Origin: Methylophilus sp. QUAN | Lineage (GTDB): Bacteria; Pseudomonadota; Gammaproteobacteria; Burkholderiales; Methylophilaceae | Direction of reading: 5' to 3' | Assembly (NCBI RefSeq): GCF_015354445.1 | Contig: NZ_JADKYT010000001.1 | Location: 744,001-808,000 of the forward strand | DNA length: 64,000 nt | Shown here: positions 1-64,000 of the stretch, in pieces | Layout: each line of letters begins with the position of its first letter | Numbering within the stretch: position 1 is the stretch's first letter | The notes under the pieces: generated by a model | Seen by the model: only the letters and a program-made list of their open reading frames with translations | The model's database searches: none | What the model was told of the DNA's origin: nothing | Made by a program: the position numbers and the translations under genes

Positions 1-956
1 TGATATTTGTAGGCCCTCGCTCACTGGCAGAGCGTCGCTTCTGCAGTCTGCCAAGCACCCTTTCAGGCGACCCATATCTAAAACAGGTTCGTTCTGAAAC
101 TATCGAGTTTGGTGGGCGTGGCAATTTGACGCCATCGATCCAATGGAATGCTACTGCCTATCAAACCGACCTCACCGACGATATTTACTTCGTATCTTTT
201 ACTGCGGACCGAAGCTTTTTCCAGAACATCGGCGACACACGTCGTCGCGGCATTGAGCTCGGTTTACAGGGTAGGGCTGACAATTGGGGTTTCCGAGTTA
301 ACTACTCTTTGACTGATGCGACCTTTCAAGAGCGTTTTATGATGGCCAGCCCGAATAATAGTAGTGCAGGGAACGTTTCTGGGCGTGGGAACGGCTATGA
401 GCAAATTACCGTTTCTCCTGGTAATCGTATTCCAGGTGTACCACTGCATAACCTCAATGCCACTGTTAGTTATGACATTACGCCTGATTGGACTGTGAGT
501 CTGACTGGTATTTTGCACTCAGAAAGTTTTGTGCGGGGTAACGAGAACAACAAGCATCAAGCAGGCACTGCTAATTCACGTTATCTAAGCTGTACTGCAC
601 CGACCGTGATTGATGGTATTCAGTATGGTAATGACACATGTGCAACCCGGATAGATAGCCCCAACTTTCGATACCCAGGTAAGGTGCCAGGCTATGCAGT
701 CTGGAACCTCAAGACCAGCTACAAAATCACTAAAAATCTGACGGCAGGCTTAATGATCAACAATCTTTTTGATCGTGAATATTACAGCGCAGGCCGGTTA
801 GGCATTAACCCATTCTCGCCATCTATCAACGGTGCGATTGGCCCTGGTGGGTTCAACTACAACAGCAATGATTGGATGGCGAGTACATTTCTAGCATCCG
901 GAGCACCTAGGTCAGCATTCTTTACCCTGACTTATGACTTCGATGTTGGCAGGTAG
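1..956 (+). CDS. TonB-dependent outer-membrane receptor, C-terminal part (5' cut by window)
   Basis: The frame is open from the left edge to the stop, so this is the end of a larger gene. It shows typical beta-strands of a TonB-dependent receptor barrel: a segment with SETIEFGGRG followed by alternating strand pattern, a late NLFDREYYSAGR block typical of the family, and a final strand FFTLTYDFDV near the C-terminus. Such receptors import siderophores, metals, cobalamin or sugars across the outer membrane using TonB energy. The plug domain and TonB box lie outside the window, so the substrate cannot be read. It lies directly upstream of the secreted-protein/T2SS/ExbBD-TonB genes on the same strand. 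An internal TTG at 126 is not the true start. Confidence 0.9.
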   Translation, partial: IFVGPRSLAERRFCSLPSTLSGDPYLKQVRSETIEFGGRGNLTPSIQWNATAYQTDLTDDIYFVSFTADRSFFQNIGDTRRRGIELGLQGRADNWGFRVNYSLTDATFQERFMMASPNNSSAGNVSGRGNGYEQITVSPGNRIPGVPLHNLNATVSYDITPDWTVSLTGILHSESFVRGNENNKHQAGTANSRYLSCTAPTVIDGIQYGNDTCATRIDSPNFRYPGKVPGYAVWNLKTSYKITKNLTAGLMINNLFDREYYSAGRLGINPFSPSINGAIGPGGFNYNSNDWMASTFLASGAPRSAFFTLTYDFDVGR

Positions 957-1096
957 AGTTGGGAGAGAGTTAGCCGAATGATTTTTTATGGAGGGGCATT
1001 TGTGAACTGGAATGCCTAAAGCCATCAGTATTCAACCGCATTCAGATTAGAACTCACGAGGCGCTAACAGGGTGTGGTGAATTGGTGAAGCAGTAC

Positions 1097-1118
1097 GCAG
1101 GCAGCCACAAATGCCTGC
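1097..1118 (+). terminator. Hairpin ahead of the first secreted-protein gene
   Basis: A perfect 7-bp stem (GCAGGCA/TGCCTGC) with an 8-base loop is followed by a T-rich stretch. It lies between the receptor gene and the first cargo-like gene. It could end the receptor transcript, act as an attenuator, or protect a processed 5' end. Confidence 0.5.
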
Positions 1119-1148
1119 TCATTTTAACCTTTTATTAGGAGCATGTTA

Positions 1149-2141
1149 ATGAGAAATCAATTACTAAAGTTGGCCGTGATTGCAGCATTTGGTGTTTCAG
1201 CTAATGCATTTGCAACAGGTTTGGAAAGCTTGCCTGCAGCAGGTTTTACTGTAAGCGCAGGCACAAACCAAGCGGCAGGTACGACAGGTTGGCGTGAATG
1301 CAATACCACAGGCTTGTACGGTAGCTTGGATTACACAGCCCCAACAACGGGTGCCAATAATACCTGCGCAGTTTTCCCATCAGGTGGTAATGATCCAGGC
1401 ACCCCAGTTTCTGGTTTTACCAATGTCACACTAGTCACTGCTAAACAAAGTGTAACGATTACAGCTAACGGTGAAACTTTGGCGACTATGCGTCAACGCG
1501 TCTATCGAAACTCCGCAGCAACAGAGTGCGTATTTGAAAAACGCTTCGTCATGGCGACAACGGGCACTTTCGATTACAACCCGCAGTTGTCTGGTAGTCA
1601 GCGCTTGGAAGTCAACGATTACGTATTGGGTGGTTTTAGTGGCACTACTGATGTAAGTGCTGGCTATTACCACTCTGCCAACACAGATTCTCCGGTATTC
1701 AGAATGGGTCGCTCTTTTACCTCTGTGCAGATTCAAGGTAACGATTTTGACGCAGCGACAGCCTTGAATACCGGTTATGTACGCCGTCCGGTAAACAGCC
1801 CGGCACCTGCTTCTGGTACAGAAATTAATGGTGTTGGCCAAACACTAGTGAGCCCGGGCACACCAACAGCAGCACAACAAACTGCTGAGATTCGTACCAA
1901 CTGGGTGGACTTTACTGTAGATGTGACCGGTGGCGTGGATGAAGACGGTACAACAGCAAAAGATAGCCCATTCTTGTATGTTCGCGCAGGTTGTGGCTCA
2001 GGTTCAGACACAGCTATTGGCGGTCCTTTTCCAACTACCAACAACACCGTACGTATTCGCCAAACTGGCCAAGAGTCTCAGCCATGGGTCACTGTGGTCA
2101 CCAATGGTGTGACTCGTAGTAGTGCTAACGCAAACTTCTAA
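1149..2141 (+). CDS. Secreted protein, paralogue A (putative T2SS cargo)
   Basis: I do not recognise a named family. The ATG at 1149 is preferred because AGGAG ends seven bases before it; an ATG six bases upstream is too close to that site. The 330-residue product begins with a Sec signal peptide ending around ANAFA. The mature part has exactly four cysteines. It shares ordered motifs with the next gene: CNTTGLYG, NNTCAV, TECVFEKRF, RLEVNDYVLGGFSG, RMGRSFTSVQ, NWVDFTVDV, VDEDGTTAKDSPFLYV and a final RIRQTGQ block, so the two are tandem paralogues. Position between a TonB receptor and a type II secretion operon suggests it is exported by that machine to the surface or medium. The DxDG motif could bind Ca2+ or another metal, but this is only suggestive. 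Confidence 0.8.
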   Translation: MRNQLLKLAVIAAFGVSANAFATGLESLPAAGFTVSAGTNQAAGTTGWRECNTTGLYGSLDYTAPTTGANNTCAVFPSGGNDPGTPVSGFTNVTLVTAKQSVTITANGETLATMRQRVYRNSAATECVFEKRFVMATTGTFDYNPQLSGSQRLEVNDYVLGGFSGTTDVSAGYYHSANTDSPVFRMGRSFTSVQIQGNDFDAATALNTGYVRRPVNSPAPASGTEINGVGQTLVSPGTPTAAQQTAEIRTNWVDFTVDVTGGVDEDGTTAKDSPFLYVRAGCGSGSDTAIGGPFPTTNNTVRIRQTGQESQPWVTVVTNGVTRSSANANF

Positions 2142-2177
2142 TTTCAGTATTCATTAGTTTGTTAAGCATGTAACTCA

Positions 2178-2206
2178 TTGCCAGCGGTGTTGTTTGCTGC
2201 TGGCAA
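2178..2206 (+). terminator. Hairpin between the two paralogous cargo genes
   Basis: An 8-bp perfect stem (TTGCCAGC/GCTGGCAA) with a 13-base loop sits just upstream of the second paralogue. No long U tract follows directly, so partial termination or mRNA processing is as likely as full termination. Confidence 0.45.
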
Positions 2207-2231
2207 CCCCTGCTTTTACGGGAGCGATGAA

Positions 2232-3047
2232 GTGTTAAAAACAAAGCGTTTTAAATTAATACCATTGTTAGGATTGTTTTTTTCTTTGATTTGCCAGGCT
2301 GAGTTTGTTGATTTGCAGCCTAACAAGGGCTCTGCTTATGTGGCATGTAATACCACTGGTGAGTTTGGTTTGAAAGAAAGTGCTGCGCCAGATATGGCAC
2401 AGAAAAAGAATACCGCATGTGCGGTAGTTAATGACCTGTTGCTGGCTAGTCCAATGAATGCGCCACTGGCCGGTTTTAATATGGTGGGGATGATTTCGCG
2501 TGGAATCGCGCCACCGGCACCTGAAGGCAACGATAGTGAAGAGTTTGCTACGCTGACCGATACGATCTGGTGGAACAAAGACACCAAAGAATGCATTTTC
2601 GGCACCCATGTGCTGATGAAAGAGCCCAAGTTAAGCCATGGTGAACAGTGGGAAATCAACGATATTGTGCGCGGTGGTTTTGCTGGTCGCCCTGTGTCAG
2701 TCGCCTACTTTATGAACCCCAATCCTAATGCCACCTATGGCATGCCGGAAGCCCTGTACCGAGCTGGTCGCAGCATGACTTCAGTCAAGCAAGCTGGTTT
2801 GCCAGATTTGAACACTGCGCCTTATCACGATGGGTGGGTGGATTTCACCACGGATGTGAGTTTTGTTGACCAGGATGGTTCGACACGCAAAATGACGTCC
2901 ATGTTGTATATCAAAAGCCATTGCGATAGCAAAGAGCCAGATGAGAAAGAAGGGGCGATTCGTTTGCGCACCACGGGTCAAAACGGACAAAAAGCATTTG
3001 AAGTCGTGCTGCCAGGGTTGGTGCCAGCAGGTGCAATCCTGGATTAA
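2232..3047 (+). CDS. Secreted protein, paralogue B (putative T2SS cargo)
   Basis: The GTG at 2232 is chosen because GGAG lies seven bases upstream and because it gives a clean signal peptide (VLKTKRFKLIPLLGLFF...CQA); the longer open frame before it would spoil this. The 271-residue product matches paralogue A in order: CNTTGEFG, NTACAVV, KECIFG, QWEINDIVRGGFAG, RAGRSMTSVK, GWVDFTTDVSFVDQDGST, MLYIKSHC and RLRTTGQNG. All four mature cysteines align, predicting the same disulfides. It is followed closely by the pseudopilin gene, so it is probably part of the secretion operon. It may form a complex with paralogue A or be a diverged variant. The substrate or partner is unknown. Confidence 0.78.
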   Translation: MLKTKRFKLIPLLGLFFSLICQAEFVDLQPNKGSAYVACNTTGEFGLKESAAPDMAQKKNTACAVVNDLLLASPMNAPLAGFNMVGMISRGIAPPAPEGNDSEEFATLTDTIWWNKDTKECIFGTHVLMKEPKLSHGEQWEINDIVRGGFAGRPVSVAYFMNPNPNATYGMPEALYRAGRSMTSVKQAGLPDLNTAPYHDGWVDFTTDVSFVDQDGSTRKMTSMLYIKSHCDSKEPDEKEGAIRLRTTGQNGQKAFEVVLPGLVPAGAILD

Positions 3048-3092
3048 AAGACCTCTATCTTTTCGCAAGATTAATTTTAGAAAGTGACGACG

Positions 3093-3512
3093 ATGAAAAT
3101 GGCGAAATTTAAGCAGGCAGGTTTTACCTTGCTGGAGTTGCTGGTGGTGATGGTGATTATCGGCTTGCTGGCAGGTTACGTGGGCCCCAAGTATTTTGCC
3201 CAGATTGGTAAGTCGGAAACCAAAACTGCCAAGGCACAAATCGAGGCCTTGTCGCGTGCGCTGGATACTTACCGGCTAGATACCGGTCATTACCCGGCGA
3301 CGGAACAGGGCTTGGCGGCACTGAATCGCAGACCGGATGGTGAAGCGAAATGGCAAGGTCCCTATTTGGCCAAAGGTGTGCCTGCCGACCCGTGGGGCAG
3401 GCAGTATCTGTACCGGTATCCCGGCGAGCATGGTGATTATGATGTGTGGACGCTGGGCAGTGATGGCGCCGCTGGTGGCCAGGATGCTGATAGCGACGTC
3501 GGTAACTGGTAG
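3093..3512 (+). CDS. gspG: Major pseudopilin, GspG-like
   Basis: This is the major pseudopilin of a type II secretion system, assembled into the periplasmic pseudopilus. The type III signal is clear: short basic leader, then GFTLLELLVVMVIIGLLAG, with cleavage expected after G and the conserved Glu at +5. The C-terminal half carries the GspG pattern ALDTYRLDTGHYPATEQGL and a late DPWGRQYLYRYPGEHGDYD, plus a final DADSDVGNW. Length (139 residues from ATG 3093; a GTG at 3084 would add three) is usual. It starts the machinery gene series; no prepilin peptidase gene is present in the window, so one elsewhere must process it. Confidence 0.93.
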   Translation: MKMAKFKQAGFTLLELLVVMVIIGLLAGYVGPKYFAQIGKSETKTAKAQIEALSRALDTYRLDTGHYPATEQGLAALNRRPDGEAKWQGPYLAKGVPADPWGRQYLYRYPGEHGDYDVWTLGSDGAAGGQDADSDVGNW

Positions 3513-3531
3513 CGTTTTAACCTAAACCGCC

Positions 3532-4722
3532 ATGAAGTTTGAATTAAAAGTATTACAGGGTGCACAGGTCAGTTGGCTGACTGTGGATGCCATGGACCGC
3601 CAGGCCGCGCTGCAGCAGGCACAGTCACAGGGCTATGGCGTATTGCAGGTGCGATCGGCGCGGGCACACGGCTGGCCGCAATGGCCACTGAAAACGCAAA
3701 CGTTTAACCTCAGCCTGTTTAGCCAGGAGTTGCTGACGTTATTGGAGTCTGGCCTGAGTTTGATTGAAGCGATTGAAGGTCTGGCTGAAAAAGAGCAGCA
3801 GGATCATGCGCGTGCGGTGTTAACCCAGTTGCGCACCGCTCTGTTTGAGGGCTTGCCGCTGTCGCAGGCGCTGGCCTTGCAGCCCAGCGTATTCAGCCCA
3901 TTGTATATCGCGCTGATCCGCGCCAGTGAGCGCACGGGCGACATGGTGCATGCCTTGCGCCGCCATGTGGCTTACCAGTCACAGGTGGAGGCGATTCGTA
4001 AAAAGATTATCGCGGCCTCCATTTACCCAGTGTTACTGATTGTGGTGGGCGGCCTGGTCGTGCTGTTTCTGCTCGGTTATGTGGTGCCGCGCTTTAGCAC
4101 CATTTATGAAAGTGGCGGTGACAACCTGCCCTGGGCCAGCCAGATGCTGTTGCGTTGGGGGCAACTATTGCAAGGACATGGTGAGTGGGTGCTGCTGGCC
4201 ACTGTGGGCATGGCGGCCACCTTGTGGCTGCTGTTTTCGCGCCCGGCCAGCAAAGCCTGGCTCATGCAGCGCGTGTGGCAAATCCCCAGTTTGGGCGAAG
4301 CCTTGCGCATTTACCAGTTGGCGCGGTTTTACCGCACGCTAGGCATGTTGTTACAGGGAGGAATTCCCTTGCTGACGGCCCTAGGCATGGTGCAATCTTT
4401 GTTGCCGCAAGAGTTGCAACTGGCTTTGCAGCGCGTGATTGCCGAGGTGCGTGAAGGCAAGGCTTTATCGGGCAGCATGGAGTCACATGGACTGACCACT
4501 TCAATCGCCAACCGCATGCTGCGTGTCGGTGAGCGCAGTGGGCAACTAGATGACATGCTGGGGCGTATCGGCGTGTTTTATGACGAAGAAACAGCGCGGC
4601 GGGTGGAATGGCTGAGCAAGCTGCTGGAACCCGCGCTGATGGTACTCATCGGCCTGATTGTCGGGCTGGTGGTGGTGTTGATGTATATGCCGATTTTTGA
4701 GCTGGCAGGCGCAATAGAATAG
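3532..4722 (+). CDS. gspF: Inner-membrane platform protein GspF
   Basis: GspF is the polytopic platform of type II secretion and type IV pilus machines, contacting the GspE ATPase. The 396-residue protein has the two T2SSF repeats: one starting around FNLSLFSQELLTLLESGLS and a second around FYRTLGMLLQGGIPLLTAL. Hydrophobic segments are visible near residues 170-190 and 215-235, and a last one (LMVLIGLIVGLVVVLMYMPI) at the C-terminus. It begins 19 bases after gspG and ends 13 bases before gspE. Confidence 0.93.
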   Translation: MKFELKVLQGAQVSWLTVDAMDRQAALQQAQSQGYGVLQVRSARAHGWPQWPLKTQTFNLSLFSQELLTLLESGLSLIEAIEGLAEKEQQDHARAVLTQLRTALFEGLPLSQALALQPSVFSPLYIALIRASERTGDMVHALRRHVAYQSQVEAIRKKIIAASIYPVLLIVVGGLVVLFLLGYVVPRFSTIYESGGDNLPWASQMLLRWGQLLQGHGEWVLLATVGMAATLWLLFSRPASKAWLMQRVWQIPSLGEALRIYQLARFYRTLGMLLQGGIPLLTALGMVQSLLPQELQLALQRVIAEVREGKALSGSMESHGLTTSIANRMLRVGERSGQLDDMLGRIGVFYDEETARRVEWLSKLLEPALMVLIGLIVGLVVVLMYMPIFELAGAIE

Positions 4723-4735
4723 GAAACGCCATCGC

Positions 4736-6454
4736 ATGAATATGCAGGATTTACCACTCACCGGGCAGATGCCGCCACCACTGGCGACCGCATTATTGCC
4801 GCAGGCACGCCAGTTGGCGCAACAAAGCGGCCGTCAGTTGATGGAGGTGCTGGAGGAGTTGTCTGGCCTGGCGCCCGATGTGTTTGTGCAAGCACTTGGG
4901 CAATGCATGCATTACCCGACGTTAACCGCGCTCGACTTGCATGCCATGCAGCCCATGTTTGAGCTGTTGCGTTTTGCGGATGCCAGCACCTTACATGCGG
5001 TATTAATGCAAAAAACCGATCAGTCGTTGCACCCAGATCAATCGTTATACCTCGTGCTGGCTGACCCTTTTGACGAAGCGTTGCAATTACGCTTGCAAAG
5101 CATGGTACGCCTGCCGGTACAGTGGTGCCTGGCGCATCGCAATGATATTGCGGCCTGCCTGCAATTTCATGAAACACAAATGCGCGCGATGGACCAAGTG
5201 CAACACAGCGACAGCGCGGGCCATGAGGAGGAAGCGCCTGTCGAGGAACTGTCGCTTAAATCCATCAGCGAAGACAGCAGCCCGGTGGTGCGTTTTGTAC
5301 GCTCGACTTTGTACGACGCGCTCAAGGCAGGGGCCAGCGATATCCACCTGGAATCCACCATCCATGGCCTGCGCGTTAAATACCGTATTGATGGTGTGCT
5401 GAACGAGGCTGGGGGGCTGAGTGGCGTGATGCAGGCCGAACAAGCCATTTCGCGCATCAAGGTGATGTCTGAGCTCGATATTGCCGAGCGTCGCATTCCG
5501 CAGGATGGGCGCTGCAAAGTGCACGCCCTGGGTCGCGAGATAGACCTGCGTGTCTCCATCATGCCCAGCGTAGTTGGTGAGGATGCCGTGTTGCGTGTGC
5601 TGGACCGTAAAGCCCTCAGTGAAGCGCAAGGCATCAGCCTGGAGGTGCTGGGCTTCGCCCCGGACTTGCTGGCGCAGATCCGGGCGCAGGCAGAAGCCCC
5701 TTATGGCATGTTGCTGGTGACCGGGCCCACCGGCAGTGGCAAAACCACCACCCTCTACGGCATGATTTCCGAAATCAACCAGGGCCAGGACAAGATTATC
5801 ACCATTGAAGACCCGGTCGAATATCAACTTCCTGGCGTGCTGCAAATCCCGGTTAACGAGAAAAAAGGCCTCACCTTTGCGCGCGGTTTGCGCTCTATTT
5901 TGCGTCACGACCCGGACAAAATCATGGTCGGTGAAATCCGCGATGGCGAAACGGCGCAGATTGCCGTGCAGTCTGCGCTCACCGGACATTTGGTACTCAC
6001 CACCGTGCATGCCAATAACGTGTTTGATGTGATCGGCCGCTTCACCAATATGGGCGTGGATGCTTACAGCTTTGTCTCGGCGGTCAATGTCATCCTCGCC
6101 CAGCGACTGGTGCGTGTGATCTGCCCGTTTTGCAAAGTAGATGATGTGCCGGAACCCGTATTGTTAAGCAAGTCAGGGCTGACGATGGAGAGCACGCAAC
6201 ACTACCAGTTTAAAAAAGGCCAGGGCTGCGGCCAGTGCCATGGCAGCGGCTACAAAGGCCGCAAAGGTATTGCCGAATTGCTGCTGTTTGATGACCGCAT
6301 GCGCGAACTTATCGTTGCTAAAGCGCCTATCAGCCAGATCAAGGCCCTGGCAGCCAGCACGGGGACGCGTGCGATGCGTGATTCTGGCCTGGCGCTGGTG
6401 GCCGCAGGCGAAACAACTTTGCAGGAGATTAACCGTGTTACAGCACTCTCCTGA
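4736..6454 (+). CDS. gspE: Secretion ATPase GspE
   Basis: This is the cytoplasmic hexameric ATPase driving pseudopilus assembly. After an N-terminal domain of about 170 residues comes the T2SSE core with Walker A GPTGSGKTTTLYG (about residue 329), an Asp box (IITIEDPVEYQ), Walker B IMVGEIRDGETA (about residue 396) and His box LTTVHANN. A tetracysteine zinc motif is intact (CPFC near 463, then CGQC), as in GspE/PilB proteins. Length of 572 is usual. Its 3' end overlaps the next gene by 20 bases, showing tight translational coupling. Confidence 0.95.
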   Translation: MNMQDLPLTGQMPPPLATALLPQARQLAQQSGRQLMEVLEELSGLAPDVFVQALGQCMHYPTLTALDLHAMQPMFELLRFADASTLHAVLMQKTDQSLHPDQSLYLVLADPFDEALQLRLQSMVRLPVQWCLAHRNDIAACLQFHETQMRAMDQVQHSDSAGHEEEAPVEELSLKSISEDSSPVVRFVRSTLYDALKAGASDIHLESTIHGLRVKYRIDGVLNEAGGLSGVMQAEQAISRIKVMSELDIAERRIPQDGRCKVHALGREIDLRVSIMPSVVGEDAVLRVLDRKALSEAQGISLEVLGFAPDLLAQIRAQAEAPYGMLLVTGPTGSGKTTTLYGMISEINQGQDKIITIEDPVEYQLPGVLQIPVNEKKGLTFARGLRSILRHDPDKIMVGEIRDGETAQIAVQSALTGHLVLTTVHANNVFDVIGRFTNMGVDAYSFVSAVNVILAQRLVRVICPFCKVDDVPEPVLLSKSGLTMESTQHYQFKKGQGCGQCHGSGYKGRKGIAELLLFDDRMRELIVAKAPISQIKALAASTGTRAMRDSGLALVAAGETTLQEINRVTALS

Positions 6455-7331
6455 CCCGGGCTGGGATTGCCGCCTGGCCGATAGCCGACGCTGGTGGCAG
6501 GCATGGACTGCGCCGGAGTTGCGTCTTGTCATCACTTGCGACGCATTGGAAGTGTTCCAGTTTCAAAGCGCCTGGTGGCCGAGCCGTCGCCCGCAGCTCC
6601 TCAGCCATCAACGTTATGCTTTACCAGGCAATGCGCACGATCTCTTGCCGCCAGACGCATTGTGGCAAGCCCTGCATGAGGTATTGGCGCCATTGGCAGG
6701 CCAGCGCTGGCACGTGGTGGTGGTACTTTCCAACCAGTATGCGCGCTGGCTGGTGTTGCCGTGGCAAGCTGACATCCGCTCGCAGGCTGACCAGGCTGCC
6801 TATTACCAACACGGCTTGCAGCAGGCGTTTGCCAACGATGGCCAGGATTGGCAGATTGAGGCGCAGCCGGGGGCGTATGGCCAGCCTATCTTGCTGAATG
6901 CACTGCCTGCCGCATTATTGGCAAAGTTGCAGGCCTCACTGGCCGAATATCGTTTGCCCGCTGGCATCATCACTGCCGCGTGGACACTGGCCGCTAACCA
7001 GGCTTTGCATACCATGCGTCAGCAGGGCTTTTCAGCGAATGGCTGGATTGTGTGTCGTGAGTCCAGCCACTTAACTGTGGCTTGCCTGATGCAGGGTGAA
7101 TGGCAGCAGATTCGCCAACTGCCTGTCGACACGCATTGGCGGCAGACCTTGGTGCAGTGGTTGTCGCGCGAGCAGGTCATATATCCCGAACGGGCAGCGT
7201 TGCCCATCTTTTTGTCACCAGCCGAGCCTAGCGGCGCTACACCGCAATCCATGTTGCCGTTTCAGGTGGTGGATTTGTGCAGCAGGCTGGGTCAACCATC
7301 CCAGCCTGCAACGCAACGGAGGATGGCGTAA
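6435..7331 (+). CDS. PilM/GspL-type cytoplasmic component
   Basis: The start is GTG at 6435, inside the end of gspE, because AGGAG lies seven bases upstream; the longer open frame is a shadow of gspE. The 298-residue product has no clear transmembrane segment and few strong motifs. It fits an actin-like PilM / GspL cytoplasmic domain by position (after GspE and before a PilN-like gene), by size and by its segments WHVVVVLSNQYARWLVLPW and NGWIVCRESSHLTVACL, typical of such ATPase-like folds. In the machine it would link the ATPase to the inner-membrane PilN/O-type pair. Assignment rests mainly on context. Confidence 0.6.
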   Translation: MLQHSPDPGWDCRLADSRRWWQAWTAPELRLVITCDALEVFQFQSAWWPSRRPQLLSHQRYALPGNAHDLLPPDALWQALHEVLAPLAGQRWHVVVVLSNQYARWLVLPWQADIRSQADQAAYYQHGLQQAFANDGQDWQIEAQPGAYGQPILLNALPAALLAKLQASLAEYRLPAGIITAAWTLAANQALHTMRQQGFSANGWIVCRESSHLTVACLMQGEWQQIRQLPVDTHWRQTLVQWLSREQVIYPERAALPIFLSPAEPSGATPQSMLPFQVVDLCSRLGQPSQPATQRRMA

Positions 7332-7843
7332 TGCATGTTCGCTTCAATCACGCGCCCGGTCGCCTGCCAGGGCCCGCGGCCACGTTGGTTGGCCTGATCT
7401 TGCTAGGCAGTCTGGCTAGTCTGGCGGTGGTGTATCAACAGTTGACTGAGGAAAACACGGCTTTGCAGCAACAATGGCAAACGCGTTTATCGGTACAGGC
7501 AACCAATCAGCAAACCGTGCGTGCACCTGTGGTTAATCCGGCACTGGCGGCGGATATCGTCGAGGCACAGCGACAGATACACACCCCGTGGCTCGCTTTG
7601 TTAGGTGACCTCGAGCGTGCCCAGCAAGCCCAGTTGTACTGGCTTCAACTCTCCCCAGACGCCAAGCGTAAACAGATCCGCATGACAGTGCTGGCACAGC
7701 AGCGCCAGCAAGGCTGGGCGTTAGTAGAGCGTTTGAAAAAACAGTCTGCGTTAATGGACGTGAAACTCAAGGCCAGCGAAGCGACCGAGGTGAACGGCTT
7801 GCGTATGACCACCTTGCATGTGGAGGCTGGATGGCAGTTCTAA
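7331..7843 (+). CDS. PilN-like inner-membrane component
   Basis: The ATG overlaps the stop of the preceding gene (TAATG), with GGAGG upstream. The 170-residue protein is bitopic: a short cytoplasmic start, one transmembrane helix (TLVGLILLGSLASLAVVY), a coiled-coil-like stretch rich in Gln/Glu, then a ferredoxin-like periplasmic domain. This is the organisation of PilN, and of the membrane half of GspL. It would dimerise with the next protein to form the periplasmic inner-membrane ring. Sequence conservation is weak, so topology and gene order carry the call. Confidence 0.65.
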   Translation: MHVRFNHAPGRLPGPAATLVGLILLGSLASLAVVYQQLTEENTALQQQWQTRLSVQATNQQTVRAPVVNPALAADIVEAQRQIHTPWLALLGDLERAQQAQLYWLQLSPDAKRKQIRMTVLAQQRQQGWALVERLKKQSALMDVKLKASEATEVNGLRMTTLHVEAGWQF

Positions 7844-8379
7844 ATCACGCTATGCAGCGCGTTCACTACTTGTGCCAGCAAACCTTAAGCACGCATCGCT
7901 GGCTGGCCGTGATGTTGCTAGTCACTGTGTTACTGTCCGGGCTGGTGGGGCATGCCTGGTGGCGTGGGCATACCTTGCAACATTCCTTGCAGCAAATGCC
8001 TGCACCCACTAAGCGGCCATTGCCTGCCCTGCAGAGCAGGCCGCAAGTGGTGAGCGTATTGCAGACCTGGCCTAGTGAAGAGGAGGCTGACCGCATTAGT
8101 GCCGAGATCCTGGCAACGGCAGATGCGATGGGCATGGTGTTCGAACGGGCAGAATTTCAGTCTGCCACTGTTGAACATTCTAGTTTGCAGGTGCAACGCA
8201 TCAAGTTGCCTCTCAAGGGCGATTATTTGCAGGTACGCCACTTTTTGCAGCAGGTGTTGCAACACTACCCCAGCCTGGCATTAAGCCAGTTCAAATTGCA
8301 ACGCAGCGATGTGTTACAGCCTGAGCTTGAGGCATATGTGGAGTTCAGTTTGTATACACGTAAGCGAGGCCAGACATGA
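7831..8379 (+). CDS. PilO/GspM-like inner-membrane component
   Basis: Starts 13 bases before the end of the PilN-like gene. The 182-residue product has one N-terminal transmembrane helix (WLAVMLLVTVLLSGLVGHAW) and a periplasmic domain with the pattern LPLKGDYLQVRHFLQQVLQHYPSLAL, characteristic of PilO/GspM and type II secretion protein M (T2SSM_b). It ends with an ATGA overlap with the next gene. Probably pairs with the PilN-like protein. Confidence 0.68.
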   Translation: MAVLNHAMQRVHYLCQQTLSTHRWLAVMLLVTVLLSGLVGHAWWRGHTLQHSLQQMPAPTKRPLPALQSRPQVVSVLQTWPSEEEADRISAEILATADAMGMVFERAEFQSATVEHSSLQVQRIKLPLKGDYLQVRHFLQQVLQHYPSLALSQFKLQRSDVLQPELEAYVEFSLYTRKRGQT

Positions 8380-8870
8380 TGCAGCGCGGATTACTTTGGG
8401 CCGCACTGGCTTGCACGTTACTGGCATGTTGGTGGGTAGAGCAAGCTGAGCAGGCACCGGTTGCGGCTGTACAGCCGCCTCAGCGTCATGTGAGCCTGGC
8501 GCAGGCCTTGCCTCAAGCGGTCGTGCCGAAACGTATCTCAGCACCGCAAAACGTCTCAATATCGGCAAGCATGACTGCCGTCGTCGACGATAATGCGATC
8601 GACCTGTTTGCAGTGTTGGACATGCCGTCCGCCGACAGTGCCGAGGCTGCCACGCCTGAAGCCGTGAATCCTTATACCTATGCCGGTCGTTTGCAAGAGG
8701 ATGGGCGCTGGACCGTGTTTTTAACCGATGGCCAGCAACAATACGTATTACATGAGGGTGACCGCTTTGCTGAAGGTTGGCAGGTGGCAGTGCTGGATCA
8801 ACAAAAAATCGTGCTGCAACATGCGGCCGAGCGCTTTGAAATCAGGCTGGATAACGGGGTGGTATTTTGA
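8376..8870 (+). CDS. PilP/GspC-like periplasmic connector
   Basis: The product (164 residues) has an N-terminal hydrophobic segment (GLLWAALACTLLACWW), a Pro/Gln-rich linker, and a C-terminal beta-rich domain of about 60 residues (AGRLQEDGRWTVFLTDG ... YVLHEGDRFAEGWQVAVL ... IRLDNG) like the homology region of GspC or PilP. That domain normally binds the N0 domain of the secretin. Position just before the secretin gene agrees. A cysteine in LLACWW could make it a lipoprotein as in PilP, but the lipobox is not convincing. Confidence 0.62.
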   Translation: MMQRGLLWAALACTLLACWWVEQAEQAPVAAVQPPQRHVSLAQALPQAVVPKRISAPQNVSISASMTAVVDDNAIDLFAVLDMPSADSAEAATPEAVNPYTYAGRLQEDGRWTVFLTDGQQQYVLHEGDRFAEGWQVAVLDQQKIVLQHAAERFEIRLDNGVVF

Positions 8871-10855
8871 ACAAGCAAGTGAATCAAACGTATAGTCATT
8901 GGGCCTGGTTGTTGGGTTGTCCGTTGTTATTAGCCAGTTGCAGCAACCTGCTGCCCGCACAGCAAACTGGCGATGCCACGCTGGAGCAGGCCAGGCTATA
9001 TGCCGCACGCGGCCAGGATGATGAAGCGATCCAGTTGTTGCAACCGTTGGTCGATCAGTACCCGCGCCAGCCACAATACAAAAACTGGCTGACGTTGTTG
9101 CAGGAGAAAAAACTGCAAAAGCAAGTGCAGCAAGCCGATAGCATGCTGGTTGCCCAGCAGTACGATGCGGCGGCCGAGGGTTACCAGCAGGTGTTGCAAG
9201 CAGCGCCGAATAACCGTGCCGCCAGTGACGGTTTGCAAAAAGTGCAACTGGCGCGCCAACATGCCGCCCAGATCGCGCAAGTGAAGACGGCGATGATGGC
9301 GGAAGACTGGGCCGGGGCCGAATTTGGTTTACGCAGTATCCTGGCTGAACAGCCAGCGCATGCTGAGGCGCGGCAATTATTTGAGCAACTGGAGCAACAA
9401 AAAAATGAGCGCAGCAGTGTGGTGCGGCCATTGCAGTCGGCGCTGAAAAAGAAAGTCACGCTGGAGCTTAAAAACACGCCGATTAAAAATGCCTTTGAAT
9501 ACCTAGGCAAGGCTGGGGGCCTGAATTTCTCGTTTGACCAGGAGTTGAATGAAGGCATACGCGTCAATGTGCTGCTGCGTGACACACCGATTGAGCAGGC
9601 GCTGGATGTAATTCTTACCAGCCACCAGTTAGGTAAAAAAGTACTTAACAGCAATACCTTGCTGATTTATCCTCAAGCACGCGCCGCGCAATATGAAGAG
9701 CTGTTTGTGCGCAGCTTTTACCTGACACATATGGATGCCAAACGTGCGCTCAACATGATGAAAACCGTATTGCGTGCCAGCGATGTCTATATGGATGAAA
9801 AGCTGAATACGCTGGTGATCCGCGACACCATGGACCGCATCAAGGTCGCCGAAAAACTGATTGCCTCACAGGACCTCAATGAGCCTGAGGTCATGCTGGA
9901 AGTCGAGGTGATGGAAATCAACCGCCGTAACCTGGAAAATCTGGGCATCCAGTACCCAACCCAGATTGGCGTCGGCGTGCAGGGCAACGCGGCCGGTAGT
10001 AGCAGCGGTACACAACCGCAAGCAGGCAAACTGACGCTGACTGAATTGCGTAATTTTAATGGCAATCTGGGCGTGTTTTCGATTAATGATCCCGCCATTG
10101 TGCTCAACCTGCTGCATCAGGATACCGACACCAATTTGCTGGCCAGCCCGAAAATCCGCGTCAAAAACCGCGACCGCGCCAAGATTCATGTCGGTGACAA
10201 AATTCCGGTACTCACCAGTGTGGCCAGCGCGCAGGGCTTTGTCAGCCAGAATGTGAATTATATTGAAGTCGGCATTAAGCTGGATGTCGAGCCAGTGATC
10301 CAGATGCAAGACCAGGTGAGTATCAAGGTCGGCATGGAAGTGAGCAATATTACTGACCAGGTCACCACCAGTTCTGGTGTGCTGGCGTATACCATCGGTA
10401 GTCGCAACGCCAATACCACCTTGCAGTTGCGCAATAACGAAACGCAGATTCTGGCCGGACTGTTCCGTGACGATGAGCAGAAAACCCGCCGTAAAGTGCC
10501 GGGGTTAGGCAATTTGCCGTTGATAGGCAAGTTGTTCAGCAGCAACAATGAGGATAAACGCAAAAACGAAATTGTGTTGCTGATTACACCGCGCATCATG
10601 CATAACCTGAGCCCGGCCAGTTCGGTCTATAGCCTGATTCCTTCTGGCATTGCCGCTACGGCAAACCCGTTAGGCACAACGGGTGCACGAGCAGTATCAG
10701 CCTCAGACGCGATGCCATCCAGCCCAATGGTTATGCCGCAAAATACCCCAGCCGACCGCGCGAAAGTAGATACCAATTTTGCCGATCAATTGATCAACTC
10801 CGCACCTCCCAATCCTGCAGCCAGTCCCAACACCATGATTATTCAAGGGCAATAA
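8867..10855 (+). CDS. gspD: Outer-membrane secretin GspD/MshL-like with TPR-like N-terminus
   Basis: This is the outer-membrane channel of the machine. Translation probably starts at TTG 8867, overlapping the previous stop, since it yields a lipoprotein signal with lipobox LLASC (Ser at +2, outer-membrane sorting). Residues about 30-180 are helical repeat-like (ARGQDDEAIQLLQPLVDQYP; AEGYQQVLQAAPNNRAA). Then comes an STN/N0-type domain (LKNTPIKNAFEYLGKAGGL), N1-type repeats, and the secretin core with LLASPKIRVKNRDRAKIHVG, VGIKLDVEPVI and the late KVPGLGNLPLIGKLFS / IVLLITPRI signature. The TPR-like front could serve as a built-in pilotin. Length is 662. Confidence 0.92.
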   Translation: MNKQVNQTYSHWAWLLGCPLLLASCSNLLPAQQTGDATLEQARLYAARGQDDEAIQLLQPLVDQYPRQPQYKNWLTLLQEKKLQKQVQQADSMLVAQQYDAAAEGYQQVLQAAPNNRAASDGLQKVQLARQHAAQIAQVKTAMMAEDWAGAEFGLRSILAEQPAHAEARQLFEQLEQQKNERSSVVRPLQSALKKKVTLELKNTPIKNAFEYLGKAGGLNFSFDQELNEGIRVNVLLRDTPIEQALDVILTSHQLGKKVLNSNTLLIYPQARAAQYEELFVRSFYLTHMDAKRALNMMKTVLRASDVYMDEKLNTLVIRDTMDRIKVAEKLIASQDLNEPEVMLEVEVMEINRRNLENLGIQYPTQIGVGVQGNAAGSSSGTQPQAGKLTLTELRNFNGNLGVFSINDPAIVLNLLHQDTDTNLLASPKIRVKNRDRAKIHVGDKIPVLTSVASAQGFVSQNVNYIEVGIKLDVEPVIQMQDQVSIKVGMEVSNITDQVTTSSGVLAYTIGSRNANTTLQLRNNETQILAGLFRDDEQKTRRKVPGLGNLPLIGKLFSSNNEDKRKNEIVLLITPRIMHNLSPASSVYSLIPSGIAATANPLGTTGARAVSASDAMPSSPMVMPQNTPADRAKVDTNFADQLINSAPPNPAASPNTMIIQGQ

Positions 10856-10856
10856 C

Positions 10857-11336
10857 ATGCTTGTTGCAAACCGACGATCACGCGGCTTTACTCTGGTCGA
10901 GCTTTTGGTCATGCTGGCATTACTCGCCTTGCTGGTGACCTCGGCCAGCCCGGTGTTGCAACTGAGTAGCAAACGCGACAAAGAACGTGAGCTCAAGCGC
11001 GCCTTGTGGCAAATCCGTGATGCGCTGGATGCCTACAAAGATGCGGTAGATCAGGGCCTGATCAAGAAAGCGGCTGATGGCAGCGGATATCCGGCCAATC
11101 TGGCCATCCTGGTGACCGGGGTTGAAAATACGCAGGATCCCAAAAAGAAAAAACTGTTTTTTTTAAGACGCATTCCGCGTGACCCGTTTGCGGCGGATAC
11201 CGAACAAAGTAACGCGGGCACCTGGCGTATCCGCGCTTATGACGGTGCGCTCGATGAGATGGCGCAGGACGTGTATGACGTCTCTTCGCGTTCCCTCGCT
11301 ATCGGCATTAACCAGCAACCTTACAGTGAGTGGTAA
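10857..11336 (+). CDS. Pseudopilin (GspG/H-like)
   Basis: A second pseudopilin, 159 residues. The prepilin signal reads RGFTLVELLVMLALLALLV with Glu at +5. The rest resembles GspG-type subunits: RALWQIRDALDAYKDAVDQG and IPRDPFA, followed by a C-terminal region ending GINQQPYSEW. It begins one base after the secretin stop and lies just before another pseudopilin, so the three form a minor pseudopilin set. Confidence 0.88.
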   Translation: MLVANRRSRGFTLVELLVMLALLALLVTSASPVLQLSSKRDKERELKRALWQIRDALDAYKDAVDQGLIKKAADGSGYPANLAILVTGVENTQDPKKKKLFFLRRIPRDPFAADTEQSNAGTWRIRAYDGALDEMAQDVYDVSSRSLAIGINQQPYSEW

Positions 11337-11340
11337 AACC

Positions 11341-11712
11341 ATGAAGCGCGGATTTACCCTGATTGAAATGCTGGTGGTGCTGGCGATTCTGGCCATGTTG
11401 CTGACCATTGTGACGCCCAAATTCATGCATATGTTGCAGCGCTCGAAAGAGACCAGTTTGCGGCATGATTTGCTCACCATGCGCGACGCGATTGATAAGT
11501 TTTACAGCGACAAAAACCGCTATCCGGAAACGCTGAGCGAACTGGTAGAACGCCAATACCTGAAAGCCATTCCACCGGACCCGATTACCGAACGTATGGA
11601 TACCTGGGTGATTACCTTGCCGCCCAATATTGACGAGCAGGGCAGTGTCTTTGATGTGCATAGCGGCTCTGCGCTGGTGGCCGCAGATGGTACGCCCTAT
11701 GCGCTGTGGTAA
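11341..11712 (+). CDS. Pseudopilin (GspG/I-like)
   Basis: The ATG at 11341 is chosen because it gives a perfect short leader, MKRGFTLIEMLVVLAILA, with Glu at +5; the longer frame upstream overlaps the previous gene. The 123-residue product continues with RDAIDKFYSDKNRYPETLSE and IPPDPITERMDTW, as in GspG-type pseudopilins. It starts four bases after the preceding stop and overlaps the next gene by 14 bases. Confidence 0.88.
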   Translation: MKRGFTLIEMLVVLAILAMLLTIVTPKFMHMLQRSKETSLRHDLLTMRDAIDKFYSDKNRYPETLSELVERQYLKAIPPDPITERMDTWVITLPPNIDEQGSVFDVHSGSALVAADGTPYALW

Positions 11713-12193
11713 GTCCTCCACCAGCGGCTTTGTGCTGATAGGCATGTTTATGCTGATCATGCTCAGTGGCCTGGTCATGGTGCAAGCCAGCATGCGCTGG
11801 CAAACCCAGGTGTTGCGCGAGAGAGAACAAGAGCTGCTTAAGGTGGGCCTGGCCTATCGCGATGCCATCGGCCGCTATTACAACCAGACGCCGGGCGTGG
11901 TAAAAACGTTTCCGCCAACGCTGGAAGTACTGCAAGAAGATACCCGCTTCCCGACAGCGCGCCGTCATCTGCGCAAAGCCTATCTTGACCCCATCACGCA
12001 ACGCGAAGGCTGGGGTCTCGTCATGGCCCCCAGCGGTGGCATCATGGGCATTTATAGCCTGTCAGACAAATTGCCGTTTAAAACCAAAGGTTATCGCGGC
12101 GAGTTGCAACATCTGAACGACAAGCGCTATTACGGCGAATGGTACTTTGTTTATTTGCCGCAATCTGTCGCAGCCAATACTGGCAGTATGTGA
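11699..12193 (+). CDS. Pseudopilin-like protein lacking Glu+5 (GspK-like position)
   Basis: The most plausible start is ATG 11699, within the end of the previous gene. The leader is GFVLIGMFMLIMLSGLVM: a prepilin-type segment in which the +5 Glu is replaced by Gly. Loss of Glu+5 is known for tip pseudopilins such as GspK. The remaining region (YRDAIGRYYNQTPGVVKTFP, RKAYLDPITQREGWG) resembles type II secretion pseudopilins, but the 164 residues are much shorter than GspK. It is the last machinery gene; about 200 bases then separate it from exbB. Confidence 0.75.
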   Translation: MRCGKSSTSGFVLIGMFMLIMLSGLVMVQASMRWQTQVLREREQELLKVGLAYRDAIGRYYNQTPGVVKTFPPTLEVLQEDTRFPTARRHLRKAYLDPITQREGWGLVMAPSGGIMGIYSLSDKLPFKTKGYRGELQHLNDKRYYGEWYFVYLPQSVAANTGSM

Positions 12194-12396
12194 TTAGCTG
12201 TTTATGTGTAAATTTTAGTTAACAGCATCAGGATTTCGGCGCTCCCAGCGATTAAACATATGAAGGGATGTAAATGTGAGAAATTCCCGGTATTGACGGG
12301 CATTTTTCCTGTGCAGGATGCTGAGGTCGGTCAGACGGAATCTTGCATGCAACACATCTCAATTGTTTTTTCTGTATTTTGATAATGGAGCTCGCT

Positions 12397-13035
12397 GTGG
12401 ATTTAGTGCCTGATATTGTTGATCTTGTGTTGTATTTGCTGGGCGTGCTGTCGGTGCTGGTGTGGTCCATCATCATTATTAAAAGTTGGGCCTGGTTTAA
12501 GTCGCGCAATGAGACGAACCACTTTTTATCTGAGTGGCAGCAGGTGAAAACCATTTATGAGTTGCCCAAGATTATTTCGCACAGCAATAGCAGTTTCGCA
12601 CGTTTATGTGATGCCGGTATGCGGGCGATGAATGAGGCGATGGCGAACTCTGTGTTGCGCAGAAACGAGCGCCAGGAAGTGATTTTATTATCACTCAAGC
12701 AGCAAGCCTATCTTGAGCAAAAACGCATGGATGGCGGCGTGGCGGTGTTGGCGAGCATAGGCTCTACGGCGCCGTTTATCGGTTTGTTTGGCACGGTGTG
12801 GGGCATTATGAATGCGCTTAAAACCATCACGGCGACTGGCTCTGCCGGGTTGGACGTAGTGGCCGGGCCCATTGGTGAGGCCTTGATTGCCACCGCGATT
12901 GGCATTGCCACGGCGGTGCCTGCGGTGCTGGCCTATAACTATTTCATGCGTAAGCAAAAGGTGCATAGAGCCGATATGGAGCAAGTCGCCAGCCGTTTTC
13001 AATCATTGCTGACACAGTCAGGCGCAGAGGGCTAA
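12397..13035 (+). CDS. exbB: ExbB/TolQ-type proton channel protein
   Basis: ExbB forms the pentameric motor scaffold that, with ExbD, uses proton flow to energise TonB. The GTG at 12397 is preferred since GGAG ends six bases before; an ATG 12 bases upstream (12385) is possible. The protein has a first helix (LYLLGVLSVLVWSIIII) and the conserved MotA/TolQ/ExbB region: GGVAVLASIGSTAPFIGLFG, TVWGIMNA and GPIGEALIATAIGIATAVPA. Length 212 is usual. It is followed after four bases by exbD. Confidence 0.93.
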   Translation: MDLVPDIVDLVLYLLGVLSVLVWSIIIIKSWAWFKSRNETNHFLSEWQQVKTIYELPKIISHSNSSFARLCDAGMRAMNEAMANSVLRRNERQEVILLSLKQQAYLEQKRMDGGVAVLASIGSTAPFIGLFGTVWGIMNALKTITATGSAGLDVVAGPIGEALIATAIGIATAVPAVLAYNYFMRKQKVHRADMEQVASRFQSLLTQSGAEG

Positions 13036-13039
13036 CATC

Positions 13040-13453
13040 ATGGCGATTTTAGGCGACAGTGACAATGAAGACCTGGTGAGCGAAATTAATGTGACGCCAC
13101 TGGTGGATGTGATGCTGGTATTACTGACGGTGTTTATCGTCACTGCACCTTTGCTGATGAATGCGGTCAAGGTCAAACTGCCACAAGCCAGTGCCGAGGT
13201 TGCGATCACTACGCCCAGAACGGCCCACATCAGTGTCACTGATGCAGGCGATGTGTTTCTCGACCAACAGCGACTGGCGATTGAGGGATTGACGACTGAG
13301 TTGGGCCAGCTCAAGCAACGCCATGACCCTGCGGTGGAGATTTATGCCGATGAGCATGCGCAATACGGCGTGGTCGCCAAAGTGTTAGCCGCTATACAGA
13401 GTGCAGGCATCAGCAAGTTCAGTTTTGTCATGTCGCCAGAGACCAGGAAATAA
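13040..13453 (+). CDS. exbD: ExbD/TolR-type protein
   Basis: Partner of ExbB in the TonB motor. The single N-terminal helix carries the proton-path Asp in VTPLVDVMLVLLTVFIVTAP. The periplasmic part (VFLDQQRLAIEGLTTELGQL; VEIYADEHAQYGVVAKVLAA) is typical, and the length of 137 is normal. It is separated by four bases from both neighbours. Confidence 0.94.
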   Translation: MAILGDSDNEDLVSEINVTPLVDVMLVLLTVFIVTAPLLMNAVKVKLPQASAEVAITTPRTAHISVTDAGDVFLDQQRLAIEGLTTELGQLKQRHDPAVEIYADEHAQYGVVAKVLAAIQSAGISKFSFVMSPETRK

Positions 13454-13457
13454 AGGC

Positions 13458-14258
13458 ATGAGCAGCCTGATTTACCCTGAGCAACAGGATTATTCGCTCG
13501 TTTGGCGGGCGGTGATCGTTTCGCTGGCCTTGCATGTGCTGGTGGTTGCGGTGTATCCGACGCTGAGCCAGATTCAGCTACCCAAAATGCCAGAAAGGCT
13601 GGAAATCGAGTTTTTCTCTATCAAAGCTGCGCCACCAACAACGCAAGTGACGCCGCCTGCTGAGACCGTTGCGCCGGTGGAACCACCTAAGGCGACGCCT
13701 ACGCCTGTTGTGAAACCACAAACGCCGACAGAAACACCAAAGCAGGTATTGGCTGCACCATCCAGCCACGAGTCAGATTACAAGGTGCCAGAGCAGGTCG
13801 CCCCCGCCAAGGCTGAGCCTGCGCCAGTCAACCCAGCACCCAGTGTGAGTGCGGCGGAGAGTGCACAACATGCTACGAATGACGCGCCGGCAAAAGACGC
13901 CAAGCCCAGTGTGGCTGCCAGCACTGCACAGGCCAGCAACGATACAGACGAGTTAAACGCCAGTGACACGGATGCCTGGGGTGATTATGGCGAGCAATTA
14001 CGCGATCTGGTGAGCAAGAGCAAGCAATATCCGGCGATTGCCATCCGCCGCCATCTTGAAGGTGAGGCGTCAGTAGTTGCCCAGTTTGTGCGTGGCGAGT
14101 TGGTGAGTGTGTCGTTAGCGGGCAGTAGCAAGCATGTGCCGCTGGATGAAGAAGCCATGCGCATGGTGAAAAAGGCCATTGCACAGTTGGGTGTGAAAGA
14201 TAGCCTAAGAAAGAAGAGCTTCAAAATAACGATACCAGTCAATTTTAAACTGGAGTGA
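13458..14258 (+). CDS. tonB: TonB-like energy-transducing protein
   Basis: The ATG at 13458 follows an AAAGG site and excludes an upstream extension lying in exbD. The 266-residue product has one N-terminal helix (AVIVSLALHVLVVAVYPTL), a long Pro/Glu/Lys/Thr-rich spacer (VEPPKATPTPVVKPQTPTE) to span the periplasm, and a C-terminal TonB domain with YPAIAIRRHLEGEASVVAQF, in which the YP...A...EG pattern is diagnostic. It completes an ExbB-ExbD-TonB set right after a secretion machine; the nearby receptor is the likely client. Confidence 0.92.
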   Translation: MSSLIYPEQQDYSLVWRAVIVSLALHVLVVAVYPTLSQIQLPKMPERLEIEFFSIKAAPPTTQVTPPAETVAPVEPPKATPTPVVKPQTPTETPKQVLAAPSSHESDYKVPEQVAPAKAEPAPVNPAPSVSAAESAQHATNDAPAKDAKPSVAASTAQASNDTDELNASDTDAWGDYGEQLRDLVSKSKQYPAIAIRRHLEGEASVVAQFVRGELVSVSLAGSSKHVPLDEEAMRMVKKAIAQLGVKDSLRKKSFKITIPVNFKLE

Positions 14259-14341
14259 TCCGTTCGCGGTTTCCCGAAGGCTGGCGTAACTAGAAAGTAA
14301 ATCCCTCACTTTCGCTCAACAGTGACGCCTGCTCTATGTGC

Positions 14342-14389
14342 CCCCTGTTATTTGCCAATTTTCCTCCGGCAAGTGCAGGGGATTTTTTT
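14342..14389 (+). terminator. Terminator of the secretion/TonB operon
   Basis: An interrupted hairpin (outer CCCCTG/CAGGGG, inner TTGCC/GGCAA) is followed by seven T residues, 84 bases after the tonB stop. This is a good rho-independent terminator. Confidence 0.75.
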
Positions 14390-14408
14390 GCCTAATATAG
14401 GTGAATGC

Positions 14409-15200
14409 TTAGTGATGCATTAACTGGTTTTGTACGAGTTCGCTCAACCAGTCCATAAAAATTCTCACCCTTTTAGATAGATTCCGACGGTGAGGAAACA
14501 ACAGTGAAACTGTCATGCCTGGTGCAGTGAATGAGGGCAATATCTCCACTAACTGGCCGCTGGTTAGCATGGCCATGGCGCCTAGCTTGGGCGCTTGCAT
14601 GATACCCAACCCGGCAGCGCAGGCAGCTCGGTAAGCATCGGTGTTGTTGACGCAGATGCGGCTGGGCATTTTCACGCGATGGAGTTCTCCGTCTAACTGA
14701 TATTCAAACGCATCAAAGCGGTTGTTACTGCTGGTCTGGTAGTGAATCAAATAATGTTGCTGCAAATCGTCTATGCTTTTGGGCGTGCCGTATTGGGTGA
14801 GGTAAGACGGGCTGACGAAGTTGCTTTGCTGCATCTCGCCTATCTTGCGCATGATCATGCCAGATTCTTCGACCTCGCCGGTTCTGACTACGCAGTCGTA
14901 GCCTTCACTGACCAAGTCGACTTTACGGTCTTCGCTGCTGATTTCTATATTGAGGTTGGGGTGGCGCTGCAAAAAAGCGGGTAGGGCGGGGATCACTAAA
15001 TGCCGGGCCATGGGCTGTGACATATTCACCCGGACGATGCCTGAGACCTGGCTGTCATCGCGCATGAACAAGGTTTCCAGTTGCTGAATGGCTTGCGATA
15101 TGCTGGCTTTAGGCAGGCCCAGGCTATCGGCCGCTTTAGTAAAGCTACCGAGTTCGGCGACGCGCATAAAACGTTTCAGGCTTTCGGTGCTGTCTATCAT
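14409..15200 (-). CDS. LysR-family regulator with internal deletion after the HTH
   Basis: The N-terminal helix-turn-helix is intact (FMRVAELGSFTKAADSLGLP, KASISQAIQQLE) and the substrate domain is typical of the family. Directly after QQLE the sequence jumps to TLFMRDDSQVSGIVRV. Against the full-length LysR protein encoded at 38615-39520 (301 residues) about 39 residues are missing: the wing and most of the linker helix, from RLGVRL... through the YERC region. Length is 263, and adding 39 gives the normal size. The reading frame is kept, so a product may be made, but the dimerisation helix is damaged. It is divergent from the SDR gene, the classic LysR/target layout. Confidence 0.85.
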   Translation of the reverse strand: MIDSTESLKRFMRVAELGSFTKAADSLGLPKASISQAIQQLETLFMRDDSQVSGIVRVNMSQPMARHLVIPALPAFLQRHPNLNIEISSEDRKVDLVSEGYDCVVRTGEVEESGMIMRKIGEMQQSNFVSPSYLTQYGTPKSIDDLQQHYLIHYQTSSNNRFDAFEYQLDGELHRVKMPSRICVNNTDAYRAACAAGLGIMQAPKLGAMAMLTSGQLVEILPSFTAPGMTVSLLFPHRRNLSKRVRIFMDWLSELVQNQLMHH

Positions 15201-15312
15201 GTGTGTTTTATTGTTCGTTTATTGTGAACAGTATAATCATTAATAGCTGATTTATCTTTAATTTTAAGATCAATAAACTACGCACATCTTTGATCAACAC
15301 AGGAGAATGAGC

Positions 15313-16068
15313 ATGACTAGAATTGCATTGATTACAGGTGGTAGCCGCGGGTTGGGTAAAAATACTGCGTTGGCGATGGCCAAGCAGGGCATTGATGTGG
15401 TGCTGACTTATCAAAGCAAGCAGGCGGCTGCATTGGAAGTCGTCAATGAGATTCATGCCTTGGGGCGCAAGGCGGTGGCTTTACCACTGGATGTGGCACA
15501 AGTAAAAACGTTTGATGCGTTTGCCAGTGCCTTGAAGCAAGCGTTGCAAACATCTTTTCAGGCGGAAAAGTTTGACTTCCTGATTAACAATGCGGGTACT
15601 GGTCTCACCGCTCCCTTTGCTGAAACGACGGAACAGGTCTTTGATGACATGGTGAATATCCACCTGAAATCCACTTTCTTCGTGACGCAGAAGTTGCTGC
15701 CATTGATCAATGATGGTGGCCGCATTATCAATATCTCCAGTGGCCTGGCACGCTTTACATTGCCCGGCTACAGCGCTTATGCGGCGATGAAGGGCGGCAT
15801 TGAGGTGTTGACGCGTTATATGGCCAAAGAGCTGGGTGCGCGTCAGATTGCGGTGAATACGGTGGCGCCGGGGGCGATTGAAACTGATTTTGGCCAGGGA
15901 CTGGTGCGTGATAACAAAGAGGTGAATGCCTATATTGCCGGGCAAACGGCGCTTGGCCGTGTGGGCGTGCCGGATGATATTGGCCCCATGATTGCAAGCC
16001 TGTTGTCGGAGAATAATCGCTGGGTGAATGCCCAGCGGATAGAGGCTTCCGGCGGTATGCTCATTTAA
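15313..16068 (+). CDS. SDR-family NAD(P)-dependent oxidoreductase
   Basis: The ATG at 15313 is seven bases from AGGAG; the ATG six bases upstream is too close. The 251-residue protein is a classical short-chain dehydrogenase: cofactor motif TGGSRGLGKNTA, NNAGTG, catalytic Ser in INISSGLA and YSAYAAMKGG with the Tyr-x3-Lys pair. The C-terminus ASGGML is also typical. Substrate unknown; probably a 3-oxoacyl or aldehyde/ketone reductase. Divergent LysR gene upstream. Confidence 0.9.
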   Translation: MTRIALITGGSRGLGKNTALAMAKQGIDVVLTYQSKQAAALEVVNEIHALGRKAVALPLDVAQVKTFDAFASALKQALQTSFQAEKFDFLINNAGTGLTAPFAETTEQVFDDMVNIHLKSTFFVTQKLLPLINDGGRIINISSGLARFTLPGYSAYAAMKGGIEVLTRYMAKELGARQIAVNTVAPGAIETDFGQGLVRDNKEVNAYIAGQTALGRVGVPDDIGPMIASLLSENNRWVNAQRIEASGGMLI

Positions 16069-16080
16069 TCCTCCAGTATG

Positions 16081-16111
16081 AAACAGGCAGCTTGTGGCTG
16101 CCTGTTTTTAT
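16081..16111. terminator. Bidirectional terminator
   Basis: Perfect 11-bp stem (AAACAGGCAGC/GCTGCCTGTTT), 5-base loop, then TT and A/T-rich sequence; located between converging genes (SDR on plus, lipoprotein on minus). Confidence 0.85.
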
Positions 16112-16115
16112 TCGC

Positions 16116-16637
16116 CTAGCGTGGTCGGTTGGGCGGTGGAGGTGGCGGGTAATAGCCTGAGCCCGTGGTCACCGGGGCAGCGTTAGTGCCCTGCGAGTAG
16201 GTTCTTGCCATGCTGGCCGGTACTGGGATGCGGTGACCGGCGGCATACATGCATTGCAGGTAGGCGTTGTCGTATTTGTCCTGTGCGTTCATGCCGCTCA
16301 CGGCGGCCGTATTGCTGCCAATCGCGCCGCCTGACAATGCGCCCATGCCAGCGCCTATGGCCGCACCTTCACCACCGCCAGCCGCTGCGCCTATCGCGGC
16401 ACCGACGACGGTGCCCACGGCAGTGGTGGTGGCCAGGCTGGCGTTATATTGCTGGTTCACCGTTTTGCCACCAATTTGTGTCAGGGCAAAGTCACGGCAG
16501 GATAAGTCATCGGCCCGGAATACATTGAAGTCTTTGCCTGTGCCCGGTAAAGCCATGTTGCTGGGGCCAGTCGGGTTTGTGGCGCAGGCGGACAAGCCCA
16601 GTGCCGCGACCATGATCAGCAGAGGTGTGGTTTTCAT
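16116..16637 (-). CDS. Glycine-zipper outer-membrane lipoprotein
   Basis: The start at 16637 gives a lipoprotein signal peptide (KTTPLLIMVAALGLSAC) with Ala at +2, which favours outer-membrane sorting. The 173-residue protein has a glycine-zipper pair (GTVVGAAIGAAAGGGEGAA; GAGMGALSGGAIGSN) like the OmpA-associated/YMGG families. A segment DKYDNAYLQCMYAAGHRIPV and a proline-rich tail follow. The family is common in proteobacterial envelopes; its role is unclear. It lies ten bases downstream of the next listed gene, as one operon. Confidence 0.8.
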   Translation of the reverse strand: MKTTPLLIMVAALGLSACATNPTGPSNMALPGTGKDFNVFRADDLSCRDFALTQIGGKTVNQQYNASLATTTAVGTVVGAAIGAAAGGGEGAAIGAGMGALSGGAIGSNTAAVSGMNAQDKYDNAYLQCMYAAGHRIPVPASMARTYSQGTNAAPVTTGSGYYPPPPPPNRPR

Positions 16638-16647
16638 ATGCCTGGGC

Positions 16648-17082
16648 CTATTTGCTGGGTGGTGTCGGGGTAACCTGTTTCCAGCCCGCCGGACACTCTT
16701 TGACGTAAGGGTAATAGCTGTCAGATTGTTCGCAGTAATACCAGTAGCCCTGGCCGTTGTTGCCAGCGTTGGCTGAGGGTGGTGTGGTTTGCACGGGGGC
16801 TGGCGCAGTAGAAGTGGTCGCACCGCTGCTTTGTTCGATATAGACCTGTGGTTGTGCTGGCTGTGTCACAATCACAGGGGGCGGACTGTAAACATAGGGG
16901 TATGGGTAGGCGTAGGGTGAGTACGCATATGGAAAATAGGGGTAGGGGGCGCCAAAATAAAAACCAACGCCGCCTCTGCCATGCCAGCCACCGTGGCCGG
17001 GTGGATGTGCTTGAGCGATGTTGCTGGCCAGTAACAATATTGCCAACAGGCCGCTTAACCCGATTGATTTTAATTTGATCAT
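16648..17082 (-). CDS. Secreted protein with Tyr/Pro-rich middle and WYYCEQSDSYYPYV motif
   Basis: A signal peptide (GLSGLLAILLLASNIAQA) is followed by a Gly/Tyr/Pro-rich region with FYFGAPYPYFPYAYSPYAY and a C-terminal motif YWYYCEQSDSYYPYVKECP-AGW, recurrent in proteobacterial periplasmic proteins of unknown function. The two cysteines of that motif probably form a disulfide. It is transcribed with the glycine-zipper lipoprotein (ten-base gap), suggesting a joint envelope role. Length 144. Confidence 0.78.
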   Translation of the reverse strand: MIKLKSIGLSGLLAILLLASNIAQAHPPGHGGWHGRGGVGFYFGAPYPYFPYAYSPYAYPYPYVYSPPPVIVTQPAQPQVYIEQSSGATTSTAPAPVQTTPPSANAGNNGQGYWYYCEQSDSYYPYVKECPAGWKQVTPTPPSK

Positions 17083-17271
17083 ATTGCCTCCATTGCGTGC
17101 TTCTTACTTTCTCAGACAAAAGCATACGGAAATTTATCCTTGTGGATGGTGGCGGTTTTGTATCGGAGTGTATCTTTGATCACGCTTTAAATATCAGGCA
17201 GAGGATAGTGTTAGGTAGCAGCGTGACAACTGCGGTATGCTAGTCAGGAACGCTTGTTTATTCATCCACTT

Positions 17272-17847
17272 ATGCGACAACAATCGATACAACAGATCAA
17301 TCTCGCTTATGACCAGCAACAAGACCGCTTGTTGATGAAAGCGGCTGTCAGCCAGTCGCAGGAGATTCGCGTGTGGCTGACTTACCGTGTCGCGCGACAG
17401 ATGTTTAAAGTGCTTAACCGTGAAGCACATTTGCCGGTGTCCGCACTGGCACTGGGGAATGCTGCACCGTTGCCTGCAGCACAATCACCCGCCGAGGCTA
17501 CGCGCCAGTTTGCAGAAGAGGCTGACGCTGTGCATCAGCTGGAAGACCTGGATTTTGCTACTGCTTACCAGCAACGCTCATCGGCGGTGAGTGAGCAGGA
17601 GTTGTTAGTCGTTGACACGCGCTTTGTGTCGGTGAACGACCAGTTAAATCATATGCAGTTGGTCTGCGCCAACGGCATGAACGTCAATATGAGTTTAAAC
17701 CACCAACTGGTGCTGGCCATCAGCCGTATGTTGATGGTTGCCAGCCAGGACGCAGGTTGGACATTGCCTGTGCATCAGGAGAAGGAACCTGAAACGGTTT
17801 CCAGCATCGTAATGCAGGTACCCACAGAAAAACAGGTATTACATTAA
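17272..17847 (+). CDS. Hypothetical protein, no recognised domain
   Basis: I do not recognise this 191-residue protein. It has no signal peptide or membrane helix. The N-terminal half is Gln-rich and helical (YDQQQDRLLMKAAVSQSQEI, VWLTYRVARQMFKVLNREAH). The C-terminal half has beta-like segments (FVSVNDQLNHMQLVCANGMN) and a helix NHQLVLAISRMLMVASQDAG. The ATG at 17272 has a poor ribosome site; a TTG at 17254 is an alternative. Its stop overlaps the aldo/keto reductase start (TAATG), so the two are co-translated. Confidence 0.65.
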   Translation: MRQQSIQQINLAYDQQQDRLLMKAAVSQSQEIRVWLTYRVARQMFKVLNREAHLPVSALALGNAAPLPAAQSPAEATRQFAEEADAVHQLEDLDFATAYQQRSSAVSEQELLVVDTRFVSVNDQLNHMQLVCANGMNVNMSLNHQLVLAISRMLMVASQDAGWTLPVHQEKEPETVSSIVMQVPTEKQVLH

Positions 17848-18905
17848 TGGATTACACCACCCTCGGGGACAGCGGCATTCGCGTCTCCAAAATCACGCTG
17901 GGCACTATGACCTTTGGTGACCAGAACACCCAGCAAGACGCCGACAACCAGCTGGACTTTGCCCTCTCGCAAGGCATTAACTTTATCGATACGGCTGAGA
18001 TGTATCCGGTGCCGCCACGTGCAGAAACCGTGACGCAGACCGAAACCATGCTTGGCCACTGGATTAAAAAACAGGCGCGCGACCATTTTGTGCTGGCCAG
18101 TAAAGTGGCGGGCCCCAGGCGCGGTATGCAGTGGATACGCGGCGGCCCTAGCGGTATGGATAGGGCGAATATCCGCCAGGCGGTGCACGACAGCCTGACG
18201 CGTTTGCAAACCGACTACCTAGATGTGCTCTATCTGCATTGGCCAGAGCGCAATGTGCCCATGTTTGGCCAATACCAGTTTGACCCGCGTGCCGAACTGG
18301 ATGCTAATGGCCAGCCTATCAACTGGGTGCCGATTCAAACCCAGCTCGAAGTGTTGGATGAGTTGATTCAGGAAGGCAAGGTACGTGCCATTGGCGTGAG
18401 TAATGAACAGCCATGGGGTGTCATGGAGTTTTTGCGACTTGCCCGCGAACAAGGCTTGCCGCGCATTGCCGTGTTGCAAAACTGCTATAACCTGATGAAC
18501 CGTGGCATGGAGTTTGGCATGGCCGAGGTGCTGTACCGCGAGCGTATTAGCCTGGCAGCGTATTCGCCGCTGGCGTTTGGGCATTTGACCGGCAAATATG
18601 TCGACGACCCCGCTACCCCTGGCCGTGTGACCTTGTTTTTGGGTTATGCCCAACGTTATAAAAAGCCGGGTGTGCCTGCGGCGGCCAAAGCCTATGCCGA
18701 GTTGGCGCGTGCACACGGGCTGACACCTACCCAACTGGCGCTGGGTTTTGTTTATCACCGCTGGTTTGTAGGCACGACTATTATTGGTGCGACCAGCATG
18801 GCCCAGTTGCAAGAGAATATTGCAGCCTATCAGGTGCACCTGAGTGATGACGTATTAAACGCGATTGAGCAACAGCATCTGACCATGATGAATCCAGCGC
18901 CTTGA
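17847..18905 (+). CDS. tas: NADP(H)-dependent aldo/keto reductase, Tas-like
   Basis: Strong family match to E. coli Tas: GTMTFGDQNTQQDA, NFIDTAEMYPVPPRAET, NIRQAVHDSLTRLQTDYLD, LYLHWPER and GVSNEQPWGVMEF. The catalytic Tyr sits in EMYPVP and the Lys in LASKVAGP. It forms a TIM barrel that reduces carbonyl compounds with NADPH. Length 352 is usual. Translationally coupled to the hypothetical gene upstream. Confidence 0.9.
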   Translation: MDYTTLGDSGIRVSKITLGTMTFGDQNTQQDADNQLDFALSQGINFIDTAEMYPVPPRAETVTQTETMLGHWIKKQARDHFVLASKVAGPRRGMQWIRGGPSGMDRANIRQAVHDSLTRLQTDYLDVLYLHWPERNVPMFGQYQFDPRAELDANGQPINWVPIQTQLEVLDELIQEGKVRAIGVSNEQPWGVMEFLRLAREQGLPRIAVLQNCYNLMNRGMEFGMAEVLYRERISLAAYSPLAFGHLTGKYVDDPATPGRVTLFLGYAQRYKKPGVPAAAKAYAELARAHGLTPTQLALGFVYHRWFVGTTIIGATSMAQLQENIAAYQVHLSDDVLNAIEQQHLTMMNPAP

Positions 18906-18930
18906 TCAGGTGCTTCAGAAGGGAATCCGT

Positions 18931-20034
18931 ATGTGCATGCTTCACACACTGCGCAATATTGTGTTGCGCAGCTTCATTCTTTTTGTCATTCCGTTAAGCA
19001 GCCATGTGCAGGCCGCTGGCATGCAGGAGATGCAAGATGCCTTGCGTACCTGCCAAACCGAGTTTGCCGAAGATGCCAGCCGCCGCTTGATCTGTTTTGA
19101 TAAAGTGGCCGAGCAATATACGCCCACACGTGTAGTGCCGCCAATCTTGGCACCTAGCCAGCAAGAGTTGGTAAAGAGTGTTGGGGCTGAGACAGGCTAT
19201 TTGTCACGCAAGTGGCATTTAAACCGTCAGGAAGAATTGCATTTTACCGACCTCGAAACGCATCAACTCAATTACCTGGTGACTGCCTACTCCAATAACC
19301 CTAACGATATCCCGACTTCGCCTTCGCGGCCCAATACGCAAGACCGGGGCCTGGGCCACAATGACCTGCATTTCCAGATCAGCCTGAAAACGCAGTTGAT
19401 GAACCTGTCAGACTGGCTGCCTAAAAACCAGTGGGTGCAAAGTGCGCGGCTGTGGGGCGCTTATACCCAGCAGTCTTACTGGCAAGTGTATAACGAACAG
19501 CAATCGCGCCCCATGCGTGACCACAATTACTCGCCCGAGTTGATTTTATCGTTAGGCTTAAACAAGCCTGCAGAAGAAAGCAGCTGGCTCAATGCCATGC
19601 CGGATATGCTCAATGTCGGCCTGGTACATGAGTCTAATGGCCGCTCGCAACCACTGTCTCGTAGCTGGAACCGCCTGTATGTGCAAGGTGGCTGGCAGCT
19701 CAATGAGCGCTATAGTCTGCTGGTGCGGCCATGGTGGCGCATCCCGGAAAGCAAGTCGGATAACGATAACCCGGATATCAGCAAATATATGGGCTATGGC
19801 GATGCGATTTTGCGCTGGGATAACGAAGCCAATACCACCGCCGCCAGCGTGACTGTACGCAATAATATGCGCAGCGATAACAGGGGCTATGTGAAGTTCG
19901 ATGTGCAGTACAAACCACTCAAAAGTGAAAGCGTGCGTTTTTATGCCATGCTGGCTAGCGGCTACGGTGTTTCGTTACTGGATTATAATCAGGCACAAAC
20001 CATGTTTGGCATCGGCTTTGCCGTCGGTGAGTAG
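18931..20034 (+). CDS. pldA: Outer-membrane phospholipase A (OMPLA)
   Basis: ATG 18931 follows AGAAGGGA and gives a signal peptide ending SSHVQA. The catalytic pattern HESNGRSQPLSRSWNRLYVQ contains the His, Ser and Asn of OMPLA, and DNDNPDISKYMGYGDA is the conserved Ca2+-site/strand region. Beta-barrel strands fill the 367 residues. An N-terminal extension (RTCQTEFAEDASRRLICFDK) is the short cysteine-pair segment seen in many Gram-negative homologues. It hydrolyses phospholipids in the outer leaflet when asymmetry is lost. Confidence 0.92.
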   Translation: MCMLHTLRNIVLRSFILFVIPLSSHVQAAGMQEMQDALRTCQTEFAEDASRRLICFDKVAEQYTPTRVVPPILAPSQQELVKSVGAETGYLSRKWHLNRQEELHFTDLETHQLNYLVTAYSNNPNDIPTSPSRPNTQDRGLGHNDLHFQISLKTQLMNLSDWLPKNQWVQSARLWGAYTQQSYWQVYNEQQSRPMRDHNYSPELILSLGLNKPAEESSWLNAMPDMLNVGLVHESNGRSQPLSRSWNRLYVQGGWQLNERYSLLVRPWWRIPESKSDNDNPDISKYMGYGDAILRWDNEANTTAASVTVRNNMRSDNRGYVKFDVQYKPLKSESVRFYAMLASGYGVSLLDYNQAQTMFGIGFAVGE

Positions 20035-20063
20035 CGTGTTTTTTAATTATTATTGATCCTGTG

Positions 20064-21224
20064 ATGCGAGCATTTAGCCTTACTTTTCAACGTTTTATTG
20101 CCTCTGAGCAGTCCAGCAGCATCCTGCTGTTACTGGTGACTGTTCTGGCGCTCATCATCGCAAATGGCGCATGGGCGGCGCACTATCATCACTTCTTGCA
20201 TAGCCAACTGTTAGGCTTGAGTGCTGAAGCATGGGTGAATGATGGCCTAATGGCAGTGTTCTTTTTGCTCATCGGTCTTGAGCTCAAGCGCGAGTTATAT
20301 GTGGGCGAATTATCCAATCTGAATAATGCCTTATTGCCAACCATTGCGGCGGTAGGCGGCATGATGGTCCCGGCGCTGGTGTTCTGGCAATTGAATCAGG
20401 GCACGATGTATCAATCTGGCGTCGGCATTCCCATGGCAACCGATATTGCGTTCGCCCTCGGCGTGCTATTAATACTAGGCAAGCGTGTGCCAGCGCCGCT
20501 CAAGGTGTTTCTGGTGGCTTTTGCCGTGATTGATGACCTGGGCGCGGCCATCATGATTGCCGTGTTTTACACCAGCGCCATTGCATGGCCGTATTTGCTG
20601 TCTGCCCTGGCCGTGCTGGCGCTGCTGTTTGCGCTCAACCACTGGCGTGTCATGTCGCTGATTCCTTACTTGCTGGGCGGGGCGCTGATGTGGTGGTTAA
20701 CTTTGCAGTCTGGTGTGCATGCAACCCTGGCGGGCATTGCCCTGGCGTTTGCGATCCCGTTCACCAGCAAGCAGGAGGATGTGCATTCTCCTTCGCACCG
20801 CCTCGAGCATGCCTTGCATTTTCCGGTGGCTTTTTTGATCTTGCCGTTGTTTGCCTTTGCCAATACCGGCGTGCACTTGGCCGCGCAAGGCCTGCATGAG
20901 ATATTCACCAGCACGCTCAGCGTCGGTATTATTACCGGGCTGCTGATCGGCAAGCCGCTGGGCATCACGCTGGCGGTGCTGGCGGCGCTCTGGACCGGCC
21001 TATGCAAGTTGCACAAACCTTTACGTATGGCCCATATTGTCGGGGCAGGCATCTTGGGGGGCATAGGGTTTACCATGTCTATTTTTATCACCAACCTGGC
21101 TTTTGCCGGAATGGCGGAGGCGATTAATTTATCCAAGATGGCGATCTTAACCGGATCACTGCTGTCTGGCCTGGTGGGTTGGTTATGGTTAAAATTCGTG
21201 CTGTCGCGGGATGCGGCTCAATAA
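20064..21224 (+). CDS. nhaA: Na+/H+ antiporter NhaA
   Basis: NhaA exports Na+ in exchange for H+ at the inner membrane and sets pH/salt tolerance. Key elements are present: VFFLLIGLELKREL, PMATDIAFALGV with the first Asp of the ion site, FLVAFAVIDDLGAAIMI with the paired Asp residues, and GGIGFTMSIFITNLAF. About twelve hydrophobic helices are visible across 386 residues. A GTG three bases upstream is an alternative start. No clear ribosome site is visible. Confidence 0.94.
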   Translation: MRAFSLTFQRFIASEQSSSILLLLVTVLALIIANGAWAAHYHHFLHSQLLGLSAEAWVNDGLMAVFFLLIGLELKRELYVGELSNLNNALLPTIAAVGGMMVPALVFWQLNQGTMYQSGVGIPMATDIAFALGVLLILGKRVPAPLKVFLVAFAVIDDLGAAIMIAVFYTSAIAWPYLLSALAVLALLFALNHWRVMSLIPYLLGGALMWWLTLQSGVHATLAGIALAFAIPFTSKQEDVHSPSHRLEHALHFPVAFLILPLFAFANTGVHLAAQGLHEIFTSTLSVGIITGLLIGKPLGITLAVLAALWTGLCKLHKPLRMAHIVGAGILGGIGFTMSIFITNLAFAGMAEAINLSKMAILTGSLLSGLVGWLWLKFVLSRDAAQ

Positions 21225-21340
21225 TCTCCGCTACGTAAAATCATGAGTGATTTTTAGGGATGCTACGCATGCAGCGGATTCCCGAGTTGCGTATAGTGGT
21301 TTCTAACGAGATGTGAAACCACTTAACCAAGGAGACTATC

Positions 21341-21412
21341 ATGTGGACTAAACCAGCTGCTACTGAAATGCGTTTTGGCTTTGAAGTGACAATGTACGTC
21401 ATGAACAAGTAA
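21341..21412 (+). CDS. pqqA: PQQ precursor peptide PqqA (orphan)
   Basis: This short gene encodes 23 residues: [19 protein letters not shown] followed by VMNK. It shows the PqqA signature, with the Glu-x3-Tyr pair (E-V-T-M-Y) that is crosslinked by PqqE to form pyrroloquinoline quinone. AAGGAG lies six bases upstream of the ATG. No pqqB-E gene follows: a strong terminator closes the unit instead, so it is a free-standing copy, presumably supplying extra precursor for a methanol dehydrogenase cofactor. Too short for ordinary gene calling. Confidence 0.93.
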
Positions 21413-21434
21413 TTCAAGCGTTAACTTGCATATC

Positions 21435-21466
21435 AATAAACCCGACACTAGGTCGGGTTTATTGTT
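21435..21466 (+). terminator. Terminator of pqqA
   Basis: A perfect 12-bp stem (AATAAACCCGAC/GTCGGGTTTATT) with a five-base loop, followed by GTTTG; 22 bases after the pqqA stop. Confidence 0.85.
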
Positions 21467-21549
21467 TGCGGGCTTGGCGTTTTGTGCCATCACCTCATCC
21501 GTCACCCATCAAGGTTCAACACCCGTCTCAGGTACTTATCTCTCAAAAT

Positions 21550-21557
21550 TCCTACGC
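21550..21557 (+). promoter_or_regulatory. Recurrent element TCCTACGC upstream of DUF2171 gene
   Basis: One of a set of TCCTACRS elements found 92-112 bases before start codons in this region; here 99 bases before the ATG. It is followed by CAAGACTCAG, similar to the CCAAATCAG that follows other copies. Confidence 0.4.
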
Positions 21558-21648
21558 AAGACTCAGCCAGCGTGCACTAGGCGTTGGTATAGCAACGCAG
21601 CACACTCAAGGCTCAACGTTTTTCGCCCTTGCGGGACAAGGAAACATC

Positions 21649-21876
21649 ATGATTGATCCTAATGAAATTAAAGCCGATATGCCGGTCACCACGGCGCAGG
21701 CAGAACACTTTGCTGTTGTAGACCGCCTCGAAAGTGACGATGTCATCAAACTCAAAAAGGATGGAGCCGGTGTGCATCACTATATTCCTGTGAGCTGGGT
21801 GCTATCCACCGAAGGCGGTATTGTGAAAATCAACCGGACACTGGCCCAGATTACCCAGGATTGGCAAGCCGACTAG
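21649..21876 (+). CDS. Small DUF2171-like protein
   Basis: The start at 21649 follows AAGGA with six-base spacing; the longer open frame upstream is unlikely to be translated. The 75-residue acidic protein (DPNEIKADMPVTTAQAEHFA ... VVDRLESDDVIKLKKDGAG ... HYIPVSWVL) matches the PRC-barrel-like DUF2171 family, small soluble proteins often induced by stress. It probably forms a beta-barrel fold. Stands alone between two terminators. Confidence 0.78.
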   Translation: MIDPNEIKADMPVTTAQAEHFAVVDRLESDDVIKLKKDGAGVHHYIPVSWVLSTEGGIVKINRTLAQITQDWQAD

Positions 21877-22038
21877 TGTGTGCGTCATGTTCAGCCTAGA
21901 TATGAGTAAATCGGACGATGAGAGCGCATCAGTCGTCGGGTAGTTTTGCAACCCCATCTGAATAAATTAGATTGTTCTGTTACTGGCTGCTATATGCTGA
22001 CTCCAGCGTTGTTTAACGACAGTAAATAACGCGCATAA

Positions 22039-22069
22039 ACGAAGCCTCGCCCATCAGGCGAGGCTTCGT
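22039..22069. terminator. Bidirectional terminator
   Basis: A perfect 13-bp stem (ACGAAGCCTCGCC/GGCGAGGCTTCGT) with a five-base loop between converging DUF2171 and DUF2383 genes. Confidence 0.85.
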
Positions 22070-22083
22070 GAGCTTGCTTAATA

Positions 22084-22548
22084 TTAGTGTGCAGCGGCCT
22101 CTGCACGTGCTGCATCGCGCAGCTGTTTCACCTGGTCATGGTTGCGCTTGGCGCCTTCAAGCTGCCGCACCACCACAAAGCGGATGTGGGTGGGCAAGTC
22201 TTTTTCCGCCGCTTTGCGATAGGCAGCCAATGCAACATCTTCACCACGCTCGGTTTCGTTTAACACGGCCACCGTATCGTTACTGGTCAATGCGGTTTTA
22301 ATGGCAATCCAGCGTCTGTGTAAGGCACCGCCCAGACTGGTGGATGAGGCGGGCTCACCTCCTAAAGCGCGCACTAAGTCCTGTAGCTCTTTTACGCTGG
22401 TTGCAACCTCGTGTGAGCGGCGCAAAAAGAATGTTTTGAGTTGCGGCTCGTCGACGTGTTCTGCAGAAGAGCGAAAGCCTTCTTCGCCATCTTTGGATAC
22501 CTCAATCAAGTCATTCAAAGTAGAAATAATTTCGTCATTGTCTGCCAT
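22084..22548 (-). CDS. PA2169-family four-helix-bundle protein (DUF2383)
   Basis: The 154-residue product matches DUF2383/PA2169 proteins: DEIISTLNDLIEVSKDGEEG at the N-terminus, then SSAEHVDEPQLKTFFLRRSH and GERGEDVALAAYRKAAE-type ferritin-like helices. Glu and His residues are spaced as in metal-binding four-helix bundles. These proteins are associated with stress and stationary phase. The A-rich C-terminus (AARAEAAAH) is ordinary. A TCCTACAG element lies 97 bases before its start. Confidence 0.85.
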   Translation of the reverse strand: MADNDEIISTLNDLIEVSKDGEEGFRSSAEHVDEPQLKTFFLRRSHEVATSVKELQDLVRALGGEPASSTSLGGALHRRWIAIKTALTSNDTVAVLNETERGEDVALAAYRKAAEKDLPTHIRFVVVRQLEGAKRNHDQVKQLRDAARAEAAAH

Positions 22549-22637
22549 GTTTACTCTTCAAATATGTCATCAACTATTGAGAAGTGTCAGTATGCCCTTG
22601 GCGTTGTGCTGGTTGCATCGGATGAATCCGCAAATAT

Positions 22638-22645
22638 CTGTAGGA
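22638..22645 (-). promoter_or_regulatory. Recurrent element TCCTACAG upstream of DUF2383 gene
   Basis: Reads TTCCTACAGATATTTGC on the minus strand, 97 bases before the DUF2383 start codon. It is a member of the shared set. Confidence 0.4.
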
Positions 22646-22741
22646 ATGACTGTATAGCTGTGACTGATATTGCAATGGCAAGCCACTGGGCGTAGACGAG
22701 GGTTGATTTTCCGGTCCGCGCAGATGCAAGCATCTGCATCT

Positions 22742-22749
22742 TCCTACAG
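22742..22749 (+). promoter_or_regulatory. Recurrent element TCCTACAG upstream of YIP1-like gene
   Basis: Reads TTCCTACAGCCAAATCAG, 94 bases before the YIP1-like ATG and about 97 bases from the divergent copy for DUF2383. Nearly identical to the copy at 26462 over 16 bases. Confidence 0.45.
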
Positions 22750-22835
22750 CCAAATCAGTGCATGTCTTGTGGCATGGCGAAGTTGGCTGTTTTTTAATAG
22801 CAGGTATTCACTTTGTTCATTTCAAGGAGCGCCTG

Positions 22836-23441
22836 ATGAATCCCATCCACCTGTTTAATTACGTGTCGCCTAACAGGCGCGAGGCAAGCTTGCTGGTTGC
22901 CGATAAACCCAGTGTGTCGCAACTAATGCTGTTTTATATCTTACCGTTATCGTTGATTCCGTGCGTGATGATGTATTTGCGGCTGTATCACAATTACCCC
23001 AAATTGTTTTTTGATAATCTGCCTGGTAACCGCCTGTTGATGGTGAGTGCCGAGCTGTTGTTTTTGCAATTGGGCGTGTTGCTGGTAATGGCCTGGATTA
23101 CGCAAAACCTGGCCGAGATGGTCAATATCAAGCCTGGCTTTCGTGACTCCCTGCTGATGATGACCATTGCCACTACGCCGATGTGGTTAACCTCCCTTTT
23201 TTACATTGTGCCCAGCTTGAGTTTTAACGTCATTGTGCATGGTGTGGCCGTATTGGCATCGGTGTTACTGGTGTATCGGGGTGTGCGATATGTGTTTGGT
23301 ATCCGCGAACGCGGTGCATTGGTCACACTCAGTATGGCGATTGTATGTACCGCTGGTTTGGGGTTCGCGGTGATCCTGATTGGTTCGCTGATCTCGTGGG
23401 AAGCCATCGAACAATTGCAGTTTGCGGTCAAGAAGCTGTAG
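22836..23441 (+). CDS. YIP1-family membrane protein
   Basis: ATG 22836 has AAGGAG eight bases upstream. The 201-residue protein has about five hydrophobic segments (LMLFYILPLSLIPCVMMYL, LLFLQLGVLLVMAWI, LLMMTIATTPMWLTSLFYIV, VIVHGVAVLASVLLVYRGV, LSMAIVCTAGLGFAVILIG) arranged as in Yip1/DUF1282 proteins. Function of bacterial members is not established. Located just before a converging response regulator gene. Confidence 0.78.
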   Translation: MNPIHLFNYVSPNRREASLLVADKPSVSQLMLFYILPLSLIPCVMMYLRLYHNYPKLFFDNLPGNRLLMVSAELLFLQLGVLLVMAWITQNLAEMVNIKPGFRDSLLMMTIATTPMWLTSLFYIVPSLSFNVIVHGVAVLASVLLVYRGVRYVFGIRERGALVTLSMAIVCTAGLGFAVILIGSLISWEAIEQLQFAVKKL

Positions 23442-23452
23442 GCTGCCTGCCA

Positions 23453-24109
23453 TCAGGCCACTTCCCTGGCTGATTTGCTGGTTGCCCCCGCTACGGGGGC
23501 CAAGTGGTATTTCAGGGCGTAGTAAATCAGCGCTGCATTATTCTGCACATGCATTTTTTTGAGGATCTTCGATCGAAACACACTGACAGAGCCTGGCGCA
23601 ATCTCCAGTTCCATCGCGATTGAATTCACGGCCTGGCCTTTAATCAATTTGAAAAATACCTGCAGCTCACGCAGTGACAAACGTTCATGCAGCATGGGCT
23701 CGCTGTTGGCAGCCATTTGCTGATGCTGAGGCGAAACATAGGCTTGTCCGCGGGCGATGGCATTGATAGCCGGAATCACTTGCGCGCTGTCTGTGGTGTA
23801 AGACAAATAACCCGCGCAACCCAGCCGGATAAAATGGATCATGCGCTCGACCCGTTCACTGCCGTTGATAATGAGGACAGGCAGGTCAGGAAAAGCTTGC
23901 TTGAGGTCGCAGAATACTTCCAGGCCATTGGTTTCCGCTGCGGACACATCCAAAATGATGACATCGTAGGTATGCTCGCGGATTTTCAACATGGCGTCAT
24001 GCACACTGCCAGCCTCATCGGCCAGGTGCACGCTATGGTCGTCATTGACCAGTGCCTTTAATGCGCAATGACTCAGCGCATGGCCGTAGATTAACAATAT
24101 ATTTTTCAT
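23453..24109 (-). CDS. LuxR/FixJ-type response regulator with degenerate receiver
   Basis: A 218-residue protein with receiver and C-terminal LuxR-type HTH (LSLRELQVFFKLIKGQAVNS, KILKKMHVQNN). The receiver is altered: the acidic pair that binds Mg2+ after beta-1 is replaced by Tyr8-Gly9 (LLIYGHAL), and the Lys near the end of beta-5 is lost (GYLSYTT). The phospho-accepting Asp54 (VIILDVS) remains. It therefore probably works without classical phosphorylation, or through another signal. No histidine kinase gene is adjacent. Confidence 0.85.
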   Translation of the reverse strand: MKNILLIYGHALSHCALKALVNDDHSVHLADEAGSVHDAMLKIREHTYDVIILDVSAAETNGLEVFCDLKQAFPDLPVLIINGSERVERMIHFIRLGCAGYLSYTTDSAQVIPAINAIARGQAYVSPQHQQMAANSEPMLHERLSLRELQVFFKLIKGQAVNSIAMELEIAPGSVSVFRSKILKKMHVQNNAALIYYALKYHLAPVAGATSKSAREVA

Positions 24110-24139
24110 GGCTTGTTATCCATTTCAAGCCTAATAAGG

Positions 24140-24949
24140 CTATTTTTGTGCGATTTTGCGATTGCCTTTCACGTGCCAGATCACATTGCCGACGTCATCT
24201 GCCACCAGCAGGTAGCCTCTTTTATCGAGTAGCACATTGGCAGGACGTCCTTGTGCGGCGCCATTCTCCTGCTGGATGTCAGTCAGCACATCCATTGGTG
24301 TTTTCGCCAGTTTTTCCTGCACTGCCGGTCGCATCAATATCGTTTGATCAGCCGTTTCAGGATCGGATGTTTGTGTCATCTGTGTTTGCCCTGCCTGGTA
24401 GGGGAACAGGAGCAGGGCCTCGGCATTGGCGACATAAAATGTGTCGCCCACCAGCGCCACGCCCAGCGGGGCAGCGATATCCTTGATAAACACATGGCGT
24501 TCGTCAGCGATGCCATCGCCATCATTGTCACGCAGCAGGGTAATCTGGTGTTGGCTACCTGCCAGCTCCTCGGCTTCATGCATCCATTTTCTGGCGATCC
24601 AGTTTTTCAGGCTAAACGCTGTATTTGTAGGCTGGGGATAACTCTCTGCCACCAGAATGTCGCCATTGGGCAAGGCATACAGCCAGCGCGGGTGATGCAA
24701 GTCATTGGCAAAAGCAAGCACATTCGTGCCTGGCGTTGAGATCGCCTTTTTTCCTTCTGGTACGCGCATGGTTTCTGCCGCCTGCGTGGTTGGAAACCAG
24801 CCTGACTGGCTGATAGATGCGTTAGAGACGGCGCGTATTCCTGGCGATTGCAGTAGTTTTGATGGTTGCGAATAACTGCTGAATGCCAGCATACAAACCG
24901 CGGCAGTAAGTAGGCGTCGCTGAGGGGCGGTTGTGAGTATGTTGGGCAT
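24140..24949 (-). CDS. Shortened sorbosone/glucose-dehydrogenase-like protein
   Basis: The first half matches the sorbosone dehydrogenase family: LAFANDLHHPRWLYALPNGD, LLRDNDGDGIADERHVFI and VALVGDTFYVANAEALLLFP. The C-terminus GRPANVLLDKRGYLLVADDV matches its end. As I recall full members they are about 430 residues, with central segments carrying INHHWTKN and a GLRNP motif; here the 269 residues jump from the FPYQAGQ segment to PMDVLTD, so roughly 160 central residues are absent. It has an N-terminal hydrophobic segment. Probably a partial beta-propeller without a normal PQQ site. It is followed on the same strand by no close gene; the CFA-like gene lies 25 bases upstream. Confidence 0.75.
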   Translation of the reverse strand: MPNILTTAPQRRLLTAAVCMLAFSSYSQPSKLLQSPGIRAVSNASISQSGWFPTTQAAETMRVPEGKKAISTPGTNVLAFANDLHHPRWLYALPNGDILVAESYPQPTNTAFSLKNWIARKWMHEAEELAGSQHQITLLRDNDGDGIADERHVFIKDIAAPLGVALVGDTFYVANAEALLLFPYQAGQTQMTQTSDPETADQTILMRPAVQEKLAKTPMDVLTDIQQENGAAQGRPANVLLDKRGYLLVADDVGNVIWHVKGNRKIAQK

Positions 24950-24974
24950 GTGGCTATTTCCTGGTCGGTTAAGA

Positions 24975-26261
24975 TTATCTGCGTGTCGCCAGCATCTGGT
25001 GCATGCCGGTCACGCCCTGTTCAAACTGGATGGCGCTAGCAGTCATAGCCAGACGCCAAATACGGTAACTACGCTCCCCCATGCTGGCAGCAATCGACGC
25101 ATGTTGCGCCTCCAGGTTTGCCAGCCACTGGCGCAAGGTCATCACATAGTGTCGACGCAAGCCCTCTACATTAAATACGTCAAATCTGGCGCTATCCATG
25201 TGTTGTAACAGATGGGCGAAAGAGGTTAACTCGCCTGCCGGGTATAGCTGACGGTTGATAAAGGCGGTGGAGGCGTCTTGCTGGCCAGCCGGATTTTCCG
25301 CCGTGATCACATGGCTCAAAAATAAACCGCCGGGTTTGAGTGCTGCGTGTACCTTGGCTAGGAAGTCCGGATAATGCGCTGCGCCTAGATGGTCGGCAAT
25401 GCTGATGCAAGCTGCTTTGTCGTAACTGCCCAGCGCAGGCAGTGTGCGATAGTCCACCAGCTCTATCTTGACCAGATGCGTCAGGCCTTGTTGTTGCACT
25501 TGCTTGAGTGCATACGCATATTGCGTCGGGTTGTGTGTGATACCGTGTACAAACACCCCGTAATGCTTGGCCGCCCAGCAGGCCAGTGTGCCCCAGCCGC
25601 AAGCAATATCCAGTAGCGTGTCACCATGTTGCAAATGCAGTTTCTGGCAGATCAGTGTTAACTGTGTTTGCTGCGCTTGCGCCAGGGTGTGTGTTGGGCT
25701 TGCGAAATAAGCACACGAGTGCAGCATCTGTTCACCCAGCCAGCGCTGATAAAAGTCCTCAGGCACATCGTAACTGAGTGCAATGCCATGTGAGGAGGGA
25801 GCGCTTGCGGATTGAGATTGTGTCGGGGAGTGAGGTGTGTGGGCAGTGTGTTCGGGTAGCACCTGTTGGTTATTGGCCAGGGTCAGTGCCCGGAAGACCA
25901 GGCCTAGTTTTTCATGCAGCGGCAAAGATAGAGATTCGAAATGTTCACGCAACTGCATGGCGGCATGAAAGTCCCCCTGAATCTGTACTTCACCTGAGCA
26001 ATAGGCCTCCACCAGGCGTTTAGGGTTGCTAAACCATACCATGTCACGTAATACCGATGCCTGTTCCAGGCAAAAGGTAAACGCTGGTGCGCCGTCGCCG
26101 ATCGTCAGCATACTGCCGTTCCACAAGCGCACGGCAAAGGCCACTGGGTAGTCCTGAAACAAACGGTTCAGAATATAGTGCGCCTGAGTAGTGTCGCCAC
26201 TCGCGGTTGATTGCTCCAGTGACAATGGCATGGCGAAAGCATTAACGGGATAACTACTCAT
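24975..26261 (-). CDS. cfa: Cyclopropane-fatty-acyl-phospholipid synthase-like methyltransferase
   Basis: The 428-residue protein has an N-terminal sterol-carrier-like part and a SAM methyltransferase domain. The CFA motifs are present: YDVPEDFYQRWLGEQMLHSC (His-Ser-Cys in place of the usual YSC), SAM loop LLDIACGWGTLACWAAKHY, GITHNPTQYAYA, and VHAALKPGGLFLSHVI. It would methylate unsaturated fatty-acyl chains to a cyclopropane ring in the inner membrane, protecting against acid and drying. It lies 25 bases upstream of the sorbosone-DH-like gene on the same strand. Confidence 0.85.
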   Translation of the reverse strand: MSSYPVNAFAMPLSLEQSTASGDTTQAHYILNRLFQDYPVAFAVRLWNGSMLTIGDGAPAFTFCLEQASVLRDMVWFSNPKRLVEAYCSGEVQIQGDFHAAMQLREHFESLSLPLHEKLGLVFRALTLANNQQVLPEHTAHTPHSPTQSQSASAPSSHGIALSYDVPEDFYQRWLGEQMLHSCAYFASPTHTLAQAQQTQLTLICQKLHLQHGDTLLDIACGWGTLACWAAKHYGVFVHGITHNPTQYAYALKQVQQQGLTHLVKIELVDYRTLPALGSYDKAACISIADHLGAAHYPDFLAKVHAALKPGGLFLSHVITAENPAGQQDASTAFINRQLYPAGELTSFAHLLQHMDSARFDVFNVEGLRRHYVMTLRQWLANLEAQHASIAASMGERSYRIWRLAMTASAIQFEQGVTGMHQMLATRR

Positions 26262-26343
26262 GGCGTACTCCTACTCAAAAAGCTTATTTTTAATATGGGC
26301 TGGCATCAGCATGCATATGGTTTGCTGATCCCAATGCGCGGCC

Positions 26344-26368
26344 CTGGCAGATGAATACCATCTGCCAG
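26344..26368. repeat. Inverted repeat in divergent intergenic region
   Basis: A 10-bp perfect inverted repeat (CTGGCAGATG/CATCTGCCAG) with a five-base loop, followed by A/T sequence; could be an mRNA hairpin or a binding site. Confidence 0.5.
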
Positions 26369-26419
26369 CAGTGTAAAAATGAAGCCGATAACCAAGTATC
26401 GGGCAGGGGCTGATTGTGT

Positions 26420-26437
26420 TGTCAGACCAGTCTGACA
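26420..26437. promoter_or_regulatory. Palindromic operator-like site
   Basis: TGTCAGACCAGTCTGACA is two 8-base inverted half-sites (TGTCAGAC/GTCTGACA) around CA. It lies in the divergent region between the CFA-like gene and the small secreted protein gene, 25 bases before the TCCTACAG element. The form suits a TetR- or GntR-type dimer; no such regulator is in the window. Confidence 0.45.
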
Positions 26438-26461
26438 CAGAGTGTTTTCACCCGTGGTAAC

Positions 26462-26469
26462 TCCTACAG
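26462..26469 (+). promoter_or_regulatory. Recurrent element TCCTACAG upstream of small secreted protein
   Basis: CTCCTACAGCCGAATCAGT, 102 bases before the ATG of the next gene; almost the same as the copy at 22742. Confidence 0.45.
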
Positions 26470-26563
26470 CCGAATCAGTTGACTGCCGACGGCGACGCGG
26501 TATTTGCGGCCATACAATGCATGATGCAGTTGTATCTTTCTTATATTTTAAGGAGAAGACAGT

Positions 26564-26890
26564 ATGCAAAAGACACTTACCTGGATGTTATTGGCTGGCT
26601 CATTGTGTTGCAGTGTGTGGTCGGGAAATGCTTGGTCTGCGCCGCCAGTGAACAATGCCGTACCGCCTTGCGAAGATGCCGCCATTTCAAATAAACCGTC
26701 CTGCAATATCGATTCTGACAGCGTCAATGTGCCACCGAAAATGCCATATGAGCGGGGTGTCATCGTCCCGCCAGAGGTGCCAGCTGAAGGTTTGCCTAAC
26801 CAGGATAAACGGCGCCAGAACATTCAGCAGCCGCGACAGGATCCACGGGAACCTGTGGCTCCAGCCCCTGATAATCATTTGAAAGATTAA
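26564..26890 (+). CDS. Small secreted proline-rich protein
   Basis: A 108-residue protein with a signal peptide ending NAWSA, AAGGAG eight bases before the ATG. The mature part is Pro/Asn-rich (VPPCEDAAISNKPSC with two cysteines, then KMPYERGVIVPPEVPAEG and DKRRQNIQQPRQDPREP). No domain is recognised; probably periplasmic and disordered. It precedes an SDR gene on the same strand, about 40 bases away. Confidence 0.7.
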   Translation: MQKTLTWMLLAGSLCCSVWSGNAWSAPPVNNAVPPCEDAAISNKPSCNIDSDSVNVPPKMPYERGVIVPPEVPAEGLPNQDKRRQNIQQPRQDPREPVAPAPDNHLKD

Positions 26891-26930
26891 AGTCGCCAGC
26901 GCCCATTTGGCCACGACCAAGGAGAACGCA

Positions 26931-27794
26931 ATGGAAGTTGTTGAAGACAGAATTAATCCGCCGCAGCATCAATATGTGCAACCAGGCCTGGAAGCGGATA
27001 TGCATCCGCAGCCCCAATATATTGAAGAGGCGTATGCCGGAAGCGATAAGCTCAAAGGCAAGGTGGCCGTGATTACTGGCGGTGATAGCGGCATAGGCCG
27101 TGCAGTGGCTGTGCATTTTGCGGCAGAAGGGGCGGATCTCGTGATTGTGTACCTGGACGAGCACCGGGATGCGGCAAAAACGAAACAACTGGTGGAGGCC
27201 TATGGCAGCCAGTGTTTGCTGATTGCAGGCGATGTGGCAGACGAACGCTTTTGTGAACAAGTCATACACGACACGCTACAGCAATTTGGCCAACTGGATA
27301 TTGTGATCAACAATGCCGCCCAGCAGTTTCCGCAGACCAGTATTGTGGAAATCAGCCAGCGGCAGCTCGAGCATACTTTCCGCACCAATATTTTCTCCAT
27401 GTTTTATATGGTGAAGGCAGCCTTGCCGCATCTGCCGAAAAAAAGTCATATTATCAATACCGCGTCGGTGACGGCTTATCGTGGTAGCCCTGAACTGTTG
27501 GATTATTCAGCCACCAAAGGCGCCGTTGTGTCGTTTACACGCTCATTATCGCGACAGTTGGTGCATAAGGATATTTACGTCAATGCCGTGGCGCCGGGGC
27601 CAGTGTGGACACCGTTGATTCCCGCCAGTTTTGATGAACAAAAAGTCAGCGAGTTTGGTAGCCAGGTGCCTTTAAAGCGACCTGCACAACCAAGTGAAAT
27701 TGCCCCTGCATATGTGTTTCTGGCCAGCCAGGCATCGTCATATATGACCGGGCAGGTGATACACCCGAATGGTGGTGAAATCATTAATGGTTAA
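26931..27794 (+). CDS. SDR-family oxidoreductase, YghA/GsiB-stress type
   Basis: ATG 26931 follows AAGGAGAA. The 287-residue protein has an N-terminal extension (QPGLEADMHPQPQYIEEAY) before the SDR core, a trait of the YghA-type stress SDRs. Motifs: TGGDSGIGRAVAVHF, NNAAQQFPQ, Ser in INTASVTAYRG, YSATKGAVV, VAPGPVWTP and the C-terminal GQVIHPNGGEIING. Likely NAD(P)-dependent with unknown substrate. It closes with a strong terminator. Confidence 0.9.
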   Translation: MEVVEDRINPPQHQYVQPGLEADMHPQPQYIEEAYAGSDKLKGKVAVITGGDSGIGRAVAVHFAAEGADLVIVYLDEHRDAAKTKQLVEAYGSQCLLIAGDVADERFCEQVIHDTLQQFGQLDIVINNAAQQFPQTSIVEISQRQLEHTFRTNIFSMFYMVKAALPHLPKKSHIINTASVTAYRGSPELLDYSATKGAVVSFTRSLSRQLVHKDIYVNAVAPGPVWTPLIPASFDEQKVSEFGSQVPLKRPAQPSEIAPAYVFLASQASSYMTGQVIHPNGGEIING

Positions 27795-27817
27795 TTGACC
27801 ACTTTCCTGGTCGAATT

Positions 27818-27843
27818 AAGCCTGGTGTATGCCAGGCTTTTTT
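27818..27843 (+). terminator. Terminator after SDR gene
   Basis: Stem AAGCCTGG/CCAGGCTT with a six-base loop, followed by a run of T; 23 bases after the SDR stop. Confidence 0.85.
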
Positions 27844-27877
27844 ACGCCGACTATTTCCGGGCGCGACGTCCGAATTC

Positions 27878-27885
27878 TCCTACAG
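27878..27885 (+). promoter_or_regulatory. Recurrent element TCCTACAG upstream of cytochrome cL gene
   Basis: TTCTCCTACAGCAAATTCC, 112 bases before the ATG of the cytochrome gene. Part of the shared set. Confidence 0.4.
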
Positions 27886-27989
27886 CAAATTCCGCCTTTG
27901 TTACATGGGCGCACATTTTCCTTTTATTCATAATGGGTTGCGTCATCAATCGCGTTCATAAAACACGCAATCATCATGAGGAGAACGAC

Positions 27990-28541
27990 ATGAATCACAA
28001 GCTTGGCTTAGGCCTGTTGGTATTAATTGCTGGACTCTCTGCCTGTGACAAACAGGCATCGACAACTGGTGCTGCCGGAGAATCTACTGCTGGAGCGTCT
28101 GCTAGTGGTGAGGCCATTAAGTTTGTTAAAACACAAGATGGATCTCCGCTGGAAATCAAGGCCGAGCTGTTCGATACCCCTGCCGCCAAAGAGTTTTTAG
28201 CCACCGGTAAAAACCCCTATGTGGGCAAGGAAGATGCGATTGCCCAGGGTAAAAAAACCTTCCAGCTTTATTCCTGTACGCAATGCCATGGTCCGGATGC
28301 CGGTGGGCAGGTCGGGCCAGCGCTGACCGGGCCTAATTACAACTACGCCAAAGATGCCACGAATAAAGGCATGTTTGAGACAGTCTGGAATGGCACCAAC
28401 GGCGGGATGGGCGCCAAAGGGAAAGGCCTGATGGATCCCTCAGACCCCAACAACGGTATTAGCCCTGACGAGTTGCTGAAAGTCATTGCCTGGATACGTA
28501 GCCATGGCAGCCTGACGGGCAATGAAGAGGCCGCTTCATAA
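27990..28541 (+). CDS. Cytochrome cL-like lipoprotein (MxaG/XoxG family)
   Basis: ATG 27990 follows GAGGAGAA. The product (183 residues) has a lipobox (LGLGLLVLIAGLSAC) with Asp at +2, in E. coli a sign of inner-membrane retention. The c-type haem motif is CTQCH, followed by GQVGPALTGPNYNYAKDATN, GMFETVWNGTNGGMG and DELLKVIAWIRSHG. This pattern fits the cytochrome cL family that accepts electrons from PQQ methanol dehydrogenases. A membrane-anchored cL is unusual because cL is typically soluble in the periplasm. No dehydrogenase gene is adjacent. A Thr/Ala/Ser-rich linker separates the anchor from the haem domain. Confidence 0.85.
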   Translation: MNHKLGLGLLVLIAGLSACDKQASTTGAAGESTAGASASGEAIKFVKTQDGSPLEIKAELFDTPAAKEFLATGKNPYVGKEDAIAQGKKTFQLYSCTQCHGPDAGGQVGPALTGPNYNYAKDATNKGMFETVWNGTNGGMGAKGKGLMDPSDPNNGISPDELLKVIAWIRSHGSLTGNEEAAS

Positions 28542-28545
28542 TTTA

Positions 28546-28553
28546 TCCTACAG
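28546..28553 (+). promoter_or_regulatory. Recurrent element TCCTACAG upstream of second small secreted protein
   Basis: Lies five bases after the cytochrome stop and 110 bases before the next ATG. Suggests an independent promoter for the following gene. Confidence 0.4.
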
Positions 28554-28655
28554 GTTTTTTGTAAAGACACTGACATACAGCTGTTAACCACATCATTAGC
28601 ATGAGTCTAAGCCTGCCACATCTGGCAGGTGACTTTAAAACTTTATGAGGATGCG

Positions 28656-28961
28656 ATGATGAAAAAATTACTTTCAATACTGTTAGCCAGTACGTTTTTA
28701 TGTTCCATGACGGTTGCTTTTGCGGCACCACAAGATAACGCGCCGCCCGCCCAGCAGCAAAAAAATCAGGTGCCTGATACGCATCAAAACGGCGATTATC
28801 TGGAGCCGCAGCCTGACAATAATAATGCGGCTACCACTGGTAGCAGTGATGCTCAGGGGCGGCAGGGCAGTGCTAATAAACAGTCCAAGCCGGGCAACAT
28901 TGAAAAAAGCAAACGTTTTCATGAAAAGCCCCAAGACGGCGGCACGGGCGTGAAGCAGTAA
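28656..28961 (+). CDS. Small secreted Gln/Asn/Pro-rich protein
   Basis: The ATG at 28656 (or 28659) follows ATGAGG. The 101-residue protein has a signal peptide (KKLLSILLASTFLCSMTVAFA) and a low-complexity hydrophilic part (APPAQQQKNQVPDTHQNGDY, NNNAATTGSSDAQGRQGSAN). It resembles the small secreted protein at 26564 in style but not clearly in sequence. No domain. The product is likely disordered and periplasmic. Confidence 0.65.
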   Translation: MMKKLLSILLASTFLCSMTVAFAAPQDNAPPAQQQKNQVPDTHQNGDYLEPQPDNNNAATTGSSDAQGRQGSANKQSKPGNIEKSKRFHEKPQDGGTGVKQ

Positions 28962-28980
28962 TGGCCCGCATCAGTCGATT

Positions 28981-29019
28981 GCCCTGCATGACTTGAATTG
29001 TGTTTAAGTCTGGCAGGGC
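28981..29019 (+). terminator. Long hairpin between small secreted protein and copper-storage gene
   Basis: Outer stem GCCCTGC/GCAGGGC and inner stem GACTTGAA/TTTAAGTC with one wobble pair form a strong hairpin 19 bases after the previous stop. It lacks a U tract, so it may be a stabiliser or processing site. Confidence 0.55.
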
Positions 29020-29070
29020 AGGGTGACTAAGTTCGGAGTATTCTTAAACGCTACTAAGCTGGAGAAAGCC

Positions 29071-29409
29071 ATGACTGAAAAAGACCTGAAGTTATGTATG
29101 GAACTGTGCAAAAAATGTGCAGACACTTGTGAAAGCTGTGCGATCGCCTGTGAAACTGAGGCCAACCCCATGTTACGGACCTGTATTGAGCTGGATATGG
29201 ATTGCGCGGATTTTTGCCGCCTCACGGCTTCGTTTATTGCGCGTCGCAGCGACTTTGTTGAACTGGTTTGCCAGGACTGTGCGGAAATTTGTACCGCTTG
29301 TGCCGATCAATGTGAGCAACATGCCTCTGACCATTGCCGTGCGTGCGCACAGGCTTGCCGCAGTTGCGCAGAAGCATGCCTGAAAGTAGGCGCCGCTGAG
29401 TTCGCATAA
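29071..29409 (+). CDS. csp: Copper storage protein, Csp3-like (four-helix bundle)
   Basis: The ATG at 29071 follows GGAGAAAG. The 112-residue protein has 19 cysteines, mostly as CxxxC/CxxC along helices: ELCKKCADTCESCAIACE, DMDCADFCR, VCQDCAEICTACADQCEQ and ACAQACRSCAEACL. This is the pattern of Csp (DUF326) proteins, which fill a four-helix bundle with Cu(I). No signal peptide is present, so it is cytosolic (Csp3-like), unlike exported Csp1 of methanotrophs. It may buffer copper for c-type cytochrome or oxidase maturation. Confidence 0.9.
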   Translation: MTEKDLKLCMELCKKCADTCESCAIACETEANPMLRTCIELDMDCADFCRLTASFIARRSDFVELVCQDCAEICTACADQCEQHASDHCRACAQACRSCAEACLKVGAAEFA

Positions 29410-29430
29410 ATGCAGATGCGCTACATGGAT

Positions 29431-29485
29431 AGGTGGATGGGCCGGTGGAGATGGGTGACGGTTTCACCATCCTGCCCATTTATCT
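29431..29485. terminator. Convergent terminator hairpin
   Basis: Outer stem AGGTGGATGGGC/GCCCATTTATCT (G-T pairs included) encloses a second hairpin (GATGG/CCATC). It lies between the Csp gene and the sheath gene and ends two bases before the sheath stop. Confidence 0.65.
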
Positions 29486-29487
29486 AT

Positions 29488-30939
29488 TCAACCAGCTAGC
29501 TTCACGGTGAGTTTCAATATCACAAATTCGGCAGGCCTTACTGCAGCCATGCCAATTTCAACCCGCATCAAGCCTTGCGCAATATCATTTGCCGTCATGG
29601 TTTTGCCCAGGCCGATATTCACAAAAAATGCCTGTTCCGGTTTACTGCCTTGCAACGCCCCTTGCCGCCACAACAAGATTAAAAAGTTTTCCACCATGGC
29701 TTGCGCACGCACCCAGGTATTAGCGTCGTTAGGCTCAAATACCATCTGCTGCAACCCTTGGCTGACTGAGACCTCTACCCAGCTAAACAATCGTCGCACA
29801 GGAATATAGCGCCACTCATTGTCGTTACCCGCCAGTGTTCTCGCTCCCCATATCTGCGTGCCTTTGCCCGTAAATTTGCGGATGATATTGATCGATTTGC
29901 CAGCGTCCACATCCACGTTGTAATCCTGTTGCTGTGTGCTGGTGAGGTTAAACACTGGCCGTATCACCTCGTTAAGTGACACATTAGCGGGCGCCTTCCA
30001 GACGCCACGCTTCTGGTCGACCGCGGCATATACGCCCGCGACGGCACCCGAGGACGGTAAGGTATTCAAAGCGATATTCGCAGCATCTATCCATTGTTTG
30101 GCGAGCATGTATTGTGCGTATAGCTTTTGGTTGAGCGACGCTAATTGCGCCTGGGATTCAGGCGTCGCCTTGACTAACCCGGCAGCGCGTATTTCTGCGA
30201 TAAGCGCCTGCATACCTTGGTCCTGGGTGAGCTGCTCAGCACTGACCACACTGCCATCACTTTTATATTTAAACAACAGTTGGTTAAAGTCAGTGTTTCT
30301 AGCCAGGCTGGCCACCAGCCACGGCCCATAGGCTGCACCATATTTCAGGTGATTCATGCCCAGGCTTTGCCTGAAACGCGCGGCTTCGGTGGCGAAGTCA
30401 GCCGGATTATGTTGCAGACGCAAATCAAACAACACAAACCGGTTTTGTACCTGAGCACATTGCGCCAGCGCAGTCGCTTCCAGCGTATGTGTCTCGCGGC
30501 ACAAGGCAGCCTCTGGCATGGCGATCAGCGTTGGCAGCGGGTCTGTCTCTATGGCGCTTAAACCAGCTGCCAATGTGGCTGCTGAAATCTGGTCGTTGTA
30601 ATTGCCGACGGAGACGATCACGCACGGACCGCCACCATTGGCAAAAAACAGCCGCACGCTGTCATAGAGATAAAACGGTTGATCGACCGTAGCGTCAATC
30701 ACTTGGTCTTGTGCATCCAGCCACAGCGTCACCGCCGATCTGGCTGCGCCACCAAACAGGCGTTCATAATCCAATAAGGAGTTGATTTGTGTGGCGACGA
30801 GCGATAATGACACACCTTGCCTGTCCGCTTTTTCGGTATAGCCTATCAATGCCGGGATCGCCGTTTCCAGGGTTGGAATACTGGGCGGGAACTTGCTCAC
30901 TTCTTCAATATAAACGCCGGGCGTTTTATAAACAGCCAT
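29488..30939 (-). CDS. Contractile tail sheath protein (orphan)
   Basis: The start at 30939 gives the hallmark sheath N-terminus AVYKTPGVYIEEVSKFPPS. Other family features are LPTLIAMPEAALC, RGVWKAPANVSLNEVIRPVF and IIRKFTGKGTQIWGARTLAG, and near the C-terminus YIPVRRLFSWVEVSVSQGLQ then FEPNDANTWVRAQAMVENFL. These are the Phage_sheath and C-terminal sheath domains of contractile phages and extracellular injection systems. Length 483 is normal. No tube, baseplate, spike, ATPase or capsid gene is next to it: neighbours are a Csp gene and a BON gene, so it is not part of a prophage seen here. Confidence 0.9.
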   Translation of the reverse strand: MAVYKTPGVYIEEVSKFPPSIPTLETAIPALIGYTEKADRQGVSLSLVATQINSLLDYERLFGGAARSAVTLWLDAQDQVIDATVDQPFYLYDSVRLFFANGGGPCVIVSVGNYNDQISAATLAAGLSAIETDPLPTLIAMPEAALCRETHTLEATALAQCAQVQNRFVLFDLRLQHNPADFATEAARFRQSLGMNHLKYGAAYGPWLVASLARNTDFNQLLFKYKSDGSVVSAEQLTQDQGMQALIAEIRAAGLVKATPESQAQLASLNQKLYAQYMLAKQWIDAANIALNTLPSSGAVAGVYAAVDQKRGVWKAPANVSLNEVIRPVFNLTSTQQQDYNVDVDAGKSINIIRKFTGKGTQIWGARTLAGNDNEWRYIPVRRLFSWVEVSVSQGLQQMVFEPNDANTWVRAQAMVENFLILLWRQGALQGSKPEQAFFVNIGLGKTMTANDIAQGLMRVEIGMAAVRPAEFVILKLTVKLAG

Positions 30940-31059
30940 GATTGATGTCCCCGAATGTGGCACACGTGATGACAACAGAGTTCAAGCCATTATAGGCTGT
31001 TTAGCCTAGCAGGGGAGAGGGAGCTTGCAGAAGGCGAGAGAGGGCTAGAACGTAAAATC

Positions 31060-31090
31060 GCCCATAGGAATCGCGCTGATTCCTATGGGC
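31060..31090 (-). terminator. Terminator of the BON gene
   Basis: A perfect 13-bp stem (GCCCATAGGAATC/GATTCCTATGGGC) with a five-base loop, followed on the minus strand by GATTTTACG; 20 bases after the BON stop. Confidence 0.85.
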
Positions 31091-31109
31091 AAGGTCATGT
31101 GCAGAACAC

Positions 31110-31418
31110 TTATTGTGCAACCACAATATCGTCTTTCACGGCAGTCACACCTTTCACATTTTTGGCCAACAGCACTGCTTTGTCTGCTTCGGCTTTCGAT
31201 TTCACCACACCAGACAATTGCACCAGGCCATTGCTGTCGGTTTCCACTTTAATGTCAGTCGCACTCACCGCTTTGTCTTTGGCAAACGCTGTTTTCACTT
31301 TTGCGGTGATCACAGAGTCTTCAACCTTGGTGCCAATTGAGTCACCATCCGCGGCAAAGCCAGCCATAGGCAATGTCAAAGCACTCACTAACAACAGAGA
31401 TTTGAATGTGTTTTTCAT
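31110..31418 (-). CDS. Periplasmic BON-domain protein (OsmY-like)
   Basis: A 102-residue protein with signal peptide (SLLLVSALTLPMAGFA) and a single BON domain (KVEDSVITAKVKTAFAKDKA, IKVETDSNGLVQLSGVVKSK, AVLLAKNVKGVTAVKDDI). OsmY carries two; single-domain versions are common. BON proteins bind membranes or lipids and are induced by osmotic stress. A TCCTACGG element is 92 bases before the start. Confidence 0.9.
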   Translation of the reverse strand: MKNTFKSLLLVSALTLPMAGFAADGDSIGTKVEDSVITAKVKTAFAKDKAVSATDIKVETDSNGLVQLSGVVKSKAEADKAVLLAKNVKGVTAVKDDIVVAQ

Positions 31419-31502
31419 GATGATTCCTTGTTGAGTTAAATTATCGAGGTTTCATTATTAAAAAAACACGTCCGATGATACATACAGCGAATGCTGATAA
31501 TT

Positions 31503-31510
31503 CCGTAGGA
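31503..31510 (-). promoter_or_regulatory. Recurrent element TCCTACGG upstream of BON gene
   Basis: Minus strand, 92 bases before the BON start, followed by AATTATCAGC, reminiscent of the other members. Confidence 0.4.
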
Positions 31511-31528
31511 CATGGCTGACGTGGGTTT

Positions 31529-31536
31529 TCCTACAT
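31529..31536 (+). promoter_or_regulatory. Similar element TCCTACAT upstream of hydrolase gene
   Basis: Plus strand, 71 bases before the hydrolase ATG. Weaker match by spacing and last base. Confidence 0.3.
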
Positions 31537-31599
31537 GATCCGCCTCTCATACAGCCAGATTGTTATACCATAGCGCTACATTGATTTTTCGCACCCCCT

Positions 31600-32349
31600 A
31601 TGCAACTACACACTCATATCCTGGGCCAGGGCCAACCTCTCGTATTGCTACACGGCCTGTTTGGTTCAGCCGATAACTGGGGCAGCATTGCCAAACATTT
31701 TTCACAGCACTACCAGGTCATCAGCGTCGATTTACGCAATCACGGCCGTTCGCCGCACAGCGATTCACAAACCTACGCCGAGATGGCCGATGACTTATTA
31801 GAGGTTCTGAATACACTCGGTCTGGCGAAAATTCATCTGCTCGGCCATTCACTCGGCGGCAAAGTCGCCATGCAGTTTGCCACGCAGTATCCTGAAAAAG
31901 TGAGCAAACTCATTGTAGTGGATATGGCGATGCGCACTTACCCGGACAGATATACCCAGTTGATGGATCACATGCTGGCAGTCAATCTCAGCCAAATGGC
32001 ATCACGTAATGAGGTGGATAATGCCTTAAAGGATTCGATCGCTAATCTCAGGGTACGGCAGTTTTTACTCACTAACCTGGTCAAAAATGAGGATCAGTTA
32101 CAGTGGCGGATTAACCTGCCAGCGCTCAAAGCGAATTACGCGACATTGATTGCAGCGCTTGCCGTACGTTTTGACCAGCCTAGTTTGTTTATTCGCGGTG
32201 AACGTAGCGATTATGTGCAAGACAGTGACATCATCGAACTGCAACAGCATTTCCCTCAGGCTGAATTTGTCACCTTGCCAACCGACCATTGGGTGCATGC
32301 CGAACAGCCGCAATTATTTATCCAGGCGGTTGAAGCCTTTCTTGCTTAA
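31600..32349 (+). CDS. Alpha/beta-fold hydrolase, YbfF-like esterase
   Basis: The 249-residue protein matches esterase YbfF: oxyanion region PLVLLHGLFGSADNW, VISVDLRNHGRSPHS, nucleophile LLGHSLGGKVAMQFA, acid region FIRGERSDYV and a late TLPTDHWVHAEQP with the catalytic His. Acts on short acyl esters, perhaps acyl-CoA, in the cytoplasm. Confidence 0.9.
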   Translation: MQLHTHILGQGQPLVLLHGLFGSADNWGSIAKHFSQHYQVISVDLRNHGRSPHSDSQTYAEMADDLLEVLNTLGLAKIHLLGHSLGGKVAMQFATQYPEKVSKLIVVDMAMRTYPDRYTQLMDHMLAVNLSQMASRNEVDNALKDSIANLRVRQFLLTNLVKNEDQLQWRINLPALKANYATLIAALAVRFDQPSLFIRGERSDYVQDSDIIELQQHFPQAEFVTLPTDHWVHAEQPQLFIQAVEAFLA

Positions 32350-32370
32350 GTCGTAAGTATCCATAAACAA

Positions 32371-32394
32371 TCAGGCCACACTTTAGTGGCCTGA
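32371..32394. terminator. Bidirectional terminator
   Basis: Perfect 9-bp stem (TCAGGCCAC/GTGGCCTGA), six-base loop, between converging hydrolase and decarboxylase-family genes. Confidence 0.75.
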
Positions 32395-32404
32395 GCTCGC
32401 CGAT

Positions 32405-32938
32405 TTATAAAGTCACTACTGGAAAATCAATATCGGTCTGCGCGATGTGGTTGGTGTAGTTGGTCAAAGTGTTTAAAGCGACATGGGCAATCACCTCCAG
32501 AATCAGGCCATCATCCACACCTGCTAAATGCGCTTCAATAAAGTCCTGGTCAGAAAGTACGCCGCGTTGTTGCACAATTTTGACCGCCAGTGTTAACAAA
32601 CCCTCTGTCACGGCATCTGTAGCCTCAGCTTTGCGTGCCGCCTGAATCGCTTCAGTATTAAGACCTGCCCCTTTGGCAATCAGGCTATGTGCCGACAAGC
32701 AATACTGGCAATTATTGGCCTGACCAATCGCCAGCGCCAGTGATTCTCTTTGTTTGGCGCTTAAGCGGCCTTTGGTCACCCCTTCACTCAAACCCAGGTA
32801 AGCATTTAAGGCAACAGGTGCCTGTGCCAAAGTCGCAATCAAATTAGGCACCTTGCCCAGTTTGGCTTTCACTGCATCCAGTGTTGCATTGACTTCTGCG
32901 CTAGCAGTTTCACGGTTGATAGTTTGAATACGTGCCAT
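32405..32938 (-). CDS. Carboxymuconolactone decarboxylase/AhpD-family protein
   Basis: The start at 32938 has AAGGAG upstream; the longer frame runs into the AraC promoter region. The 177-residue protein has the CMD/AhpD signature: LSAKQRESLALAIGQANNCQ then YCLSAHSLIAK, with the redox CxxC and following His. Such proteins use the Cys pair in peroxide or alkyl hydroperoxide reduction. It lies divergent from an AraC regulator, the probable regulator. Confidence 0.88.
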   Translation of the reverse strand: MARIQTINRETASAEVNATLDAVKAKLGKVPNLIATLAQAPVALNAYLGLSEGVTKGRLSAKQRESLALAIGQANNCQYCLSAHSLIAKGAGLNTEAIQAARKAEATDAVTEGLLTLAVKIVQQRGVLSDQDFIEAHLAGVDDGLILEVIAHVALNTLTNYTNHIAQTDIDFPVVTL

Positions 32939-33041
32939 GATGAATCTCCTTGTCTGATTAATTAAGACGCTTTGTGCGTTGGAGATATCATGCAATACTC
33001 ATGATTATCAAAGGTCTCGTTATGTTGATCAGGAGTATCGT

Positions 33042-33851
33042 TTGGATCCGTTGTTGCCACTATTGAATCAAATCTCGCTCTCAGCCCAGGTGTTTTTTAC
33101 CGGTGATCTTTGCCAGGTGGTGAGTTTTGATGGCACTGGAGCGGTAGGGCATATTCATTTGTTGCGGGCGGGAAAGCTAGACCTGATGTTTCGGGATAAA
33201 CGCATTGCGCATATAGATCAACCGAGCGTGGTGTTTTTCCCTAAACCGACCATACACGTGCTCAAGCCCTTAGATGGTGAGCTGTGTGAATTGGTTTGTG
33301 CCATGATTAATTTGGGCGCGAACGTACGCAGCCCGTTGGCGACCGCATTGCCCGAATTTGTGATTGTACCTTTAAGCGATATGCAGCAAATTGCGCCCAC
33401 CTTGCAGCTATTGTTTCATGAAGCATTTGAAAAAGACTTAGGCAGGCAAGCAGCGTTGGATAGGCTAGCAGAATATTTCCTGATCCAGATTCTGCGGCAC
33501 GTGATTCAGCACGGCCAACTGCAGCAAAGTATTTTTGCCGCATTAGCCGATACAAGGTTAGCGCTGGCAGTCAAAGCCATGCACGAGAACCCATCCCATC
33601 CATGGACACTGGAAACATTGGCTGAAGAGTCCGGCATGTCACGCGCCAGATTTGCTGCCAACTTTAAAGCCACGGTAGGCACCACGCCATTAGATTACCT
33701 CACCGACTGGCGGCTCTCGATTGCGCAAAACTTGATCAAGCAAGGCAAGCCACTCAAAAGCATCGCCACCCAAGTCGGTTACCAAAGCTCAGCCGCATTC
33801 AGCCGCGTGTTTGCAAAACGGCTAGGCACCACGCCAACGGAGTGGCAATAA
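33042..33851 (+). CDS. AraC-family regulator
   Basis: A TTG at 33042 is the best start: AGGAG is six bases upstream and the N-terminus DPLLPLLNQISLSAQVFF is typical of AraC proteins with a cupin domain. The longer frame from 32979 is less likely. The N-terminal cupin (DLCQVVSFDGTGAVGHIHLL) is followed by two HTH motifs (WTLETLAEESGMSRARFAAN; LKSIATQVGYQSSAAFSRVF). Length is 269. It is divergent from the AhpD-family gene, which it probably controls. Confidence 0.87.
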   Translation: MDPLLPLLNQISLSAQVFFTGDLCQVVSFDGTGAVGHIHLLRAGKLDLMFRDKRIAHIDQPSVVFFPKPTIHVLKPLDGELCELVCAMINLGANVRSPLATALPEFVIVPLSDMQQIAPTLQLLFHEAFEKDLGRQAALDRLAEYFLIQILRHVIQHGQLQQSIFAALADTRLALAVKAMHENPSHPWTLETLAEESGMSRARFAANFKATVGTTPLDYLTDWRLSIAQNLIKQGKPLKSIATQVGYQSSAAFSRVFAKRLGTTPTEWQ

Positions 33852-33926
33852 CCATGCAGCTCACACTGTATTTAAAAATATTTCAGGGTTCATGCAATAT
33901 TTCCAACGCTGAAACGTCTTCACAGC

Positions 33927-34514
33927 ATGGATATACATTTAGAAAACAACTTACTCACAACGCAGCACTATTTGGCACAGCGTGATATGGCCCAGCAAGA
34001 CTCTGTCATCACAGAAACATTCAATAAAGAAAAAGCCAGGCTGCGCAATTTCATCCGCAAAAGCGTACCGAATGCCGGTGACGCCGATGATATTTTGCAG
34101 GATGTGTTCTATGAGTTTGTTTCAGCCTACCGTTTACCAGAGCCGTTGGAGCAAGTGGGTGCTTGGTTATACCGCGTGGCAAGAAACCGCATTATTGACC
34201 GTTTTAGAAAGCAAAAGCAGGAAGTCACGCTAGAGCGGGACGAAGATGACGATGCACTCTGGCTAGAGTCTATCCTTTCCATTGAAACCGAAACCCCGGC
34301 GTCAATTTACGAAAGAAAAATGCTGGTTGAGCACGTGATTGAAACACTGAATCAACTGCCCAGTGAGCAACGGCAAGTGTTTATCGCACATGAGTTAGAT
34401 GGCAAAAGTTTCAAACAAATTGCCGCAGAAACAGGTGTTGGCATCAACACTTTATTAGCAAGAAAAAGGTATGCAGTGACTTTCCTCAGAGAGCAACTGC
34501 ATGCCAGTGACTAA
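33927..34514 (+). CDS. ECF RNA polymerase sigma factor
   Basis: The 195-residue protein has sigma-70 region 2 (FIRKSVPNAGDADDILQDVF, GAWLYRVARNRIIDRFRKQK) and region 4 (LPSEQRQVFIAHELDGKSFK, IAAETGVGINTLLARKRY). An acidic insert ERDEDDDALWLES lies between. The next gene encodes a small membrane protein, which could be its anti-sigma factor though it has no recognised domain. Confidence 0.9.
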   Translation: MDIHLENNLLTTQHYLAQRDMAQQDSVITETFNKEKARLRNFIRKSVPNAGDADDILQDVFYEFVSAYRLPEPLEQVGAWLYRVARNRIIDRFRKQKQEVTLERDEDDDALWLESILSIETETPASIYERKMLVEHVIETLNQLPSEQRQVFIAHELDGKSFKQIAAETGVGINTLLARKRYAVTFLREQLHASD

Positions 34515-34546
34515 TCGTATTAATAACTGAATTATTGGAGAGATGA

Positions 34547-34855
34547 ATGAAAAATTGTAAAAGTAAATGTGCTGCATTCGCAGCGCTAGCTGTAGTCTGC
34601 ATCGCGGCCTTATCTTATGTGGTCATGTTGTTGTGGAACCACGTAGTTGTGTCATTAGCCGACGGCATTCACGCAATTGATTACTGGCACGCAGTTGGTC
34701 TGTTGATTCTAAGCAGAATTCTTTTTGGTGGATTCAGAGGTCGTCATGGGCATCACCATAGGCATTGCGGTAGTGAAGCCATGACAGCAGATGAACAAGA
34801 AAAAGTACGTTGTGGTTTATTTGGCCGTTTTAAATCCAAACAAGATGTAGAGTAA
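34547..34855 (+). CDS. Small membrane protein after ECF sigma factor
   Basis: Unrecognised, 102 residues. One strong transmembrane helix (FAALAVVCIAALSYVVMLLW) and a second hydrophobic stretch (HAVGLLILSRILFGGF) are followed by a His-rich loop GRHGHHHRHCGS and an acidic C-terminus. The His/Cys cluster could bind metal. It lies 32 bases after the sigma gene and resembles small proteins that commonly follow ECF genes, so it may be a membrane anti-sigma factor or a target. Confidence 0.7.
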   Translation: MKNCKSKCAAFAALAVVCIAALSYVVMLLWNHVVVSLADGIHAIDYWHAVGLLILSRILFGGFRGRHGHHHRHCGSEAMTADEQEKVRCGLFGRFKSKQDVE

Positions 34856-35043
34856 CGACGACGGCATCACGGTTGAGTTTAGTCGCCATAGTCAGCTCAA
34901 TTGATTACCGTTAATTCATACGGCTGTTATCTGGGGCATATTAGGGATACATTTTATTTCTCTAAACTGCATCCAATGACAGCCGTTTGTCGTACTTGGC
35001 AATGCGTGCAATTTAAATATCAAAAGAACATTTGGAATGAATT

Positions 35044-35592
35044 GTGAGAGATGACATCGAGGATTTGATAGCTCGAATAATAGATAGGGATGAGGATGCT
35101 TTTAATGAGTTGTATGAAGCTACTTTTAGCAAGATCTATAGTTTGGCTTTGAAAATTACCAAAGACCCTGCGACTTCTGAAGAAGTGGTTGAAGATACTT
35201 ATTACCAGGTATGGCAAGAAATTTACCGCTACGATTTCAACAAGTGCCCGTTGTATAACTGGATGTTAATCATTTGCCGTTCTCGTGCCATTGATGCGTT
35301 GAGAAAGCGCAATGCGATACCTGAAATGGTGGTTAATTACGATTGGGCCATAGAGTCAACAGACTTGTCAGCAGATGATAGATTGCAGGACAAGCAGACG
35401 TCGCTGGCCGTTGTGAAGGCTTTGTCAGAAATTAAGCCATTGCAAAGGCAGCTTTTGCATCATGTTTTTTATTATGGATTATCGCATCAGGAAATCTCTC
35501 AGCTGATGAATATGCCGCTCGGATCCGTGAAATCAACCATTAACCGGGCACAAAAATCATTAAGAGAGAAACTCAAAGGTGAACAGTTTTGA
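35044..35592 (+). CDS. ECF RNA polymerase sigma factor (ChrR-linked type)
   Basis: The GTG at 35044 follows GGAATGA. The 182-residue protein has region 2 (EEVVEDTYYQVWQEIYRYDF, WMLIICRSRAIDALRKRN) and region 4 (LKPLQRQLLHHVFYYGLSHQ is nearly the pattern; then EISQLMNMPLGSVKSTINRA). Its stop overlaps the start of a cupin gene of ChrR type, a sigma/anti-sigma arrangement known for singlet-oxygen and related stress. Confidence 0.9.
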   Translation: MRDDIEDLIARIIDRDEDAFNELYEATFSKIYSLALKITKDPATSEEVVEDTYYQVWQEIYRYDFNKCPLYNWMLIICRSRAIDALRKRNAIPEMVVNYDWAIESTDLSADDRLQDKQTSLAVVKALSEIKPLQRQLLHHVFYYGLSHQEISQLMNMPLGSVKSTINRAQKSLREKLKGEQF

Positions 35593-36038
35593 ATAAAGAG
35601 ATGACAACCAATAAACCCGAATCCTTGGATTTTGATTTATTTCTTGAGCTGTTTGAGGCGACGCCAGATTTGGCGCCTCAGCGCGAGACTAAAAACCAGA
35701 TTAAAACCAAATTGATGCAACGGGTTTCGCAGAGCCGTGATTCGCAGTTTTTTGTATTTTCAGAGCAGGGTCACTGGAAATCCATCAAGCACGGGATACA
35801 AATCAAAGTATTGAAAAGCGATGCCGAAGCCAAATCGTTTCTGCTCAAACTCGAACAAAACACAAGTATCCCGTATCACGACCATCAAAAAAATGAAGAA
35901 ACCTTTGTGGTTGATGGCGAGGTATGGCTGGATGGGATTCATTGTAAGAACGGCGATTATCACTTTGCGGGTGCGGGAACGTTTCATAAAGAAATCCGCA
36001 CTGAAAACGGTTGCACGCTCCTGATCAAGACTTACTGA
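35589..36038 (+). CDS. ChrR-like cupin, probable zinc anti-sigma factor
   Basis: The TTG at 35589 overlaps the sigma stop; ATG 35601 is an alternative. The 149-residue protein has an N-terminal helix region (FLELFEATPDLAPQRETKNQ) and a C-terminal cupin (IPYHDHQKNEETFVVDGEVW, HFAGAGTFHKEIRT) with the His-x-His, Glu and His set of a ChrR metal site. It would hold the sigma factor inactive until the cupin senses oxidation or a small molecule. Confidence 0.85.
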   Translation: MNKEMTTNKPESLDFDLFLELFEATPDLAPQRETKNQIKTKLMQRVSQSRDSQFFVFSEQGHWKSIKHGIQIKVLKSDAEAKSFLLKLEQNTSIPYHDHQKNEETFVVDGEVWLDGIHCKNGDYHFAGAGTFHKEIRTENGCTLLIKTY

Positions 36039-37162
36039 TGCGTCAGCCACCTGCACCAATGAGGACCATTTATTTAATCCTGATCATGGCAGCATTCATC
36101 TTTTCTGCTTCAAGCGGCTTGGCAGCCAATGAATTTAAGGCGCCGATCTGGCAAATCGGTGGGCATCTGCAAACCATCGTTCCCTCGCTGTTTCCGCAGG
36201 TTGCAAAGCAGACATATGTCAGGGAGCGCTGGGAGTTGCCTGATGGAGACTTTGTGGATGTTGATTGGACCGAGCCACCAGAGCAGCCAGATAAAGCGCA
36301 GAGCAAGCCCGTATTGGTGTTATTTCACGGCCTGGAAGGGAGCTCGCAAAGTCATTATGCCCGTGTGATCATGTCTGCGGCCAAGCAGCGCGGCTGGCTT
36401 GGTTTAGTCGTTCATTTCCGGGGCTGTTCAGGCGAACCCAATCGGCTGCCCCGAGTGTACTATGCCGGGGATGCTGAAGAGATCAATACCTTCATTTCAA
36501 TCATTCATCAAAAACTCCCCGAAAACCCTATTTATGCGGCAGGGGTGTCATTGGGCGGTAATGCACTCTTAAAGTGGCTGGGTCAATATCCGAATGATGC
36601 GCGTCGGTTAGTCAAAGCGGCGGCGGCCATTTCAGCGCCCATCGATTTAAAGCAAACGGCGCACAGTCTTGATAAGGGCGTTAATTATTTGTTATACAGC
36701 AAACACTTTGTCGCGACGATGAAGCCAAAAGCGTTGCAAATGGCCGAGCGCTTTCCTGACTATCTGGATGCCAGAAGGATACAGGCAGTCAGTACCGTTC
36801 AAGACATGGATAACGCGGTGACCTCGGTGTTGTTCGGTACAAACAATGCCGACGAATATTATGACGTGAACGCTTCCAAGCCGTGGTTGCCTGCCATACA
36901 AACGGAGACGCTCATTTTAAATGCCAAGAATGATCCTTTTGTCTCCTTTGAAAGCTTGCCCACAGAAGCAGAAGTATCAAGCACGGTTCATCTGGATTAT
37001 CAAGCTGAGGGCGGTCATGCAGGCTTTTACGGGCATGGCGATAAAGAATCTCCATGGCTTGCAGAGCGCATCTTCAATTTTTTTGATGCCACAGACCATA
37101 CGCAATTAGACGCTGTGGTCGATCCACTGATGCATTTTCATCCTGCATCGCTTTATCAGTAA
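36038..37162 (+). CDS. YheT-type alpha/beta hydrolase with N-terminal hydrophobic segment
   Basis: ATG 36038 overlaps the cupin stop (TGATG). The 374-residue protein has the YheT features: APIWQIGGHLQTIVPSLF, LVLFHGLEGSSQSHYARV, HFRGCSGEPNRLPRVYYAG and the nucleophile in AAGVSLGGNALLKWLG. Acid/His region: NAKNDPFVS and GGHAGFYG. Unusually it starts with a signal-like hydrophobic segment (TIYLILIMAAFIFSASSGLA), which typical cytosolic YheT proteins do not have; an ATG at 36059 would also retain it. It probably acts in or across the inner membrane. Co-transcribed with sigma and cupin. Confidence 0.85.
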   Translation: MRQPPAPMRTIYLILIMAAFIFSASSGLAANEFKAPIWQIGGHLQTIVPSLFPQVAKQTYVRERWELPDGDFVDVDWTEPPEQPDKAQSKPVLVLFHGLEGSSQSHYARVIMSAAKQRGWLGLVVHFRGCSGEPNRLPRVYYAGDAEEINTFISIIHQKLPENPIYAAGVSLGGNALLKWLGQYPNDARRLVKAAAAISAPIDLKQTAHSLDKGVNYLLYSKHFVATMKPKALQMAERFPDYLDARRIQAVSTVQDMDNAVTSVLFGTNNADEYYDVNASKPWLPAIQTETLILNAKNDPFVSFESLPTEAEVSSTVHLDYQAEGGHAGFYGHGDKESPWLAERIFNFFDATDHTQLDAVVDPLMHFHPASLYQ

Positions 37163-37583
37163 TCTCAAATAATCAACAATCTCCCTCACCGGTCCGTGAG
37201 GACATCTCTTTGATCTCATTTTCTAACGATTAGTCAACACTAAAGTAAATAATGAAGTGCTGACTGCATCCATTTTCAGATGCATTACGTATATCAGTTA
37301 CGAGAAAAGTTTTTCACTCTCGAATTAAGCATCGGCTGAAGCAGCACATTTGTGTGCGCGATTACAGCTATTTTATTAACGCGATAATTTGTTACGTGAG
37401 AATATTTCTTGGGTGTGGTTGCTATAAGCCGTTTGGCAATGGACATAAAAACGACTTTTTGAGGTTGATGTTGGGAGCGTAAGTGGTGTGGGCTTGGCTT
37501 GGATAAAGCTTCCTCCGGTTAAGACCACACTGTTTTGTAAGTCATTTTAATAATTGAAAATATATTTTTTGAGAGAGGTTAGC
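37163..37583. other. 421-base intergenic region before PEP-CTERM gene
   Basis: No gene visible. It holds a weak hairpin (CCTCAC/GTGAGG near 37184-37201) after the hydrolase stop and A/T-rich stretches suited to a promoter. I see no further repeat or recognised site. Confidence 0.5.
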
Positions 37584-38471
37584 ATGAAGAAGAGTGTTAT
37601 TTACAACGCAATATTGGGCACAAGTTTGCTAGTGGCAGCTTCCCAAGTAAATGCAGATACATTATATGGCGTGAACAGCAGCAGCATTGCTGTGATTGAT
37701 ACCTTGAATATAGGTGCGGTTTCCTACATCAATATTTCAGGGTTGGCAGCGAATGAAAGATTGCTGGGCGTTGACCTCAGGCCAACTGATGGCTTGGTCT
37801 ATGGGCTCACCAGCCAGAACAGGTTGTATACACTGGATATGACCACTGGTGCAGCAACCTTCAAGAGTAGCCTCACCGGCGCCTCCCTGACCGGGCAGTC
37901 TATCGGCATCGACTTTAACCCGGTTGCAGATTTTGCTGGTAACGCTTCGCTACGTGTAGTCACGGGCACTGGCAACAACTATGCGGTTAACGCCAATACA
38001 GGCGTGGTAGGCAATACCGCCGGTGCAAATATTGGCAGTGGTTATACCGCCGTTGCTTACACAAATTCAAATCCTGGCGTTACCCCAGCCAGCACGGGGT
38101 TGTATTACGTGAATACCACCACAGACTCATTAAACTTTCTGGCGAGTGGATTTAATAACCCGGCCGGGGCTGGTGGCATCCAGACCGTTGGCGCATTGGG
38201 TATAGATGCGTTGTCTGCGAATGGCTTTGACATTCTTGGCAACGGTAAGGCCTATGCCTTGTTCAACCTGGATAATGGCACCCTGGATTCGCAATTGTTT
38301 TCGATTAACCTGATGACCGGTGCCGCTACTTATATCACTACTTTAAACGGCACTTTCAATGGGTTGACTGGCGTAGCCACTGTGCCTGAGCCAACAAACG
38401 TTGCATTCCTGCTGGCAGGCCTGGGTCTGATGGCTGGTGTGGTCACACGTCGCGCTCGTCAACGCGCATAA
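37584..38471 (+). CDS. PEP-CTERM-anchored DUF4394 protein
   Basis: The ATG 37584 follows GAGAGAGG. The 295-residue protein has a signal peptide (VIYNAILGTSLLVAASQVNA), a DUF4394 beta-propeller-like body (LLGVDLRPTDGLVYGLTSQN, IGIDFNPVADFAGNASLRVV, TGNNYAVNANTGVV) and a C-terminal sorting signal VPEPTNVAFLLAGLGLMAGV then basic RRARQRA, the PEP-CTERM motif cleaved by an exosortase. It would be anchored or released to exopolysaccharide. No exosortase gene is in the window. Confidence 0.9.
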   Translation: MKKSVIYNAILGTSLLVAASQVNADTLYGVNSSSIAVIDTLNIGAVSYINISGLAANERLLGVDLRPTDGLVYGLTSQNRLYTLDMTTGAATFKSSLTGASLTGQSIGIDFNPVADFAGNASLRVVTGTGNNYAVNANTGVVGNTAGANIGSGYTAVAYTNSNPGVTPASTGLYYVNTTTDSLNFLASGFNNPAGAGGIQTVGALGIDALSANGFDILGNGKAYALFNLDNGTLDSQLFSINLMTGAATYITTLNGTFNGLTGVATVPEPTNVAFLLAGLGLMAGVVTRRARQRA

Positions 38472-38498
38472 TACACAGCTAAATCATTAAGCCTTCAC

Positions 38499-38530
38499 AG
38501 GCCGATGCTTACTCGCATCGGCCTTTTTTA
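38499..38530 (+). terminator. Terminator after PEP-CTERM gene
   Basis: A perfect 10-bp stem (AGGCCGATGC/GCATCGGCCT), six-base loop and TTTTTTAT tail; 27 bases after the stop. Confidence 0.9.
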
Positions 38531-38614
38531 TATGAATGTGACAAAGTCTGCAGCAGTCCAAGTGCGTAATACCTAGATATATGGAAAGCGGCAATCAGGT
38601 GTGAGTTAGTACAG

Positions 38615-39520
38615 CTAATTGATGGTGCAGCCAGTTTGCTTCACTTGACTCGCCAAGTGATCAATAAATGCACGCACCACTGGCGGCAGCCCGCGCCGGG
38701 TGGTGAATACAATGTGCAGAATGCCCAAGGTCGTTCTCCACTCCGGGAACACTCTGACTAATCTTCCATTTTTTAACGCTTGGCTGCATGTATGGTCAGG
38801 CAATAACGCCACCCCAATGCCAGCAATGGCGGCTTCTCTCACGGTTGAAAAATCCACACAACTCAATATGGGTTCATGCCTGATAGATTTTGTCCCTAAT
38901 GACGCATGGTGGAATTGCCATTCGATGGCATGATTCTGGTCTGAAGTCGCGATGGTTGGCAAGGCGGATAAATTATCCAGGCTGGATTGATCCACCTTGC
39001 TCGCAAACGCAGGTGAAGCGACCAAAATGCGCTCGGAATGCCCAAGTGTTCTCATCACCAAAGAGCCATCGGTATCCAATACCGTGCGCACCCTGATGGC
39101 GACATCGATTCTATCCTCAATCAGGTTCACCGGATTATCCCCGGCGACCAGTTGTAATCTGGCTTGCGGGTAAGCCAGAAGGAATGAAGAAAAAATGGGC
39201 GCCAGCGTTTCGTACAAGCCTAACGGGCAACTGCATCTTACTAAGCCTTTGGGTTCACTGAGCGACTCAGAAACGATAGAGTCAGCCTGCTCCACATCCA
39301 GCATAATGACTTTGCAACGCTCATAAAACGATTGCCCGATCTCAGTCACGCGGAATCGCCTGGTCGATCTTTCGATCAAGCGCACGCCCAGCCTTTCTTC
39401 TAACAGGCCAATTCTTCTGCTGATGGTGGATTTTGGAATGCGCACACGTCTGCTGGCAGCCGCAAAACTGCCGCCACTCACCACCTCCGCAAACAGGATG
39501 TAATCATTAATATCACGCAT
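38615..39520 (-). CDS. LysR-family transcriptional regulator
   Basis: Full-length (301 residues): HTH FAEVVSGGSFAAASRRVRIP and KSTISRRIGLLEERLGVRLI, wing and linker with STRRFRVTEIGQSFYERCKV, then a substrate domain. It is divergent from the SDR gene at 39637 and probably its regulator. It serves as an in-window reference for the damaged LysR at 14409-15200. Confidence 0.92.
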   Translation of the reverse strand: MRDINDYILFAEVVSGGSFAAASRRVRIPKSTISRRIGLLEERLGVRLIERSTRRFRVTEIGQSFYERCKVIMLDVEQADSIVSESLSEPKGLVRCSCPLGLYETLAPIFSSFLLAYPQARLQLVAGDNPVNLIEDRIDVAIRVRTVLDTDGSLVMRTLGHSERILVASPAFASKVDQSSLDNLSALPTIATSDQNHAIEWQFHHASLGTKSIRHEPILSCVDFSTVREAAIAGIGVALLPDHTCSQALKNGRLVRVFPEWRTTLGILHIVFTTRRGLPPVVRAFIDHLASQVKQTGCTIN

Positions 39521-39636
39521 ATTGGCTCATTTTTGGAACAATTAAACTCACGAAAGCAGTCTAGTGCATTTATTGGCTCACTGGCAATATTTCATCCATG
39601 CAGTCACGTTTATTTAATTACTCAAGGAGAAACATC

Positions 39637-40392
39637 ATGTCAGCAACATTTGAAAATAAAGTCGTCGTGGTTACTGGTGGTACTAGCGGTATCGGCCTCG
39701 CAACAGCCAAACACTTTGCAAACCAGGGCGCGAATGTCTATATCACAGGCCGTAGACAAGCCGAGTTAGAAGCCGCCATCAAAACCATAGGTGGTAAGGT
39801 AAAAGGGATTCAGGCCGATATGTCTAAACTGGCGGATATTGATAGACTCTATGACGCAGTACAGCAAAACCACTCCCAAATTGACGTGATCTATGCCAAC
39901 GCGGGTGGCGGTAATATGCTGCCGTTGGGCGCCATTACCGAAGATCACTACGAAGACATTTTTGGCAGAAATGTCAAAGGCGTGATTTTCACCGTACAAA
40001 AAGCATTGCCCTTACTTAAAGATGGCGCATCCATTGTATTAACTGGCTCAACCACCAGCGTGAAAGGCACCGCCGCGTTTAGTATTTACAGTGCATCCAA
40101 AGCAGCCATTCGCAACCTCGCCCGCAGCTGGATTTTAGACCTCAAAGACCGCGGCATTCGTGTCAATGTCGTCAGCCCAGGCCCGATTAAAACACCAGGT
40201 TTGGTAGAACTGGCCGGTAACGACCCAGTGCAACAACAAGGCCTGCTGGATTATTTAGGTTCTCAAGTACCTATGGGCAGAGTGGGGGATCCTGACGAAG
40301 TAGCAAAAGCCGTGGCGTTTTTATCATCACCTGATGCCAGCTTCATCAACGGCATTGAGTTCTTTGTCGATGGTGGCCTGGCTCAGATTTAG
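39637..40392 (+). CDS. SDR-family oxidoreductase
   Basis: ATG 39637 follows AAGGAGA. The 251-residue protein has TGGTSGIGLATAKHFANQG, YANAGGGNM, Ser in VLTGSTTSVKG, YSASKAAIRNLARSW and the C-terminal FVDGGLAQI. Classical NAD(P)-dependent short-chain dehydrogenase; substrate unknown. Its LysR partner is divergent. Confidence 0.92.
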   Translation: MSATFENKVVVVTGGTSGIGLATAKHFANQGANVYITGRRQAELEAAIKTIGGKVKGIQADMSKLADIDRLYDAVQQNHSQIDVIYANAGGGNMLPLGAITEDHYEDIFGRNVKGVIFTVQKALPLLKDGASIVLTGSTTSVKGTAAFSIYSASKAAIRNLARSWILDLKDRGIRVNVVSPGPIKTPGLVELAGNDPVQQQGLLDYLGSQVPMGRVGDPDEVAKAVAFLSSPDASFINGIEFFVDGGLAQI

Positions 40393-40423
40393 GTTTGAAA
40401 GGAATAGATGCACCTGCCGAAGC

Positions 40424-40450
40424 AAATGCGCCAATGATTGTGGCGCATTT
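40424..40450 (+). terminator. Hairpin after SDR gene
   Basis: Perfect 10-bp stem (AAATGCGCCA/TGGCGCATTT) with a seven-base loop, 31 bases after the SDR stop. No long U run. Confidence 0.6.
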
Positions 40451-40701
40451 GCCAAACGACAACAAGCCACTAGCAATCCCATTTTAGATTATCAAGCCGA
40501 CAAGGTGAAGAGCGTGCCGCTGTACCTCGGCGGCTTGATGTCCGCCTAAACTAGATTTAAAGGACATTGAAGTAAAGAAATAATTAATGTTAAAAGTTAA
40601 ATTCAAAAACGAAGAAATTATTTTTTGTTGTTTTTCAGTTCTGAAGCTGTAATAGATAAAAGGCTACTACGTGGCTACTCATACGAGAAGTAGTGTAAAC
40701 G

Positions 40702-40731
40702 AAAACGGCCTTCATCTCTGGAAGCCGTTTT
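40702..40731 (-). terminator. Terminator-like hairpin beside tRNA fragment
   Basis: Stem AAAACGGC/GCCGTTTT extended by TTC/GAA with one bulge. It lies on the 3' side of the tRNA fragment as the terminator of the intact tRNA-Met does at 47910. Confidence 0.6.
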
Positions 40732-40736
40732 GTATT

Positions 40737-40784
40737 TGGTGGTGAAAGAGGGAGTTGAACCCTCGACCCCAGGATTATGAATCC
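40737..40784 (-). repeat. tRNA-Met 3' fragment (distal att-like site)
   Basis: These 48 bases match bases 47951-47998 of the intact tRNA-Met with one difference (C to G within the T loop region). They cover CCA, acceptor, T arm, variable loop and anticodon arm up to the anticodon stem, then the match stops. This is the expected displaced 3' end after integration at a tRNA gene. Confidence 0.85.
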
Positions 40785-40868
40785 ATCCTAACCCGTTTTT
40801 TAAGTCATTGTTAAATATGAAGGTTTTATTTAACTGCATGTTTTTATTATATATTTTAAAAATCCACG

Positions 40869-40903
40869 TAGCAGTGGCTAGCATCTTGTAGCAATTTTTA
40901 GCA
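40869..40903 (+). repeat. Four TAGCA repeats at 10-bp spacing
   Basis: TAGCA begins at 40869, 40879, 40889 and 40899, one copy per helical turn. Located just inside the tRNA fragment. Suits cooperative protein binding, for example recombinase arm sites. Confidence 0.65.
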
Positions 40904-40910
40904 CTCTTTC

Positions 40911-40929
40911 TGTTGCCCTGGTGTTGCCC
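40911..40929 (+). repeat. Left pair of TGTTGCCC repeats
   Basis: Two copies of TGTTGCCC at 40911 and 40922, 11 bases apart, in the same orientation, with the same layout as at 46364-46382. Confidence 0.65.
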
Positions 40930-41098
40930 CAGGAGTCATCATTTACTAGTTTATAGTCCTCTTAAGCTAGCATGGCCACCCAAAATACATGACTCAGAGG
41001 GTGATGAGTTTTTTTTAAATTGAAGCTAATAGATGGCTATGGTAGGCTGAGAAATTCAAAATATGTATTCAAACTAAATTTAAGAATTAAGAAAAATA

Positions 41099-42646
41099 AT
41101 GAAAGTAATTAGCTTAAGTAATGCCCTTCAACAATTAAAAACACTGAGTACAAGTTTAGGTGACTTTACTTATATAGATAGTCTAGGAGAGGGTGGCAAT
41201 AGCTTTGTGTATCTTTTCGAAAAAGGAAACAAAAGCTTCGCAATAAAATTCCTAAAACATAATGTTGATTCAAAGAAGCTAAATAGATTTAAAGATGAGT
41301 ATTTCTGTGCAATACAGATTGCAACACATAAGAATATTGTACAGACATATCACTTTGATTCTGTTTCAGTGAATGATGATAATTATTACATTATCGTAAT
41401 GAAGGCGTATCAAAAAAGCTTACATGGTCTTGGTAGCATCAGCCAAGAAACTGAAGAAATCAAAAGTAAAAAAGGATGGAAATTATTTCAAGATTTGTTG
41501 CAGGCACTTAAGCACCTTCATGAAAATAAAATCATTCATAGAGATATAAAACCACAAAATATTTTTTTTGATCAGCTTGAAGGCGAGTTTGTCATCGGCG
41601 ATTTAGGAATCGCACATTTTTCAGATGAAGACTTTCCTAAACTGGCAAAAACAACCCCCTCAGAAAGGTTGGCAAACTTTTCTTTCAGTGCCCCGGAGCA
41701 AGTAAACAGTAAAGATCCTGCTATTGAGCCAAATGATATTTACTCGCTTGGTCAAGTCATGCAATGGTATCTAGCAGGAGAAATTGTACGGGGACTAGAT
41801 CGCAAGAAAATATCCAATAGTCAATCGTCAGAGAAACTAAGATGGATAGATTCAGTTGTTAATAAATGTCTCAAAAATAATCCCACTGAAAGATTTCAGT
41901 CTGTCGATCAAATTTATTCATTTCTAGAAAATTTAAAAGAGCCAGCGCCTAAGAACTTATGGAACGTATTACATAAATTCGATGATGTTATTAGGCGCAC
42001 ATTCCCGAAAATTAACGGAGTTCTTTCTATCTCCGACGAAACTCAAATGAGGAAATTCTTTTCCAACTTTAACAATGAATGTAATCCAGATGATTTTTGG
42101 TATATGTCAGTTAACGAAGGGGATAATACATACCAGCATTTAACTGAACTGGAAAACGGTAAATGGCTTTTTTGTGGTGAGGAGGAGTTGGATGTCGAAA
42201 AGTTAATTATTTATCGGGATAGTCATTACCCATACAGGAACTTCTTTGTTCTTTTGATTGAACCATCAGAGCCATTTGAAATTGTAGATTCCACCGGGAA
42301 TCAAATAGCTAGAGAAATACCTGAGGAGTGGCGTATGGATGCAGCGGTTTTTTGGAGTGATCAATACATTGATTGTAGTGAAACTAGAAATGGTTATTAT
42401 GATAATCAGGGTACAGTGATACCTGTAAGTAGAGAGCTATTCAGTGATAGAGTAAGGCATCTTAAGCCGTTTGCATATATTGTGGTGCCTGAAGGTACAC
42501 CTACTGCATATATGATGGACAGGCATCCAACAGGTAAGTTTCTACAATCAATAATTCTGAACTCTGAGATTCAAACCGTTAACCTTGAAGAATATTTTAA
42601 AGAGACGCGCGGGCATCTGAATCCAGAAATATCAAAGTGGTTATAG
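41099..42646 (+). CDS. Ser/Thr protein kinase with unknown C-terminal domain
   Basis: A 515-residue eukaryotic-like kinase. Residues 29-38 are the glycine loop (LGEGGNSFVY), Lys50 the ATP-anchoring lysine (FAIKFLKH), HRD at 147-149 (IIHRDIKPQN), DLG at 168-170 in place of DFG and APE at 198-200. All catalytic residues are present. The C-terminal half (about 285-515) has no recognised domain and is rich in Trp/Tyr/acidic residues (WRMDAAVFWSDQYIDCSE). There is no transmembrane segment. It is A+T-rich and converges on the ABC-3C operon with a five-base gap, in a mobile region; a defence role is likely but unproven. Confidence 0.88.
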   Translation: MKVISLSNALQQLKTLSTSLGDFTYIDSLGEGGNSFVYLFEKGNKSFAIKFLKHNVDSKKLNRFKDEYFCAIQIATHKNIVQTYHFDSVSVNDDNYYIIVMKAYQKSLHGLGSISQETEEIKSKKGWKLFQDLLQALKHLHENKIIHRDIKPQNIFFDQLEGEFVIGDLGIAHFSDEDFPKLAKTTPSERLANFSFSAPEQVNSKDPAIEPNDIYSLGQVMQWYLAGEIVRGLDRKKISNSQSSEKLRWIDSVVNKCLKNNPTERFQSVDQIYSFLENLKEPAPKNLWNVLHKFDDVIRRTFPKINGVLSISDETQMRKFFSNFNNECNPDDFWYMSVNEGDNTYQHLTELENGKWLFCGEEELDVEKLIIYRDSHYPYRNFFVLLIEPSEPFEIVDSTGNQIAREIPEEWRMDAAVFWSDQYIDCSETRNGYYDNQGTVIPVSRELFSDRVRHLKPFAYIVVPEGTPTAYMMDRHPTGKFLQSIILNSEIQTVNLEEYFKETRGHLNPEISKWL

Positions 42647-42651
42647 GAGAT

Positions 42652-44511
42652 TTATTTTAGTGGAAAGAGTCCATCACGACCTAATGAGTCGCTGCCAGAG
42701 AATATTTGAACATTAGCTAAACTACCTATATTTCTTGGAGGATCAATATTTTCAAGAATTATGAATTGACCTAAATGTTTGATTGAGGATAAGTGCTCAA
42801 AGAACTTAGTCTTCAATGAGCTTTTTGCCAATAATTCTTCATCTGCTGTTAAAGCTGTAACATTAGAATTCTTCATTGGATCACGATATGTAAGTAGTGG
42901 GGAGTCTAATACTACAAAACCAGGGTGCGGTAGAGTATTTCTTCTGCAGTAAATCAATAAAGCAACTTTAAACGCAGCATGAGTTACAGCTCTCACCCCT
43001 TTTCCATTATTTACTCTCAATTTCCCATCAATTATTAAGTCATGGGTGCTTTGGTCGAAGCTCACATCGCAATTACCTGGAAACTCCCAAGCAGTTAATA
43101 CTTCCCCGACTATTTTAGAAAGCTCATAAACAGAAGAGTCTGGTGTTTTTAATACCGGTTGATCATCTTTCGAAGGTTTTGTAAGTTTATTGAATTCTTC
43201 TAATTTTGCTAAAAGAGTGTTTCTTTGTTCAAGAAGCAGTAAGCCTTCTTTTACAGAGTCTCTTTCTGCAATGATTTCTCTGACTGAAATTCTTGTTTCA
43301 TTTGCACTAGGGGTTAGCCTAGTAATATTTCGCTCAACTTCATCTAACCTTGTGCTTGATGATGAATATTCCAAACTTAATTTAGTTTTTTCAGAATTTA
43401 GATCTGCAATAGTGTTTTGCAAATCAGTTCGTTGGCTTTGGATCTTTGCTATTTCTGAAATAGCTGATAGGCGAATTACTTCAATATTCTGAATGTCATG
43501 ACCATGAGACTGCGCCTCAGGTGGTGCTCCGCATAAAGCACAGGTTTGTTCATTACTTAAGGATAATAAAAATCCAGCCTCCTCTAGAGAGTCTAATCTT
43601 TGAATGTCAGAAATATAAACAGCATCAAGTGTAGAAAACCGTTCAAGGTGCAATTTAATTTCATCTAGCCGGTGCCCAATTTTTGGTAGCTCTATGGATA
43701 GTGATTGTTTCTCTTGTAAAAGTGATCTGATAGTTCCTTGAACCGCGTCAAACTCTTCTTGTATTTTTTCAAATGTTGAGTCTAATTTTTCATTTTGAGA
43801 GCTTAAGTTTTCTAAATCTGGATATTCGGACAGCTTATTTTTAACAATATCCAACATCTCTTGGACCACTTCAATCCTCACGGATTTTGATGTTGAGAAT
43901 GTTTTAGCATCAAGTATAGGAACGATTGCGCTATCATCAGCTCCGGTGATTAAAAGTCTAAAAAGACTTCTCTCTTTAGTTCTGAAAACCGGATCACCAC
44001 TTTCTATAGGTGATGTTTCACTTTGTATTTCTGTCTCATCAACTAATGCAACCGGAATCACATTGCGAAAGCTTATTGCATCAGTTGCTCCAGTTACATT
44101 TTTCGCTAATTTTTTCCCCGAAAATCCTAGCCTCTCTAATAAAAACTGCGAAAGACTTAGAGTCGCTTTGGTGTTTTGAGTAGCACCTAAGATTTGCGGA
44201 GCCTTAATTAATGAGATATTTGTAACGATTCCATCATGGAGTTCGAAGCCACCTCCATTTATTGACCTAGATAACGTAAAAATCTCACCATTACTAAATG
44301 TAAAACTAAACCATATTTTTTCGTATCCATTACGTTCTTTAAATTCTGGGAGTGGCTTTGTTCCGCCTAACATGAAGTCTATTACTTTTAATGTAAAAGA
44401 CTTTCCTGTATTAGAAGCGCCATAGACAAGGTTTAGGCCAGATTCAAATTCAAGAAATGCAATCTCTACATTTTGACCAGTAAATGCAATTTGTTTTATC
44501 GTCAGACTCAT
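42652..44511 (-). CDS. ABC-3C system ATPase (SMC/Rad50-like, DUF3732-type)
   Basis: The ATPase component of an ABC-three-component conflict system, 619 residues. Walker A is VYGASNTGKSFTLK (about residues 30-43); a Rad50-type coiled-coil region is broken by a CALCGAPP zinc-hook-like motif (Cys324, Cys327) followed by two His; Walker B is GFVVLDSPLLTYRDP (about 531-545) and a signature-like VNNGKGVRAVTHAAFKVALL precedes it. The fold resembles SMC/RecN ATPases sensing DNA. It overlaps the middle-component gene by four bases. Confidence 0.85.
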   Translation of the reverse strand: MSLTIKQIAFTGQNVEIAFLEFESGLNLVYGASNTGKSFTLKVIDFMLGGTKPLPEFKERNGYEKIWFSFTFSNGEIFTLSRSINGGGFELHDGIVTNISLIKAPQILGATQNTKATLSLSQFLLERLGFSGKKLAKNVTGATDAISFRNVIPVALVDETEIQSETSPIESGDPVFRTKERSLFRLLITGADDSAIVPILDAKTFSTSKSVRIEVVQEMLDIVKNKLSEYPDLENLSSQNEKLDSTFEKIQEEFDAVQGTIRSLLQEKQSLSIELPKIGHRLDEIKLHLERFSTLDAVYISDIQRLDSLEEAGFLLSLSNEQTCALCGAPPEAQSHGHDIQNIEVIRLSAISEIAKIQSQRTDLQNTIADLNSEKTKLSLEYSSSSTRLDEVERNITRLTPSANETRISVREIIAERDSVKEGLLLLEQRNTLLAKLEEFNKLTKPSKDDQPVLKTPDSSVYELSKIVGEVLTAWEFPGNCDVSFDQSTHDLIIDGKLRVNNGKGVRAVTHAAFKVALLIYCRRNTLPHPGFVVLDSPLLTYRDPMKNSNVTALTADEELLAKSSLKTKFFEHLSSIKHLGQFIILENIDPPRNIGSLANVQIFSGSDSLGRDGLFPLK

Positions 44512-45020
44512 TTATTATCATCTTTTAGAGTTATTGATTTTTCTTGAAATTCTATATTCCAACGCCCAATTTTTTGAATAATAAAATCTCTCAATTCATA
44601 ATCAGAAAATGAGGAGAACTGTTCAACTACCCATTTTGCTCTTTCAATTAACGCTTGGGAATATTCGGTTCGCATGTGTCGAGTAATAACATATGCCTCA
44701 TCTGTGGCTTGATAGGAAATACCTTTTGAATCAGTAATTGCATTGATTAGATGAAATCTCCTCATTAAAATTAATCCCTCTTCAATTAATCGTCTTCTAA
44801 CAAGCATCTCGCCACTTCTTTGAGGTAACTTGGGGTGTAAGCTTGCAGGGCCGCTAATGTCTCCTGTATGTACAACTAAATGGTCTAACCATGTCAGTTT
44901 ATTGAGATCATAAGAGTCTGGGTATGCGGCTTCCAAGATAACCAATGAACGAATGCCAGTCTCTAATTGACTATTAAATAAAAGAGATGGCTTGTCATTC
45001 AATTTATCTATTTTCGCCAT
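44508..45020 (-). CDS. ABC-3C system middle component (MC2-type)
   Basis: The 170-residue protein has the typical pattern of middle component 2: LLFNSQLETGIRSLVILEAA, YDLNKLTWLDHLVVHTGDIS, GPASLHPKLPQRSGEMLVRR and LIEEGLILMRRFHLINAI. It is thought to bridge the ATPase and the effector. It overlaps the effector by 13 bases and the ATPase by four, so all three are one operon. Confidence 0.82.
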   Translation of the reverse strand: MAKIDKLNDKPSLLFNSQLETGIRSLVILEAAYPDSYDLNKLTWLDHLVVHTGDISGPASLHPKLPQRSGEMLVRRRLIEEGLILMRRFHLINAITDSKGISYQATDEAYVITRHMRTEYSQALIERAKWVVEQFSSFSDYELRDFIIQKIGRWNIEFQEKSITLKDDNK

Positions 45021-46018
45021 TTGACTTTATCCTCATTTGCAAAGTGATGACAGATGCCTTGTTTTACTTGAGTTTTAGCATATGTGGCGAGGGGGCCAGA
45101 GGGGGCAATAACAGCAGCCTGCTCCATTACTTTGGTAAGTCTGGTCAGTGCGTCTTTATGATCAGAATCATGAGTATCTAAAATACCGTGATAAATGTCC
45201 TCTTCAAAGCTCTCAATTACAGAGTTGTCGGTATTGTCCCTATAAAATCTTTTAAATGCAGCTGCATCGTAAAATCTTTCTCTTTGAATTGAGAGGTGTC
45301 TTTGATGACTTGAGTAAGTTGAAAGCTCTTCATGAGTTGAAAAAACTTTGCCCTCCCGCTCACTGTAGGCATCAACTAATTGGTTAATATAAGGCAACTC
45401 ATTGTCTACAATCTGAGTAGGAACAACTCCTTTGGGGGCTGCTCCTGGATCTGATTTAAACCATTTAAATAGAACAGGGGCTATTGCGTCATCACTCAAA
45501 ATATCATCTAAATTAAAGCGACCAATATTCGAGAAGTTGTAAGCCTCTATAAAGGCTTTTAATTGGCTATCAAGAGTTATCTGCGATCCACTTATGATAT
45601 TTTTAGAGCAATGATTGTCCCATTCGGAAATTAATTTTTCTTTGAATTGTGATGGGTTGAATATAAGTTTTTCAACATTTCTATTAAGCCCTCGGGGAGC
45701 TACAAAATAATAGGCTGTGGGGGCTGTAAAGTTCGTTAGAAAAGCGTAATAGAGAATTTTTCCTATTTCACTAATAACTAATCCCGTTCCTAAAGATTTT
45801 GTATATTGTTTGCACTGGTAGTTATGCCAAGCACCCTCATGCTTATCTGCTGTAAGAAAACCGACAACATCTCTACCAAGATCTCCAGCACCAGAAAATC
45901 TAGCAGCAGAGGAATAAGTTTTTTTAGTTTTTTCATTAACCCAGTCCAAAACAAATTGTTCTAATTGGGTATCATCAAGAGCCAGAATGTCGCGATAATA
46001 AATTTGCTTATTTACCAT
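45008..46018 (-). CDS. ABC-3C system effector with restriction-nuclease-like N-terminus
   Basis: A 336-residue protein, first of the operon. The N-terminus holds a PD-(D/E)xK nuclease pattern: Glu20, the core GAGDLGRDVVGFL with Asp50, and YQCKQY (Gln68-x-Lys70). This matches Mrr-like effectors of ABC-3C systems. The remaining part (LYYAFLTNFTAPTAYYFVAP, then helices with HESTYSSHQRHL-like segments) is the C-terminal ABC-3C-type region. It would cut DNA or another nucleic acid when the ATPase signals infection. The target is unknown. Confidence 0.8.
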   Translation of the reverse strand: MVNKQIYYRDILALDDTQLEQFVLDWVNEKTKKTYSSAARFSGAGDLGRDVVGFLTADKHEGAWHNYQCKQYTKSLGTGLVISEIGKILYYAFLTNFTAPTAYYFVAPRGLNRNVEKLIFNPSQFKEKLISEWDNHCSKNIISGSQITLDSQLKAFIEAYNFSNIGRFNLDDILSDDAIAPVLFKWFKSDPGAAPKGVVPTQIVDNELPYINQLVDAYSEREGKVFSTHEELSTYSSHQRHLSIQRERFYDAAAFKRFYRDNTDNSVIESFEEDIYHGILDTHDSDHKDALTRLTKVMEQAAVIAPSGPLATYAKTQVKQGICHHFANEDKVKWRK

Positions 46019-46306
46019 TTCATGATCTTTTAATTAGTTGCAAATGTAATTATGTATGGCTGATTTTAGGATAATAACTGAAGTCTTATAAATAACAATT
46101 TGCTATTGAGTGTCTTTACATGAAGAAAGTATTGAATACACTCTTGATGTTTAAAAAATGCTGCTGTTTATAAAGGCTAAATTAAAGATCTAATACAAAT
46201 TTAACAGCCGGTACAAATGAAAAGCCTCATCAAAAAACAAGCTATGTAATTAGCCCGATAAAAAGGTCATGGGCTATTCGCATCTAATCCTATTGTATCT
46301 ATGATT

Positions 46307-46382
46307 TGTTGCCCTGCTAATAGGGTAGATGAGGGCGATAAATAAGGACTTATACTAAATTTTTGTTGCCCGGCTGTTGCCC
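46307..46382 (+). repeat. Right-end TGTTGCCC repeats
   Basis: TGTTGCCC at 46307, 46364 and 46375. The last two are 11 bases apart and followed by C, the same arrangement as the left pair at 40911/40922. Confidence 0.65.
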
Positions 46383-46398
46383 CAGCATAAATGAGAAA

Positions 46399-46432
46399 GG
46401 GCTTCCGAAGTGATTGCTATCCTTGGAAGCCC
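46399..46432 (-). terminator. Terminator-like hairpin beside degenerate tRNA
   Basis: An 8-bp stem (GGGCTTCC/GGAAGCCC) with an 18-base loop on the 3' side of the degenerate tRNA. It parallels hairpins beside the other two tRNA copies. Confidence 0.55.
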
Positions 46433-46439
46433 CGCTCTT

Positions 46440-46514
46440 TGGTGGTGAAAGAGGGACTTGAACCCTCGCCCAAGATCATGAATCTTGTGTTCTAACCAGT
46501 TGAGCTACATTGAC
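46440..46514 (-). pseudogene. Degenerate tRNA-Met copy (CAT anticodon)
   Basis: T arm and 3' acceptor with CCA are as in the intact tRNA-Met, and the anticodon loop TTCATGA retains CAT. The 5' acceptor (GTCAATG) no longer pairs with the 3' strand, one D-stem pair is lost (GCTC/GAAC), and the variable loop is two bases shorter. Probably not a working tRNA. Confidence 0.8.
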
Positions 46515-46591
46515 ATTAAAAACTAAAGGCGTAATTCTATTAATTTTGCTTATGCTGTATCAAAATAGACCGGAGAAATTGCTTTAGTTAA

Positions 46592-47794
46592 CTAGTTAGC
46601 ATGATGCACGTTTGCCTGAGCCAATTTGAACGAGATTACCCAAATCAATAGCCCGATAACTGAAGTTGCCGCACCAATCGTACCAAATACGTTGTAACCT
46701 AATCCATGGTCAATCGCCATTCCTCCTAACCAGGGGCCTAGAGCATTCGCGGTATTTAAAGCAGCTTGAATGGCGGCAGCAGACAATACCTGTGCATCAC
46801 CAGCAATTTCCATCAAATGGGTTTGTAACGTGACTGGCAATGCCATCATGGTGCCTACTGCGACGGCTGCGATTACAATGCCTGGCAGTGAGCCGGAAAT
46901 GAAGGGAATCATCACCAACACAAATATTGACCACACAATCAGCAGGCATGCGCCTTTGAATTTCATGGCATCTGCAATTTTGCCCCCTGACAACATGCCG
47001 ATGATTGAGCCTATGCCAAAGGCGACAACCAGCCAGGGCATATATGACTCAGACACCTTGGTGACATTGACCAGCACCGGTGCCATGTAGCTAAACACCG
47101 TAAACATGCCAGCAAAACCGAATACGCCAATCAACAGCACTAGCCAAATCTGTAGCCGATTAAATGCTGCCAGCTCTTCCATCGGGCTGGATTTTTTCTC
47201 TTTGGGGTCTAAAGGCAGCGACCAATTAACCATCAACACGGTGATGAATGCCAGTACGCCGACTAAAGCAAAGGCTAAGCGCCATGTAAATTGTTGTCCT
47301 AACCAAACCGCAAGCGGGTTGCCCACCAGTATTGCCACGGCCAGGCCAAGCATGACCTTGGTAACGGCCATGCCTTTTTGCGAAGGTGGGCTGATAGACG
47401 CTGCCACTAGCGAGGCGATGCCGAAATAGGCGCCATGTGGCAGGCCGGAAATAAATCTGGCGACCAGCATGGTGCCGTAAGTAGGGGCGAGCGCACTGGC
47501 AATATTGGCGATGGCGTACATCATGGCGAGTGCAAGCAATAAGTTTTTTCTTTTGAGCCCAGCACCAAAGATAGCCAGCAAGGGTGCGCCCACCACTACG
47601 CCTAAAGCATAAACGCTGATAGAAACGCCAACCTGGGATTCTGATACGCCTAGCCCACGGCTAATCTCAAGCAGCAAGCCCATGCTTGAGAATTCGCTCA
47701 GCCCGATTGCAAATGCGCCTATTGAGAGCGCGAAGATAATCAGGTTCTGTCTGGTTTTAGAGAGTTGGATTGGGGTGATGATGTAATTCGACAT
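46592..47794 (-). CDS. MFS transporter (AraJ-like drug/sugar efflux)
   Basis: The start at 47794 gives SNYIITPIQLSKTRQNLIIF; an upstream extension runs into the tRNA terminator and is unlikely. The 400-residue protein has about twelve helices. Motifs: GFA-IGLSEFSSMGLLLEIS at helix 1, the loop 2-3 motif AIFGAGLKRKNLLLALAM, and FISGLPHGAYFGIASLV. It resembles AraJ/YdhP-type efflux proteins. It lies between the degenerate and the intact tRNA, with ordinary base composition, not like the A+T-rich block. Confidence 0.88.
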   Translation of the reverse strand: MSNYIITPIQLSKTRQNLIIFALSIGAFAIGLSEFSSMGLLLEISRGLGVSESQVGVSISVYALGVVVGAPLLAIFGAGLKRKNLLLALAMMYAIANIASALAPTYGTMLVARFISGLPHGAYFGIASLVAASISPPSQKGMAVTKVMLGLAVAILVGNPLAVWLGQQFTWRLAFALVGVLAFITVLMVNWSLPLDPKEKKSSPMEELAAFNRLQIWLVLLIGVFGFAGMFTVFSYMAPVLVNVTKVSESYMPWLVVAFGIGSIIGMLSGGKIADAMKFKGACLLIVWSIFVLVMIPFISGSLPGIVIAAVAVGTMMALPVTLQTHLMEIAGDAQVLSAAAIQAALNTANALGPWLGGMAIDHGLGYNVFGTIGAATSVIGLLIWVISFKLAQANVHHAN

Positions 47795-47909
47795 GGGCTT
47801 GCTTGAAGATTTATATGGAATACGATTGCGGATGAGCTCAGTCTTTATGACTGAGGTTTGGGCACATAATTTGCGGCTACTTGAAAACCATTGTCGCGTT
47901 GAGGCAAAA

Positions 47910-47944
47910 AAATAAGCCATTGACGTTAAATCAATGGCTTATTT
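47910..47944 (-). terminator. Terminator of tRNA-Met
   Basis: Perfect 14-bp stem (AAATAAGCCATTGA/TCAATGGCTTATTT), seven-base loop; on the minus strand followed by TTTTTT. Six bases beyond the encoded CCA. Confidence 0.88.
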
Positions 47945-47950
47945 GAATTT

Positions 47951-48027
47951 TGGTGGTGAAAGAGGGACTTGAACCCTCGACCCCAGGATTATGAATCCTG
48001 TGCTCTAACCAGCTGAGCTACATCACC
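47951..48027 (-). tRNA. tRNA-Met (CAT), intact
   Basis: A full cloverleaf of 77 bases with encoded CCA: acceptor GGTGATG, D arm GCTC...GAGC, anticodon stem CAGGA/TCCTG with loop TTCATAA, variable GGGTC, T arm GAGGG/CCCTC. A T-T mismatch is tolerated in the acceptor. Probably elongator Met; the CAT anticodon could in principle be a tRNA-Ile2. It is the insertion site of the island. Confidence 0.92.
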
Positions 48028-48188
48028 ATATTTGAAAGACGGCGATTATAGCAGTTGTATCATGGGTCGACAACATGATACTGCGACCTTTTTGACTAAG
48101 TATTTTCTGCTTTTTTGATTTTTGTCATTCCCGCCTTGTGATTCTGGCGTATTCTTGCCAACTTTTAAATTTGGAGCACAATAGCGGC

Positions 48189-48806
48189 ATGACTCGGGAA
48201 GCAGATAATCACAGTGGCGTACTCAAGTTAAGTGCGGTGTTGGCGGATGCTTTACGCCAGCGCGATGCGTATACACGCCTGCATAGTGACCGCGTGATGG
48301 CGCTGGCGAACGGCATTGGTTTGGCGCTGAGCCTGAGTAGCAACGAGTTGCATGTGCTGGAACTGGGCGCGAGTTTGCATGATATTGGCAAGATTGTGGT
48401 GCCGGATGTGGTGCTGATGAAGCCGGGCAGGCTGGATGATGCTGAAATGAGCGTGATGCAGTCGCACCCTTCGGTAGGCGGCGATTTGATTGCGGCTTAC
48501 GAGCATCCACGGTCTGAGCTGGTTTCCAAGGTGATACGCCATCATCATGAGTGGTTTGATGGTTCTGGTTATCCAGACAAACTCGCGGGCGAGGGCATCC
48601 CCTTATTGGCGCGCATTGTGACGCTGGTGGATAACTATGATGCGATGGCAGTGCGGCGGGTGTATCAGGGCGCGCGGCCACATGCGGAGATTATGCAGAT
48701 TATGGATCTGGAGTCGGGCACTAAGCTGGATCCTGACCTGTTTGCGTGTTTCACGCGGGTGATTGAAAAGCCTGAGTACGCTGAATTTAAAGCGACGGGC
48801 AATTAG
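48189..48806 (+). CDS. HD-GYP domain phosphodiesterase (stand-alone)
   Basis: The 205-residue protein is a bare HD-GYP domain: LHSDRVMALANGIGLAL, SLHDIGKIVVPD, HHHEWFDGSGYPDKLAGEGI and DNYDAMAVRR. The GYP motif (GSGYP) is intact, so cyclic-di-GMP hydrolysis is expected. There is no sensor or receiver domain, which is unusual. The ATG at 48189 has a distant GGAG; the longer frame upstream is unlikely. Confidence 0.88.
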   Translation: MTREADNHSGVLKLSAVLADALRQRDAYTRLHSDRVMALANGIGLALSLSSNELHVLELGASLHDIGKIVVPDVVLMKPGRLDDAEMSVMQSHPSVGGDLIAAYEHPRSELVSKVIRHHHEWFDGSGYPDKLAGEGIPLLARIVTLVDNYDAMAVRRVYQGARPHAEIMQIMDLESGTKLDPDLFACFTRVIEKPEYAEFKATGN

Positions 48807-48815
48807 GCGGGCAAT

Positions 48816-48843
48816 AAAAAAGCTGGGACAACCCAGCTTTTTT
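48816..48843. terminator. Bidirectional terminator
   Basis: 12-bp stem (AAAAAAGCTGGG/CCCAGCTTTTTT) with loop ACAA between converging HD-GYP and ychF genes. Confidence 0.9.
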
Positions 48844-48859
48844 ATTGGTGTGTTAATGG

Positions 48860-49945
48860 TTAGACGTTAAATCTGAAATGCATCACATCGCCATCTTGCA
48901 CAATGTATTCTTTGCCTTCGAGGCGCATTTTGCCCGCTTCTTGTGAGCCTTTTTCGCCTTTGTTTTTCACGTATTCGTCGTAAGCAATCACTTCGGCACG
49001 GATAAAGCCGCGTTCGAAGTCAGTGTGGATGACACCTGCTGCTTGCGGGGCCGTGGCGCCTTTTTTCACGGTCCAGGCACGCACTTCTTGGACACCGGCG
49101 GTGAAGTAGGTTTGCAGGCCTAGCAAATCGTAAGCAGCACGGATCACGCGGTTCAGGCCCGGCTCTTCGAGGCCCAGCTCTTGCAGGAACAGCAGTTTGT
49201 CTTCTTCGTCCAGCTCGGAGATTTCGCCTTCGATTTTGGCGCAGATGGTGACCACTGGTGCGTTTTCAGTTTTTGCCAAGGCCAGCACTTTGTCCAGGTG
49301 CGGGTTGTTTTCAAAACCGCCTTCAATCACGTTGGTGATGTACATCACTGGTTTGACGGTGATCAGGCACAATGGCTTGAGCAAATTGAGTTCGTCAGCA
49401 TCCAGGCCCAGTGTACGCACGGCTTTGGCTTCGTTAAGGCAAGGCACGACTTTTTCGAGTACTTTGATCAGGGCGATGGCATCTTTGTCGCCACTTTTGG
49501 CTTTTTTGCCTTCGCGCTGCATGGTTTTTTCTACGGTTTCCATGTCGGCCAGCGCCAGCTCGGTGTTAATCACTTCAATATCGGCCAGCGGATCTACCTT
49601 GCCTGATACGTGAATGACGTTGCCGTCTTCAAAACAGCGCACCACGTGGGCAATGGCGTCAGTCTCGCGGATATTGGCCAGGAACTTGTTGCCCAGGCCT
49701 TCGCCTTTGGAGGCGCCAGCGACCAAACCGGCAATGTCAACAAATTCAACAATCGCAGGTTGTACTTTTTGCGGTTTAACAATGTCGATCAGCGGTTGCA
49801 GGCGTGGGTCTGGTACTTCGACGATGCCGACGTTGGGCTCGATGGTACAGAACGGATAGTTTTCTGCCGCGATGCCTGCTTTGGTGATGGCGTTAAACAA
49901 GGTGGATTTGCCTACATTAGGCAGGCCGACAATACCGCATTTCAT
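48860..49945 (-). CDS. ychF: Redox-regulated ATPase YchF
   Basis: A 361-residue Obg-type P-loop protein that binds ATP. Motifs: [40 protein letters not shown] and the C-terminal TGS domain with [40 protein letters not shown]. YchF binds ribosomes and acts in translation quality and stress. Genes pth and rplY normally follow it directly; here a large GGDEF/EAL gene lies between. Confidence 0.95.
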
Positions 49946-50162
49946 AGTGGATGAACCTTAGCGTGAGTGTTGCCGCAGCATTATATTGCGGCAAAGATTG
50001 AATAAAACCAATATTTTACCGTTAGTATGAAGATAGAGCCAGAATGAATCTTGATTTGCCGCAAAATGCAAACAAGATTTAAGTTTTATTATAACTAAGA
50101 AAATGCATGACTGCGGGGGCATAATCATATGCGTCATGCGCCTTCCTGATAAAGGATGAGAA

Positions 50163-52931
50163 ATGTTTCGTTTCAATATGGCATCATTACAACAAGTGCT
50201 GTCGTCGCGATGGATTGCGGCGGCAGTATTATTATTTGCCTTGCAAACCACTTTTTTGCTCTGGATGAGCGAGCGCCATCATGCCGAGGCCTTGCAGGCA
50301 GTCAAATTCAAGCAGTCCGCGCAGTCTGCGTCCGAGGCCATCCAGCAACGGCTCAATGCTTACCGGCAGATCCTCAAGGGCGTGGAGCAACTTTATATTT
50401 CCTCACAGTTTGTCTCCGCCGAAGAGTTTAGGCTTTATGTCGATGACTATCTCAAAAGCACTGAATACAACAGCCTGAACGCGCTGGGCTTTATCAAATA
50501 CATCCACCTGCATCATCCGGAAACGTTTAAAGACCTGGAGATGCCTTTGCCGCAATTGCTCAAGCACTTGGATTTCATTAAAGGCGATGACGAGATTGCG
50601 CCGGTGCTATACGTTGAGCCGCGTAACGATGCCAACCGTGAGACCTTACTGAAAAACACCTTTTTAGACGCACAATTGCGCGCCGATTTGCTGGAGGCGG
50701 GTGATGGAGACCGTTTGGTGCTGTCTGGCCATTATGCGGCCAACACCGTGGTGCAGCCTTATAAAAACTATATTTTTCATGCGCCGGTATACCGTCATCA
50801 TGAGGGCATGCAAACGGGTGATCGCCGTCATTGGTTGAATGGCTGGGTGTTTTTGCGTTTTGATGTGGCGGCTTTGCTGGCAGAGGCCTTGCACCCGATG
50901 GAGCAGCGGCTGGTGCATTTTGATGTGTTTGATCAGGGTCGTGAAGAAGGGCAGGTGCCTTTGTATCACAGTGGCTCTGATGACGAGCATGTGCATGACA
51001 ATGAGGCCGAGTTTACGGTTGCGCAGACCTTGAATGTGAGCGGGCAAGTGTGGCGCTTGCAGGCACGCTCTACGCCTGCGTTTGAAGCGGCGACGGATTA
51101 CCGCGATGCTAATGATATGGGCGTGTTAGGTGTGGTGATTAGCCTGTTATTGGCCGCGCTGGTGCAATTTGCTGTGGTGCGTAATCGCACACGCAATGCG
51201 CTGGAGAAATACAGCCTGGCACTGAACAGCAGCGAGCAGCGCTGGAAGTTTGCCATGGAGAGCACGGGTGACGGCGTGTGGGATTGGAATGTGCTCGAGT
51301 CTAAAGTGGTGTTTTCTGATCACTGGAAAAAGATACTCGGTTTTGCTGCCGACGAGCTGGACCATAAACCGGCGACCTGGAACCAGTGCATACACCCGGA
51401 CGACGCACCGGTGGCGATGGATTTGCACCAGCAGGTGCTGGATGGTGAGCGTGAGCAATATGCGATTGAGTATCGCATGTTATGCAAAGACGGTAGCTGG
51501 AAGTGGGTGTTTGACCGCGGCATGGTGCTGATGCACGACGAGCAGGGCAAGCCGACGCGCATATTGGGCACGCTGGCAGATATTTCGAAAATCAAGCAGT
51601 CGGAAGAGGTGGTTTGGCAATATGCCAATGTGGACACCCTGACCGGTTTGCCTAATCGCCGCCTGTTTTTTGACCGGCTGGACCATGCCTTGCATGGCAT
51701 TAAAAATAATAACCAGAAGCTGGCGATTATCTTTTTAGACCTGGACCGGTTTAAAGAGGTGAATGATAGCCAGGGCCATGACCAGGGGGATAAATTATTG
51801 TTGCAGGCGGGCAAGCGCCTGACCGGCTGCGTCGGTAACAAAGACCTGGTTGCGCGGCTGGGGGGCGACGAGTTTGTGCTGATGCTGAGTGACGCCCATG
51901 CCAGCCATGTCGAGGCGCTGGCGCAACGTGTGCTGGAAGCCTTATCACAGCCGTTTCAACTGGATGATACACATGCTTATGTATCGGCCAGCCTTGGGAT
52001 TGCGATCTTCCCTGATGATGCGGGCAATAAAGAAGACTTGATGAAGCGCGTGGACCAGGCTATGTATGCGTCCAAGCAAAAAGGCGGTAACTGCTTTACC
52101 TATTTCACGCCGCGCATGCAGCAAAGCGCTGAGCATCGTATGCGTTTGTCGCATGATTTGCGCCAGGCCATCAATAATGATGAGTTTTTCCTAGAGTATC
52201 AGCCGGTGGTGGATTTGCAGACCAATATGGTGGTGAAGGCAGAGGCCTTGTTGCGCTGGCAGCATCCGGTCAAAGGCCTGATCCCGCCGATGGAGTTTGT
52301 CTGCATTGCCGAGGATAATTTGCTGATTGTGCCAATTGGCGAATGGGTGTTTAAAACCGCGATTGCACAGTGCAGGCAGTGGCGCCAGTCGCTGCATCCG
52401 ATGTTCCAGGTGGCGGTGAATAAATCGCCGGTGCAGTTTGCCACCGAGCACAGAAAGAATGAGGACTGGCTGTTTGAAATGGCGAAGAACCATCACGAGG
52501 GCAATATGGTGGTGGTTGAAATCACCGAGCGCTTGTTGCTGGATGCCAGCTCACATGTCAGTGAGCGTTTGGCGCAATACCAGCAGGCGGGTGTGCAAGT
52601 GGCGCTGGACGATTTTGGCACTGGCTATTCGGCCTTGTCTTACCTGAAGAAATTCCCCATCGACTATGTCAAAATTGACCGTTCGTTTGTGCGCGAGCTG
52701 GGCACTTCAGGTGAAGACGAGGCTTTGTGCCGCGCGATTATTGTCATGGCGCACAGTCTGGGCATGCAGGTGATTGCCGAAGGCATTGAGAACCAGCGTC
52801 AACTGCGCATGTTGCAGGAGATGGGGTGTGATTTCGGCCAGGGCTATTACTTCTCGCCGCCGCTGCGTCCGGAGGCATTTGTGAGCTGGCACCATGAGTG
52901 GCACCAGCATCCGGCGATTATTTCACGCTAG
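50163..52931 (+). CDS. CHASE-PAS-GGDEF-EAL cyclic-di-GMP protein
   Basis: A 922-residue membrane protein. An N-terminal helix (WIAAAVLLFALQTTFLLWM), a periplasmic CHASE-type sensor (residues 40-300), a second helix (LGVVISLLLAALVQFAV), a PAS domain (WKFAMESTGDGVWDWNVLES), a GGDEF domain with LVARLGGDEFVLML and DTLTGLPNRRLFF, and an EAL domain with KAEALLRWQHP, ALDDFGTGYSALSYLKKFPI and AEGIENQRQL. Both catalytic signatures are intact. The inhibitory I-site (RxxD before GGDEF) appears lost (GNKDLVARLGGDEF), so feedback control may be reduced. Confidence 0.92.
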   Translation: MFRFNMASLQQVLSSRWIAAAVLLFALQTTFLLWMSERHHAEALQAVKFKQSAQSASEAIQQRLNAYRQILKGVEQLYISSQFVSAEEFRLYVDDYLKSTEYNSLNALGFIKYIHLHHPETFKDLEMPLPQLLKHLDFIKGDDEIAPVLYVEPRNDANRETLLKNTFLDAQLRADLLEAGDGDRLVLSGHYAANTVVQPYKNYIFHAPVYRHHEGMQTGDRRHWLNGWVFLRFDVAALLAEALHPMEQRLVHFDVFDQGREEGQVPLYHSGSDDEHVHDNEAEFTVAQTLNVSGQVWRLQARSTPAFEAATDYRDANDMGVLGVVISLLLAALVQFAVVRNRTRNALEKYSLALNSSEQRWKFAMESTGDGVWDWNVLESKVVFSDHWKKILGFAADELDHKPATWNQCIHPDDAPVAMDLHQQVLDGEREQYAIEYRMLCKDGSWKWVFDRGMVLMHDEQGKPTRILGTLADISKIKQSEEVVWQYANVDTLTGLPNRRLFFDRLDHALHGIKNNNQKLAIIFLDLDRFKEVNDSQGHDQGDKLLLQAGKRLTGCVGNKDLVARLGGDEFVLMLSDAHASHVEALAQRVLEALSQPFQLDDTHAYVSASLGIAIFPDDAGNKEDLMKRVDQAMYASKQKGGNCFTYFTPRMQQSAEHRMRLSHDLRQAINNDEFFLEYQPVVDLQTNMVVKAEALLRWQHPVKGLIPPMEFVCIAEDNLLIVPIGEWVFKTAIAQCRQWRQSLHPMFQVAVNKSPVQFATEHRKNEDWLFEMAKNHHEGNMVVVEITERLLLDASSHVSERLAQYQQAGVQVALDDFGTGYSALSYLKKFPIDYVKIDRSFVRELGTSGEDEALCRAIIVMAHSLGMQVIAEGIENQRQLRMLQEMGCDFGQGYYFSPPLRPEAFVSWHHEWHQHPAIISR

Positions 52932-52934
52932 CCA

Positions 52935-53507
52935 TTATTTGCTATGCAGTTGCAGCATGGCTTTTTCAAACTGGCCTTGTGCCAGTAAGTCAGTGACAGT
53001 GGTAGCCTTGATGATGCTGTCATCAATCGCCTGCTGTTCATCTTTACCCGCCGCTTTCAAGACAAAATTCACCACTTCAGCCTTATTGCCCGGATGGCCG
53101 ATGCCGATACGCAAGCGCCAGTAGTCAGGCGTGCCCAGGGCGGCATGAATATCACGCAAGCCGTTGTGTCCGCCATGGCCACCGCCAAATTTGAGTTTGG
53201 CCTGTCCTGGTGGCAGGTCCAATTCGTCATGCACCACCAGTACTTCTGCAGGCTGGATTTTGTAGTAGTTGGCAATGGCTGCGACAGACTTGCCGCTGGC
53301 GTTCATGAAGGTGCTGGGTTTGAGTAGCCATTTATCGCTGTGCGGCTGCCATTTGCCGGCAATGCCAAACAGTTTGGTTTCGGCCGCCAGGCGGCTGCCG
53401 GATTGTTGCGCCAGCAAATCCACCAGCCAGAAGCCTGCATTATGCCGGGTCATGGTGTATTTATCGCCGGGATTGCCCAGCCCTACAATCAGTTTGATGC
53501 CAGTCAT
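52935..53507 (-). CDS. pth: Peptidyl-tRNA hydrolase
   Basis: Recycles peptidyl-tRNA dropped from ribosomes. The 190-residue protein has LIVGLGNPGDKYTMTRHNAG with the catalytic His, FMNASGKSVA and VVHDELDLPPGQAKLKFGGG, all diagnostic. The C-terminus has the YWRLRIGIGHPG block. Downstream of rplY in the standard order. Confidence 0.95.
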   Translation of the reverse strand: MTGIKLIVGLGNPGDKYTMTRHNAGFWLVDLLAQQSGSRLAAETKLFGIAGKWQPHSDKWLLKPSTFMNASGKSVAAIANYYKIQPAEVLVVHDELDLPPGQAKLKFGGGHGGHNGLRDIHAALGTPDYWRLRIGIGHPGNKAEVVNFVLKAAGKDEQQAIDDSIIKATTVTDLLAQGQFEKAMLQLHSK

Positions 53508-53534
53508 GGTGTGAGTTTCGTTCAGACAAAGAAA

Positions 53535-53560
53535 AAACGCGCACTGAAGAGTGCGCGTTT
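53535..53560. terminator. Terminator between rplY and pth
   Basis: 11-bp stem (AAACGCGCACT/AGTGCGCGTTT) with loop GAAG, flanked by A/T runs on both sides; could also attenuate transcription from rplY into pth. Confidence 0.8.
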
Positions 53561-53587
53561 ATTGTAGCGGATAACCGCCAGGCCTGC

Positions 53588-54196
53588 TTAGGCTGCTGGA
53601 GTTTCTGCAGCAGCTTCGTCGCTACCACCACGTGGTTTAGCGATAGAAACCACGGCAGCGTCATCACCGTGAGCCAGTTGTACGAACTCGATGCCTTTTG
53701 GCAGCTTGATTTCGGACAAGTGGATAGAGTGACCAGCTTCCAATTTTGCCAGGTCAACTTCGATAAACTCTGGCAAATCTTTCGCCAGGCAGCTTACGTC
53801 AGCTTCAGTCTGGATGTGGGAGATGTTACCACCACCGGTTTTCACGCCAGGTGCCACGTCTTCGTTGATGAAGTGGAAAGGCACTTTCACGTGGATTTTC
53901 TCAGTCGCAGATACGCGCTGGAAATCGATGTGTTGAATCGTGTTGCGTACTGGGTGCAGTTGATAGTCACGCAGCAGAACGCTTTCAGCTTTGCCATCCA
54001 GCACCAGGCTCAGGATAGACGCGTGGAAAGCTTCATGGCGGAATTCCATGAACAGTTCTTTGTGGTTCAACTCGATAGATACAGCGGCTTGATCGCCACC
54101 GTACACAACACCAGGCACGCTGCCAGCGCGACGCAGGCGGCGGCTCGCACCCGTACCTTGAACGTCACGTTTGACTGCTTTAATTTCGATACTCAT
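53588..54196 (-). CDS. rplY: 50S ribosomal protein L25 (Ctc family)
   Basis: A 202-residue long-form L25 with the N-terminal 5S-binding domain (VQGTGASRRLRRAGSVPGVV, FHASILSLVLDGKAESVLLR, HIDFQRVSATEKIHVKVPFH) and the CTC-type extension (EAGHSIHLSEIKLPKGIEFV) with an acidic/Ala C-terminus. Binds 5S rRNA. Confidence 0.95.
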   Translation of the reverse strand: MSIEIKAVKRDVQGTGASRRLRRAGSVPGVVYGGDQAAVSIELNHKELFMEFRHEAFHASILSLVLDGKAESVLLRDYQLHPVRNTIQHIDFQRVSATEKIHVKVPFHFINEDVAPGVKTGGGNISHIQTEADVSCLAKDLPEFIEVDLAKLEAGHSIHLSEIKLPKGIEFVQLAHGDDAAVVSIAKPRGGSDEAAAETPAA

Positions 54197-54307
54197 GTTG
54201 AGGCTCCTAAAAACGCCACGAATGGCGGTACTGCACTAAAATCCACCTGCCGCGACCAGTAGGTGGGGTAAAACTTAATCCATGCTCTACATTGTATTTA
54301 TGTACTT

Positions 54308-55258
54308 TTAGTCCATAAATAAGGAAGAAACGGATTCTTCCTGGCTGATACGTTTGATGGTCTCTGCCAGCAAGGTAGCCGCGCTCAACTGGCGGATTTT
54401 GCTGCAGGCCTGTGCGCCAGCATTTAATGCAATTGTGTTGGTGACGACCAACTCATCCAGTGCGGAAGCCGTAATGCGTTCACCGGCACCGCCGGACAAT
54501 ACCGGGTGCGTGGCATAAGCCACCACTTTGGTCGCGCCACGGTCTTTCAAGGCCGCAGCGGCTTCACACAAGGTGTTCGCTGTATCCACCATGTCATCCA
54601 TGATGACGCAGGTGCGGCCTTCAACTTCACCTATAATATTCATGACCTTGGCAACGTTCGCTTTCGGGCGGCGTTTGTCGATAATGGCCAGGTCGGCATT
54701 CAATTGTTTGGCAGCTGCACGCGCACGCACCACGCCACCCACGTCTGGTGAAACAACGACCAGGTTTTCGTGACCTTGTTTGGCCAGGTCTTCGAGCAAA
54801 ATCGGGGTCGCATAAATATTGTCGACCGGGATATCAAAAAAGCCCTGGATCTGGTCTGAGTGCAAGTCCATGGTCAGCAGGCGGTTAACACCGACGCTGG
54901 TCAGCATATTGGCGACTACTTTTGCTGTGATCGCTACACGGGCTGAGCGCGGACGTCTGTCCTGGCGCGAATAACCCAGGTAAGGGATGGCTGCGGTAAT
55001 GCGGCCAGCAGAAGAGCGGCGCAGCGCATCGACCATGACCATGACTTCCATCAGGCTGTCATTGGTCGGGTAGCTGGTAGACTGCAATACAAACACGTCA
55101 CGGCCGCGGACATTCTCCAGCAGCTCCAACATGATTTCACCGTCTGAAAATCGGCCAACATCGGCACGCCCTAATTCAATACCCAAATGCTTGGCAACTT
55201 CTTGTGCCAGTACCGGATTGGCATTGCCGGTAAATACCATCATGTTGGCGTTACTCAA
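54308..55258 (-). CDS. prs: Ribose-phosphate pyrophosphokinase
   Basis: Makes PRPP for nucleotide, His and Trp synthesis. The 316-residue protein has [55 protein letters not shown] and the PRPP loop [14 protein letters not shown], all conserved. Normal length. Lies between tRNA-Gln and rplY as in other Betaproteobacteria. Confidence 0.96.
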
Positions 55259-55333
55259 CGTTGTACCCTTTTTTAGCGATGACGATGTCTTGAAACCTGG
55301 TTCCAGTCACATGGCCGGAACCTATAAAAAATT

Positions 55334-55365
55334 TAAGCGTGTAAATCGTTAAATCTACACGCTTA
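55334..55365 (-). terminator. Hairpin after tRNA-Gln
   Basis: 10-bp stem (TAAGCGTGTA/TACACGCTTA) a few bases beyond the CCA end of the tRNA on the minus strand. It lies before prs and may be a terminator or an RNase processing site. Confidence 0.7.
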
Positions 55366-55369
55366 TGTT

Positions 55370-55446
55370 TGGCTGAGGAGGAAGGATTCGAACCTTCGCA
55401 TGCCGGAATCAAAATCCGGTGCCTTAACCAGCTTGGCGACTCCCCA
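55370..55446 (-). tRNA. tRNA-Gln (TTG)
   Basis: 77 bases with encoded CCA: acceptor TGGGGAG/CTCCTCA, D arm GCCA...AGGC, anticodon stem CCGGA/TCCGG with loop TTTTGAT, T arm GAAGG/CCTTC. Anticodon TTG reads CAA/CAG. Confidence 0.93.
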
Positions 55447-55460
55447 ATAACTTGTCTTAA

Positions 55461-56360
55461 TCACACGCTTTTTGTGTTTTGGTCATCATCGGTGACCGAG
55501 CCAAAAAGCGGATGGTATTCTAACCCTTTTGACCAAAAACCGAAAGTGTTTTTTGGTCTATTTTCAATCAATTCGCGCGCTTTTGTTTCACTTTCCACCG
55601 CCACGAATACTGAAGCCCCTGAACCACTCATACGGGCATCGCCGTATTGTTTTAACCAGAGTAACGTATTTGCAACGTCGGGATATAACGCACAAACAAC
55701 CGCTTCCATATCGTTCCTGACTTGCTGCCAGAACGCGCTGGAATTAGCGCCGTTTGAAAAGTCCGCCATTCTCAATGGTTTCGAGTCTCTTGTCAATGCT
55801 TGATGTGCAAATATTTTTGTGGTGGGCACCTCTACCTGCGGTGTGATCACCACATAGTATTTTTTCAGCATGGCTGGCGGCAGGGCAACGGCGGCTAATT
55901 GTTCGCCCACGCCTTCTGCCCAGGCGGTTTGACCAAAGATAAACACCGGTACATCTGCCCCTAACGTGAGCCCGATCTGCATCAGTTGTTGCCTGGAATA
56001 GCCTAATTGCCATTGTTGATTCAATGCCATCAGCACGGTGGCCGCATCCGAACTGCCACCGCCGAGGCCACCGCCCATGGGGGTGCGCTTGATGCACTCG
56101 ATCTCTGCGCCTAGCGGGCAGCCACTGGCCTGCTGCAAGGCGCGCGCGGCGCGTATGGTTAAGTCTTTTTCTGCAGGCACGCCCGGTAAGGGGGTAAGGT
56201 GTACGATTTCCCCATCCTCGCGTACGCGTATGCGCAGCTCGTCACCGTGATCCAACAGCAAGAACACACTTTGCAGGTCATGGTAACCGTCAGCGCGGCG
56301 GCCGGTAATATGCAGAAACAGGTTGATTTTACAGGGGGCGGGGTAGGTCAGCAGTTCCAT
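55461..56360 (-). CDS. ispE: 4-diphosphocytidyl-2-C-methyl-D-erythritol kinase
   Basis: MEP-pathway kinase for isoprenoid precursors. The start at 56360 gives ELLTYPAPCKINLFLHITG; the longer open frame is not supported. The GHMP ATP loop is PMGGGLGGGSSDAATVL, and the C-terminus contains ARMSGSGASVFVAVE. Length 299 is slightly longer than typical. Confidence 0.95.
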   Translation of the reverse strand: MELLTYPAPCKINLFLHITGRRADGYHDLQSVFLLLDHGDELRIRVREDGEIVHLTPLPGVPAEKDLTIRAARALQQASGCPLGAEIECIKRTPMGGGLGGGSSDAATVLMALNQQWQLGYSRQQLMQIGLTLGADVPVFIFGQTAWAEGVGEQLAAVALPPAMLKKYYVVITPQVEVPTTKIFAHQALTRDSKPLRMADFSNGANSSAFWQQVRNDMEAVVCALYPDVANTLLWLKQYGDARMSGSGASVFVAVESETKARELIENRPKNTFGFWSKGLEYHPLFGSVTDDDQNTKSV

Positions 56361-56401
56361 GCCCGCTATTGTAAAGCATGCCTGCGTACTCCTTTGCATG
56401 C

Positions 56402-57793
56402 TTATTCCAGGATCATGCGGCCCTGACCATCCTGCACCGGGCGCTGGTTGGGCTCGCCGATGGCTTGCTGCAGGCTGCCCAGCTGGAATTTGGATATTTT
56501 CAACGCTTCTTTCATGATCACCCATTGCACGCCTTCGGTACATGGCGGCGCCGTTAGCGAGCCGCTGTAGCGATAATAGGCGGGCTTGGTCGGCATCAAG
56601 TCCGCAGGGGTGACACGTATCGCCAGCGGTTTGCTTTGCTCTTTTTCTTTAGGCAGGCTGCCTAACAACTTCTCCAGCCCGGCATGTGTGCTGCCTTCTT
56701 CCAGCATCACAGCAATAATCACCCGGTGCCCGGTTTTGTCCTCATGCACCATCTGCAGTTCTGCAGCATACGATTTTTGCTTGATCTGATGTTCGCCAGG
56801 CACATGCACGCTGATATATTTCAGCTGATACGGTTTCTGATCCAGCACCATCATATTGCCGGTGCCCGCATCCAGAATCAGGCTGTGGTCCTTGAGCACA
56901 ATATTTTTGAGCGGGAACTTCTGCAATCGCTTGATTGGTTTTAGGGCAGCCGTGATCGTGTTATCAATATTGATCGGTGATTGCTGGCTACCCGCGTTGC
57001 ACACGGCATAGTCCGGATTGAGGCTGCCCCATTTGTCTGGTCCGCGCGGGCCGCTATACGCCCAGGATTTATCATTGGTCTTGTCGGGTTTAGCTGCTTT
57101 TTCCTTATCCTTAAGGGTATCCGCGCCTTTATCGGTTTTGGTAGCTGCTTGCTTGGCAGTTGCCGCTTTATCTTCCGCAGGTTTGGCCGCTGGCTTGGCA
57201 TCTGCCGGTTTTGCTTCAGCGGCTTTCTCTTCAGCTTTGGGCGCTACTGGCTCGGCAACGCTATCTGGCGCGGCCGGTTTGTCTTTATTGCTGGCAACAG
57301 CAGGCACCACCGGGTTGGCGGCGCGTCTGGCGGCGGCTTCTATGCGCTGCTTTTCCTTGGCTTGCCATTTGCACACATATTGTTGCGCAACTTCTACTTC
57401 GGATTCCGGCAGTGGCTCAATAAAATCGGCTTGCTTGGATGTGGTGCCCGCTGAGTAGACCAACTCTTCGTCATCGTATTGAAATACCTGGATGGTGGCG
57501 GCTTTGCGTTTGTCGCAATCAAAATACCACAGGGCTTTGGCATGGTTGTAGACGCGGTCTACCGACTCCACGTTTTTCTGTGGATTGCGGTAATCAACCT
57601 TGACCCAGGCTTTGATATAAGGTTTTTCTTCCAGCAGGGATTGTTTGTCTATCATGAGCTGGTTGTCATCGGTTTTTTTGATCGATAACCACTGTGATGC
57701 ATGGCCGTGGCCAGGCATCATGCCCAGCACTAGCCACAAGCTAAATGCCAGCCAAAGTCGGTAATAAGTGGGGGTGAGAAGATAACAGCTCAT
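56402..57793 (-). CDS. Carbonic-anhydrase-like protein lacking two zinc ligands
   Basis: A 463-residue periplasmic protein. After a signal peptide (LAFSLWLVLGMMPGHGHA) comes an N-terminal domain with a CNP1/adhesin-E-like pattern (KAWVKVDYRNPQKN), an Ala/Lys/Pro-rich linker (about 160-240) and a C-terminal alpha-carbonic anhydrase domain (WAYSGPRGPDKWGSLNPDYA, QQSPINIDN, YSGSLTAPPCTEGVQW). The zinc site is damaged: the usual HFH is SVH (Ser328, His330) and ELH is ELQ (Gln347), so two of three ligand histidines are gone. Catalysis is unlikely; it may be a binding protein. It lies between ispE and lolB. Confidence 0.85.
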   Translation of the reverse strand: MSCYLLTPTYYRLWLAFSLWLVLGMMPGHGHASQWLSIKKTDDNQLMIDKQSLLEEKPYIKAWVKVDYRNPQKNVESVDRVYNHAKALWYFDCDKRKAATIQVFQYDDEELVYSAGTTSKQADFIEPLPESEVEVAQQYVCKWQAKEKQRIEAAARRAANPVVPAVASNKDKPAAPDSVAEPVAPKAEEKAAEAKPADAKPAAKPAEDKAATAKQAATKTDKGADTLKDKEKAAKPDKTNDKSWAYSGPRGPDKWGSLNPDYAVCNAGSQQSPINIDNTITAALKPIKRLQKFPLKNIVLKDHSLILDAGTGNMMVLDQKPYQLKYISVHVPGEHQIKQKSYAAELQMVHEDKTGHRVIIAVMLEEGSTHAGLEKLLGSLPKEKEQSKPLAIRVTPADLMPTKPAYYRYSGSLTAPPCTEGVQWVIMKEALKISKFQLGSLQQAIGEPNQRPVQDGQGRMILE

Positions 57794-57809
57794 AGTGCCA
57801 TTATCGACG

Positions 57810-57839
57810 CCTTGCGCTGAATCTTTAATCAGCGCAAGG
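57810..57839. terminator. Terminator after lolB
   Basis: An 11-bp stem (CCTTGCGCTGA/TCAGCGCAAGG) with an eight-base loop between lolB and the CA-like gene, without a clear U tract. Confidence 0.6.
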
Positions 57840-57866
57840 TCGGGTGATGCGTGTGTGAGTGACTGC

Positions 57867-58508
57867 TTACCAGTGCTGAATGACCAGTTTTAGACGCACG
57901 TCCTGTTGTTGCAGGCGCGTGGTATAAGGCAGTTGTTCCAGTGCGCCGTTGAGGGCGGTTTGCTGATAATCATCATAGGTGATTTGCCATTGATCCTGGG
58001 TCAGGCTGGCCGGTGCGCCATTTTCCAGATAGGCGGCCTGGAACGGGCTGTCGCGGTGTGGGATACCTAGTATCCATTGGCTGAGTCCGGCGAGTGGCAG
58101 GCGCCAGCCGAGCAGCCGCTCGGTCAGGCTGGCAACATCGGTGGCAGTGTGTTGTTTGCCACTTTGATCGGTCAGCGTCACGGATTGCTGGGTACGGTGG
58201 ATCAAGGCGACTTGTTGACCTAGCGGACTGAAAATGCGCATGGTGTCTGCTTGCACATCATGCTGCCATTCCAGGCGGGCGGTATAGCCTTTGCCCGCAT
58301 ATTGCACGGCCAGTTTGGCCTCTAGCGCAAATGGCTGGTTGGCTTGCAAGCGCTGTATACGTTGCTGGGCCGCGTTGCTGGCGGTGGTTTGGGTGGGCGG
58401 GGCTGGCAAGGTGGAGCAGCCCGCCAGCGCTACGCCCAGCAGGCCAACCAGGATTCGGCGGCCCACCTGTGACTTCCAGCGCGCAAGCGTAGGTAGTGCG
58501 ACCTGCAT
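57867..58508 (-). CDS. lolB: Outer-membrane lipoprotein receptor LolB
   Basis: A 213-residue lipoprotein with lipobox (LVGLLGVALAGC, Ser at +2). The LolB core shows FALEAKLAVQYAGKGYTARL, EWQHDVQADTMRIFSPLGQQ and LPLAGLSQWILGIP. It inserts lipoproteins delivered by LolA into the outer membrane. Its start overlaps the stop of the TPR gene (TAATG), as in many Betaproteobacteria. Confidence 0.93.
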   Translation of the reverse strand: MQVALPTLARWKSQVGRRILVGLLGVALAGCSTLPAPPTQTTASNAAQQRIQRLQANQPFALEAKLAVQYAGKGYTARLEWQHDVQADTMRIFSPLGQQVALIHRTQQSVTLTDQSGKQHTATDVASLTERLLGWRLPLAGLSQWILGIPHRDSPFQAAYLENGAPASLTQDQWQITYDDYQQTALNGALEQLPYTTRLQQQDVRLKLVIQHW

Positions 58509-60214
58509 TACAGGGCAGATTTCAGTTTTTGCGCCGTGGCGACCAGCACTTCGTTGTCAGGGTTGGCTGACAGTGCCTGGTCCAGGATTTTTTGTGCTTC
58601 GTCACGCTGGCCTTGTTTCCACAACACTTCCGCCAGGTGGGCAGCAATTTCAGGGTCTTGCTGAATGGTGTACGCGCGACGCAACTCCTCGGTGGCGTGG
58701 CCCAGGTCACCCAGGCGGTAATACACCCAGCCCAGGCTATCCATGATGTAGTGGTCTTCTGGCGACAGCTTGGTCGCGGTTTCAATCAGGCTCTTAGCTT
58801 CCATCAGCTTGATATTGCGGTCAGCATAAGAATAGCCCAGCGCATTATAGGCGGCGGCCATATCAGGTTTCATTTTAATGACTTTAGATAAAGTCTCTTC
58901 CATGATGTCGAATTTGCCTTTGCGTTCTGCATTCAAGGCATAGTCGTACAATAACTCTGGGCTCTCAGGGAAGCTTTGTACGGCTTTTTCGAGCAGGGTG
59001 TAGGCTTCATCGTTACGTTTGGCCTGGTTAAGCATCAAGGCTTCATTCTGCACCACCAATGCTTGTTGTTCCGGCGTTAAACCATCGACATTGTCGAGCA
59101 TGGTAATGGCGGCATCGATGCCATCGCGACGCGCGATGATGGCGGCAGATGCCAGGCGGCCCGCCAGAAACTGCTCGCCTTCGCCGATTTTGTCAAACCA
59201 GTGTAAGGCGCGTGCATCATCTTTTTGCTCGGCGGCTGAACGGCCCAGATTGAAATAGAGTTTATTCGGCTCTTTAAAGCCGACCTCCAGCCCGTGTTCC
59301 AGATAGCGGTCAGCAAAGCTGTACTCTTTTGCATCCAGCGCCAGCAAGCCGACGATGACATTCATTTCCGGATTGTTTTTATGACGTTCCAGCAATTTGG
59401 TGAATTCTATCTTGGCGTCTGTGGTGTTTTTCTGCACCAATAAGGCGCGTGCCAGTGCCAGGCGGATCTGGTCAGCTTCCGGGTAAGTGTTTAAAAACTC
59501 ACGGTAGAAAGCAATGCCTTTTTGCGGGTCCTGCTCGCTCAGCATCTGGCCGCGGATTTGCGCAGGCGGCTCCCAGCCCGGACGCAGCTTGGACGCTTCC
59601 TTGAGTTCAGCCACCATCAGGCTTTCGTTATGGGCAAAATAGGCCGCCTGTGAAACAGCAAAATGCGCTTCCGGCAATTTGGGGTAAGGCTTGGCCAGTT
59701 GCTGGATCGCCTCCAGCACGCTGGTTTTGTCCGTGACGCGCATCATCAGGCTGTTTAATTCCATAAAGGCATTCGGACGGATATTGTCGTTGGCGAGTAC
59801 TTTCTGGATTTGCGGAATGGCTTTTTTCAGGTTGCCGTTGGCAATAAATAGCTGGCTGGCGGTTTGTGCGGCAGGAATCGAGTCCGGCGCTAACTCTGAC
59901 CATAGTTCGGCGGAAGGCAAGGCCAGTTGTGGCGTACGTGCGATCGTAGCAGCCTGTGTCGCACGTTCAGCCAGTAAAGGGTCGCGTGTCTGTTTGGCTA
60001 AATCCAGGAACAATTGGCCTGCCAGTACAAATTCGCCACGCTGGGCAGCTACTTCTCCCAGCAGGTATTTGTAAACGAATTCCGCCGTGGGGGTGGTAAT
60101 GGTGGGGGAGCTGCTGGCTGACCAGGCCGGGGTTGTCAGCAATGCCAGGCAAAGTGCCAGGGTTGTGCGGCGCTTTGCAGTGGGTTTAAGCGTGAAACGG
60201 CTGGTTTGGGGCAT
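58508..60214 (-). CDS. TPR-repeat protein (LolB-linked)
   Basis: The start at 60214 follows AGGAA. After a signal peptide (LALCLALLTTPAWSA) the 568-residue protein is made of tetratricopeptide repeats: EFVLAGQLFLDLAKQTRDPL, RNDEAYTLLEKAVQSFPESP, AAAYNALGYSYADRNIKLME and DPEIAAHLAEVLWKQGQRDE. It forms a periplasmic scaffold in the same unit as LolB; its partners are unknown. Confidence 0.88.
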   Translation of the reverse strand: MPQTSRFTLKPTAKRRTTLALCLALLTTPAWSASSSPTITTPTAEFVYKYLLGEVAAQRGEFVLAGQLFLDLAKQTRDPLLAERATQAATIARTPQLALPSAELWSELAPDSIPAAQTASQLFIANGNLKKAIPQIQKVLANDNIRPNAFMELNSLMMRVTDKTSVLEAIQQLAKPYPKLPEAHFAVSQAAYFAHNESLMVAELKEASKLRPGWEPPAQIRGQMLSEQDPQKGIAFYREFLNTYPEADQIRLALARALLVQKNTTDAKIEFTKLLERHKNNPEMNVIVGLLALDAKEYSFADRYLEHGLEVGFKEPNKLYFNLGRSAAEQKDDARALHWFDKIGEGEQFLAGRLASAAIIARRDGIDAAITMLDNVDGLTPEQQALVVQNEALMLNQAKRNDEAYTLLEKAVQSFPESPELLYDYALNAERKGKFDIMEETLSKVIKMKPDMAAAYNALGYSYADRNIKLMEAKSLIETATKLSPEDHYIMDSLGWVYYRLGDLGHATEELRRAYTIQQDPEIAAHLAEVLWKQGQRDEAQKILDQALSANPDNEVLVATAQKLKSAL

Positions 60215-60511
60215 ACTGAATTCCTGTTTGGTTGGTCTGTCGGTGAACAGTGTCATGGCTGTGATTTAAGTGGTCGCTGTGTGATGCTGAATTGTTGTTT
60301 AGTCCGTGACAGTTGCGGCAAGTTCATCCATAATGTGCGATTTGTAACTGAATTGTAATTGACGGTTTGGCCCGGGCTAAAACCGCATGCTACAACAGTA
60401 GTATTGGCACTATAACTTTTTGATGAAATCTTTGTCTAGGGATTTGCTGGTTGGCGTTTGGATTGCCAGCAGTGAACAATCATCCTTAGTCGGTAGGTGT
60501 GTGAAAGAATC

Positions 60512-61462
60512 ATGGCAAATTTGACAGTTGAAGCAATCGAATTGACCCGTTTGTATGGTGGCCGTGCGGCGGTCAGTGATGTAACGTTTAGTTTGCAACA
60601 AGGGCAGGTGCTAGGCTTTTTAGGGCCTAATGGTGCCGGTAAATCGACCACCATGAAGATGTTGACCGGTAACCTGGCGCCCAGTGCCGGTAGCGTCAAG
60701 ATCTGTGGCATCGATATGATAGAACATCCGAAAGAGGCCAAGGCATTGATTGGCTATTTGCCGGAAATGCGTCCTTTATATAAAGAATTCACGGTAGATG
60801 AATACCTGACCATCGCGGCACGCCTGCACAATGTCTCGGGCAAGCATATTAAAAAAGCGGTAGAGCATGCCAAAGAGCGTTGCGGTTTGACGCACATGAG
60901 CAAGCGCCTGATTGAAAACCTGTCTAACGGCTACCAGCAGCGTGTGGGCATTGCCCAGGCAATTATCCATAACCCGATGGTGGTGATCCTGGATGAACCG
61001 ACGGTGGGCCTGGATCCGATCCAGATCCGTGATATCCGTGCCTTGATTAAAGAAATCGGCCAGGCACACAGCGTGATTGTATCTACACACATTCTGCCAG
61101 AGGTGGAAATGGTGTGTGACCATGTGCAGATTATCGATAAAGGTAAGCTGGTGTTTAACGGCGGCATTGATGTGCTTAAACAGCAACGCATTGGCAATAA
61201 ATTGCTGGTCGGTTTGCGCAATGCACCAGCGGCTGCACAACTGGCTGCGATTGCTGGTGTGGCTGAAGTCGAACCGGCAGATGGTATGTGGCGCATCCGC
61301 TTCCAGGATGGCACGCAGCCACATGAAGCGATTGTGCAGGCAGCCGTGCAAAACGGCTGGGGCCTGTATCATATCGCCCCTGACCAGACCAGCCTTGAAG
61401 ATGTGTTTGTGCAACTGACTTACCACGAGACCGCGAGCGCGGATGAAGCCAAGGCGGCTTAA
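60512..61462 (+). CDS. ABC transporter ATP-binding protein (GldA-like)
   Basis: The 316-residue protein has Walker A FLGPNGAGKSTTMKMLTG, signature ENLSNGYQQRVGIAQAIIH, Walker B MVVILDEPTVGLDP and the H-loop VSTHIL. A C-terminal extension (DVFVQLTYHE) follows. Works with the next two genes as an exporter of the GldAFG type, best known for gliding but widespread in non-gliding Proteobacteria. Confidence 0.9.
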   Translation: MANLTVEAIELTRLYGGRAAVSDVTFSLQQGQVLGFLGPNGAGKSTTMKMLTGNLAPSAGSVKICGIDMIEHPKEAKALIGYLPEMRPLYKEFTVDEYLTIAARLHNVSGKHIKKAVEHAKERCGLTHMSKRLIENLSNGYQQRVGIAQAIIHNPMVVILDEPTVGLDPIQIRDIRALIKEIGQAHSVIVSTHILPEVEMVCDHVQIIDKGKLVFNGGIDVLKQQRIGNKLLVGLRNAPAAAQLAAIAGVAEVEPADGMWRIRFQDGTQPHEAIVQAAVQNGWGLYHIAPDQTSLEDVFVQLTYHETASADEAKAA

Positions 61463-61498
61463 GCAGGCAGATCAAGTCTAGACGGAAAGATTTTAAGA

Positions 61499-62242
61499 AT
61501 GTTGAATATTGCAAGAAAAGAACTCAAGAGTATGTTCGCCTCACCAATGGGGTGGATTATTCTGGCGCTGCTAACCTTCTCGTTTGGCACCTATTACCTC
61601 AACGGGGTAAACAATTATTTTGAAGTCATGTCTGGTTCCATCCGCCCGGCCGAGCGTATTGGCGTGACGCAGTTTGTCGGCCAGACTGTATATGGCCTGG
61701 CGTCATTTATTATGCTGTTTGCTGTGCCGTTGCTTTCCATGCGCCTGATCTCTGAAGAGCGCCGCAGCCAGACCATGCCATTTTTGTTCAGTGCGCCGCT
61801 GTCTATCAGTGAAATTGTGGTCGGCAAGTTTCTGGGCCTGGTGGTGTTTCTGAGCATTCTGGTGGTGTATATCGCCGCCATGCTGTCTACGCTCAACATT
61901 TGGGCAGACATTGATTTCGGCTATATTTTTGCCAACTCGCTGGGCTTGCTGTTGCTGGTGTCCAGTTTCGCGGCACTGGGCCTGTATTTCTCCAGCCTGA
62001 CTGCGCAACCGATTATTGCTGGTATCCTGAGCTTTATTGCCTTGTTTGTGCTGATGATCCTGGACCGCTTTTTTGCCGGTGACCCGACCAGCACCATGCT
62101 CAAGTTTTCACTCATGCGTCATTTTCAGTCGTTTGCCGGTGGCTTGATTGATACGGCAGACCTGGCTTACTTCGGCCTGTTTATCCTCACTTTTATTACC
62201 CTGACGATTCGTCGTCTGGATGCGGATCGTTTACGCGGTTAG
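61499..62242 (+). CDS. ABC-2 type permease (GldF-like)
   Basis: A 247-residue protein with about six helices (GWIILALLTFSFGTYYLNGV, VGKFLGLVVFLSILVVYIAA, SLGLLLLVSSFAALGLYFSS, PIIAGILSFIALFVLMILD). N-terminus NIARKELKSMFASP is typical. Membrane part of the exporter. Confidence 0.88.
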   Translation: MLNIARKELKSMFASPMGWIILALLTFSFGTYYLNGVNNYFEVMSGSIRPAERIGVTQFVGQTVYGLASFIMLFAVPLLSMRLISEERRSQTMPFLFSAPLSISEIVVGKFLGLVVFLSILVVYIAAMLSTLNIWADIDFGYIFANSLGLLLLVSSFAALGLYFSSLTAQPIIAGILSFIALFVLMILDRFFAGDPTSTMLKFSLMRHFQSFAGGLIDTADLAYFGLFILTFITLTIRRLDADRLRG

Positions 62243-62272
62243 TCGCGACATTGTTTTTGAGCTGAATGCATT

Positions 62273-63667
62273 ATGAAAATTAACCGTAAATTTAGATGGC
62301 AGTTATTGGCGCAAAACTGGATGTTTGTGCTGGTGTTTTTGGCGCTGGTCGTCATGCTGGGTTACTTGTCTGCCCAATATCGCTGGGCCAAGGACATTAC
62401 CCAGGCCAACCGTAATATCCTGACCCAGGGCAGTGTCAATGTGCTCAAACAAATGGATGGCGACGTCAATATCACCGTGTTTGCCACCAACGATGACGCG
62501 AACAATGGCGATACCTTCCGTAAAGGCATGCTGGACTTTGTTGCCCGCTACCAGCGCGAAAAGAAAAATGTCTTTATCAAGTTCATCAACCCGTCCGAAG
62601 AGCCCAAGCTGGCGCAAGAAGCCGGGGTGAAGGTGGATGGTGAGACCATCGTCGAATACAACAAGCGTTCCGAACACATCACGCCACCATTTGCCGAGCA
62701 GGAAATGACTAACTTGCTGGTGCGTTTATCTCGCACCAACAATCAGCCGGTGATGTATCTGGATGGTCATGGCGAGCGTTTGCTGCAAGGCCTGAAGAAC
62801 CACGACCTGGGCGAGTTTGGCAAGCAACTGGAAAGCAAAGGCTTTAAGTTTGCCAACCCTGACCTGACCATTGCCCAGGCGGTGCCTGCCAATGGCGCCA
62901 TGTTGGTGATTGCGGCACCGCAAGTCGATATCAGCGCTGTTGAAGCGAAGAAAATCAAGGCCTATATTGAAGCGGGTGGCAACGTGTTGTGGTTGCTGGA
63001 TGACGATAACCTGCATGGTTTGCAGGAAGTGGCTGAGTACTTAGGCATTAAAGTGTCGCCCGGTATCGTGGTGGATCGTGCAGCTGAGCAATACGGCGCA
63101 GACCCCAAAATGGCGTTTGCCAGCCTGTATGGTGATCATGCAATCACGCGCAACTTCATGCTGCGCACGGTGTTCCCTGAAGCGCATCAGGTCGATGGTC
63201 AGGCGTCTGATGATCTTGGCTGGAAAGTGGGCCGCCTGATAGATGTGGCACCCAATGGCTGGCTGGAGTCTGACAAGATCCCGGCAGGCGCACAAAACCT
63301 CAAAGTCAGTTTTGACCAAGGCAAAGACAAGGCAGGTCCGATTAACGTCGGCGTGGCTTTGGAACGCGAATACGGTAAAAAAGGCCAGCGCGTGGTGGTG
63401 ATCGGTAATGCCAACTTCCTGGCTAATACCTTTATTACTAACGGCGGTAACCTGGACCTGGGCATTAATATCATTAACTGGCTGGCTGGCGATGACCGTC
63501 TGATTACCATACAGCCGATGCCACTGAAGGATATCAACGTCACGATTCCAGCCACTGATCAGGGTCGCCTGGTGGCCTGGATTGTATTCCATGCGTTCCA
63601 GTACCTGATTCCAGTCGGTTTGTTTGTGGCAGGCCTGTTGCTGTGGTGGAAGCGCCGCAAGGCTTAA
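62273..63667 (+). CDS. GldG-like ABC transporter auxiliary protein
   Basis: A 464-residue protein: one N-terminal helix (NWMFVLVFLALVVMLGYLSA), a large GldG/DUF4350-type periplasmic domain (DITQANRNILTQGSVNVLKQ, NNQPVMYLDGHGERLLQG, AYIEAGGNVLWLLDDDNL, GDHAITRNFMLRTVFPEA) and a C-terminal helix (FQYLIPVGLFVAGLLLWWKR). Follows the permease after 30 bases. Confidence 0.88.
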   Translation: MKINRKFRWQLLAQNWMFVLVFLALVVMLGYLSAQYRWAKDITQANRNILTQGSVNVLKQMDGDVNITVFATNDDANNGDTFRKGMLDFVARYQREKKNVFIKFINPSEEPKLAQEAGVKVDGETIVEYNKRSEHITPPFAEQEMTNLLVRLSRTNNQPVMYLDGHGERLLQGLKNHDLGEFGKQLESKGFKFANPDLTIAQAVPANGAMLVIAAPQVDISAVEAKKIKAYIEAGGNVLWLLDDDNLHGLQEVAEYLGIKVSPGIVVDRAAEQYGADPKMAFASLYGDHAITRNFMLRTVFPEAHQVDGQASDDLGWKVGRLIDVAPNGWLESDKIPAGAQNLKVSFDQGKDKAGPINVGVALEREYGKKGQRVVVIGNANFLANTFITNGGNLDLGINIINWLAGDDRLITIQPMPLKDINVTIPATDQGRLVAWIVFHAFQYLIPVGLFVAGLLLWWKRRKA

Positions 63668-63698
63668 TGTCTAACGGTCTGGTTGTCGGAGTGGCGTC

Positions 63699-64000
63699 AT
63701 GAAAAAAAGATGGTTATTGAACCTGTTGTTGTTGGCGGTCGTCGTAGGGATTGCCGTGTTCCTGCATTTGCAGCCCGAGGAGCAGGCGCAGTCCGCCAGG
63801 TTTGAAGTCTCAAGCCTCAAAATGGCTGATTTTAATAGTGTTAAAGCCGAGTTCCCGGCTAAAGCGCCGACCATTTTTGAAAAGCAAGAAGGTTACTGGA
63901 TGATGCGCAAGCCGTATGCGGCACGTGCGGACCAGCCCTCTGTGCAGCGCGTCATGTCTATCATCGCGGCGACCACCGCGACCAAGCTGCCCTTACAGGA
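63699..64000 (+). CDS. DUF4340 protein, N-terminal part (cut by window end)
   Basis: An ATG at 63699 opens a frame to the edge. It encodes a hydrophobic N-terminal helix (KRWLLNLLLLAVVVGIAVFL) and then FEVSSLKMADFNSVKAEFPA, WMMRKPYAARADQPSVQRVM, as in DUF4340 proteins that regularly follow GldG-like genes. It completes the exporter operon. The rest lies outside the window. Confidence 0.82.
   Translation, partial: MKKRWLLNLLLLAVVVGIAVFLHLQPEEQAQSARFEVSSLKMADFNSVKAEFPAKAPTIFEKQEGYWMMRKPYAARADQPSVQRVMSIIAATTATKLPLQ

Follow-up and report, generated by a model that had tools for sequence, protein, structure and literature searches.

The TCCTACAG word that recurs in the 64-kb stretch of Methylophilus DNA analysed here (the window) is, as judged from sequence comparison, the most conserved stretch of a promoter element common to stress-type genes across a methanol-eating family, the Methylophilaceae. 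The sequence-only reading had taken the word for a shared promoter or activator site, and there is good support for the latter in the fixed spacing to a −10 hexamer, the conservation across species and the copies before other genes of the genome. Our preferred explanation, which we consider probable, is that a NarL/FixJ response regulator binds the element as dimers at tandem sites; it would activate TATAAT-like promoters, and the favoured candidate is the regulator encoded on contig C2.

Seven TCCTACR copies before seven gene starts had been reported from the letters alone, and all were recovered 92–112 bp upstream and directed toward the gene. Counted from the T of TCCTAC to the start codon, the distances are 99 bp for DUF2171, 97 bp for DUF2383, 94 bp for YIP1, 102 bp for the small secreted protein, 112 bp for cytochrome c, 110 (or 113) bp for the second small secreted protein and 92 bp for BON, and 71 bp separate an eighth copy from an alpha/beta hydrolase gene; all eight copies point toward their own gene. 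A ninth and last TCCTACR in the window (37722) is intragenic, within ORF 37554–38471. TCCTACRG occurred six times in 64 kb against 1.70 expected, and none of 100 dinucleotide shuffles gave at least six; for TCCTACRS, which takes in the copy ending in GC, the count was seven against 3.44, and 10 of 100 shuffles reached at least seven. Over the whole genome (3.15 Mb) TTCCTACAG was found six times (four upstream of genes, two intragenic), compared with 11 times for the reversed pattern. The bare word is thus without genome-wide enrichment, and for this reason the short word by itself is not decisive. As a control, 20 stretches of 20 kb were taken at regular steps from the genome outside the window; this 400-kb sample held 15 TCCTACR, 13 in called genes and 2 intergenic, as labelled by a simple gene caller that overextends some starts and mislabels some of the window copies. 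None of the 15 had a start 70–130 bp downstream, and none had TCAG at +13. Genome-wide specificity is a property of the longer element described below.

In this longer element, TCCTAC is part of an 18-bp box, TGTCNG-N6-CCTACA; a second box, AWTCAG, lies 22 bp further on, and at +51 there is a TATAAT-like −10, which played no role in site selection. When offsets 20–109 (90 offsets) were scanned in 57 non-redundant sites (67 selected sites minus the order-level ones of L065 and L081, those of other spacing and near-identical ones), TATAAT-like hexamers peaked exactly at offset 51, where 41 of the 57 sites had at least 4/6 matches (z 5.25). By column, from −14 to +69, conservation falls mainly on the boxes and the −10. 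In a symmetry test of 86 centres, −2.5 ranked top (z 3.37), followed by +4.5 (z 2.87), which the dimer-site model does not predict, and the centre of the second box, +19.5, ranked sixth (z 1.69). The left half-sites lie exactly 22 bp apart, the second regulon box is weakly palindromic, and no TTGACA-like run is found at −35. Self-similarity of the profile does not support a 22-bp repeat: for the 18-mer, shift 22 was the best within 14–27 but scored below 28, 29 and 31, and for the left half alone it was outscored by 26 and 28–31.

Individual sites were scored with R1, a model of 43 sites that all come from other genomes (alignment A1). To obtain A1, 48 sites were drawn with the own genome and a near twin of it excluded, and five of these were dropped (two from G022, two from G048 and an odd one from G005). 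On the forward strand, the element before the DUF2171 gene (21649–21876) spans 21539–21606, with the box at 21539–21556, the second box from 21561 and −10 CACACT at 21601–21606 (23.9 bits). The element before the Yip1-domain gene (22836–23441) spans 22731–22798, with the box at 22731–22748 and −10 TTTAAT at 22793–22798 (28.2 bits), and is an exact TTCCTACANNNNAWTCAG. Further along the same strand, the element at 26451–26518 (−10 TACAAT at 26513–26518; 17.9 bits) precedes a small secreted protein gene (26564–26890) that, judged by position only, likely forms an operon with a short-chain dehydrogenase gene (26931–27794; Pfam), and the element at 27867–27934 (−10 CATAAT at 27929–27934; 28.2 bits) precedes the cytochrome c gene (27990–28541). 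A weak copy at 28535–28602, before the second small secreted protein gene (28656–28961), has TCCTACAG only, with no TCAG and a poor −10, and is missed by R1. On the reverse strand, the element before the DUF2383 gene (22084–22548) spans 22589–22656 (box 22656–22639, −10 CATACT at 22594–22589; 10.0 bits), its TTCCTACA being kept upstream of several orthologues, and the element before the BON-domain gene (31110–31418) spans 31454–31521 (box 31521–31504, −10 AATAAT at 31459–31454; 23.9 bits), with similar sites in L040, L041 and L043. Pfam supports the gene identities that had been read for DUF2171, DUF2383, Yip1, cytochrome c and BON, and the two small secreted proteins are without a Pfam match. 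The eighth copy, TTCCTACA at 31528–31535 on the forward strand (previously placed at 31529), does lie 71 bp before its gene and is retained in L043 and L044, but its membership is doubtful, as it has neither the TCAG second box nor the −10 spacing, and R1 misses it.

On the own genome, R1 matched 13 places at E ≤ 1, 11 of them at E ≤ 0.0101; every one of these 11 lies before a gene and six are outside the window. No match was found in the 400-kb sample. In 61 related genomes, TTCCTACANNNNAWTCAG was found at 57 places in 17 genomes, and the reversed control gave 0 in all 61. At the DUF2383 loci of the genus, including the own locus and a second paralogue, TCCTAC stands upstream in 10 of 17, TTCTTAC or TTCTGAC in five and neither in two, and similar footprints were seen upstream of YIP1, DUF2171 and BON genes in relatives. 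Among 24 genomes of other families, none with a match to the C2-type regulator, R1 gave 14 matches at E ≤ 0.5 in eight genomes, including four in G031 (best 2.6e-5) and three in G039; these may be chance matches, or the occurrence of the element may extend beyond that of the C2 response regulator. No description of the regulon was found in the titles or abstract openings returned by searches of an open-licence library.

The favoured regulator (G000:C2:104991-105626) lies in a conserved locus of contig C2, together with a divergent CHASE3-HisKA_3 kinase and DUF883, holin-like, REC and BON genes. The window encodes a second NarL/FixJ-type response regulator (23453–24109, reverse strand), which is, by alignment, a paralogue of the C2 regulator with a degenerate receiver and possibly a second regulator of the element. 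Both proteins have a receiver domain and a GerE/LuxR HTH above the Pfam cut-off. The phosphorylation pocket (DD, D, K) is complete in the C2 protein, whereas in the window protein the DD pair is replaced and the Lys lost, with Asp54 kept in 7/7 aligned orthologues. The C2 operon carries a related element, the same architecture being seen by eye in 12 of 13 aligned loci (L183 not included; L179 gave no usable alignment): a box TGTCAGA-N4-TCTGAC or TGTAGG-N6-CYTACA (with one CGTAGG and one degenerate right half as exceptions); 22 bp on comes a second left half, in most cases WTCRG, and then a TA-rich −10. In the own species this box has CTGAC, not CCTAC, and R1 misses it, giving at most 7.4 bits with filters off. 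Of the family genomes, 22 of the 25 that have a C2-type response regulator showed at least three R1 matches, versus 0 of the 12 that lack one; for those outside the genus the counts were 5 of 5 versus 0 of 10. This comparison is confounded by descent and used strict search filters; R1 was trained mostly on genomes with both response regulators, and C2-type was assigned by identity (39–43% versus at most 34% for the next protein), not by tree. Co-variation of recognition helix and box is partial, Ser going with CTGAC and Thr with CYTAC, but in G022 Thr goes with CTGAC, and in G010 Ser accompanies a degenerate box.

From these patterns we infer a model in which binding, activation, the signal, the transcription start and the assignment of the protein to its sites are all predictions. 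A NarL/FixJ response-regulator dimer would sit on the 18-bp inverted-repeat box TGTCNG-N6-CCTACA (general half-site CYKAYA), centred at about −65 from the putative transcription start, with the TCCTAC word as the strong half-site of the activator binding region. A second dimer would occupy AWTCAG... 22 bp downstream, centred at about −43 and abutting a poor −35, and both dimers would bring RNA polymerase, its sigma factor probably being the housekeeping one, to the TATAAT-like −10 at +51 to +56. Transcription would then start about 30–50 nt before the ATG, which we propose as the reason for the constant 92–112 bp between word and start codon. The C2 response regulator may also control its own operon, and the receiver-degenerate window paralogue would probably act on the same sites.

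That the window response regulator is itself the main activator, working independently of phosphorylation and leaving the C2 regulator to a box of its own, seems unlikely. It resides within the same gene cluster in six named Methylophilus loci, the CTGAC of the C2 operon box differs from the CCTAC of the regulon box in these species, and genus genomes with an intact copy are richer in sites than genomes that have the C2 type alone (median 13, n = 13, versus 3, n = 6; P 0.0008; G021, in which the gene is broken, being left out). However, the element is present in G001, G006, G011, G016, G022 and G047, none of which has a close orthologue of the window protein, and family genomes, outside the genus too, are better separated by presence of the C2 type. 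A heterodimer of the two proteins on asymmetric boxes is a distinctly improbable variant. It would resemble BldM-WhiI in Streptomyces, two response regulators with atypical receivers that, in the excerpted text of PMC4125116, act jointly, with palindromic versus non-palindromic sites (BldM Group I versus Group II). The regulon boxes do show asymmetry, with a left half similar to the half-site in the own species' symmetric C2 operon box. Unlike the BldM-WhiI case, asymmetric sites (TGTCNG or GTCNG with CCTACA) persist in the same six genomes, so that a heterodimer is not needed and these sites lend it no support.

A sigma-factor promoter is a further alternative, the sequence-only reading having suggested that the site was perhaps for an ECF or a stationary-phase regulon. 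Two ECF genes (33927–34514 and 35044–35592) lie 2.4–3.5 kb from the last copy of the cluster. ECF promoters have a −35 and a −10 about 16–17 bp apart, but columns −14 to +69 show no partner of TCCTAC at such spacing, its conserved partner being the TATAAT-like hexamer 51 bp on, which leaves an ECF promoter very improbable. The stress-type products (such as BON-domain and small envelope proteins) resemble those of the RpoS regulon, but rpoS was above cut-off in 0 of the 37 Methylophilaceae genomes examined, versus 11 of 24 genomes from other families of the order, which gives no support to an RpoS regulon. Least probable of all is that a short word has clustered by chance or that the copies are a dispersed repeat. 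The shuffles for TCCTACRS alone and the genome-wide count of TTCCTACAG would permit it, but the 57 matches of the extended pattern against none in the reversed control, the focus of conservation on boxes and −10 and the hexamer peak at offset 51 all stand against it.

The C2 response regulator, as the preferred activator, can be set beside known systems. BvgA is a member of the LuxR-HTH response-regulator family and BvgS is a hybrid kinase; the kinase at the C2 locus is CHASE3-HisKA_3, not a hybrid of the BvgS type. In a second regulon cluster (C3), periplasmic domains of the encoded proteins at first pointed to a BvgS-like kinase; this candidate was rejected, as the proteins end in GGDEF/EAL-like regions with no kinase domains by eye. 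According to passages of PMC7250471, BvgA binds as head-to-head dimers spaced 22 bp, of which the proximal dimer adjoins an imperfect −35 (the Pfha site is TAAGAAATTTCCTA). Pfha and Pptx, with TTCCTA inverted half-sites, 22-bp dimer centres and a proximal site at a poor −35, would resemble the promoters predicted here; three boxes at Pfha and six at Pptx compare with two here, where the half-site is extended to CCTACA or CTGACA and the genes are of stress type. The GacA box, given in extracts of PMC4950607 as TGTAAG-N6-CTTACA, has the same 18-bp 6-N6-6 layout and differs from C2 operon TGTAGG-N6-CTTACA by one base; a difference is that the targets recognised here are protein genes. The best NCBIfam model for both response regulators is UvrY/SirA/GacA, its cut-off (PRK09483, 280 bits) being reached by neither the C2 (178.9 bits) nor the window protein (95.3 bits). 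EvgA of Escherichia coli, which binds inverted repeats according to passages of PMC3720670, is like the candidates a NarL-family response regulator and is among their relatives of solved structure; its cut-off (PRK09958, 251 bits) was likewise not reached (C2 111.1, window 57.9 bits).

In a family with no rpoS found among the 37 genomes examined, the word most likely marks where a two-component response regulator docks. For genes of the stress-associated but uncharacterised families DUF2171, DUF2383, DUF3309, BON and YIP1-like in these methylotrophs, this gives a testable promoter model resolved to single bases, together with an identified candidate for the regulator. It also suggests a way in which such genes could be co-ordinated where RpoS is not recognisable. 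Tentatively, and at somewhat less than even chances, we suggest that across the Methylophilaceae one phosphorylation-controlled NarL-type regulator with its CHASE3 kinase may run a general stress regulon, that in Methylophilus a pseudo-receiver paralogue may have joined it and enlarged the regulon, and that the system would be a two-component substitute for a stress sigma factor.

The sequence-only reading had described seven TCCTACR copies lying 92-112 bp upstream of seven genes, on both strands and oriented toward the gene, with an eighth 71 bp from its gene, and both observations held; the gene behind the eighth copy encodes a hydrolase. The genes behind the seven copies are those for DUF2171, DUF2383, a YIP1-like protein, a small secreted protein, cytochrome c, a second small secreted protein and BON. 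The window is enriched for TCCTACRG (6 observed versus 1.70 expected; at least 6 in 0/100 shuffles) and not for the looser TCCTACRS (7 versus 3.44 expected, with 7 reached in 10/100 shuffles). Across the whole genome the bare word TTCCTACAG shows no enrichment either, with 6 occurrences versus 11 for the reversed word. In a 400-kb background sample of the same genome there were 15 TCCTACR copies in all, none of which was followed by a gene start at 70-130 bp.

The window corresponds to bases 744001-808000 of contig C1 in a genome of 3.15 Mb. The nearest named relatives found for this genome are Methylophilus species, and similar footprints lie upstream of the YIP1, DUF2171, BON and cytochrome genes of their loci. 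Among 17 DUF2383 loci of the genus, including our own and five of a second paralogue, TCCTAC was found upstream of 10, TTCTTAC or TTCTGAC upstream of 5, and neither upstream of 2; several also conserve the stretch after TCCTAC and a CATACT hexamer. The second paralogue (L060-L064, in five Methylophilus genomes, 64-67% identity) is preceded by TTCCTACA in 2/5 cases, TTCTTACA in 1/5 and neither in 2/5. Aligned sites read approximately TGTCNGANNATTCCTACANNNAAWTCAG, then CATAATG at 51 bp from the T of TCCTAC. When 57 non-redundant sites, selected solely by TCCTACR and TCAG, were scanned, TATAAT-like hexamers peaked exactly at +51 (at least 4/6 matches in 41/57 sites; z 5.25; next offset z 1.83). 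The symmetry scan had its maximum at centre -2.5 (z 3.37), followed by +4.5 (z 2.87), which the model does not predict, and the second box at +19.5 ranked sixth (z 1.69). In our own comparison with the Pfha site of BvgA, as given in the available portion of PMC7250471, the inverted heptads of BvgA would also give centre -2.5 if TTTCCTA is aligned with ATTCCTA.

The pattern TTCCTACANNNNAWTCAG occurs at 57 places in 17/61 genomes, and its backward-read control at none in all 61. R1, the sequence-only model of the element, was trained on 43 sites, to which our genome and its near twin contributed none; it finds 13 places in our genome at E≤1, of which 11 have E≤0.0101 and the two lowest-ranking (E 0.107 and 0.36) are doubtful. 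Five of the 11 are in the window, before DUF2171, YIP1, small secreted, cytochrome c and BON genes; four form a second cluster on contig C3 (419-428 kb), where the genes that follow are three of DUF3309 type and another of 149 aa; the others, outside the window, precede a 125-aa secreted protein (C1:236614) and a 59-aa membrane-type protein (C3:326513). A gene start follows each of the 11 by ∼92-151 bp. R1 missed the second small secreted gene, matched DUF2383 weakly (10.0 bits) and gave no match in the 400-kb sample.

Upstream of the DUF2171 promoter lies a short gene (21341-21412, + strand), whose 23-residue product resembles a PqqA precursor peptide; by eye, a terminator-like hairpin follows it. 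Inside the stress cluster is a phage-tail-sheath-like gene (29488-30939, - strand; Pfam Phage_sheath_1C), with similar ORFs seen by eye at this position in four named relatives (L040, L041, L043, L044), and a DUF326 cysteine-rich gene (29071-29409, + strand) adjoins the second small secreted protein gene.

Three response regulators of our genome have a common recognition helix (TVSTYR/TVSMYR/SVSVFR), and that of BvgA and EvgA is similar. One is the window paralogue (23453-24109), located in the window cluster, which retains Asp54 and has lost the acidic pair and the lysine in 7/7 orthologues aligned. Another of the three is on contig C2; this C2 response regulator has a complete pocket, and its operon contains DUF883 and a holin-like gene, with a divergent CHASE3-HisKA_3 kinase and BON genes nearby. 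At least 3 R1 matches were reached by 22/25 family genomes with a C2-type regulator (hits of 39-43% identity; next hits ≤34%) versus 0/12 without (Fisher P 2.5e-7, 37 genomes), and outside the genus but within the family by 5/5 versus 0/10 (P 0.0003), P values that exaggerate independence because the genomes compared are related. Within the genus an intact window paralogue in addition goes with a median of 13 sites (13 genomes) versus 3 with the C2 type only (6 genomes; P 0.0008). The 24 genomes from other families of the order gave 14 R1 matches at E≤0.5, spread over 8 genomes; G031 (4 matches) and G039 (3) have no C2-type hits, and their matches reflect either chance or an element with a wider range than the C2 type. 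One G031 match is at G031:C1:2317963-2318034. In G021 the window-paralogue orthologue is broken across two frames (G021:C1:2301221-2301869; R1 count 7). In G049, of another genus, the pocket of a second response regulator (G049:C54:2537-3157, L177) is altered and reads LLVDGY. This regulator, perhaps an independent pseudo-receiver paralogue, adjoins R1 sites as well as genes that by eye are of the SDR and DUF421 types.

The C2 operon has a related architecture in 12/13 loci aligned. Its boxes are TGTCAGA-N4-TCTGAC or TGTAGG-N6-CYTACA, with a second left half 22 bp further and a TA-rich -10; in our species the second box is TATCGG-N7-CCGATA. The G011 site is of CCTACA type and is matched by R1 (25.3 bits), and the R1 search gives no match at the C2 operon site of our genome. 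A heterodimer of the C2 regulator and the window paralogue was weighed, since the regulon has asymmetric boxes and the C2 operon a symmetric one, as in the BldM-WhiI precedent of asymmetric versus symmetric sites (PMC4125116, in the part available). It is not needed, because asymmetric boxes also occur in genomes that have no close orthologue of the window paralogue.

As for the sigma factor, the -10 would be of the housekeeping type, given its resemblance to TATAAT. Two ECF genes lie near the cluster, and no evidence was found that ties them to the element. No rpoS scored above the NCBIfam model cut-off in the 37 Methylophilaceae genomes, some incomplete and our own rated 100% complete, and 11/24 genomes from other families of the order have it. 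If transcription starts 6-7 nt past the -10, the boxes would centre at ∼-65 and ∼-43, the second adjoining the -35 position, where a TTGACA-like run is absent from the aligned sites. The predicted arrangement agrees with the dimer-site layout described for BvgA, head-to-head dimers at 22 bp spacing with the nearest touching an imperfect -35 (PMC7250471, in the part available). The GacA sequence TGTAAG-N6-CTTACA (from an excerpt of PMC4950607) has the same geometry as the 6-N6-6 box here; both candidate regulators score below the model cut-offs for GacA and EvgA, and therefore the system is likened to GacA/EvgA in its working and not classed as either. In this sequence-based reading, assigning a candidate regulator to the site is the least secure step, and the element itself is the strongest; judged from their gene families, the genes of this regulon would have a role in stress.
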